A DNA stretch of 32,268 bases from Deltaproteobacteria bacterium RIFOXYD12_FULL_57_12 (GTDB lineage: Bacteria > Desulfobacterota > Desulfobulbia > Desulfobulbales > BM004), in the NCBI GenBank assembly GCA_001799275.1, contig MGTE01000059.1:5885-38152 (forward strand), read 5' to 3'. A program made the translations under genes and the position numbers. Of this stretch, positions 1 to 32,268 are shown in pieces. The notes beneath the pieces were generated by a model. That model was not told the DNA's origin. It did no database searches and saw only the letters and a program-made list of their open reading frames with translations. Numbering within the stretch: position 1 is the stretch's first letter; each line of letters starts with the position of its first letter.

Positions 1-257
1 CCGGCCGCATCAAGAACCTCGGGGTCAACAAGATAGGGATTGGCCTCGACGCCCGGCTGCTTGAGGAGAAAAATACCATTGTGGTCCGCCACCCATTTAC
101 GGGTCAACAGGATCTGTTTATGGAGCATGCGGGCCTGGAGGGCAGCCTGGGTAATAACCAGCTGCTGCTGAAAGGAGGAGGTTCGGTAAAAGGTGATCCC
201 GTAGGAAACGACAACCACCAGACCGACAAATATTAGAAACTTCGTCCTGAGCCGCAT
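1..257 (-). CDS. N-terminal part of a DUF3365-type membrane sensor (partial)
   Basis: Only the first 85 codons are in the window; the gene runs off the left edge. The reading begins MRLRTKFLIFVGLVVVVSYG, giving one hydrophobic membrane segment at about residues 6-20. It is followed by a stretch with ARMLHKQI, TRKWVADHNG and a later NPYLVDPE, which is the pattern of the DUF3365/Tll0287-like extracytoplasmic domain (RKW..xxNG then NPY). Proteins starting this way are usually sensor histidine kinases or related signalling proteins; the output domain is not visible, so kinase is inference. I chose the ATG at 257 because GGCAGG lies just upstream; an in-frame ATG at 281 is the alternative. The gene diverges from nrfHA, so it may sense nitrite or redox state for that operon. 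Confidence 0.75.
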   Translation of the reverse strand, partial: MRLRTKFLIFVGLVVVVSYGITFYRTSSFQQQLVITQAALQARMLHKQILLTRKWVADHNGIFLLKQPGVEANPYLVDPEVLDAA

Positions 258-427
258 GGGACACCTGCCGATGTCGAACATTCTCGCAGTCAGGCCGACC
301 GCGGTCCGCCACCGCTCCCGGAAACAACGCCTTGCCGGCCCGCTGCTCATTCTGTCTCCGTTGACATCGTGCAATTTCTGTTCCGCCCAGTTTTATCTAT
401 GCACAACCGCACACGACTGTCTGTTGT

Positions 428-493
428 GTAACCAACTGGTAACACCACGGTCAACCATACGTTACCAAAAAGTAACACCAAGGTAAACCATAA
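428..493. repeat. 33-bp imperfect tandem repeat upstream of nrfHA
   Basis: Two adjacent 33-base units (428-460 and 461-493) agree at 26 of 33 positions. Within them, 439-459 and 472-492 differ at only 2 of 21 positions. Each unit holds two GTAAC-like half sites separated by 6 bases (GTAAC/GTAAC in the first, GTTAC/GTAAC in the second). A degenerate third copy may start near 497. The period is close to three helical turns, and the block lies about 35-100 bases upstream of the -24/-12 element at 529-544. That is where enhancer sites for a sigma-54 activator are normally found. The regulatory role is inference. Confidence 0.65.
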
Positions 494-528
494 ACGGTTA
501 ACAAGCCGTAAATAAAGATAATTCAGCG

Positions 529-544
529 TGGCATCGAGCTTGCT
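529..544 (+). promoter_or_regulatory. Sigma-54 (-24/-12) promoter for nrfHA
   Basis: TGGCATC, four bases, then TTGCT matches the sigma-54 consensus TGGCACG-N4-TTGCW at all the key positions (GG at -24, GC at -12) with exact spacing. Transcription would start near 555, giving a leader of about 110 bases before nrfH. Tandem repeats just upstream would suit an enhancer-binding activator. Sigma-54-dependent control of nrfHA by the NrfS/NrfR two-component system is known in Desulfovibrio vulgaris, which makes the reading plausible here. Confidence 0.7.
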
Positions 545-665
545 ATCAATAACAGAAAGGGATGCCGCCGGGTTTCGCCCACAGAACCACTTGACGTTAT
601 GGCATCCCTTCCCCTGGAAGACGCAGAACGTGCATAATACAGGTTCCAACAGAGGAGGTGGGAGG

Positions 666-1127
666 ATGGGTGATAAGAAGAAAAGGATAGGCCTGTACGG
701 TCTTGCCGTGCTCGGCGCCGGGCTGGTTGTTGCCCTTTTCCTGCTGCTGGGCCCCCCAAAGCTGCTTGCCGAATCCGAGTCGCCGGTCTTCTGCGCCGGC
801 TGCCATGTGATGGAGGCGGAATATGAGGCATGGGACCATGCCGGGGCGCACCGGCGGATAAAATGCGTCGACTGCCATCTGCCCAATGAGGGCAGAGTTC
901 TACACTACACCTGGAAATCCATCGACGGCATGAAGGATGTCCTGGTGTTCTATTCAGGCAAGGTGCCCGAGCGGATCGCCATCACCAATCACGGCAAAGA
1001 AGTGGTCCAGGGCAACTGCATCAGATGCCATGAGACCACGGTGGGGCACATCGATCAGGAGCGTCTCTGCTGGGACTGTCACCGACGCATCGCCCACCGG
1101 CGGAGCGGCTCGATGCAGACACTATAA
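666..1127 (+). CDS. nrfH: NrfH, tetraheme cytochrome c quinol dehydrogenase subunit
   Basis: This 153-residue protein of the NapC/NirT/NrfH family takes electrons from menaquinol in the inner membrane and passes them to the periplasmic nitrite reductase NrfA. One N-terminal membrane anchor is seen at about residues 8-30. Four CxxCH heme motifs follow: CAGCH (43-47), CVDCH (67-71), CIRCH (118-122) and CWDCH (135-139), as expected for NrfH. The ATG at 666 is chosen because a long purine-rich ribosome site (GAGGAGG at about 652-658) sits just upstream; reading further upstream would add an unrelated N-terminus before the anchor. nrfA follows after 39 bases, so the two form an operon. Its likely promoter is the sigma-54 element at 529-544. 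Confidence 0.93.
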   Translation: MGDKKKRIGLYGLAVLGAGLVVALFLLLGPPKLLAESESPVFCAGCHVMEAEYEAWDHAGAHRRIKCVDCHLPNEGRVLHYTWKSIDGMKDVLVFYSGKVPERIAITNHGKEVVQGNCIRCHETTVGHIDQERLCWDCHRRIAHRRSGSMQTL

Positions 1128-1166
1128 TGAACGGCTGGAGCAAAACAGAGTGAAAGGAGGAGCGTC

Positions 1167-2651
1167 ATGAGAAACGGTTATGTTTGGTCCCTGGTCCTTA
1201 TCGCCTGCAGCGGTCTTTTTTTGCTTTCCGGCTGCCAGGCGCCCCAGAAAGCGGAGCCTGTCCGCCCGGTGAAGATTGCCGATGGCGAAGTCGATCCGGC
1301 GGAATGGGGCAAGGTCTATCCGGTCAACTACGATATGTGGAAACAAACCGCCGACCCAACCGCGGTCGGCAAGAGCAAGTATAAACGCGGCTTTGACGCC
1401 GACGGCATTACCTATGACAAGCTCTCGGAATTCCCCTATATGGCCCTGCTCTTCAACGGCTGGGGCTTTGGCGTCGAGTATAATGAACCGCGCGGCCATG
1501 CCTACATGCTCAAGGATCAGGTCATCATCGACTCCTCACGGGTGGGCGCCGGTGGCGTCTGTCTGACCTGCAAAACCCCCTATGCCCCCGCCCTTGAAAA
1601 AGAAAAAGGCCTGGTTTACTACAGCAGTTCGTGGGCCGAGGTCCGCGCCATGATCCCGGAAAAACACCAGGAACTGGGCGTGGCCTGTATCGACTGCCAC
1701 GACAACAAGGACATGACCCTGAAGCTCTCCCGCGAATTCACCCTGGGCAAGGCCCTGGCGGAATTGAAGGTCGACAGGAGTAAGGTGACCCATCAGGAGA
1801 TGCGCTCACTGGTCTGCGCCCAGTGCCACGTGACCTACAATATTAACAAGGACGAGAACAAGAAATCCGTGGGCGTCTATTTCCCGTGGCAGGGCAGCTC
1901 CTGGGGAAATATTCCGGTGGAGAACATCATCAAGCAGATCCGTGGCGACGAAACGGTCCGCGAGTGGACCCAGAAGGTGACCGGCTACCGGATGCCTTTC
2001 ATGCGTCATGCCGAATTCGAGTTGTTCTCGTTCAACAGCGTCCATTGGCAGGCCGGCGTCTCCTGCGTCGATTGCCATATGCCGTACACCAAGGTGGGCG
2101 CGGTCAAGGTTTCCGACCACCGGGTGATGAGCCCGCTCAAGAATGACATGAAGGCCTGCCAGCAGTGCCACACCGAAACGCCCGAATGGCTGCGCAACCA
2201 AGTCTTCGCGATCCAGGACCGGACAATATCAATGATGATCCGCTCCGGCTACGCCACCGCCACCGCGGCGAAACTCATCGAAAAGGCCCATCAACTGCGG
2301 GAGGCTGGCAAGGAAATCGACAACGGTCTTTATGAACAGGCCAAGGATTTCTACATGGAGGCATTCTTACGCACCCTGTACATCGGCGGCGAAAACTCAA
2401 CAGGATTCCACAACCCGACCGAGGCCATGCGGATTCTCGGCGACTCCACCGCCTTTGCCATGAAGGCCGAAGCACTCCTCCGGCAGGCCCTTACCAAGGC
2501 CGGCGAGAATGTGCCGATGGTCGTGGACCTCGAGCTGGATAACTACCTGAATGAGCGGGGCAAAAAGAAACTCATGACCCAACCGGGCGTGGAGATCGCG
2601 GACCCGTTCGGCGTCGAGGCCAAGCTGCGGCAGGTGCAACCCGCCAAATAG
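1167..2651 (+). CDS. nrfA: NrfA, ammonia-forming pentaheme cytochrome c nitrite reductase
   Basis: The 494-residue product catalyses six-electron reduction of nitrite to ammonium (ammonification, nitrite detoxification). The N-terminus has a lipoprotein signal with lipobox LSGC (Cys23), so the enzyme is probably tethered to a membrane. The active-site heme motif is the lysine-type CLTCK (132-136), which is diagnostic of NrfA. Four CxxCH motifs complete the five-heme set: CIDCH (174-178), CAQCH (217-221), CVDCH (300-304) and CQQCH (331-335). The start at 1167 has AAAGGAGG about 7 bases upstream. It is the second gene of nrfHA; in this arrangement NrfH is the electron donor. Length and motif order fit full-length NrfA. 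Confidence 0.95.
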   Translation: MRNGYVWSLVLIACSGLFLLSGCQAPQKAEPVRPVKIADGEVDPAEWGKVYPVNYDMWKQTADPTAVGKSKYKRGFDADGITYDKLSEFPYMALLFNGWGFGVEYNEPRGHAYMLKDQVIIDSSRVGAGGVCLTCKTPYAPALEKEKGLVYYSSSWAEVRAMIPEKHQELGVACIDCHDNKDMTLKLSREFTLGKALAELKVDRSKVTHQEMRSLVCAQCHVTYNINKDENKKSVGVYFPWQGSSWGNIPVENIIKQIRGDETVREWTQKVTGYRMPFMRHAEFELFSFNSVHWQAGVSCVDCHMPYTKVGAVKVSDHRVMSPLKNDMKACQQCHTETPEWLRNQVFAIQDRTISMMIRSGYATATAAKLIEKAHQLREAGKEIDNGLYEQAKDFYMEAFLRTLYIGGENSTGFHNPTEAMRILGDSTAFAMKAEALLRQALTKAGENVPMVVDLELDNYLNERGKKKLMTQPGVEIADPFGVEAKLRQVQPAK

Positions 2652-2662
2652 CATGTCTTCCC

Positions 2663-2696
2663 CCGGCATGCCCGCCATCAGCGGCTGGCATGCCGG
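2663..2696. terminator. Hairpin at the convergent end of nrfA and the small gene
   Basis: CCGGCATGCC at 2663-2672 pairs perfectly with GGCATGCCGG at 2687-2696. Inside the loop GCC and GGC can add three more pairs. It lies 12 bases after the nrfA stop and 38 bases beyond the end of the minus-strand small gene, so it could serve both. No run of T follows on either strand, so it is not a classical intrinsic terminator; it may act as a 3'-end stabiliser or a Rho-assisted stop. Confidence 0.55.
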
Positions 2697-2733
2697 TATC
2701 TCGTCCCCCCAAAGCAAGCCTTACCAAAAAAGA

Positions 2734-2931
2734 TCAGCACTGCGTTTTTTCATGGCCATGCCCGCCGCAGCCGCAGCCAGGCGCATGGTTCTTGTTAAGG
2801 CTCAACAGCAGTTCCCGCAATTCCGGCGGCGCATTTTCCAGGCAGTAAATCATGGCAGCCACCTGCTGCGGGCTGTTGTCGGCCGCATTCATACAGACCT
2901 CAAGGGCCTCTTCGAACGACTTGAATTCCAT
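2734..2931 (-). CDS. Small Cys/His-tailed protein of unknown function
   Basis: I do not recognise this 65-residue protein. A strong ribosome site (AAGGAGGAAAG directly before the ATG) supports it as a real gene. The first 45 residues look helical and acidic (FEEALEVCMNAADNSPQQVAA...), and the C-terminus is CGCGGHGHEKTQC, with Cys53, Cys55, His58, His60 and Cys65 clustered as in a metal-binding tail. Cys13 and Cys30 add two more thiols. It converges with nrfA and is separated from it by a hairpin. A metal-binding or redox-sensitive small regulator is possible, but no function is assigned. Confidence 0.7.
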   Translation of the reverse strand: MEFKSFEEALEVCMNAADNSPQQVAAMIYCLENAPPELRELLLSLNKNHAPGCGCGGHGHEKTQC

Positions 2932-3400
2932 CTTTCCTCCTTTGCTTCATCTTGATCGAGCTATCGATTTTTTGCACTCCACGTTATTCATTCCGCACCG
3001 CGGCCAACGGCCGCGTCATGCATTCACGGGCACGACCTCAAGGGGCGCACACCTGTAACGCGTCACTGTAGCCGCTGCATGTATTTTGTCAAATCCTGTT
3101 TTATGGATCTTCCAGCCCTTATTATCGTCCACGGAACACGGGCAATCTGCTGCGACATGTGAAAAAATCCAGCGTTCCACAAAAGTATTTCCTTGAAAAA
3201 TTATACGATTTCTCTATAGATACTTTCGCGGACGGATGAACGGACGACTTACAGTTCTATTCCGACCTGGCCTGACTTATGGCGCGAACAACTGCCAGAG
3301 CCGCCCGAAAGGTCGATGTGAGCCGCTTTATCAATGTCAGGACCGGGCGATACAGCCTCCTGCATCAGTTGGCTGCAGGGTATAAAGAGAGGATGCTCCC
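2932..3400. other. Gene-free stretch between the small protein and the CorA gene
   Basis: No convincing gene is seen in these 469 bases. The part next to 2931 must hold the promoter of the minus-strand small gene, but I see no clear hexamer pair. CGCGGCC at 2999-3005 and GGCCGCG at 3009-3015 form a tight 7-bp hairpin with a 3-base loop. A sigma-70-like promoter for the plus strand lies at 3193-3220. Confidence 0.5.
3193..3220 (+). promoter_or_regulatory. Candidate sigma-70 promoter for the CorA-FecR pair
   Basis: TTGAAA (3193-3198) and TATAGA (3215-3220) are separated by 16 bases in a locally AT-rich patch. The predicted transcript would have a leader of about 175 bases before the CorA-family gene. 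Confidence 0.4.
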
Positions 3401-4330
3401 ATGATACAATGGCTTCGTTCGGTAAACGGACAGCTGGTGGCGGCGGAAACCCGGGCGCAGTCGGAAATCATCCGTCTGGTGGCGCCCAGCAGCGAGGAAC
3501 TGGCTGCCGTATGTAAAATCACCGGCGCCCCCGAGGATTTCCTGCTGGCCGCGACCGACCGTTTTGAACGGCCGCGCATCGAAACCGAGAACGGCGCCAG
3601 CCTGGTAATCATCCGCGTCCCTCACGAAGACACCAAATCGGATGTCCCGTATATGACCGTATCCTTCGGGATCATTCTCACGCCCAGCCACATCATAACC
3701 GTCTGCGCCGTGGAATCGCCGGTCTGGGACACCCTGCAGCGGGCAAAAACCAGAATGCCCTTGCCCGCCAATCGCATCGCCTTTCTCTGCGCCCTGTTCA
3801 TGCAGGTCGCCCGTCTTTACCTGGAATATCTGTACAGAATCAGAAACGAGGCAGATTCTGTCGAGCGGGAAATTCATCACTCCATGAAGAATATCATGCT
3901 GATCAGGATGTTGAATCTGGAGAAATGTCTGGTTTATTTCACGACATCGCTGCGGGCAAATGAACCCATGTGGGATCGAATCCGCAAGATCTATGGCCGT
4001 GAACTTTCCGAAGAGGAACAGGACCTGCTCGACGACGTGCGGATCGAATTCCGGCAGGCCCAGGAATTGGCCGATATCCACAGCAACATCCTGAGCGGCA
4101 TGATGGACGCCTTTGCCTCCATTATTTCGAACAACCTGAACGTGGTGATGAAGTTCCTCACCGCCGTCACCATCATCCTGATGATCCCGACGCTCATCGC
4201 CAGCGTCTTTGGCATGAACGTCGAGTTGCCGTTCCAGCAATCGCCGCATGCCTTTTTAATCACAATGGTTTTATCAGTCGTGCTGTCGGCCATCGGCGTT
4301 ATTTTCTTTCTGAAAAAAAAGCTTTTTTGA
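3401..4330 (+). CDS. CorA-family magnesium/divalent metal channel
   Basis: This 309-residue protein belongs to the CorA (MIT) family, pentameric inner-membrane channels that carry Mg2+ or other divalent cations. The signature GMN tripeptide is present in FGMNVELPF, at the end of the first of two C-terminal membrane segments (about residues 252-272 and 284-304). The remaining N-terminal portion is the cytoplasmic alpha/beta and long-helix funnel typical of the family, and it ends with a lysine-rich tail (FFLKKKLF). The start at 3401 has AGAGAGG about 8 bases upstream. The following FecR-like gene begins 18 bases after the stop, so the two are probably cotranscribed. Mg2+ versus Co2+, Ni2+ or Zn2+ specificity cannot be read from the sequence. 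Confidence 0.87.
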   Translation: MIQWLRSVNGQLVAAETRAQSEIIRLVAPSSEELAAVCKITGAPEDFLLAATDRFERPRIETENGASLVIIRVPHEDTKSDVPYMTVSFGIILTPSHIITVCAVESPVWDTLQRAKTRMPLPANRIAFLCALFMQVARLYLEYLYRIRNEADSVEREIHHSMKNIMLIRMLNLEKCLVYFTTSLRANEPMWDRIRKIYGRELSEEEQDLLDDVRIEFRQAQELADIHSNILSGMMDAFASIISNNLNVVMKFLTAVTIILMIPTLIASVFGMNVELPFQQSPHAFLITMVLSVVLSAIGVIFFLKKKLF

Positions 4331-4348
4331 TGGGCAAAGGTGGAGGTC

Positions 4349-5491
4349 ATGCAACGTTTTTCGATTTGTTTTCTGGCCACGGTGATTCTGGTCTGGACCG
4401 GCACGACGTCAGCCGCAATCGACCTGAAGAAATTCGGCAGAATCATCAACACCGAGGGTCAGGTCACCCTTGTACACCACGACGGCAAACGTGCGGCCGG
4501 CGCCCCGAATCTGCCATTGCAACCCGGCGACCGGCTGATCACGGGCGAGAACGGTGTGGTCAGGTTCCTGCTTGATGAAGGGTATTTCTTTACCCTTTTT
4601 GAAAAATCAGCGGCAACCATTGATGAACTGGTTCTCTTCGATCCTGAAAAATCACCGGCCCTGCTCCTGGAAGCAGGCCACCTGCAGACCGAGCAGGCCT
4701 TTCGCGTAAACTCGATCGGCCTGGCGCTGCCGGTTATTTATACCCCGGGCGTTATCATTCAGACGAAAATCGCCACATTCGATACCGTGGTCTCTCCAGA
4801 CGGCACCACCGCCATTGCGGTTAAACAGGGATTGATCAAGATAAAAAGGGAGCGAGACTGGCTAACCCTTTCCGGAGGAGAAAACGTGGTGCTCGGCATG
4901 GACGGCCAGCCGGACGAATCCGCCCTGAACCTTCCCGGCCAGAACGACACGGTGCGACAATGGCGCAAGGCACAGACGGCCAAGCTGGCGGCCGGACTCA
5001 AGAGAACACTGCCGCAACTGCACGCCACCTTTGAACAAGCCACAACCAGCCTCCAGGAAGAGATCAAACACCTGACCGAAGTGGCCCGCAGTCTTGACGA
5101 ACCGCTGACTGCCCAAAAGAACGGCCTGGAGCAGAGCCGTAAATACGATCAGACCCTGGGCAGACAGATGAGCGTCCGCCAGAAAACCTTTGACCAGCGG
5201 ACCGGGTGGTTCAGGGAAAAACTGAACCGGGTGACAGTGCTGGCCGGTCTGCTGCCGCGGCTTGACCAGGAGCTCACCGCGTCAGGCACGGCGGCCGACA
5301 ACGAAAGCCGCGCCCAGCTTAAAATTGAGCTTGAGTTCGTCAAAACGAAAATGCCGGGACTCCAAAAACAGACTGCCGCTATGATCGATGTCATCCGGCA
5401 GATCGACGCAAGAAACCGTGAACTAGCCGCATTGCAAGCCAAAACCGAATCGAGATACAAAGCCGGCCTGGAGGTCATCAAAGACAAGTAA
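4349..5491 (+). CDS. FecR-domain exported protein with C-terminal coiled coil
   Basis: The 380-residue product starts with a signal peptide (hydrophobic core about residues 5-16, cleavage probably after TTSA). Residues about 35-170 resemble the FecR domain: NTEGQVTLVHHDGKR, LQPGDRLITGENG, then VVSPDGTTAIAVKQG. Residues about 205-380 are rich in Glu, Lys, Gln and Leu and look like a long coiled coil. It lacks the cytoplasmic anti-sigma part of true FecR regulators, so it more likely acts in the periplasm or at the envelope. I chose ATG 4349, with AAAGGTGGAGG upstream, over the GTG at 4340, though the closest Shine-Dalgarno bases are tight to that ATG. The function is unknown; coupling to the CorA gene suggests an envelope or ion-related role. 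Confidence 0.75.
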   Translation: MQRFSICFLATVILVWTGTTSAAIDLKKFGRIINTEGQVTLVHHDGKRAAGAPNLPLQPGDRLITGENGVVRFLLDEGYFFTLFEKSAATIDELVLFDPEKSPALLLEAGHLQTEQAFRVNSIGLALPVIYTPGVIIQTKIATFDTVVSPDGTTAIAVKQGLIKIKRERDWLTLSGGENVVLGMDGQPDESALNLPGQNDTVRQWRKAQTAKLAAGLKRTLPQLHATFEQATTSLQEEIKHLTEVARSLDEPLTAQKNGLEQSRKYDQTLGRQMSVRQKTFDQRTGWFREKLNRVTVLAGLLPRLDQELTASGTAADNESRAQLKIELEFVKTKMPGLQKQTAAMIDVIRQIDARNRELAALQAKTESRYKAGLEVIKDK

Positions 5492-5505
5492 ACCCGGCCG
5501 GTTTT
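5490..5505. terminator. Short bidirectional hairpin between the FecR-like gene and recQ
   Basis: AAACC (5490-5494) and GGTTT (5500-5504) flank a five-base loop, with a T run to 5505. It overlaps the stop codon of the FecR-like gene and lies 9 bases from the convergent recQ stop. The stem is only five pairs, so this is a weak call based mostly on position. Confidence 0.35.
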
Positions 5506-5513
5506 CCCATGTG

Positions 5514-7328
5514 TTAGCTTTCACCTACACTGCAAAAGCTACGAATCTCGGCCATGAACTCGGCGCCGTAGCGTTCGAGCTTATGAAGGCCGACGCCGTG
5601 GATGCGCAGGAATGCCTCGTTATCGGCCGGCAGATAAGCTGCCATCTCGGCCAGGCTGGTGTCGCTGAAAATAACGAACGGCGGCACCCCGGCCTCCTCG
5701 GCCTTTTTTTTCCGCAGGGCCCGCAGTGCATCAAAAAGCGTCCGGTCATAATCCAGATCGCCGGCCGGCCGGCGGCCGATTTTCTTTTCAGCCACCGGTT
5801 TGACGCGCGGCGCGGCCATGGTCAGCTGCTGTTCGCCACGCAACAGCGGCCGGGCGGCATCAGTCAGCTTCAGCACTGAAAAATTACCCACGTCCTGTTC
5901 CAGATAGCCGTGGTACACCAGATGGCGCAGCAGGCCGCCCCAGTATTCCTGACTTTTATCACTGCCGATGCCGTAAGTGGACAGCCGGTCGTGACGCAGC
6001 TGCAGGAGCCGCTCTTTCTTGGCACCGCGCAGCACATCGATCACATGCCCCATGCCGAACCGCTGTCCGACCCGATAAATACAGGATAACGCCTTGCGGG
6101 CGTCTTCAGTGACATCGTGCAGCACCGGCGGATTCAGGCAGACGTCGCAGTTGCCGCAGTCCGCTTCCAACGGTTCGCCGAAATAACCGAGCAGAATCCG
6201 CCGCCGACAGCTGGTAGCCTCGGCAAACCCCACCATGGAGTTCAGTTTATGCAACTCAATCCGCTTCCGTTCCGGGTTGTGCGTGTTGTCGATTAAACCG
6301 CGAGCCACGGCGATGTCCCCATAACCGAACAGCAGCAGGGCCTCGGCCGCCAGGCCATCCCGGCCGGCCCGGCCAGTCTCCTGATAGTAGCTTTCGATAT
6401 TTTTCGGAATATCGTAATGCACCACGTAGCGGACATTGGATTTGTCGATCCCCATGCCAAAGGCCACCGTGGCCACGATAATCCGAATATCGTCCCGCAG
6501 AAAATCATCCTGCACCGCCTTCCGCTCTGCCGCCGCCAGGCCGGCATGATAGGCTGCCGCGCTGAAACCGGCCGTCACCAGCCGATCCACCACCTGTTCC
6601 ACCCGCTTGCGGCTCAGGCAGTAAACAATACCCGCTTCATCGACCCTGTTTTTCAGAAAGGCGCTCAACTGATCAAAGGGTTTCTTCTTCTCCAGCACCG
6701 AATACCGGATATTCGGCCGGTCGAATCCCGAAACAAAAGAAAGCGCCTGTTGCAGACGAAGGCGCTCAAGAATGTCCTTACGGGTGTGGGCCTCGGCCGT
6801 GGCGGTAAGCGCGATGAGCGGCACCCGGGGGAAATGGCTGCGCAATTGACCGAGCCTGATGTATTCCGGCCGGAAATCGTGGCCCCACTGAGAAACGCAG
6901 TGCGCCTCGTCAATGGCGAACAGGGCGATTGGCAGCCCTTGCAACCGCTCAAGGAATTCCTCACTCATCAGCCGCTCCGGGGCAATATACAGCAGATCCA
7001 GCTTGCCTTCGTGCAGCATGGCCAGCACCCGGCGGGCCTCAACACTGTTCAGCGACGAATTATAAAAGGCGGCACGCACACCGCAGGCAACAAGACTGTC
7101 CACCTGATCCTTCATCAGGGAAATAAGTGGCGAAACCACGACGCCCACACCCGGCCGATGCAGGGCCGGAATCTGATAACAGAGCGATTTGCCGCCGCCG
7201 GTAGGCATCAGGACAAAAACATCCTCGCCGTTAATTAAACAGTCGATGATCTCCTGCTGGGGAGCACGAAAGGTTTCGTATCCGAAGATTTTTTTGAGAG
7301 TTTCGCGAGGTGTATTATCCATAGACAT
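5514..7328 (-). CDS. recQ: RecQ, ATP-dependent 3'-5' DNA helicase
   Basis: The 604-residue protein is a full-length RecQ. It unwinds DNA with 3'-5' polarity in recombination and repair of stalled forks. Motif I (Walker A) is MPTGGGKSLCYQ at about 41-52, motif II is the DEAH box in AIDEAHCVSQWGHDFRPEY, and motif VI is QETGRAGRDG. A zinc-binding RQC part follows with CRRRILLGYFGE and CGNCDVC, then a winged helix. The C-terminal HRDC domain is visible near the end (FDALRALRKKKAEEAGVPPFVIFSD...). The ATG at 7328 gives MSMDNTP; a second ATG sits two codons later, and neither has a strong ribosome site. It is convergent with the FecR-like gene and transcribed alone, probably from the extended -10 at 7416-7424. 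Confidence 0.95.
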   Translation of the reverse strand: MSMDNTPRETLKKIFGYETFRAPQQEIIDCLINGEDVFVLMPTGGGKSLCYQIPALHRPGVGVVVSPLISLMKDQVDSLVACGVRAAFYNSSLNSVEARRVLAMLHEGKLDLLYIAPERLMSEEFLERLQGLPIALFAIDEAHCVSQWGHDFRPEYIRLGQLRSHFPRVPLIALTATAEAHTRKDILERLRLQQALSFVSGFDRPNIRYSVLEKKKPFDQLSAFLKNRVDEAGIVYCLSRKRVEQVVDRLVTAGFSAAAYHAGLAAAERKAVQDDFLRDDIRIIVATVAFGMGIDKSNVRYVVHYDIPKNIESYYQETGRAGRDGLAAEALLLFGYGDIAVARGLIDNTHNPERKRIELHKLNSMVGFAEATSCRRRILLGYFGEPLEADCGNCDVCLNPPVLHDVTEDARKALSCIYRVGQRFGMGHVIDVLRGAKKERLLQLRHDRLSTYGIGSDKSQEYWGGLLRHLVYHGYLEQDVGNFSVLKLTDAARPLLRGEQQLTMAAPRVKPVAEKKIGRRPAGDLDYDRTLFDALRALRKKKAEEAGVPPFVIFSDTSLAEMAAYLPADNEAFLRIHGVGLHKLERYGAEFMAEIRSFCSVGES

Positions 7329-7415
7329 TTCGGTGCGTCATGAACTCCGGCTACGGCTGTATGTTTTGTTTGTGACGATGGACCGGACCACCTACCGGTC
7401 TCCTGCCCTGCCGAG

Positions 7416-7424
7416 ATTATAGCA
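7416..7424 (-). promoter_or_regulatory. Extended -10 promoter for recQ
   Basis: On the minus strand the sequence reads TGC then TATAAT, a perfect extended -10 element; no good -35 is visible, which is normal for this class. The leader would be about 80 bases. It contains a 6-bp inverted repeat (GACCGG at 7381-7386 with CCGGTC at 7395-7400). Confidence 0.55.
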
Positions 7425-7539
7425 CGATTTCCGACAAGAAACACACCCTGCGTTTCTCTCTATCGAATGGCAGAATAATGCCGGTCATTTGCAGACACGG
7501 GATTGCCCAGCCTGATTTTTTGTATTATCGTCTTTTGTA

Positions 7540-7557
7540 ACTAATCAGGTGGTTAGT
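7540..7557. promoter_or_regulatory. 18-bp near-palindrome, possible operator upstream of arfB
   Basis: ACTAATCA, GG, TGGTTAGT forms an 18-base palindrome with one mismatched pair. Another TTAGT occurs shortly downstream at about 7575, and TAGG/CCTA arms lie between. The block sits between the divergent recQ and arfB genes, so it could bind a repressor for either. No regulator is identified and the call is tentative. Confidence 0.3.
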
Positions 7558-7685
7558 CTGTAGGTATTTAGCCTATTAGTGATGGAATATTAAAGGATAA
7601 GGTCTGTTTTGGTCCCGCCAATTCGTACATTTTTTTGACTACCAGACTACAGTCTAACAAACCAAACAACCTGCGTCACCGGCAG

Positions 7686-8105
7686 ATGATTGAAATTTCG
7701 CAAAACATCCTGATCCGGGAAGATGAACTCTCCTTTACCTTTTCCCGGAGCAGCGGCCCTGGCGGGCAAAACGTCAACAAGGTGAACACACGAGTCACCC
7801 TGCTGTTTGATGTCGAACATTCGTCCAGCCTGCCCCCCGACGCGAAGAGCCTCGTTCTCCAAAAGCTGTCCACCAGGATCAACAAGCTTGGGCAGCTGCA
7901 GGTGAGCAGCTACCGGCACCGCACCCAGTTCGCCAACCGACTCGCAACCGTGGAACGTTTTGTCGACCTGCTGCAGGAGGCGTTGCGGCAAGAGAAGCCC
8001 CGAAAGAAGACCAAGGCGTCACGGGCGTCAAGGGAGCGGCGGCTTGCTGCCAAGCTACAGCGCAGCAGATTAAAACAGTCGCGCCGAAGCGGCACCGGGG
8101 AATAG
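7686..8105 (+). CDS. arfB: ArfB (YaeJ), peptidyl-tRNA hydrolase for stalled ribosomes
   Basis: This 139-residue protein carries the release-factor GGQ motif in SSGPGGQNVNKV (GGQ at 26-28), preceded by the family's IxIxxxELSFTFSRSSG stretch. It ends in a basic tail (KKTKASRASRERR...KQSRR) that in ArfB enters the empty mRNA channel of a stalled ribosome. It rescues non-stop complexes by hydrolysing peptidyl-tRNA. I start at ATG 7686 (MIEISQNI), which matches the usual N-terminus; an upstream start at 7635 would add 17 residues unlike the family. Next gene begins 6 bases after the stop, suggesting an operon with the radical SAM and YqaA-like genes. Confidence 0.88.
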   Translation: MIEISQNILIREDELSFTFSRSSGPGGQNVNKVNTRVTLLFDVEHSSSLPPDAKSLVLQKLSTRINKLGQLQVSSYRHRTQFANRLATVERFVDLLQEALRQEKPRKKTKASRASRERRLAAKLQRSRLKQSRRSGTGE

Positions 8106-8111
8106 CGGCCC

Positions 8112-9617
8112 ATGCTCCTCATCCACCCCCCGGTTGCCAAGCCCTGCGAAGCACCGGCCGGTATCGCCAGGCTGGCTGGTGCCCTGCGCGGCAGCGGACT
8201 CCCCTGCACCCTGGTGGACGCCAATCTCGAGGCCCTCTCCTTCCTGCTGGCCAGACCGCTGACCGCCACGGATACCTGGAGCAGCCGGGCCCGCCGGCAT
8301 CTGGCGGCCAATCTCGCCGCCCTGCGTACCCCCGATCTTTATAGAAACCCGGCCCGTTACCAACGAGCCGTTGTCGACATCAACCGGCTTGTGGAACTAG
8401 CCGGCCGGCCGCACAACTGTTTGATCAGCCTGGCCAACTATCAGGAATCGGGCATCTCGCCGCAGAAAAGTACCGACCTGCTGCGCAATGCCGAACAATT
8501 TGAGAAAAACATTTATTATGACTATTTCAGCCGACGGCTGCCGGAGTTGGTGAACCAGCACCAGCCAAACCTGGTCGGCTTCTCGCTCAACTACCTGAGC
8601 CAGGCGGCCACCACCTTTGCCATGATCGGTTTTTTCAAGGCATCATATCCCGGTCTGCCGATAGTAGTCGGCGGCGGCCTTGTCACCTCCTGGCTCAGCA
8701 ACCCGGCCTGGCGCAACCCTTTTGCCGGGCTAATCGATCACCTGGTAGCCGGGCCGGGCGAGGAATCGCTCCTTAAACTGCTGGGTTCCAAGGACACGGT
8801 CGGACCCGCCCCGCCTTCCTACGACGGACTGTTGCGCACCGCCTACCTGGCGCCGGGCTTTATCCTGCCCTACGCCGCATCCTCCGGCTGCTACTGGAAC
8901 AAATGCTCCTTTTGCCCGGAAAAGGTGGAAGGCAACCCCTATTTGCCCATGCCTCCCGACCAGGTGCTTGCCGAGGTTACCGATCTTGTCGCCCGCACCA
9001 GACCGGCCCTGCTGCACTTTCTGGACAACGCAATAAGTCCGGCGCTTTTGCGGGCGCTCAGCAGGCAACCGCCAGGTATTGCCTGGTATGGTTTTGCCCG
9101 GGCAGACCGCCAGCTTACCGATGTCGATTTCTGCCGGGCGCTCCGGCAGGCCGGTTGCGTCATGCTCAAGCTGGGGCTTGAGTCGGGCGATCAGGGCGTA
9201 CTGGACGCCATGGACAAAGGCATTGATCTGGACATGGTCTCCCGGACGCTTGCGGCGCTCCGCCAGGCCGGTATCGCCACCTATGTCTATCTCCTGTTCG
9301 GCACCCCGGCCGAAGCACTCCCCGAGGCCCACCGCACCCTGGAATTCGTGTCCCGTCACAGCGCAGCCATCACCTTTCTCAACCTGGCGATCTTCAATAT
9401 GCCGGTCAACAGCCCTGAGGCGCAACATCTGTTTGTCATGGACTTCTACGAGGGCGACCTCTCCCTTTACACCGATTTCATCCACCCCAGGGGCTGGAAC
9501 CGCCATGCAGTCCGCAGCTTCCTGGATAAGGAATTCAAGCGCCACCCGAAAATAGCCGCCATCCTGCGTCGCGATCCCTTCCTGTTCACCTCGAACCACG
9601 CCCCCTTCTTCTGCTGA
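8112..9617 (+). CDS. B12-binding-type radical SAM protein of unknown substrate
   Basis: The 501-residue protein starts with a cobalamin-binding-like Rossmann region (LLIHPPVAKPCEAPAGIARLAG..., later PNLVGFSLNYLSQ and IVVGGGLV). The radical SAM core follows, with the cluster motif C-x4-C-x2-C in GCYWNKCSFC (Cys260, Cys265, Cys268). The extra residue between the first two Cys is seen in a subgroup of B12-type radical SAM proteins with GCYW..C.FC. Downstream are KLGLESGDQGVLDAMDKG and a TYVYLLFGTP motif, normal for the SAM-binding TIM barrel. The substrate cannot be named. The start at 8112 lies 6 bases after arfB, with GGGGAA about 10 bases upstream; yqaA-like follows after 4 bases. Confidence 0.82.
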   Translation: MLLIHPPVAKPCEAPAGIARLAGALRGSGLPCTLVDANLEALSFLLARPLTATDTWSSRARRHLAANLAALRTPDLYRNPARYQRAVVDINRLVELAGRPHNCLISLANYQESGISPQKSTDLLRNAEQFEKNIYYDYFSRRLPELVNQHQPNLVGFSLNYLSQAATTFAMIGFFKASYPGLPIVVGGGLVTSWLSNPAWRNPFAGLIDHLVAGPGEESLLKLLGSKDTVGPAPPSYDGLLRTAYLAPGFILPYAASSGCYWNKCSFCPEKVEGNPYLPMPPDQVLAEVTDLVARTRPALLHFLDNAISPALLRALSRQPPGIAWYGFARADRQLTDVDFCRALRQAGCVMLKLGLESGDQGVLDAMDKGIDLDMVSRTLAALRQAGIATYVYLLFGTPAEALPEAHRTLEFVSRHSAAITFLNLAIFNMPVNSPEAQHLFVMDFYEGDLSLYTDFIHPRGWNRHAVRSFLDKEFKRHPKIAAILRRDPFLFTSNHAPFFC

Positions 9618-9621
9618 TCGC

Positions 9622-10080
9622 ATGGAAGCTTTTTTCGCCAACCACGGTTATTTAATGCTCTTTCTCGTGAGCTTTCTGGCGGCCACCCTCCTGCCCCTCG
9701 GTTCGGAATGGCTGCTGGCCGCCATGCTCCTTCAGGACTTTGCTCCGTTGCCGGTAATTGCCGTTGCCACCCTCGGCAACACGCTCGGCGCCTGCACCAC
9801 CTACCTGATCGGGTTATACGGCGGCCCGTTTTTGATCAGAAAGCTCCTCAGGATTAATGAGCCTGCCCAGCAGCGGGCAGAGAGGTTTTTCCAGAAATAC
9901 GGCGTCTGGGCACTCCTTTTTTCCTGGCTGCCGGTGGTCGGCGACCCCCTTTGCCTGGCGGGCGGCTTGTTCCGCGTCCCCTTCAGTCGCTTCTCCCTGC
10001 TGGTCTTTATCGGCAAACTGGGCCGCTACGCCACCCTTGCCGTATTTGTTCTGGGCGGCATGCAGGTTATAAGCGGCTGA
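9622..10080 (+). CDS. YqaA-type small DedA/SNARE-associated membrane protein
   Basis: The 152-residue protein has about four hydrophobic segments and the YqaA/DedA hallmark pieces: FLAATLLPLGSEWLLAAML near the N-terminus, NTLGACTTYLIG, and a C-terminal half with FSWLPVVGDPLCLAGGLFR. Members of the wider DedA (VTT) superfamily are linked to lipid scrambling and envelope homeostasis; the role of YqaA proteins is not settled. It begins 4 bases after the radical SAM stop without a clear ribosome site of its own, so it is probably translated by coupling as the third gene of the arfB unit. Confidence 0.8.
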   Translation: MEAFFANHGYLMLFLVSFLAATLLPLGSEWLLAAMLLQDFAPLPVIAVATLGNTLGACTTYLIGLYGGPFLIRKLLRINEPAQQRAERFFQKYGVWALLFSWLPVVGDPLCLAGGLFRVPFSRFSLLVFIGKLGRYATLAVFVLGGMQVISG

Positions 10081-10156
10081 TGGCGGCACAGCGGGATGGC
10101 TCAATACCAGAAAATGTTCCGCTGCTGTTACCATCTGTATTTATAAGTAAAAAACA

Positions 10157-10185
10157 TGGATAATGATATTTCTCTGCTGTACAAT
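10157..10185 (+). promoter_or_regulatory. Candidate sigma-70 promoter for the ABC exporter operon
   Basis: TGGATA (10157-10162) and TACAAT (10180-10185) are 17 bases apart in the gap before the exporter genes. The leader would be about 70 bases. The match is moderate. Confidence 0.4.
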
Positions 10186-10261
10186 ACGCCCCTCAACTCC
10201 ACGCAGATACAGCCATCTGTCACAATTGGTTTACAATTTTCTTTTCAGGGGAGTATCACCT

Positions 10262-11395
10262 GTGTCCTACCCTGTCGCCCTCGCCCGCAAAAACCTGTTC
10301 CATGACCGGACCCGGTTTGCCATCACCTTGGTCGGCATTGCCTTTTCCGTGGTGTTGATCCTCGTGCAGGTCGGCGTCTATCTGGGCATGATGTACAACA
10401 CCTCCAGCATCATCGAACATACTGACGCGGATATCTGGATCACCTCCCGTAACAATCGGAACTTCGATTTTTCCATGCCTTTTCCCGAACACCGCGAGAA
10501 CCAGGCCCGGGCCGTGCCGGGTGTCGCCTGGACCAAAAAGCTGATCCTGGTCTGGTCGCTCATGAAAATCAAGGGTGGCGGCAGCGAGAACGTTGAGATG
10601 GTCGGATTCGACCCGGAAAGCGGCATCGGCGGCCCATGGGAAATGGTGCGGGGCAATGTCAGAGATGTAAAATTCCACCGGGGGGTGATCATCGATGAAT
10701 CGAGCATTGCCAAGCTGGGGGAGATGGATATCGGCGATTACCGGGAGGTGGTCAACAAGAAGGTACGGATTGTCGGAATCAGCCGCGGCGCTAGGCGGAT
10801 CACCACTGCCCCCGTCCTCTTCACCTCCTATCGGACTGCCCAGGAGCTGAATCCATGGATCGAGAGCCAGACCGTCTTTGTCCTGGTCAAGGTGGAGCCC
10901 GGCGCTGACGTACGCACGGTCCGCGACCGTCTCGAACAGGTAATGAACCTGGAGGACGTCTATACCCGGGATGAGTTCATCAGCGCAACCCGCCGCTACT
11001 GGACCTTCAGCACCGGCATGGGTATTGCCTTCGGCTTTACCATCCTGATGGGGATCATCGTCGGGGCGGTGATCGTCAGTCAAACAATCTACAGCGCCAC
11101 CATTGAGCACCTGCGGGAGTTCGGCACGTTAAAGGCCCTGGGCGCTGAGAACCGGATGGTTTACGGCATCATCCTTCAGCAGGCCCTGTTGAGCGGCATC
11201 ATCGGTTTTGCCATCGGCCTGGCTATCAACTTTGTGGTGGTCAGACTCTACAGCAACACCGGCCAGGTGATCATTCAACCCTGGCTGCTTTTTGCCGGCG
11301 ACATGGTGATTACCCTGGCCACCTGCATGGTTGCCTCGCTGATCTCGGTGCGCCGGGCCATGCAGGTTGATCCCATGGAGGTGTTCCGGGCGTGA
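10262..11395 (+). CDS. DevC-type FtsX-fold ABC exporter permease
   Basis: The 377-residue permease begins MSYPVALARKNLFHDRTRF with a first membrane helix at about residues 18-40. A large periplasmic domain (about 45-255) follows, then three C-terminal helices (about 265-290, 315-340, 350-370), ending VRRAMQVDPMEVFRA. This is the MacB/FtsX-like layout, and with the next two genes it resembles the DevCA-DevB exporters of cyanobacteria, which move lipids or small molecules through TolC. The GTG at 10262 is chosen because AGGGGAG lies 8 bases upstream and it fits the start of the first helix; longer reading to 10163 adds non-family residues. Its stop overlaps the next start by four bases. Substrate is unknown. 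Confidence 0.83.
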   Translation: MSYPVALARKNLFHDRTRFAITLVGIAFSVVLILVQVGVYLGMMYNTSSIIEHTDADIWITSRNNRNFDFSMPFPEHRENQARAVPGVAWTKKLILVWSLMKIKGGGSENVEMVGFDPESGIGGPWEMVRGNVRDVKFHRGVIIDESSIAKLGEMDIGDYREVVNKKVRIVGISRGARRITTAPVLFTSYRTAQELNPWIESQTVFVLVKVEPGADVRTVRDRLEQVMNLEDVYTRDEFISATRRYWTFSTGMGIAFGFTILMGIIVGAVIVSQTIYSATIEHLREFGTLKALGAENRMVYGIILQQALLSGIIGFAIGLAINFVVVRLYSNTGQVIIQPWLLFAGDMVITLATCMVASLISVRRAMQVDPMEVFRA

Positions 11396-12072
11396 GCGAA
11401 ACAACCGTCAACGTTACTGGTGTCTCCAAGATCTACGGCAGCCAGGCCCTGCCGATAACCGCGGTGCGGAACGCCACCTTTGCCTGTTGCGCCGGCACAG
11501 TGACCGCGATCATGGGGCCGTCCGGCAGCGGCAAGACCACCATCCTCTCCATCCTCGGCCTGCTGCTGAAGCCAAGCCAGGGCAGGGTGGCGATCATGGG
11601 TCGCGATGTCACGGACTTGGACGAACAGCGCCTGCCAGCCCTGCGACGGACCAGCATCGGCTTTATCTTCCAGTCGTTCAATCTTTTTTCGGCCTTGACC
11701 GTGCTGGAAAATGTCCTGCTTGCCCTGCAGCTCAAAAAGGTGCCGGGCAGAGAGGCAGCCAATCGCGCCATTGCGGCGCTCGAACGGGTGGAACTGGTCA
11801 AACGGTGCGGCTTTTATCCCCGCGATCTATCCGGCGGTGAAAAACAGCGGGTTTCCATTGCCCGCGCCATTGCGGCGGACGCCCCGATTATTCTGGCCGA
11901 TGAACCAACCGCCAATCTCGACTCGAAAACCGGCCTGCGGATCATCGATCTTTTATATGAACTTAGCGGCGAGCAAAACAAGACCGTGGTGGTGGTCAGC
12001 CACGATCTTCGCATTAAAGAGCATGTCAACCGGGTACTCTGGATGGAGGACGGCGTAATTCATGAAGACTAG
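11392..12072 (+). CDS. DevA/MacB-type ABC transporter ATP-binding protein
   Basis: The 226-residue ATPase has Walker A GPSGSGKTT (about 40-48), Q-loop in FIFQSFNLFSALTVLENV, the ABC signature LSGGEKQRVSIARAIA, Walker B IILADEPTANLD and a switch histidine in VVVSHD. The sequence belongs to the LolD/MacB/DevA group, which pairs with FtsX-fold permeases. Translation starts with GTG at 11392, overlapping the permease stop (GTGA), so the two are coupled. It also overlaps the membrane fusion gene by 11 bases. It powers the exporter encoded by the three genes. Confidence 0.92.
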   Translation: MSETTVNVTGVSKIYGSQALPITAVRNATFACCAGTVTAIMGPSGSGKTTILSILGLLLKPSQGRVAIMGRDVTDLDEQRLPALRRTSIGFIFQSFNLFSALTVLENVLLALQLKKVPGREAANRAIAALERVELVKRCGFYPRDLSGGEKQRVSIARAIAADAPIILADEPTANLDSKTGLRIIDLLYELSGEQNKTVVVVSHDLRIKEHVNRVLWMEDGVIHED

Positions 12073-13066
12073 ATATATCACGTTACTGGCCATGACCGGC
12101 CTGTTTCTTCTTTTCCCGCCAGATGGCTACCCTGCGGCCCCAGCGCCGCCGGCCACGAAGTCGGAAATCGTCGCGGTCTACGCCTACGGCATCGTGGAGG
12201 CGCGCCATCACTCCACCCTGAGCGCCAAGTTCCCGGGCAAGCTCGAAAAAAGCCTGGTGCAGGAAGGCGAAAAGGTCAAAAAAGGCCAACTGCTCGCCCA
12301 GTTCGAGGCCCGCGATCTGGAGGCCCAGAATAAAGTGGCGGCCACGGCGATCGAGATAGCCGCCGCCGCCCTGGCCGAGGCCGAGGCCGGCGCTCGACCG
12401 CAGGAGATTAAAGCGGCTGCCGAACAACTGGCTGAAGCGGATGCGCAACTGGCCAAGGCAAAAGCGGACTGGAAACGATACGAGCGGCTGCTTGCCGGCA
12501 AGGCCGTTGCCACCTCGGATTGGGAGCAGTACCGGCTCCGCCTCGACAGTGCCCAGGCCAATCGGAATGGTGCGCACCAGCGATTGCTGCTGCTTCAGGA
12601 AGGCACCCGGCCTGAGACGGTCGCGGTCTTGAAAAAACGGCTGCAATTGGCCAGGGCCGAGGCAGACCATAGCGCGGCCGTGCTGGACAACGCCCGGCTT
12701 ACTGCCCCCTACGACGGGGTGATCACCAGGAAGCACCGCGAAGAGGGCGAGGCCCTTGATATTGGCCAGCCGGTCATGGACATCGCCACCCTGGATGACC
12801 GCTACATCCGGGCGGAGATCGATGAGACCGATATCGGCCGGGTGCGGACGGGCCAGGCAGTGCAGATAACAGCCGACGGCTTTCCCGGACTGACCTTCGA
12901 GGGAAAGGTCATTGAGATCAAACAGCAGATGGGGCCGAAAAAACTTATCCCCACTGATCCCGCCAAGATCATCGACTACAAGGTCCTGGACCTGGAGGTC
13001 TCTTTGCCGCCAGACTGCCCCTTTCCCATCAAATTGCCGGTGAATGTTCACATTTCGCTCAAGTAA
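12062..13066 (+). CDS. DevB/HlyD-type periplasmic membrane fusion protein
   Basis: This 334-residue protein has an N-terminal signal or anchor (TLLAMTGLFLLFPPDGYPA), a biotinyl-lipoyl-like half (SAKFPGKLEKSLVQEGEKVKKGQLLAQFE), and an Ala/Glu-rich helical hairpin at about 95-210. The second lipoyl half is ARLTAPYDGVITRKHREEGEALDIGQPV. A beta-barrel part follows (RYIRAEIDETDIGRVRTGQAVQITADGFPG). It is the periplasmic adaptor of the exporter and would need an outer-membrane TolC partner, which is not in this window. The ATG at 12062 lies within the ATPase gene's last codons. Confidence 0.9.
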   Translation: MKTRYITLLAMTGLFLLFPPDGYPAAPAPPATKSEIVAVYAYGIVEARHHSTLSAKFPGKLEKSLVQEGEKVKKGQLLAQFEARDLEAQNKVAATAIEIAAAALAEAEAGARPQEIKAAAEQLAEADAQLAKAKADWKRYERLLAGKAVATSDWEQYRLRLDSAQANRNGAHQRLLLLQEGTRPETVAVLKKRLQLARAEADHSAAVLDNARLTAPYDGVITRKHREEGEALDIGQPVMDIATLDDRYIRAEIDETDIGRVRTGQAVQITADGFPGLTFEGKVIEIKQQMGPKKLIPTDPAKIIDYKVLDLEVSLPPDCPFPIKLPVNVHISLK

Positions 13067-13102
13067 GCAAAATCCCGGCCGCGCTGCCGGCAATTGATCC
13101 GC

Positions 13103-13131
13103 TTGACCCGTTCCGATTCGCCGGGTATTCT
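13103..13131 (+). promoter_or_regulatory. Candidate sigma-70 promoter for the PRPP-synthetase-like gene
   Basis: TTGACC (13103-13108) and TATTCT (13126-13131) are 17 bases apart. Transcription would start near 13138, about 70 bases before the ATG, so this gene can be expressed apart from the exporter. Confidence 0.45.
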
Positions 13132-13206
13132 CAACCCGCGGACAACTATTGCGCTCCGGACCGCGGCAGCGCACCCATATCAACTCTTTCCGCTGCTAAC
13201 GGACTT

Positions 13207-14133
13207 ATGAAGACAACCACCCGCGACAACATTGTCCTCGTTGCCAACGAGGACTCCGACGATCTGGCCCGCAAGGTGGCCGTTGCCATGGAGGTGCCCT
13301 ACACCGCCGTGCTCAGGAAACAGTTCCAGGATGGCGAGGTCTATCATGCCATCCCAGGCAAAATCGCCGGCCGCGATCTGGTCATCATCGGCAGCACCCA
13401 TGACGACCGCGCCCTGCAGGAGGTAATCGACCTCATCGACGGCTGCCACTACTGGCGGGCCGATTCAATCAACGTCATCATCCCCTACCATGGCTATTCA
13501 ACCATGGAACGGGCCAAGCCCGGCTCCGGCGAGATTCCCAAGGGCATCACCCGGACCAGACAGCTCTTCCGGGCCTGTCCGGACTTTGTCGGCTTCATCG
13601 ACCTGCACTCCGAGGCCATCCTCCATGCCCATGGGGGCAATATCCACACCAAGCACATCCAGACCGACCGTCTCATAATCGACAAGATCAGAGCCATGGG
13701 CAACGGTGATCTCGTGCTGGTCTCGCCCGATTACGGCCGCAGCAAATGGGTGGCCGGGCTGGCCAGCCGGCTGGCCATGCCGCATACCGCTGCCGACAAG
13801 GACCGGTTTGCCACGGACCGCACCCTGGTCCACCAGGTGTCCAGTGTGGTGCAGGACCGGATCGCCATTATCTGCGACGACATGATCCGCACCGGCGGCT
13901 CCATCATCCAGACCGCGGAGCGCTGCCGGCAGGCCGGCGCCCGGGATGTGATGATCATGGCCACCCATCTGGTGCTCTGCGGCAAGGCCAGGCAACAGAT
14001 CCAGGCGGCCGGCATCAAAAAAATCATCGGCGCTGATACCTATCCCGGCGTAGTGAGCGACGATCTGCTCGATGTCTACTCGGTGGCGCCGATGATCGCC
14101 GAGGAACTGATCAAGCAACTCCGGGTGGTCTGA
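13207..14133 (+). CDS. Divergent ribose-phosphate pyrophosphokinase (PRPP synthetase)-like protein
   Basis: The 308 residues align in layout with PRPP synthetase: an N-terminal Pribosyltran_N-like half (VLVANEDSDDLARKVAVAM..., FQDGEVYHAI) and a C-terminal phosphoribosyltransferase half with the PRPP loop IICDDMIRTGGSI. Several positions differ from the family: the usual RQDRK is replaced by STMERAK, the catalytic KRR loop by ADKDRFATD, and the second acidic residue of DDMIDTGGT by Arg. The DLHA..Q motif reads DLHSEAI. It may still bind PRPP or ribose 5-phosphate, but classical activity is doubtful; a paralogue with a regulatory or altered role is possible. It lies alone between the exporter operon and the riboswitch-kup unit. 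The start has no strong ribosome site. Confidence 0.75.
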   Translation: MKTTTRDNIVLVANEDSDDLARKVAVAMEVPYTAVLRKQFQDGEVYHAIPGKIAGRDLVIIGSTHDDRALQEVIDLIDGCHYWRADSINVIIPYHGYSTMERAKPGSGEIPKGITRTRQLFRACPDFVGFIDLHSEAILHAHGGNIHTKHIQTDRLIIDKIRAMGNGDLVLVSPDYGRSKWVAGLASRLAMPHTAADKDRFATDRTLVHQVSSVVQDRIAIICDDMIRTGGSIIQTAERCRQAGARDVMIMATHLVLCGKARQQIQAAGIKKIIGADTYPGVVSDDLLDVYSVAPMIAEELIKQLRVV

Positions 14134-14265
14134 AGCTGCCCGGCAAAAAAATCTTCCTGCTGATCGAAAAACGTAATATAGTGGCGGCAACCTGTCCGAC
14201 GCGGGATTTCGATATCCGGAAAACCGCGCCAGCAAAGAAGGGAAACCGAATCATCCGCATACAAT

Positions 14266-14404
14266 GTTGTAGCCGAAACGGCGCGCCCAAAACTGCGGCG
14301 CGACGTACGGGGGACCCAGAATCTGGGGCGCATTCCCGCAAGGGATAGGGTACTTCTCCTGCCCGAGCCCGTCAGCTAACCTCGTAGGCAATAAGGGAAG
14401 GGCA
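14266..14404 (+). promoter_or_regulatory. c-di-AMP riboswitch (ydaO/yuaA class) before kup
   Basis: The region carries the conserved blocks of the ydaO/yuaA RNA in order: GCCGAAAC (14272-14279), GGGGGACCC near 14309-14316, TGGGG at 14324-14328, a short hairpin TCCCGCAAGGGA, ATAGGG (14345-14350), CCCGAGCCC and GTCAGCTAACCTCGTAGGC (14371-14389), then AATAAGGGAAGGG. The first GCC and the last GGC close the main stem. This class binds cyclic di-AMP and usually lowers expression of potassium uptake and wall genes when the signal is high. The downstream gene is kup, the expected kind of target. Candidate -10 boxes are TATAGT (14177-14182) and TACAAT (14260-14265). Ends are approximate. Confidence 0.9.
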
Positions 14405-14414
14405 ACAGCACAAT

Positions 14415-14438
14415 AAACGCCAAGCGCCCGCGTTTTTT
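14415..14438 (+). terminator. Candidate expression-platform terminator of the riboswitch
   Basis: AAACGC (14415-14420) pairs with GCGTTT (14430-14435) across a nine-base loop, and six T residues end at 14438. It lies between the aptamer and the kup start, so ligand-dependent termination is likely. The stem is short, and competing pairings with the aptamer's closing stem were not folded. Confidence 0.5.
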
Positions 14439-14471
14439 GTTCCACGCTGCCCGTTGAGGAACAATACTGCA

Positions 14472-16289
14472 ATGTCCGGTCGCGATGAAGCACCGGCCAA
14501 AGGCATCATCAATGCCTTTGGACTGGTATTTGGTGATATCGGCACAAGCCCCATCTACACTCTTTCTGTCATCTTCCTGGTTCTGCCGCCGGAACGCACC
14601 AACGTCATCGGCGTTCTCTCCTGCATTATCTGGACCCTGATCCTCCTGGTGACCGTGGAGTACAGCTGGCTGGCCATGAGCCTCGGCCGGCGCGGCGAAG
14701 GCGGAACCATCGTGCTGCAAGAGACCCTGCTGCCGTTGCTCTCCTCCGGCCGCCAGGCAGCCTTTGTGACCATCCTCACCTATCTGGGCATTTCGCTGCT
14801 GGCAGGCGACGGAGTAATCACTCCGGCCATCAGTATTCTCTCGGCCGTTGAGGGGATTCTCCTGATTCCTGGTTGCGAACGGACGCCTAATTGGATTCTG
14901 GTGGGCACGGCCATTATCATCGCGGCTTTACTCTTTGCGTGGCAAAAAAAAGGCACCGACCGAGTGGCCGGTTTTTTTGGTCCCCTCATGGTGGTCTGGT
15001 TCGTGGTGCTGTCGATCTCTGGACTTGCGGCACTCTGGACTTTCCCCTCGGTACTTGCCGCCTTCTCGCCGCTCTATGCCATCAATTTTCTGGGCCACCA
15101 CGGCGTGGCCGGATTTTTTCTGCTTTCCGAGGTCACCCTCTGCGCCACCGGCGGCGAGGCCCTTTACGCCGACATGGGCCACCTCGGCCGCAGTCCCATC
15201 CGCCGGGCCTGGGCGCTGGTGATGCCGGCGCTCATCCTCTGTTACCTCGGCCAGGGTGCCTTCATCATCCTACACCCGGAGAACCGAAACATTCTCTTTG
15301 CCATGCTCCGCGACCAGGCACCGCTGCTCTACGTCCCCTTTCTGCTCCTGAGCCTGATCGCCACCATCATCGCCTCCCAGGCCATGATCAGCGGCATGTT
15401 CTCCATCGTTTACCAGGGGATTATGGCCCGCATCCTTCCCCTGCTTAAAGTCGACTTCACCTCCAAGGAGGTACGCTCCCAGATCTATATCGACGCGGTC
15501 AACTGGCTGCTGTTCGCGGCGGTCGTCATCGTCATGCTCTCCTTTGGCGAGTCCAGTCGGCTGGCTGCCGCCTACGGGCTGGCGGTAACCGGTACCATGA
15601 CGCTTACCGGCATCATGATGACCTGGATCTTCTCCCTGCGAAAACAACATGGCAAGGCCTGCCTCGCCCTGCTCGTCACCCTGGTCGACATGGTGTATCT
15701 TGGCGCCAACACCCTGAAAATCCCCCACGGCGGCTACTGGTCGCTGCTGGTGGCCGCCATTCCACTCGGCTGCATCCTGCTCTACACCAGAGGCCAGAAG
15801 CGCCTCTATAAGACCATGGCCTTCATGGACCTTGAGCCATTTCTCAAGGAATACCACAGCCACTATCGGAAAAAAAACCGCATCCAGGGCTCGGCCCTCT
15901 ATTTTACCCGCGACATCCGCCGGGTGCCGCCCTTCATGGTGCAGACCATGCTGATCAACCACATCCTGTACGACGACAACATTGTCGTCTCCATTACCCG
16001 CCTTGATGAACCTTACGGCGCAGCCGGCTCTTTCCGGGAATGTTACGATAACGGGCTCCGCCTCTTCGAGATCCGGCTCGGCTACATGCAGGTGGCGGAC
16101 ATTCCCGCGATCCTCAAGAAGGCGGGCATCCATGCGCGGACCATATTCTACGGCGTCGAGGAAATCATTACCACCAACCCCCTGTGGCGTCTGTTTGCCG
16201 CTCTCAAACGTCTCACCCCGACCTATGTCCAGTTCTACAATTTGCCCGCCGACCGCCTGCACGGGGTAATGACGCGGGTCCGCATGTAG
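14472..16289 (+). CDS. kup: Kup, potassium uptake permease
   Basis: The 605-residue protein is a KUP/HAK/KT-type potassium symporter. The family signature GLVFGDIGTSPIYTL is at about residues 16-30, and about twelve hydrophobic segments fill the first 460 residues (for example LLAGDGVITPAISILSAVEGI and GEALYADMGHLGRSPIRRAW). A soluble C-terminal domain follows. It brings K+ into the cytoplasm, probably with protons. ATG 14472 is chosen: GAGGA lies 11 bases upstream and this start fits the family; a TTG at 14454 is the alternative. Expression is likely controlled by the c-di-AMP riboswitch. The DedA gene follows after 41 bases. Confidence 0.94.
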   Translation: MSGRDEAPAKGIINAFGLVFGDIGTSPIYTLSVIFLVLPPERTNVIGVLSCIIWTLILLVTVEYSWLAMSLGRRGEGGTIVLQETLLPLLSSGRQAAFVTILTYLGISLLAGDGVITPAISILSAVEGILLIPGCERTPNWILVGTAIIIAALLFAWQKKGTDRVAGFFGPLMVVWFVVLSISGLAALWTFPSVLAAFSPLYAINFLGHHGVAGFFLLSEVTLCATGGEALYADMGHLGRSPIRRAWALVMPALILCYLGQGAFIILHPENRNILFAMLRDQAPLLYVPFLLLSLIATIIASQAMISGMFSIVYQGIMARILPLLKVDFTSKEVRSQIYIDAVNWLLFAAVVIVMLSFGESSRLAAAYGLAVTGTMTLTGIMMTWIFSLRKQHGKACLALLVTLVDMVYLGANTLKIPHGGYWSLLVAAIPLGCILLYTRGQKRLYKTMAFMDLEPFLKEYHSHYRKKNRIQGSALYFTRDIRRVPPFMVQTMLINHILYDDNIVVSITRLDEPYGAAGSFRECYDNGLRLFEIRLGYMQVADIPAILKKAGIHARTIFYGVEEIITTNPLWRLFAALKRLTPTYVQFYNLPADRLHGVMTRVRM

Positions 16290-16330
16290 GCGGGGATGCC
16301 AACCATAACCTTTTGCCCTTACGAGACCTC

Positions 16331-16978
16331 ATGGAATTAGCCAAATATCTCATCGACATCATTCTGCACGTTGACGTGCACCTGAGCACACTGATCGAAG
16401 GCACCGGAATCTGGGTTTATCTCATTCTCTTTGCCATTATCTTCTGCGAAACCGGGCTCGTCATCACCCCGTTTCTGCCGGGCGATTCGCTCCTGTTCGC
16501 GGTCGGTACCTTTGCGGCCATCGGCGTTCTTGACCCTTTATGGCTCTTCTGCCTGCTCACCGGTGCCGCCATTCTCGGCGACTCGTTCAATTTCGCCATT
16601 GGCAATGCCATCGGCCACACCATCGTCCGCCACGCCGGCAACCGCTTCCTGCGCAAGGAACATCTGGACCGCACCCACCGCTTCTATGAGAAGCATGGCG
16701 GCAAGACTATCATCCTGGCCAGATTCATCCCGATCATCCGCACCTTTGCCCCCTTTGTCGCCGGAATCGGCAGCATGCAGTACAGCCGGTTTCTTTTGTT
16801 CAACATAAGCGGCGCCCTGCTGTGGATCGGCCTGCTGGGCGGCGCCGGCTATTTCTTCGGCAATATCCCCTTTGTCAGGCAACATTTTTCAATAGTTATC
16901 CTCGCCATCATCATCATCTCCTGTTTGCCGGGCGTGATCGAATACCTGCGGCAGAGAAAAAAAACCACCGCTCCCTGA
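16331..16978 (+). CDS. DedA-family membrane protein
   Basis: The 215-residue protein has the DedA/SNARE-associated (VTT) core: FCETGLVITPFLPGDSLLFAVG, GAAILGDSFNFAIGNAIG, a FYEKHGGKTIILARFIPIIRTFAPFVAG block with the conserved Arg residues, and a C-terminal membrane helix ending in RQRKKTTAP. DedA proteins act in membrane and proton-motive-force homeostasis, and some move lipid carriers across the membrane. It follows kup by 41 bases on the same strand, so it may be under the same riboswitch. A link between potassium uptake and membrane potential would make sense of the pairing. The start at 16331 has only a weak ribosome site. Confidence 0.9.
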   Translation: MELAKYLIDIILHVDVHLSTLIEGTGIWVYLILFAIIFCETGLVITPFLPGDSLLFAVGTFAAIGVLDPLWLFCLLTGAAILGDSFNFAIGNAIGHTIVRHAGNRFLRKEHLDRTHRFYEKHGGKTIILARFIPIIRTFAPFVAGIGSMQYSRFLLFNISGALLWIGLLGGAGYFFGNIPFVRQHFSIVILAIIIISCLPGVIEYLRQRKKTTAP

Positions 16979-17110
16979 ATGGCCCGCAAATTTATCACCC
17001 TCCCCTGTCCAACAGCCACCGTGAGTCTTATAGTTTTATCAGCGAGAGAGATACAATCCGGCATCCGGATAACCTCGCGGCAAGTGAAACTTTTACAGGG
17101 AGGAACGGCC

Positions 17111-17239
17111 ATGACAGACCTGACGATTTACATTGTTCTCGGTGCGGTCATCCCGGCGCTGCTGGTCATCGGCATTGCCCTGCGGGAAACGATCATGGAG
17201 CATTTCCGGCATCACCATGGCGGACGCCATGCGGTTTAG
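17111..17239 (+). CDS. 42-residue single-pass membrane peptide with His-rich tail
   Basis: I do not recognise this small protein. The start is supported by AGGGAGG about 7 bases upstream. Residues about 5-24 (TIYIVLGAVIPALLVIGIAL) form one membrane helix, followed by RETIMEHFRHHHGGRHAV with five His residues. The N-terminus lacks a cleavable signal, so it is probably an inner-membrane micropeptide; the His tail could bind a metal. A 6-bp perfect hairpin (ATCCGG 17056-17061, CCGGAT 17065-17070) lies in the leader. A separate hairpin and a terminator follow the gene. It could be cotranscribed with dedA or have its own promoter, which I could not pin down. Confidence 0.65.
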   Translation: MTDLTIYIVLGAVIPALLVIGIALRETIMEHFRHHHGGRHAV

Positions 17240-17299
17240 TCCGTGCTCTTTTCAGGTGGTTGGTTTGTTGGGCGGCAGGAGTAGCAGCAGTGAAAACTG

Positions 17300-17329
17300 G
17301 CGGACTATTCCTGAGAGGTGGTAGTCTGC
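17300..17329 (+). other. Hairpin in the 3' region of the small membrane peptide gene
   Basis: GCGGACTA (17300-17307) pairs with TAGTCTGC (17322-17329), with one G-T pair. An inner CCT/AGG pairing is possible in the loop. It lies between the peptide stop and the terminator at 17350-17369, so the transcript has a structured 3' part of about 110 bases that could be processed into a small RNA. No known RNA family was recognised. Confidence 0.35.
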
Positions 17330-17349
17330 GACTAGCGGACAACGCCGCC

Positions 17350-17369
17350 AAAAGTCATCCCGACTTTTT
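17350..17369. terminator. Intrinsic terminator between the small peptide gene and the flippase-like gene
   Basis: AAAAGTC (17350-17356) and GACTTTT (17362-17368) form a 7-bp stem around a 5-base loop, with the T run continuing to 17369. The genes on both sides converge here, and the structure reads as T-rich in both directions, so it may stop transcription from both. Confidence 0.6.
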
Positions 17370-17414
17370 ATTCCTGCCCGTTCAAGGGCGAGGGTAGAGG
17401 ACGTTGCAAGTCCG

Positions 17415-18413
17415 TCAAGACAATGGCGCATCATTTTCCGGCGCGGACTGCAATCCTCCTTTGAAGGCATAGACAATCCCGGCCAACAATCCCATCAAGA
17501 CCATAAAAAAAGTTGTCAGCAAAGACAAAGCCAGTGCTTTGTCCGGCGTGGCAAACTCGGCGAGATAGAAGAGAAAAATCGCCTCCCGTACGCCGATGCC
17601 GTTTACGGACGGAGCCAGGGCCATCACCAGCAGAATCGGGATGAAGAAAAAGAAAAAGGATAAGGGGATATCAAGCAGAAGACTGCGGGAGAGCAAAAAA
17701 TTGACAAAGACGTAGGAAGTCTGGCCCACTGCGGTCAACAGAAGACAGCTGGCCATGATTTCCTTGTGATCCCGATACTGGTGCATTGCCTGATAGGTCT
17801 CCCTGAGTTTGTCAAGGAGCACACCAGGCAGGAGCGGCACATGCAGGCGGCACAGGTACTCCACCACCTTGCCATTAAAGATGAAGAACGCCACGCAGCC
17901 GGTGACTCCGCCAATCGTTGCCAGGCTGATCAGAATTTTTGAGGAAACCTGGACAGGGCCTACCAAGAAAACCGCTGCCGCCCCCATCAGGGTAAGAACG
18001 GCAAGACCGAACAACCTGTCGATCACTACGGCGCTGAGGGCGGTCACCCGGCCATTCGTGCTTCTGTAGAGATAATAGGCCTTGACCATCTCCCCGCCCA
18101 TCGACGACGGCAGGATATTGTTAAAAAACAGGGCGATGATATTAACGTAGTAGGCATCAAGAAAAGGGAGCCTGAAGGCATGCGCCCGCAAGACAAGCTG
18201 CAGACGTACAGCGGTAAAAATCAATCCGAAAAAATAAATAAAGACCGCGGCCAGGAAATAGAACGGATCGGTTTTCCCTAGGTTGCTGATCACTGCCGGG
18301 AGCTGCGCCCGAAACATATAAACGATGACGGCAATCGCCCCGAAACTGACAAAAAAACGCAAGACTGTAGCGAGATGGTGACCGCGGCCAGACTTCTGTC
18401 CGGTATCGGTCAT
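17415..18413 (-). CDS. Lysylphosphatidylglycerol synthase-type flippase-like membrane protein (UPF0104)
   Basis: The 332-residue protein has about eight hydrophobic segments and features of the lysylphosphatidylglycerol synthase transmembrane family (UPF0104/AglD2): NNILPSSMGGEMVKAYYL, LSAVVIDRLFGLAVLT and near the end MALAPSVNGIGVREAIFLFYLAE. There is no C-terminal aminoacyl-transferase domain, so it is not an LPG synthase; related proteins are thought to flip lipid-linked substrates. ATG 18413 is preferred because GGAG lies just upstream; an ATG at 18434 has none. It follows the prenyltransferase gene by 33 bases on the same strand and may be the last gene of that operon. Its role there is unknown. 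Confidence 0.82.
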   Translation of the reverse strand: MTDTGQKSGRGHHLATVLRFFVSFGAIAVIVYMFRAQLPAVISNLGKTDPFYFLAAVFIYFFGLIFTAVRLQLVLRAHAFRLPFLDAYYVNIIALFFNNILPSSMGGEMVKAYYLYRSTNGRVTALSAVVIDRLFGLAVLTLMGAAAVFLVGPVQVSSKILISLATIGGVTGCVAFFIFNGKVVEYLCRLHVPLLPGVLLDKLRETYQAMHQYRDHKEIMASCLLLTAVGQTSYVFVNFLLSRSLLLDIPLSFFFFFIPILLVMALAPSVNGIGVREAIFLFYLAEFATPDKALALSLLTTFFMVLMGLLAGIVYAFKGGLQSAPENDAPLS

Positions 18414-18446
18414 GTCCTCTCCGTCAGCACACATAATCGGCGCCGG

Positions 18447-19298
18447 TCAGACAACCAGGGACAACCAGGTTGCCACAAACAGAGTCAGGCTGATCAAGCC
18501 GTTCATGGTGAAAAAGGAAAGCTGAATCCGTGACAGATCTCGGGGATTGACCACAATGTGCTGATAAAAAAGGGCCACCCCGGTAAAAGTAAGGCCGGCG
18601 TAATAAAAAAAATTCAGCCGGGAAAGAATACCGGTGGCCAGAAACAGACCAAAGGCGATCACATGAAAAATAACAGCCAGACGAAAGGCTGCCGGCCGGC
18701 CGAAACGGGCCGGCAGCGAAAACAAACCAACCCGGCGGTCAAAATCGGCATCCAGGCAGGCATAGACCGTATCAAAGCCGGCAACCCAGAAAAGCACGCC
18801 GGCGGACAACACAAATGGAAAGTCCGTAAGGGTTCCCTTGACCGCCACCCAGCCGCCCAGCGGTGAAAAGGCCAGGGCCATGCCGAGCACCACATGACAG
18901 AGCCAGGTGAATCGCTTGGTGAGGGAATAAAACAGGGTCATGGCCAGGGCGAAAGGGGAAAGCAGCAAGGTGAGCCGGTTCAGGTTGTAACAGGCATAAA
19001 AGAACACGACACCGGCCGAAATAACCAGAGCCCACGCCTCCCCAACCTTAACCTGGGCGGCGGGCAACGCCCGGTCTGCCGTGCGAGGATTCAGTTTGTC
19101 GAAATTACGGTCCACGATCCGATTGAAGCCCATGGCGCAGGTTCGAGCGCCGACCATGGCCAAAACGATCCAGCCGAAGACAGTGAGGCCAGGCACCCCT
19201 CGGCCGGCAAGAAAGGCGCCAATCAAGGCAAACGGCAGTGCGAACACCGTATGCTCGAATTTTATCATCTCCAGAAGAATGGCGATTTTTTTGATCAT
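18447..19298 (-). CDS. mqnP: UbiA-family menaquinone prenyltransferase (MqnP type)
   Basis: The 283-residue membrane enzyme has the two Asp-rich prenyl-diphosphate motifs: NRIVDRNFD in the first half and DADFD (in CLDADFDRRVG) in the second, with eight or nine hydrophobic segments. It starts MIKKIAILLEMIKFEHTVFA, as UbiA homologues do. Placed with ubiE, ubiX and the mqn genes it should prenylate the naphthoate product of the futalosine route rather than 4-hydroxybenzoate, but this is inferred from context. The ATG at 19298 is chosen over an upstream one at 19394 because it matches the family start. It lies 25 bases after the ubiX-like gene. Confidence 0.85.
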   Translation of the reverse strand: MIKKIAILLEMIKFEHTVFALPFALIGAFLAGRGVPGLTVFGWIVLAMVGARTCAMGFNRIVDRNFDKLNPRTADRALPAAQVKVGEAWALVISAGVVFFYACYNLNRLTLLLSPFALAMTLFYSLTKRFTWLCHVVLGMALAFSPLGGWVAVKGTLTDFPFVLSAGVLFWVAGFDTVYACLDADFDRRVGLFSLPARFGRPAAFRLAVIFHVIAFGLFLATGILSRLNFFYYAGLTFTGVALFYQHIVVNPRDLSRIQLSFFTMNGLISLTLFVATWLSLVV

Positions 19299-19323
19299 CG
19301 GTCTGATCCCATGCAGACGATTG

Positions 19324-19902
19324 CTAAATGCCACCGGCCCAACGGTTGACCGCCGGCACATCAAGACCCAGCAGGTCGCCAAGTCGGCAGGCAAAAAAAC
19401 GGGCCATTTCTTCCAGAGAACGCGGTCGATGATAAAAGGCGGGCATGGGTGGACAGATCAGAGCCCCGGCCTCCTGGACCTTGAGCATATTCCTCAGATG
19501 CGTCCGGTTCAAAGGGGTCTCGCGCACGGCCAGCAGCAAAGGCCGTTGCTCCTTGAGCATGACATCCGCCGCCCGGTGGATCAGGTTAGCGGAAATGCCG
19601 TTGGCAATCGCCGCCAGGCTGCCCATGGAACAGGGCAACACAACCATGGCGTCAAACCGGCTGGAACCACTGGCCATGGCCGCGGTAAAATCGCTGACCG
19701 GATACCAGGCATGGACAAGATCCGCCAGATCCTCCGGCGTGCAGGCCAATTCAAAACCCATGACCTCACGGCCGGCAGCGGATACGATCCCGTGCACCTC
19801 AACATCGAGTTCCTGCATGAGCCGCAGAAACTCCCGGGCATACAGGCTGCCGCTTGCCCCGGTGATCGCCAGAATGATCCGCTTCACACTGTCCCTGTTC
19901 AT
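19324..19902 (-). CDS. ubiX: UbiX-family flavin prenyltransferase
   Basis: The 192-residue protein is a UbiX-type flavin prenyltransferase, which attaches a dimethylallyl group to FMN to make the prenyl-FMN cofactor needed by UbiD-type decarboxylases. It shows the N-terminal LAITGASGSLYAREFL, the central MVVLPCSMGSLAAIANGISANLIHRAADVMLKE, and RPLLLAVRETPLNRTHLRNML, all family hallmarks. Its ATG overlaps the UbiE stop (ATGA), so translation is coupled. In the futalosine route a UbiD-like enzyme decarboxylates the naphthoate intermediate; it would use this cofactor. That UbiD gene is not in the window. Confidence 0.9.
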   Translation of the reverse strand: MNRDSVKRIILAITGASGSLYAREFLRLMQELDVEVHGIVSAAGREVMGFELACTPEDLADLVHAWYPVSDFTAAMASGSSRFDAMVVLPCSMGSLAAIANGISANLIHRAADVMLKEQRPLLLAVRETPLNRTHLRNMLKVQEAGALICPPMPAFYHRPRSLEEMARFFACRLGDLLGLDVPAVNRWAGGI

Positions 19903-20618
19903 TTTATCCCAACATAGAGGGTGACGATGCCCATGGTCAACGGCCGACAATAAACTCGGCTAAACCCGGCCTTCTGCATCATGCCGAGCAACTCCTGCGG
20001 TTCATAAAACTCGGCGATGGAACTGGCCAGATACTCGTAGGCCTCCTTGTCGCCGGAAACCAATCCGGCCACCCTGGGCAGTATCCTGTTCAGATAAAAA
20101 TTGTATACCGGCTTAACCAGCGGATTCCTGGGACGGGAGAATTCCAGGATCAATAATTTCCCCCCAGGACGCAAGACACGGCACATCTCTTCTAATCCCT
20201 GCTGGACCCGGGAAAGATTCCGTACGCCAAAGGCCACGGTCACGCCCCAGAAACTCCCGGCCGCCGCAGGAATCTCCTCGCCATCGCCGCAGACCGCAGT
20301 GATTCTGGCCGCCCGCCCATCCCGAACTGCTGAGGCCGGCAAATTCTTATGACCGCTGCGCAGCATGTCCTCGCAAAAATCAACAGCCAGTACCTGACGC
20401 TGCGGCGCCTGCCGGGCCAGTTCCAGAGAAAGCGGCAGCGTGCCGGCGCACAGATCAAGAATTGCGCCTTCCGGGAACTCTTTCAGTTCCCGGGTCGTAA
20501 CCCAGCGCCAGTAGCGGTCGATCTGCATGCTCAGCACCGAATTAAGCAGGTCATATCTCGGGCTGATGGCGGCGAATTTTTCCCTGACAAATTTTTTCTT
20601 ATCTTCCGGAGTCCGCAT
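19899..20618 (-). CDS. menG: Demethylmenaquinone methyltransferase (MenG/UbiE)
   Basis: The 239-residue SAM-dependent methyltransferase has the UbiE family order: FAAISPRYDLLNSVLSMQIDRYWR near the N-terminus, the SAM-binding ILDLCAGTLPLSLELA, AVDFCEDML, a VAFGVRNLS block, VLRPGGKLLILEFSRP and the closing MGIVTLYVGIK. It performs the last methylation in menaquinone synthesis. The start at 20618 has no strong ribosome site; a 13-bp tandem duplication (20624-20649) lies just upstream. Its stop overlaps the ubiX start. A promoter at 20775-20803 probably drives menG, ubiX, the prenyltransferase and perhaps the flippase-like gene. Confidence 0.93.
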   Translation of the reverse strand: MRTPEDKKKFVREKFAAISPRYDLLNSVLSMQIDRYWRWVTTRELKEFPEGAILDLCAGTLPLSLELARQAPQRQVLAVDFCEDMLRSGHKNLPASAVRDGRAARITAVCGDGEEIPAAAGSFWGVTVAFGVRNLSRVQQGLEEMCRVLRPGGKLLILEFSRPRNPLVKPVYNFYLNRILPRVAGLVSGDKEAYEYLASSIAEFYEPQELLGMMQKAGFSRVYCRPLTMGIVTLYVGIK

Positions 20619-20623
20619 GGAAC

Positions 20624-20649
20624 AAAAACTCGTTAGAAAAACTCGTTAG
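20624..20649. repeat. 13-bp perfect tandem duplication before menG
   Basis: AAAAACTCGTTAG occurs twice in a row, at 20624-20636 and 20637-20649, five bases upstream of the menG start on the minus strand. It occupies the place where a ribosome site would be, and neither copy contains a good one. A replication-slippage duplication is the simple explanation. Confidence 0.8.
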
Positions 20650-20774
20650 TAAAGCTTGTCTTGTTTTGCCGGCCCACTACATGGTCACCGGCGTTCATCG
20701 GCTATATACCCAGCCCAGCAGAGCTGGATAAGTCCCTTAACATCAAAAACATCGAATGTCCAGTGAGCGTAAGG

Positions 20775-20803
20775 TATATAAAATTTTGTCCGCAAACTGT
20801 TAA
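20775..20803 (-). promoter_or_regulatory. Sigma-70 promoter for the menG-ubiX-mqnP operon
   Basis: On the minus strand TTAACA (20803-20798) and TATATA (20780-20775) are 17 bases apart, within an AT-rich patch. The leader would be about 150 bases. The gap holds no gene, so this promoter separates menG and the genes after it from mqnA upstream. Confidence 0.55.
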
Positions 20804-20901
20804 CAATCAACGTCTAGCCCCGACAAACAGAATATTCGCCTTCACGAAATAATTTTCTAAAAAACGCGAAGAATATTATTTCTGGGGTACTAAGGGACTA
20901 A

Positions 20902-21741
20902 TCAGCCCCATATCTTCAAGGGCAGAGCGTTTGAATCGGCCTCTCCCCGCTTGATAAGATAGTCAAAAAACAGGCGAAGCGCTGTCTGTTTTTCCGGTTG
21001 CAGGTCATACTCAAGTGCCTGCAGATACTCGTAGCAGACTGCCGGCTCCATGGGAATCCTGGGGGCGACCGCTGCACTGATCGCGGTCAGATCCCGGCGG
21101 CCTTCAGCCACGCACCGCTTTAGCTCACGATGAATCGCCGCCACTTCCTGCGGATATGCTTCGCAGAACGCCTCCCGTACAACCCACAGGGCAAAAACAA
21201 AGGGCAAGCCCGTATGTTGGCGCCATACCTCCCCCAGATCCAATCGTACCGGGTAGCGGCCGTCCCTGCTCAGGCGCAGGGCATCATCGCCGATGGCCAG
21301 CACAGCGCCCGGCGGTTCAGACAACTTTTCCGGATGCAGAACATTGCCGCTCGCATAGCGCGGCGCAATCCCATAAAACTCCTCAAGAACAATCTTGACC
21401 AGATGAACCGAGGTCTGGGACTGGTTACTGAGCAGAACCAGCCGGCCGGCCAGACTCTCGACCCGGACATCCGAAAACAGAAAAACACTGCCCACCGGGC
21501 CGGAGGCGCTGATGGAAAGATCGGCAAGTATCCGATAACGGTCGGGATGCAAAGCATATTCGTGGGAGGAAACCATTCCCAGGTCAAGCTCGCTTTGGAA
21601 TAGCAACCGGTTCAGATCGCTGGGCGGCGCCTCGATAACCCGCCAGGCCGGGTGATGCACCGTGCGTTTCCAGACCTCGTAAAGCGGAGCGGTGTTGATA
21701 AAATTCACCATGCCGATGCGGGTATGTGTTGTCGCGGCCAT
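20902..21741 (-). CDS. mqnA: MqnA, chorismate dehydratase
   Basis: The 279-residue protein matches the MqnA/MqnD substrate-binding-like fold. It begins RIGMVNFINTAPLYEVW, then LDLGMVSSHEYALHP, GPVGSVFLFSD and VLAIGDDALRLSRDGRYPVRLDLGEVWRQHTGLPFVFALWVVR, which together identify MqnA rather than MqnD. It converts chorismate to 3-enolpyruvyl-benzoate, the first step of the futalosine route to menaquinone. The start at 21741 lacks a clear ribosome site; ATG 21711 is the next in frame but would cut into the conserved start. It follows the deaminase gene by 13 bases and is therefore likely cotranscribed with it. Confidence 0.92.
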   Translation of the reverse strand: MAATTHTRIGMVNFINTAPLYEVWKRTVHHPAWRVIEAPPSDLNRLLFQSELDLGMVSSHEYALHPDRYRILADLSISASGPVGSVFLFSDVRVESLAGRLVLLSNQSQTSVHLVKIVLEEFYGIAPRYASGNVLHPEKLSEPPGAVLAIGDDALRLSRDGRYPVRLDLGEVWRQHTGLPFVFALWVVREAFCEAYPQEVAAIHRELKRCVAEGRRDLTAISAAVAPRIPMEPAVCYEYLQALEYDLQPEKQTALRLFFDYLIKRGEADSNALPLKIWG

Positions 21742-21754
21742 ATGTTTTTGTTTT

Positions 21755-23029
21755 TCAGGAAACCCAGGTAACTTCCGGAGACAACCCCGGCGAAGTCAAT
21801 ATTTCAAAAACATCAGTAACGGCCGACAATCGACTGTCACGGATTTCCAGGATGGCCGCCTCCTTGCCCGGAGCCAACGAACCAAAGGCATCAGCACGTC
21901 CTAAGGCCGCAGCCCCACCCCGGGTAGCCATCGCAAATACAGTCTCCGGCGCGATCCCGGGATGATCCTGGCGCAGAATCCGCATCTCCTGCCAGAGATC
22001 CAGCACAGGATTGCTGGCCAGACTGTCGGTACCCAGGGCCGGCAATATGCCGGCCGCCAGCATCGCCGGCACTGGCGCCTTTCCAACTCCTGTCCGGCGA
22101 TTACTGCCGGGGCACAGACAAATCCTGGCCCCACGCTCTGCGAGCAGGGCAATCTCCTGGTCAGAAACCTGCACGGCATGTACGCATAGCGTCTTGGCGT
22201 CAAGCAGGCCCAGCCGGTCCAGATAGGTCACCGGCGCTACGCCGGGCACGGCAAAGGTTCCGTCCCAGACCCTTCGCTCCTCCAAAAACATCCTGAAGCT
22301 TCCGGTTCCCTGCTGCAGGAACTCAACCTCGGCAGGCGATTCGGCCACATGGATGGAAAAAACCTGATCCCGGGCTGCGGCCCGCGCCTTCAGAAAACGA
22401 AGCAGCTCAGGGGCCACCGAATAAGGGGCATGCGCCGTGAAAGCAGATCGGTCCGTATCAGGCAGCCCGCCTACGCGTTGCATGGTTTCCTGGACTGCAG
22501 TATCGGTCATGCCCAACATTTCCCGATAAAAAAACACCTGAACCGGATGACCACGGCCGATCAGGCCACTCTGGGCCTCATTGCCAATATCAGCCACAAG
22601 ACCTACCCCGCTGTTCCACAAATCATCCAGAGCCCGCCGGCCAGCCACACGAACCGCCTCAACTGCATCGCCGGTCGTCTGAGCAAAATCCCGGCGCATC
22701 TGGAGCAGCTCCCTAATCCACTCAGTGAAATCCCTCTTCGGCTCCACGCCATCCCGGCCCAGGCCGGCCAGACAAGACAACTCCAGATGGACATGGGCAT
22801 TGACCAGGGCGGGCGCCAGGAGGCTCTCATCGTGGTCGATCACGGCACAGCCGCTATATTGCCGGCGGAGCCCCGCAAATCCCCCTACAGCCAAGATACG
22901 GCCGCGATCAACAACCACTCCGGCATTTTCCAACAGCAGACCGCCCGGCGCCGAGTCGGACGCCGCCAGAACCCAGGAAGCCCGATGCAGATGTATCTTG
23001 TTCTGAGGGGATGAATAAAGATCGGACAT
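21755..23029 (-). CDS. mqnX: Aminodeoxyfutalosine deaminase-type amidohydrolase
   Basis: This 424-residue metal-dependent hydrolase of the amidohydrolase/ATZ-TRZ group has the metal site HVH in VNAHVHLELS, a His in FSIHVAESPAEVEFL, a further His in LCVHAVQV, and the catalytic Asp in LGTDSLASN. Together with mqnE, mqnC and mqnA on either side, the best reading is the deaminase that turns 6-amino-6-deoxyfutalosine into futalosine. This predicts an MqnB futalosine hydrolase elsewhere. The start at 23029 has GGGAG about 10 bases upstream. Substrate assignment rests on context. Confidence 0.82.
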   Translation of the reverse strand: MSDLYSSPQNKIHLHRASWVLAASDSAPGGLLLENAGVVVDRGRILAVGGFAGLRRQYSGCAVIDHDESLLAPALVNAHVHLELSCLAGLGRDGVEPKRDFTEWIRELLQMRRDFAQTTGDAVEAVRVAGRRALDDLWNSGVGLVADIGNEAQSGLIGRGHPVQVFFYREMLGMTDTAVQETMQRVGGLPDTDRSAFTAHAPYSVAPELLRFLKARAAARDQVFSIHVAESPAEVEFLQQGTGSFRMFLEERRVWDGTFAVPGVAPVTYLDRLGLLDAKTLCVHAVQVSDQEIALLAERGARICLCPGSNRRTGVGKAPVPAMLAAGILPALGTDSLASNPVLDLWQEMRILRQDHPGIAPETVFAMATRGGAAALGRADAFGSLAPGKEAAILEIRDSRLSAVTDVFEILTSPGLSPEVTWVS

Positions 23030-23085
23030 AGAATCACGGCTCCCGGCACGAATCTCAAACGCCCCGCATTGTACCGGGTAGCAGA

Positions 23086-24147
23086 CTATCTGTCCACAAA
23101 GGTATAATCCATGGTGCGCTGACGCGGTTCAAAACCAGCGCTCTTCACCAGGGAACGGATCTCGGATTCGGAGAGCCTGAAACTGACTCCGGCCGCGGCC
23201 ACGACATTCTCCTCAATCATGGTGCTGCCAAAATCGTTGGCCCCGAAGAAGAGCGAAATCTGGGCGATTTTTGGCCCTTGGGTCACCCATGAGGCCTGGA
23301 TATTCGGAAAGTTATCAAGCACAATACGCGACCAGGCCAACATTTTCAGATAGGTAAAGGCAGAGGCCTTGGGCAGATCGGCATAGGCGGTATTGGCAGG
23401 CTGGAACGGCCAGGGAATAAAGGCAGTGAAGCCGCCGGTGCGGTCCTGAAGCTCCCGGAGCCGGAGCAGATGCTCCAGCCGTTCCGCCAGGGTCTCGATG
23501 TGGCCGAACATCATGGTGGCCGTAGTACGCATCCCCAAACCGTGTGCCTCAGCCATGACATCGATCCACTGATCTGCCGAACATTTTCTGGGAGCGGCAG
23601 CAGTCCGCACTCGATCAGCAAGAATCTCCGCGCCACCGCCCGGTATGGAATCAAGGCCGGCCTTTTGGAGACGAACCAACACCTCGCGAACGGTCAGACC
23701 GGCAAGCGCGGCAAAATGGCAGATTTCAGGAGGGGAAAAACCATGGACATGGATGCCGGAGGTCTCCTTGATATAGCGGAGCATCTCCTCGTAAAACTCA
23801 AGCGGCTTATCCGGATGCAAACCGCCCTGCAGAAGGATCTGGGTACCGCCCAGTTCCAGGGTTTCCAGGATCTTCTCGCCCAGTTCCTCAAAAGACAGGA
23901 CCGTGCCGCCAGCGTTTTCCGGCGCCTTGTAAAACGCACAAAACTTACAGGCCGAGATGCAGATATCGGTATAGTTGATATTCCGGTCGACTACATAGGT
24001 AACAACGGGCTCGGGATGCAGTCTTTTCCGGATCGTATCGGCCAGGAAGCCCAGATCGTACAGATCACCTTTTTCCGCCAACAGCAAGGCCTCGCCTGCC
24101 GAGAGCCTCGCCCCGTCTAACACCTTTGCCCGGATAGTTTCCATCAT
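23086..24147 (-). CDS. mqnC: MqnC, cyclic dehypoxanthinylfutalosine synthase (radical SAM)
   Basis: The radical SAM motif is CISACKFC (Cys63, Cys67, Cys70 from the ATG at 24147). Other markers are VVTYVVDRNINYTDIC, ILLQGGLHPDKPLEFYEEMLRYIK, HGFSPPEICHFA and GLDSIPGGGAEIL. The LQGGLHPD form, rather than the VGGIHPD form, and CAFYK after the cluster separate MqnC from MqnE. It cyclises dehypoxanthine futalosine. I chose ATG 24147, where MMETIRAKVLDGARLS matches the family start. A TTG at 24201 overlapping the mqnE stop would add 18 residues and cannot be excluded. Confidence 0.92.
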   Translation of the reverse strand: MMETIRAKVLDGARLSAGEALLLAEKGDLYDLGFLADTIRKRLHPEPVVTYVVDRNINYTDICISACKFCAFYKAPENAGGTVLSFEELGEKILETLELGGTQILLQGGLHPDKPLEFYEEMLRYIKETSGIHVHGFSPPEICHFAALAGLTVREVLVRLQKAGLDSIPGGGAEILADRVRTAAAPRKCSADQWIDVMAEAHGLGMRTTATMMFGHIETLAERLEHLLRLRELQDRTGGFTAFIPWPFQPANTAYADLPKASAFTYLKMLAWSRIVLDNFPNIQASWVTQGPKIAQISLFFGANDFGSTMIEENVVAAAGVSFRLSESEIRSLVKSAGFEPRQRTMDYTFVDR

Positions 24148-24197
24148 TGTTCTCGCCGAAACGGCGGAGCATCTCCACGTTCGTTTTATTTCCTTGC

Positions 24198-25292
24198 TCA
24201 AAAAACCTGCAGCACATTGTAGAGCGTGTCACGTTCGACCGGCTGCCTGCCCGCCTCCCGGATCAGTCGGATCAACTGGTCGCTGCCAATGGCCTGATCC
24301 GTGTCAGCCCCGGCCATATGCGTGATAACCTCCTCCTTGACCGTGCCGTCCATGTCGTCGGCGCCAAAAGACAATGCAACCTGCGCCAGTTTTGGTCCGA
24401 TCATCACCCAGTAGGCCTTGATATGCGGGAAATTATCCAGATAACAACGGGCTACGGCGATATTTTTGAGATCCTCAATACCCGTGGTTCTGGAACATTG
24501 CGCCATTTCCGTATTCTTCGGATGAAAGGCCAGAGGGATAAAGGCAAGAAAGCCACCGGTTTGATCCTGGGTGGAACGGAGCATTTCGAGATGCTCAACG
24601 CGCTCCTCCACGGTTTCGATGTGGCCGTAAAGCATGGTGGCGTTGGTGTGAAGACCAAACCGGTGGGCTGTGGCAGCGACCTCCAGCCAGCCGGTGCCGG
24701 AGAGTTTCTTCTCACAGGTCAACTGCCGGATGCGCGGGCTGAACACCTCAGCCCCGCCACCGGGGATAGAGCCGAGCCCGGCCGCCTGCAAATCCTTGAG
24801 GGTATCGCTGACCGATTGGCCAGCGATCTCGGCCAGATGAGCGATTTCCACGCAGGTGAAGGCCTGGATGTGCACAGTGGGCCGCACAGACTTGATGCCC
24901 TGCAGGAGCTCAAGATAATAGCTGTACGGCAGATCGGGGTGAATGCCGCCCACCATGTGGATCTCGGTGATGGGCTCGTCCAGTCGCTCGCGCACCTTGG
25001 CGACCACATCGTCAACGTTCATCTCATAGGCGAGCGGCGAAGACTTATCCTTGCCGAAAGCACAAAACTTGCACAGATTCGTGCAGACATTCGAGTAGTT
25101 GATATGCTGATTATAGATGAAATACGCCTTGTCGCCGTTCAACCGTTCCCGGACAATATTGGCGAGATAACCCACGGCCAGCAAATCAGGACAGCGATAG
25201 AGCCGTACCCCGTCATCAAAAGAGAGCCGTTCCCCATCCTTAACCTTGTCGAGAAGATCGCCAAGGCCCGCCTGAACAACATGAGAGTCCAT
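24198..25292 (-). CDS. mqnE: MqnE, aminodeoxyfutalosine synthase (radical SAM)
   Basis: The radical SAM motif is CTNLCKFC (Cys70, Cys74, Cys77) followed by AFGKDKSSPLAYEM, which is typical of MqnE. EIHMVGGIHPDLPYSYYLELL, QAFTCVEIAHLA and GLGSIPGGGAEVFSPRIR follow. It joins 3-enolpyruvyl-benzoate with the adenosyl group of SAM, giving aminofutalosine. I start at ATG 25292 (MDSHVVQ); a TTG at 25310 is also open. The sigma-factor gene ends 48 bases upstream on the same strand, so cotranscription with it is possible. mqnC begins 50 bases downstream. Confidence 0.93.
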   Translation of the reverse strand: MDSHVVQAGLGDLLDKVKDGERLSFDDGVRLYRCPDLLAVGYLANIVRERLNGDKAYFIYNQHINYSNVCTNLCKFCAFGKDKSSPLAYEMNVDDVVAKVRERLDEPITEIHMVGGIHPDLPYSYYLELLQGIKSVRPTVHIQAFTCVEIAHLAEIAGQSVSDTLKDLQAAGLGSIPGGGAEVFSPRIRQLTCEKKLSGTGWLEVAATAHRFGLHTNATMLYGHIETVEERVEHLEMLRSTQDQTGGFLAFIPLAFHPKNTEMAQCSRTTGIEDLKNIAVARCYLDNFPHIKAYWVMIGPKLAQVALSFGADDMDGTVKEEVITHMAGADTDQAIGSDQLIRLIREAGRQPVERDTLYNVLQVF

Positions 25293-25340
25293 ATGAGATG
25301 ATTGATTCAAAAAACCAGCGAGGCTGAAAGCGCTGACGGG

Positions 25341-26696
25341 TTAATCGAGAAAATGTTTCAGTTTATCGCGGCGGCTGGAATGCCGGAGACGATTGAGCGC
25401 CTTCTTTTCGATCTGCCTGATCCGTTCCCGGGAGACATTGAAACGTTTGCCGATCTCCTCCAGGGTGTATTCAGCCTTCTCGCCAATACCGAACCGCAGG
25501 CGGATAATCTTCTCTTCCCGCTTGCTCAGGGTATTCAGGATATTCTGGACGCGGCTGGACAGTTCCCGATTCTGCACGGCGTCATACGGAGAAACCGATT
25601 CCTGGTTTTCGAGAAAATCACCCAAGGTGCTGTCATCATCGCCGATTGGTGTCTCCAGCGAAATCGGTTCCCGAGACGCCTCAAGAATGGCCAGGATCTT
25701 GTTCATGGGCAGATCGGTCTGCTTGGAGATTTCAACCGGTGTCGGTTCGCGGCCCAGTTCCTTAAGTAGCGAATAAAAAGCCTTAAAAAATTGACTCCGC
25801 AATTCCAAAAAATGCACGGGAAGCCGGATAGTCCGCGTCTTGTCAAGAATCGCCCGGGTAATGGCCTGCCGAATCCACCAACTGGCGTACGTGCTGAACT
25901 TGTTGCCCTTGGTATAATCAAACCGGAACACGGCCCGCATCAAACCGAGGTTCCCTTCCTGAATCAGATCAGCCAAGGTAAGACCCTGATGCATGTATCG
26001 CTTGGCGATACTGACCACAAGCCGTAGATTGGCCCGGATCATCTCATCCTTGGCCGCCTCGATGGAACGGACATAGGCCTCCACCCTGGTCTGCAATTCA
26101 AGAAGCTCACGAATCGATGCATGGGCGGCAGCGGCCCGGTTCACCGATTCCTTCATGAAATTGAGTTGCTGTTTTTTAGGCTTGAGGGTAGGGTCCCGCT
26201 TTTCCCACAGATCAAGTCTCGCCTTGAGGATACGCATCTCGTCGACGCCGGACGAATCATCCCGTATGGCCCGGATGATCGCATCAAACCCCTCCCGAAT
26301 GGTTCGGCTGTACTTACCCTCCTCCTCCGGGGTCAGAAGATCAAAACGCCCCATCTCGCGAAGGTAGGTAGTGGTCGTCTCTTCCTGATCATGGGACTCA
26401 TCCTCCGACGAGATAGAGAGAAGGCCTTCACTGATAGTGATGTCCTTGACAACATCCATTTCACTGGCTGCATTCTTCTGAAAATCTTCCCATTTCTCGC
26501 CGGAGAGGGTCCGTTTCTGGCCCGGCTTGTCCTCGGAAACGATTTCTATATTGTTATTTCCGAGAAAATCAAATATTTCTTCTATAGCGTTAGGCTCCTT
26601 TATGTCATCAGGCAATAGCTCATTTAACAGGGCAAACGAAATACATCCCTCGTCTTTTCCAGCTTCCAGCAATTTTGCTTTTATATTGGCTAGCAC
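25341..26696 (-). CDS. rpoD: RNA polymerase sigma-70-family factor (RpoD-like, short)
   Basis: The 451-residue protein has a region-1.1-like N-terminus (ISFALLNELLPDDI...IEEIFDFLGNNNIEIV), region 1.2 (TYLREMGRFDLLTPEEE), region 2 (NLRLVVSIAKRY, GNLGLMRAVFRFDYTKGNKFSTYASWWIRQAI), region 3 (TPVEISKQTDLP) and region 4.2 with the DNA-binding helix YTLEEIGKRFNVSRERIRQIEKKAL. Region 1.1 favours a primary RpoD, but the non-conserved region is short, so a group 2 (RpoS-like) paralogue remains possible. The GTG start at 26696 has AAAGGAG about 10 bases upstream. It is followed closely by mqnE on the same strand. Confidence 0.88.
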   Translation of the reverse strand: MLANIKAKLLEAGKDEGCISFALLNELLPDDIKEPNAIEEIFDFLGNNNIEIVSEDKPGQKRTLSGEKWEDFQKNAASEMDVVKDITISEGLLSISSEDESHDQEETTTTYLREMGRFDLLTPEEEGKYSRTIREGFDAIIRAIRDDSSGVDEMRILKARLDLWEKRDPTLKPKKQQLNFMKESVNRAAAAHASIRELLELQTRVEAYVRSIEAAKDEMIRANLRLVVSIAKRYMHQGLTLADLIQEGNLGLMRAVFRFDYTKGNKFSTYASWWIRQAITRAILDKTRTIRLPVHFLELRSQFFKAFYSLLKELGREPTPVEISKQTDLPMNKILAILEASREPISLETPIGDDDSTLGDFLENQESVSPYDAVQNRELSSRVQNILNTLSKREEKIIRLRFGIGEKAEYTLEEIGKRFNVSRERIRQIEKKALNRLRHSSRRDKLKHFLD

Positions 26697-26987
26697 GTGA
26701 CGGCCACTCCTTTGCTTGTTTTTTTGGCGCGGAACTGATCAGCCATTCCTCACCCTAAAGACACCTTACCCGAGGCGACGGGGATCAGGCAGAGAGTGAA
26801 ACCTAGTAGAATCAAAATGTTTTTCAGATCAATGCAGGGAAATATGGGCAACAATGGATATCGTTTCATTACGCCAAGATGTTCATCAGACATAAAATGT
26901 TTGAGTATATATCATCGGCCGCCAAAAAAAAACAAAAAAAACGCGAAGGGCCAACTTGCGGACAAACCCCGCCACCCAGCGGACTTC
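26697..26987. other. Gene-free stretch before the malQ promoter
   Basis: I see no supported gene here. It must include the promoter of the minus-strand sigma-factor gene, but no clear hexamer pair was found. A run of nine A, a C and eight A lies near 26925-26942. Confidence 0.5.
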
Positions 26988-27017
26988 TTGACATGGTTGC
27001 TCGGCCATCACTATAAT
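26988..27017 (+). promoter_or_regulatory. Consensus sigma-70 promoter upstream of malQ
   Basis: TTGACA (26988-26993) and TATAAT (27012-27017) are both perfect consensus hexamers, separated by 18 bases. The start of transcription would be near 27024, leaving about 180 bases of leader before malQ. Confidence 0.75.
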
Positions 27018-27062
27018 GAAAACTTTACGTTAAGCTCGATCCAGGCAATTGACAAGGCCTCC

Positions 27063-27116
27063 CGATACGTTATCGCGAATAATTATAAGGCCAGGACATC
27101 TCTCGCCAGCCTGGCC
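27063..27116 (+). other. Structured leader before malQ
   Basis: Two perfect stems lie in the leader: CGATA/TATCG (27063-27067 with 27071-27075) and GGCCAGG/CCTGGCC (27089-27095 with 27110-27116). No T run follows the second stem. This could be part of a regulatory leader or a separate small RNA. No known family was recognised. Confidence 0.35.
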
Positions 27117-27202
27117 AACAACTCAATGCCACCCACAAAAACTCCAACGTATTTTCACCAACCAAAACCGACGGGTAACAGCCCGAGGAGTAGGCCCAAA
27201 CG

Positions 27203-28774
27203 ATGATTCCAACCCATGATAGGCGTGGCAGCGGCATTCTGCTTCACATCACTTCCCTGCCCGGCGCATACGGCTTCGGCGACCTGGGTGCTACCGCCTT
27301 CCGGTTCATCGACTTTCTGGCAGAGGCTGGCCAGCGATACTGGCAAATCCTGCCATTCGGCCCGACCAACTCTGTCTTTGGCAATTCACCGTATATGAGC
27401 ATGTCGGCCTTTGCCGGCAATCCGTTATGCATCGCCCTGGACGATCTGCAGGCAGCCGGCCTGCTCTCTGGGGCCAACCTGTCGACAACGCCTCCCTTTT
27501 CGGAATACCTGGTGGATTTCGACGCAGTGCTCGGCCATCGAAACAAACTGCTCCACCAGGCCTTTTTAAATTTTACCCGGCAGGGTGGCAATGACTCTGC
27601 CGATTTCCAGGCGTTCTGTTGCCAAGCCGGAGCCTGGCTTGACGATTATGCCCTTTTCATGAGTCTCAAGGAGCAATACCGGCTCAAGCCATGGAACCAA
27701 TGGCCACGGCCGATTGCAACACGAACAGAGGATTCCCTCACCTCCTGGCGAGTCCGGCTTGCCGGCCGGATACAGTACTACAAATTTGAACAATTCTGCT
27801 TTGCCAGCCAGTGGCGCCGAGTACACGACTACGCCACACAAAAGGGCATTTCCCTGATCGGCGACATCCCGATCTATCTGGCCAATGACAGCGCTGATGT
27901 CTGGACCAACCAGGATTTTTTCAAGCTTGACCCCAAGACCCTGGAGCCGACTCATGTGGCCGGAGTGCCGCCTGACTATTTCAGTAAAACCGGCCAGCGC
28001 TGGGGGAACCCGGTCTACCGCTGGCAGATGCCGGATAACACCATGAACAGCCGGCTGCTCTCCTGGTGGCAGGAACGATTCAGACACCTTTTCAGCCTGC
28101 TGGATCTCATCCGAATCGATCATTTCCGCGGCTTTGAATCCTACTGGGAGATCCCGGCCAACGAAAAAACCGCGATCAATGGCCAGTGGATCAAGGGACC
28201 AGGCCCGGAGTTCTTCAAGGAAGTCGAAAACAAACTCGGGCCGCTAGCGATCATCGCCGAAGACCTGGGCCTGATCACGCCGGCCGTGGAAAAACTCCGG
28301 GACGACCTGGGCTATCCGGGCATGAAGGTTCTGCAGTTCGCCTTTGATTCGGACGAGACCAACCCTTACCTGCCGCACAACTACCGAGATCCCAATTGCG
28401 TAGTCTATACCGGCACCCATGACAATGACACCGCCGTCGGCTGGTTATTAAGCGACATGGCATCTCCGCCTGCCCGCCGGCGGCTGAAGAAATACGCCAA
28501 CAGTCACGACGACCAACAGATTCACTGGGATCTGATCCGGTTGGCACTTGCTTCGGTGGCAAAGCTGGCCATCATTCCCCTCCAGGACCTTCTGGGATTC
28601 GGCGGCGACTGCCGGATGAACCTGCCCGGTACCAGTCAGGGCAACTGGCGATGGCGCTGCGCCCCCCGCTTCCTGACCGCCGAACTATCGACGCGGCTGC
28701 GGGCCGAGACCGAATTTTACAATCGTTGTCAAAGGCCGCTGCAGGACGATGCCTTCGATACCGATGGCGGTTGA
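27203..28774 (+). CDS. malQ: MalQ, 4-alpha-glucanotransferase (amylomaltase)
   Basis: This 523-residue GH77 enzyme transfers maltosyl or longer alpha-1,4-glucan units, in maltodextrin or glycogen metabolism. Family landmarks include RGSGILLHITSLPGAYGFGDLG, QILPFGPTNSVFGNSPYMS, the nucleophile region LIRIDHFRGFESYW, the acid/base region AIIAEDLGLITPAVEKLRDDLGYPGMKVLQFAF, and the YTGTHDNDTAVGW block. The start at 27203 has GAGGAG about 12 bases upstream. The gene probably depends on the strong promoter at 26988-27017. The flavoprotein gene follows after 28 bases. Confidence 0.95.
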   Translation: MIPTHDRRGSGILLHITSLPGAYGFGDLGATAFRFIDFLAEAGQRYWQILPFGPTNSVFGNSPYMSMSAFAGNPLCIALDDLQAAGLLSGANLSTTPPFSEYLVDFDAVLGHRNKLLHQAFLNFTRQGGNDSADFQAFCCQAGAWLDDYALFMSLKEQYRLKPWNQWPRPIATRTEDSLTSWRVRLAGRIQYYKFEQFCFASQWRRVHDYATQKGISLIGDIPIYLANDSADVWTNQDFFKLDPKTLEPTHVAGVPPDYFSKTGQRWGNPVYRWQMPDNTMNSRLLSWWQERFRHLFSLLDLIRIDHFRGFESYWEIPANEKTAINGQWIKGPGPEFFKEVENKLGPLAIIAEDLGLITPAVEKLRDDLGYPGMKVLQFAFDSDETNPYLPHNYRDPNCVVYTGTHDNDTAVGWLLSDMASPPARRRLKKYANSHDDQQIHWDLIRLALASVAKLAIIPLQDLLGFGGDCRMNLPGTSQGNWRWRCAPRFLTAELSTRLRAETEFYNRCQRPLQDDAFDTDGG

Positions 28775-28802
28775 GACGATTCCCCCCAGAGGAGAGACGA
28801 CA

Positions 28803-29399
28803 ATGACGGATGTTCTTGCATTCCTGGGCAGCCCACGCAAAGGCGGCAACTCTGAGGAACTGCTCATGGCCATGCTCCGCGGCGTTGAAGCGGCTGGCGG
28901 CCTTGCCGAACTCATTAGATTATGCGACCTCCGGATTGAGCCCTGCCTCAGTTGCGGCGGCTGTGACCATACCGGCAAATGCGTGATCGAAGATGACATG
29001 GGCCTGCTTTATGAAAAAATCATCAAGACCGACCGAATCATTCTGGCCTCACCCATCTTTTTTTATGGGGTCACTGCCCAGGCCAAGGCCTTTATCGACC
29101 GCACCCAGGCTCTCTGGAACCGGAAAAAGCTGCTTAAGGAAAAAGGCGAATGGCAGAATCAACCGGGCAGAAATGGTTTTTTCATTTCCGTGGCCGCAAC
29201 GCATGGCTCACGGGTGTTCGAGGGCGCGGTGCTGACCATGAAATACGCCTTCGACGCCATGGACATGCATTACGCCGGCGATCTGCTGGTCAGGGGCATA
29301 GACAAACGAGGCGAGATGAAGAGGGCGGACCGGGATCTCGCCGCGGCCGAAGAGGCTGGCAAGAATTTTTTTCTTAACCGGAAATCCCATGTGGATTGA
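28803..29399 (+). CDS. Iron-sulfur flavoprotein of the NADPH-dependent FMN reductase family
   Basis: The 198-residue protein has a flavodoxin-like FMN fold (VLAFLGSPRKGGNSEELL, ASPIFFYGVTAQAKAFIDRT). The compact Cys motif CLSCGGCDHTGKC (Cys48, 51, 54, 60; spacing 2-2-5) is like that of the Isf iron-sulfur flavoproteins, which bind a [4Fe-4S] cluster and pass electrons to redox partners such as oxygen or ferredoxin. ATG 28803 is preferred, with GAGGAGAG just upstream; a start at 28749 within malQ would add extra residues. It follows malQ by 28 bases and may share its transcript. Partner and substrate are unknown. Confidence 0.85.
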   Translation: MTDVLAFLGSPRKGGNSEELLMAMLRGVEAAGGLAELIRLCDLRIEPCLSCGGCDHTGKCVIEDDMGLLYEKIIKTDRIILASPIFFYGVTAQAKAFIDRTQALWNRKKLLKEKGEWQNQPGRNGFFISVAATHGSRVFEGAVLTMKYAFDAMDMHYAGDLLVRGIDKRGEMKRADRDLAAAEEAGKNFFLNRKSHVD

Positions 29400-29420
29400 T
29401 GCTGGTTCTTCAACTAATCC

Positions 29421-29449
29421 TTGACAAACACGGGGGCATCATTTACAAA
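29421..29449 (+). promoter_or_regulatory. Promoter for tRNA-Glu
   Basis: TTGACA (29421-29426) is a perfect -35 and TACAAA (29444-29449) is 17 bases away. The start would fall near 29456, just ahead of the tRNA at 29463. Confidence 0.6.
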
Positions 29450-29462
29450 GTGTCCTTCACCG

Positions 29463-29538
29463 GGCCCCATCGTCTAGCGGTCTAGGACACCGGCCTCTCA
29501 CGCCGGCAGCACGGGTTCGATTCCCGTTGGGGTCACCA
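29463..29538 (+). tRNA. tRNA-Glu (anticodon CTC)
   Basis: A complete 76-base cloverleaf is visible. The acceptor GGCCCCA pairs with TGGGGTC, and the encoded CCA end is at 29536-29538. The anticodon stem CCGGC/GCCGG encloses the loop CTCTCAC with anticodon CTC at 29497-29499. The T arm carries GGTTCGATTCC. A strong terminator follows. Confidence 0.97.
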
Positions 29539-29548
29539 GAAACGAATG

Positions 29549-29584
29549 AAGGGATTAAGCCAAGCGGCTTAATCCCTTTTTTTT
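29549..29584 (+). terminator. Intrinsic terminator after tRNA-Glu
   Basis: GGGATTAAGCC (29551-29561) pairs with GGCTTAATCCC (29566-29576), an 11-bp perfect stem with a 4-base loop. It is extended by AA/TT and followed by eight T residues (29577-29584). Confidence 0.95.
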
Positions 29585-29797
29585 GTTTTCGGACCAGAAG
29601 ATGAAACGACTCAGGAAACAAGATTTGGATACTAATCTGTTTATCCATGGCGACACCCTACGAGCGTAACGCAGGTCCGGCCAGTAGGCATGGCAAGTAG
29701 TTCGGGCAACAAAAAAACAAGATAGAAATGCAACTCATTAAACCAATGCAACCTATCAGTCTGCAGCAAACGTGCCTGAGATGAGCAACCACGCTCA

Positions 29798-30481
29798 CTA
29801 CTCCGGCATGTTCCTGTCAGAACAAGCCGCCCTGCAGGCAGGGCAACACTCCTGACCGGTGTAGCCGTGCGGGTGCTCCATGACATAGGTGGTCACTGCA
29901 TTCCAGAACTCCTCGTCGTTCCGGCGGGCTCGGCAGTGGAAACAGACAGGAATCAAGCGTCGCAGAGACCGAATTTCGTCCTGCGCTTTTTCCAACTCCT
30001 CAGCCAGTTGCTCCTTTTCTTCCTCGGATTTCCGACGTTCGCTGATGTCAAGCAGGATACAGTGCGTTTGCTTGAAATTCCCTTTTTTGTCCCGGTTAAT
30101 TTTACCGTTGAAAAACACCGTAACAACAGAACCGTCCTTTTTCAGCATCTCAAATTCCACACCAAGAATTTCCCCGACCGCCAGAAAACGGGGGAAATTT
30201 TCCTTAAAACAATCCCGCCATTCCCCATACAGAAAATTGATAAAGCTTTGACCGATCACTTCCTCCCTGCTGTACCCCAACAAATCCAGCCAGGACTGGT
30301 TCACATCAAGAAAACAGCCGTTCTCATCCAATGACTGATAGCCGACTGGCGTCGTTTCGTAGATCAGTCGGAACCGTTTTTCACACTCGCGCAAAACCTC
30401 TTCAACCTGACTGGAGGCGGCAACTTTTTCCTCAAGTTCTCTGACCTGGTTTTCAAGCTCCTTATTCGTCCGTCTCGCCAT
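29798..30481 (-). CDS. PAS-domain protein with C-terminal paired-Cys motif
   Basis: From the ATG at 30481 the product has 227 residues. A coiled coil (NKELENQVRELEEKVA) is followed by a PAS domain (FRLIYETTPVGYQSLDENGCFLDVNQSWLDLLGYSREEVIGQSF...). A second coiled coil follows (SEEEKEQLAEELEKAQDEIRSLR). The tail LIPVCFHCRARRNDEEFW...CCPACRAAC resembles the C-x2-C...C-x2-C tail on many PAS proteins of this bacterial group. There is no kinase, cyclase or DNA-binding domain, so its output is unknown. ATG 30481 has an excellent ribosome site (GAGGAGG); a longer reading to 30589 runs into the leader region. Confidence 0.82.
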   Translation of the reverse strand: MARRTNKELENQVRELEEKVAASSQVEEVLRECEKRFRLIYETTPVGYQSLDENGCFLDVNQSWLDLLGYSREEVIGQSFINFLYGEWRDCFKENFPRFLAVGEILGVEFEMLKKDGSVVTVFFNGKINRDKKGNFKQTHCILLDISERRKSEEEKEQLAEELEKAQDEIRSLRRLIPVCFHCRARRNDEEFWNAVTTYVMEHPHGYTGQECCPACRAACSDRNMPE

Positions 30482-30503
30482 TAATCCTCCTCGTACGGAA
30501 TAA

Positions 30504-30541
30504 AACAGGCCCGCCATACCATTCAAGTACGCGGGCCTGTT
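30504..30541 (-). other. Hairpin in the leader of the PAS gene
   Basis: AACAGGCCCGC (30504-30514) pairs perfectly with GCGGGCCTGTT (30531-30541), an 11-bp stem with a 16-base loop. On the minus strand it is followed by TTTTATT, so it could end transcription or shape access to the ribosome site at the PAS start about 22 bases on. It overlaps the nine-codon reading frame at 30523-30552. Confidence 0.65.
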
Positions 30542-30552
30542 CGCTGTTTCAT
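30523..30552 (-). CDS. Possible nine-residue leader peptide of the PAS gene
   Basis: On the minus strand ATG (30552) begins MKQRTGPRT and ends with TGA at 30523. AGAGG lies 7 bases before the ATG. The frame enters the hairpin at 30504-30541, so ribosome movement would open one arm. This layout resembles a translational or transcriptional attenuator. The frame is very short, and chance cannot be excluded. Confidence 0.35.
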   Translation of the reverse strand: MKQRTGPRT

Positions 30553-30587
30553 AATGATACCTCTTTCGCAATAACAGCACATACCAC

Positions 30588-30596
30588 ATTGTAGCA
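30588..30596 (-). promoter_or_regulatory. Extended -10 promoter for the PAS gene
   Basis: On the minus strand TGC precedes TACAAT, an extended -10 element. The leader would begin near 30580 and carry the leader peptide and hairpin before the PAS start. Confidence 0.5.
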
Positions 30597-30924
30597 TAAT
30601 TTTTACTTTACGCACGGGTGGTTGTCAACAACAAACAAAAACCCGCCATGTTAGCATGATCAAGCCTTCTGCCGCACTCTTCTCTCCAAAAAACACGGAT
30701 CATACCGCATGTAATTCCGTTCGAGTTGCCCGCCATATCCACTCTGGAGGGAGACCAAACAAATCGGTTGCAATAACGCAACAACATATTGATTCTATGA
30801 AACAAACAGGATACACTGCAAGCAGGCCTAATATCTGCCCGCCCGAATCAAACAAAAAATATGGAGTTTCAACAAGTTCTCCGTCCCCAAAAATCCACTG
30901 CCGACAAAGGGAGAATATTCCAGG
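30597..30924. other. Gene-free stretch before the TPR/beta-barrel gene
   Basis: No supported gene is seen in these 328 bases apart from a plus-strand promoter candidate at 30789-30817. Confidence 0.5.
30789..30817 (+). promoter_or_regulatory. Candidate sigma-70 promoter for the TPR/beta-barrel gene
   Basis: TTGATT (30789-30794) and TACACT (30812-30817) are 17 bases apart. The leader would be about 100 bases. Confidence 0.4.
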
Positions 30925-32259
30925 ATGACATGCAACGCAGGATATCGACTTCTTGTCTTGACTCTCATTATACTGGCTGCCCCGCTTTTCGGAACGAGCC
31001 GGCCCCTGGCTGCCGAAAACCCCTTGCAAGCCGGCAAGTCCTATTTTGACCAAGGGAAATTTGATCTGGCACACGAGGCCTTACTGGAGGCGTTCAAATC
31101 CGACCCTGGGAATCTTGACATCAGCTTTTATCTTGGCCGGGCCGCCTTTGAAAAGGGAGACTACGAAGCGGCGGTCATGACCTTTGACCGAATCCTGATC
31201 ATGAATCCGGACGCATCCCGCGTCAAACTGGAACTTGCCAGGAGCTATCTGAAGCTTGGGGCAACAGACACTGCCCGCCAATATTTCCAGGAAGTGCTGG
31301 CAACCGACCCGCCGGCCGCGGTCCGCGCCAATGTTGAAAAATATCTTGCCACCATCCAGACTCTCACAAAAAAACACTATTTCAGCGGCCTGGTCGCTCT
31401 GGGATACGACTTCAACGACAACGTTCGTTCGGCACCGATCAGCGAAACGGTCAAGACGGTTATCGGCGATGTCACTCTGGTCGGCCCGACCAGCACCCCG
31501 CAACACGATCAGATTTTCAGCACCACCGTCGCGCTGAACCACGTATACAGCGATCAGGACCGGAGTAGAAGCTGGAAAACCAGCGGGATGGTCTACAATG
31601 CACTTTACGGTAAGCAGCATGATCTCGACGTCAGCTTCTTCAACCTGTCAACCGGGCCGGCCTGGCGATCCGAATCTTTTCTGTTGGAGCTTTACGGCAC
31701 GGCCTCCTACCTGAATCTGGACGATGACCGCTATCTCGGCTCAATCGGCGCCGGCGCCACCGCGACTTTTGTAATAGACCCCCGCCTGTCCGTCAGCGTT
31801 CAGCTGCAACTGAGCGACAACAATTATTTCCAGGATGCGAACCGGGACGCCTTTACCACAACCGTTGCCGCTGGTCCGGTGCTTACCCTGGATAAGAACC
31901 GGCTGAGCGCCACCATCAGCCTGACCGACGAAAACGCCACCCATGATGTCTATAGTTTTCTGCGAACCGGCGCCGGACTGCGCTATGACCGGCAACTGAC
32001 CGCCGATCTCGCCCTGTTTGCCAGCGGCCGCTACCGGGAAACCAATTATGAAGGTGTTGAAGCGCTGTTTGACAAGGACCGCCTTGATAAAATCTGGGAC
32101 ATGGGCGTTGGCATCACCAAGGTGATGTGGCGCTCGGCTACGCAACAACGCCAGCTTTCCGTACAACTCTCCCACACCTATACGGACGCCAACTCAACCA
32201 TCGACCTGTACACCTATGAAAAGAATGTAACGGCAACCCTGTTGCAGTTTGCCTTCTAG
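30925..32259 (+). CDS. TPR plus beta-barrel outer-membrane protein, Slam-like
   Basis: The 444-residue product has a signal peptide (LLVLTLIILAAPLFG, cleavage near AAEN) and two to three TPR repeats (about residues 33-140: AGKSYFDQGKFDLAHEALLEAF, YLGRAAFEKGDYEAAVMTFDRIL, ELARSYLKLGATDTARQYFQEVL). The rest (about 150-444) alternates short polar and aromatic strands and ends with Phe (LLQFAF), the signature of an outer-membrane beta-barrel. TPR plus barrel is the layout of surface lipoprotein assembly modifiers (Slam, DUF560), which move lipoproteins to the cell surface. The Slam identity is inferred; a related porin-like function is possible. The ribosome site AGGGAG lies about 12 bases before the ATG at 30925. 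Confidence 0.75.
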   Translation: MTCNAGYRLLVLTLIILAAPLFGTSRPLAAENPLQAGKSYFDQGKFDLAHEALLEAFKSDPGNLDISFYLGRAAFEKGDYEAAVMTFDRILIMNPDASRVKLELARSYLKLGATDTARQYFQEVLATDPPAAVRANVEKYLATIQTLTKKHYFSGLVALGYDFNDNVRSAPISETVKTVIGDVTLVGPTSTPQHDQIFSTTVALNHVYSDQDRSRSWKTSGMVYNALYGKQHDLDVSFFNLSTGPAWRSESFLLELYGTASYLNLDDDRYLGSIGAGATATFVIDPRLSVSVQLQLSDNNYFQDANRDAFTTTVAAGPVLTLDKNRLSATISLTDENATHDVYSFLRTGAGLRYDRQLTADLALFASGRYRETNYEGVEALFDKDRLDKIWDMGVGITKVMWRSATQQRQLSVQLSHTYTDANSTIDLYTYEKNVTATLLQFAF

Positions 32260-32268
32260 GCAAAACGA

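Follow-up and report, generated by a model that had tools for sequence, protein, structure and literature searches.

Organization of the nrfHA promoter region

The window analysed here is a 32,268-nucleotide stretch of contig MGTE01000059.1 from a Desulfobulbales draft genome. Near its beginning, an nrfHA operon on the plus strand faces away from a sensor kinase gene on the minus strand. The features that bear on the control of nrfHA are listed below; the regulator gene that follows the kinase gene is given in the coordinates of the neighbourhood record L003.

1..257, minus strand: 5′ end of a divergent sensor kinase gene (nrfS-like), which runs beyond the window
428..443, no strand: distal 16-bp dyad, GTAACC-AACT-GGTAAC, predicted site of a regulator dimer
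461..476, no strand: proximal 16-bp dyad, GTTACC-AAAA-AGTAAC, 33 bp from the distal one
529..544, plus strand: sigma-54 −24/−12 element, TGGCATCGAGCTTGCT
558..609, plus strand: inverted repeat in the 5′ leader of nrfH, 10-bp stem 558–567/600–609
666..1127, plus strand: nrfH, cytochrome c nitrite reductase small subunit (TIGR03153, over cut-off)
1167..2651, plus strand: nrfA, nitrite reductase of the cytochrome c552 family, CxxCK haem site present (PF02335 over cut-off, E 1.4e-149)
L003:3235-4581, minus strand: NtrC-family regulator gene, after the kinase gene (PF00072, PF00158, PF02954)

The frame of the kinase gene is open to position 374; its start is most likely at 257, which gives 408 bp between the divergent operons (258–665). 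The regulator, P0001, combines a receiver, a sigma-54 interaction AAA+ domain containing the GAFTGA loop and a Fis-type helix-turn-helix, the composition of the NtrC family. Its neighbour is a Tll0287 (c-heme Cache) histidine kinase, the sequence of which is partly masked in this genome. Past a pseudouridine synthase gene adjoining the regulator lies a PAS-rich hybrid-type histidine kinase (L003:74-2113, minus strand) with a receiver cut short at 48 of 111 profile positions. NrfA of the window scores under the cut-offs of both NCBIfam models for ammonia-forming NrfA (195 of 595 bits and 141 of 692.5), and we therefore place it in a diverged NrfA class. Proteins 77% identical to it are encoded on two contigs labelled Nitrospirota or Nitrospirae (L038 and L042), through either transfer or misbinning.

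A preliminary description of this DNA had placed a sigma-54 element at exact spacing upstream of nrfH. The pattern TGGCAY-N5-TTGCW indeed has a single match within the window, TGGCATCGAGCTTGCT at 529–544 (chance 0.11), and the genome carries a sigma-54 gene (PF04552). From the position of the −12 element, transcription of nrfH is predicted to start at ∼555. The inverted repeat at 558–609 lies just after this position; taken over its full length, the 5′ leader is no more stably folded than shuffled sequences (z −0.17).

Two adjacent 33-mers beginning at 428 are identical at 26 of 33 positions. When the 300-bp region was shuffled 300 times with dinucleotides preserved, no shuffle reached this value at period 33, nor the equivalent fraction at periods of 25 to 44. 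Tandem Repeats Finder yielded no row for window positions 1–1200. The repeat described earlier is real and its units do contain two GTAAC-like half-sites each; its reading as a 33-bp tandem unit did not hold, and is replaced by a 16-bp inverted dyad used twice. Each dyad deviates from GTTACC-N4-GGTAAC at one position, and the two are approximately three helical turns apart. Within the 32-kb window, GTWACYNNNNRGTAAC occurs in two places, both of them the dyads at 428–443 and 461–476 (expected 0.00), and the strict pair pattern has one match in the 3.84-Mb draft assembly, at the nrfHA promoter. The −24 element starts at base 53 past the proximal dyad. With dyads roughly 80–150 bp upstream of the predicted start, the region has the layout of a sigma-54 promoter with upstream activator sites. 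A plasmid search using the promoter gave no match.

Single dyads behaved differently from the pair. At three mismatches the window contained 8 matches against 6.81 expected, which is no commoner than chance, and at two mismatches the whole genome contained 62, fewer than the reversed control (128). As neither scan did better than its control, we treat the pair as evidence and a single degenerate dyad as none.

The linkers that follow the two dyads (window 444–512) are alike and read ACACCA-GGT-AACCATA, which gives an 11-bp rhythm of GGT/ACC words. This rhythm is absent from seven other aligned promoters and possibly stems from local duplication or from weak extra half-sites. When the eight promoters were compared by eye, the two linkers resembled each other in the window alone, which argues for the 16-bp dyad and not the 33-bp unit as the functional unit. 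An OmpR-type 11-bp-phased direct repeat, suggested by the spacing of the GTAAC words, was considered and dropped, because the dyads at locus G019 are perfect with dissimilar linkers and the neighbouring regulator is of the NtrC type.

The dyad pair and the sigma-54 element in regulator neighbourhoods

Homologues of the regulator (E ≤ 1e-145) were present in 103 of 257 Desulfobulbales genomes, the window's own included, and the others were 55–81% identical to it. The regulator-selected set comprised 42 loci, namely 40 fetched neighbourhoods, mostly of the best-scoring homologues, together with L003 and L024. With no more than one mismatch allowed, these loci contained 65 dyads, whereas the control with reversed letters gave 3. 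A pair with up to two mismatches in each dyad was found in 30 of the 42 loci (control, 0/42) and a pair with one mismatch in each in 17; the remaining 12 had no pair at two mismatches each. Dyad-to-dyad distances of up to 200 bp fell at 32–34 in 20 of 21 cases. Evidence for the spacing was drawn from these 42 loci only, because the other 40 of the 82 loci had been chosen by a fixed-spacing pattern. A kinase homologue was present in each of the 40 loci assessed, a count that excludes two duplicates of other records.

Three further promoters were compared from loci first found with two-component genes beside nrfHA. In G019, where an extra open frame lies between the divergent operons, two perfect dyads 32 bp apart accompany the TGGCA/TTGCT element TGGCATCCGGCTTGCT. 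The pair in L041 is weaker, and L029 has a good −24/−12 element without the pair.

The distance between the pair and the sigma-54 element was determined for 67 pairs (summed mismatches of at most three) from 61 of the 82 loci. In 49 of them a −24/−12 element was located 49–54 bases from the dyad edge, and no other 5-base bin held more than 4. The other 18 pairs had none in this interval; some have one elsewhere, at offset 38 in L166 and at about 120 in L156, L157, L223 and L244. The sites and the −24/−12 element recur in relatives that carry the regulator. Such conservation was the sequence check put forward in the preliminary description, and the lack of it that would have spoken against the proposal was not seen. 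Comparative data thus support the predicted nrfHA promoter of the sigma-54 type with upstream activator sites.

Distribution across the order and the phylum

The strict dyad pair was found in 84 of the 257 Desulfobulbales genomes, versus one for the reversed control. A phylum-wide draw of 395 genomes, which included 16 of the order, gave a match to the pair in the window's genome only, and the control matched three; none of the 379 genomes outside the order and none of the 15 other genomes of the order within this draw contained the strict pair.

Within the order, the pair was present in 68 of 103 regulator-positive but only 16 of 154 regulator-negative genomes. Stratified by family, the association gave a p value of 2.6e-18, which is indicative only because genomes are non-independent samples, and it came mainly from families f11 and f12; the window's own family, f1, showed none (counts 3, 6, 1, 2). 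Thirty-five regulator-positive genomes lacked the strict pair and 16 pair-positive genomes lacked the regulator at the E cut-off, some of these assemblies being incomplete.

Recognition helix of the regulator and sensor domain of the kinase

All 40 regulators examined from the order carry the helix motif RK[NS]LW, and 23 of them the full string LGISRKNLWEKMK. The GAFTGA loop is exact in 35 of the 40 and reads GSFTGA in three; no such loop was found in the remaining two. Outside the order, locus L054 (Desulfuromonadaceae by record) contains a degenerate GTTACC-type pair with 2 and 1 mismatches upstream of nrfHA (L054:7200-7320), next to a regulator that is only 44% identical yet has the helix GISRKNLWEKM. 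The genome itself has no match to the strict pair pattern. This one case suggests that the regulator helix reads GTTACC. With a diverged regulator and the same recognition helix, L054 represents a natural test of helix–operator pairing.

All 36 full-length kinases contain the PF11845 (Tll0287) domain and a CxxCH motif, whose two cysteines and histidine do not vary. The fusion of this domain to HisKA/HATPase modules identifies them as sCache_heme (Tll0287) kinases, and they share with other sCache_heme (Tll0287/DUF3365) sensors a c-heme Cache domain joined to a signalling module. According to a 2026 preprint, a signalling-associated Tll0287-family domain of P. azotoformans releases bound NO slowly and does not form a stable complex with O2 (PMC12889525); the main text contains no match for nitrite, nrf, response regulator or operon. 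By analogy with the same sensor domain in another organism, NO may be the signal here as well.

Predicted targets of the dyad pair

A second set of 40 loci was selected by motif, from at least 75 pairs of the order-wide scan, and comprised regions that were not already among the regulator neighbourhoods. An nrf, nap or octahaem-like gene was present in 33 of these loci, 6 of the 40 also having a two-component-system gene. Arbitrary 10-kb loci, 20 in all and taken from eight of the genomes, gave none at the same thresholds, the nearest miss being a NapA-like protein with 280 bits against a threshold of 300. The label octahaem was assigned by resemblance, without a haem count. Seven motif-selected loci had no respiratory gene (L226, L231, L232, L239, L242, L246 and L260), several of them being short contig ends.

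Profile searches identified NapA over the NCBI cut-off in L166 and L244, NapA-like proteins below it in L180 and L157, NrfH with an E. coli-class NrfA over the cut-off in L185, and PF13447 multihaem cytochromes in L158, L161 and L259. In L251 the pair lies upstream of an operon (10228-14606) that encodes, by profile, a c3-like cytochrome, an Fe-S protein, an NrfD-family subunit and a PF13447 multihaem cytochrome of ∼530 residues. Operons with similar gene sizes are seen in L252, L237, L240, L250, L227–L229 and L241, profiles having been applied to L251 alone. Possibly, the L251-type operon encodes an uncharacterised nitrogen-oxide respiration complex. Among 79 named nrfHA loci, 74 had a detected nrfH and a long enough upstream region; the pair was present in five (L030, L033, L039, L041 and L054).

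A proposed sigma-54 switch for nrfHA

Four lines of evidence bear on the function of the repeats: the twin dyads, the favoured distance of the −24/−12 element on the side of the operon, the co-distribution with a regulator of conserved helix, and the neighbouring kinase with its Tll0287 domain and CxxCH motif. Together they argue that the repeats serve the divergently encoded two-component system as upstream activator sites, this system being a switch that would drive nrfHA here and nap, nrf and octahaem-like operons in relatives. We regard this reading, which is based on sequence comparison, as very probably correct. Most likely, an order-wide sigma-54 regulon for the respiration of nitrate and nitrite to ammonium has the dyad pair as its operator. 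No paper on this operator and regulon stood among the matches listed by a literature search that covered sources other than subscription journals and supplements.

In the proposed mechanism, NO or another nitrogen oxide derived from nitrite or nitrate would bind the periplasmic c-heme of the kinase, which would then phosphorylate the NtrC-family regulator. Dimers of the regulator would occupy both dyads, at about −86 and −119, and oligomerise, and the oligomer would make sigma-54 polymerase form the open complex on nrfHA. Relatives would use this switch for nap, nrf and octahaem-like cytochrome operons.

Comparison with known systems and alternative explanations

The system may simply be that of Desulfovibrio, with an orthologue of DVU0621 and an operator whose letters have drifted. 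Sigma-54-dependent nitrite control of nrfHA in Desulfovibrio, mentioned in the preliminary description, is indeed on record for NrfSR (passages of PMC3333781, PMC5701242, PMC6456213, PMC12285233 and PMC4641369). The layout of kinase and regulator beside nrfHA is the same, and Desulfovibrio vulgaris NrfS–NrfR shares sigma-54 two-component activation, an operator of equal length (16 bp; PMC6456213) and NrfR-like sites upstream of nap (PMC5701242), as far as excerpts of these papers show. The operator letters differ, however. The window has GTWACC-N4-RGTAAC where the published type is GTCCGC...AGAC, as judged via LurR sites and not the NrfR logo; LurR sites, which are also bound by NrfR, read like GTCCGCTTTTCAAGAC (PMC6456213). 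The GTTACC dyad at one mismatch is absent from all 13 Desulfovibrio-named nrfHA upstream regions, and an approximation of the published site was seen in just 3 of the 13 and in 1 of 61 others, which makes for a weak comparison. In addition, in each of three Desulfovibrio-type genomes the regulator with the best E-value is 45–46% identical, and the targets predicted here include octahaem-like cytochrome operons. We therefore consider a true Desulfovibrio-type NrfSR unlikely; by architecture this is an NtrC-type two-component system on a sigma-54 promoter, which would work like NrfSR with a different operator, in line with the earlier suspicion of a distinct binding site. LurSR of the Desulfovibrio lactate operon is likewise described, in excerpts of PMC6456213, as a system whose sigma-54-dependent response regulator has three 16-bp sites preceding a sigma-54 promoter, but it serves lactate genes and not nitrogen-oxide genes. 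The tandem dyads are also reminiscent of NorR/norVW, a sigma-54 activator with tandem inverted repeats and a response to NO (passages of PMC1274295).

A different DNA-binding protein might occupy the dyads, the two-component system being merely linked to them; the FNR-family regulator HcpR would be an example. NorR is a single-component regulator with three sites of core GT-N7-AC, and HcpR2 is not known to be a sigma-54 regulator. The absence of a regulator passing the cut-off from 16 of the 84 genomes with the pair would fit binding by another protein, as would the prediction, in passages of PMC1274295, that HcpR controls nrfHA in Desulfuromonas and Geobacter. The palindrome given there for HcpR2, a regulator of nitrogen-oxide stress, has similar letters (GTAACnnnnGTTAC), but its half-sites stand in reverse order with N4, as opposed to GTTAC-N6-GTAAC. 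At one mismatch it occurs within 150 bp of none of the 67 pair promoters, and at two it is absent from window positions 258–665. The delta-proteobacterial HcpR motif, TTGACnnnnGTCAA, is matched in the window at two mismatches only (at 361), so that neither motif has a match at one mismatch in 258–665; at one mismatch it lies within 150 bp of the pair in 9 of the 67 promoters, a count made without a shuffle control, and HcpR may additionally act on some pair promoters. The layout, in which twin dyads precede −24/−12 at a favoured distance, is that of sigma-54 activators, the association with the regulator persists across families, and in L054 the pair outside the order adjoins the 44%-identical regulator with the helix GISRKNLWEKM; binding by another protein is accordingly quite improbable. 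Functionless tandem duplication, by chance or mutation, could have left the two similar linkers of the window genome, but the recurrence across the order, the favoured spacing and the dissimilar linkers elsewhere leave it a negligible chance, conservation already contradicting it.

Implications for nitrogen-oxide respiration in Desulfobulbales

Beyond the activator-site reading, we tentatively propose, at slightly less than even confidence, an order-wide Desulfobulbales regulon under a kinase that senses NO through a c-heme and an NtrC-type regulator whose helix is close to LGISRKNLWEKMK, the twin GTTACC-N4-GGTAAC dyads being the sites that they read. The two proteins would switch on the nitrate/nitrite-to-ammonium branch, comprising NapA types, two NrfA classes and HAO/OTR-like multihaem cytochromes with NrfC/NrfD-like partners, and NO leaking from nitrite reduction would be the common signal.

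With the dyad pair as a strict DNA signature, an order of sulfur-cycling bacteria can be searched for control of the reduction of nitrate and nitrite to ammonium, and certain Tll0287/sCache_heme kinases gain a concrete set of predicted targets. Whether NO or nitrite itself is the signal becomes directly testable, and through their promoters uncharacterised multihaem-cytochrome and NapA-like operons become assignable to nitrogen-oxide respiration.
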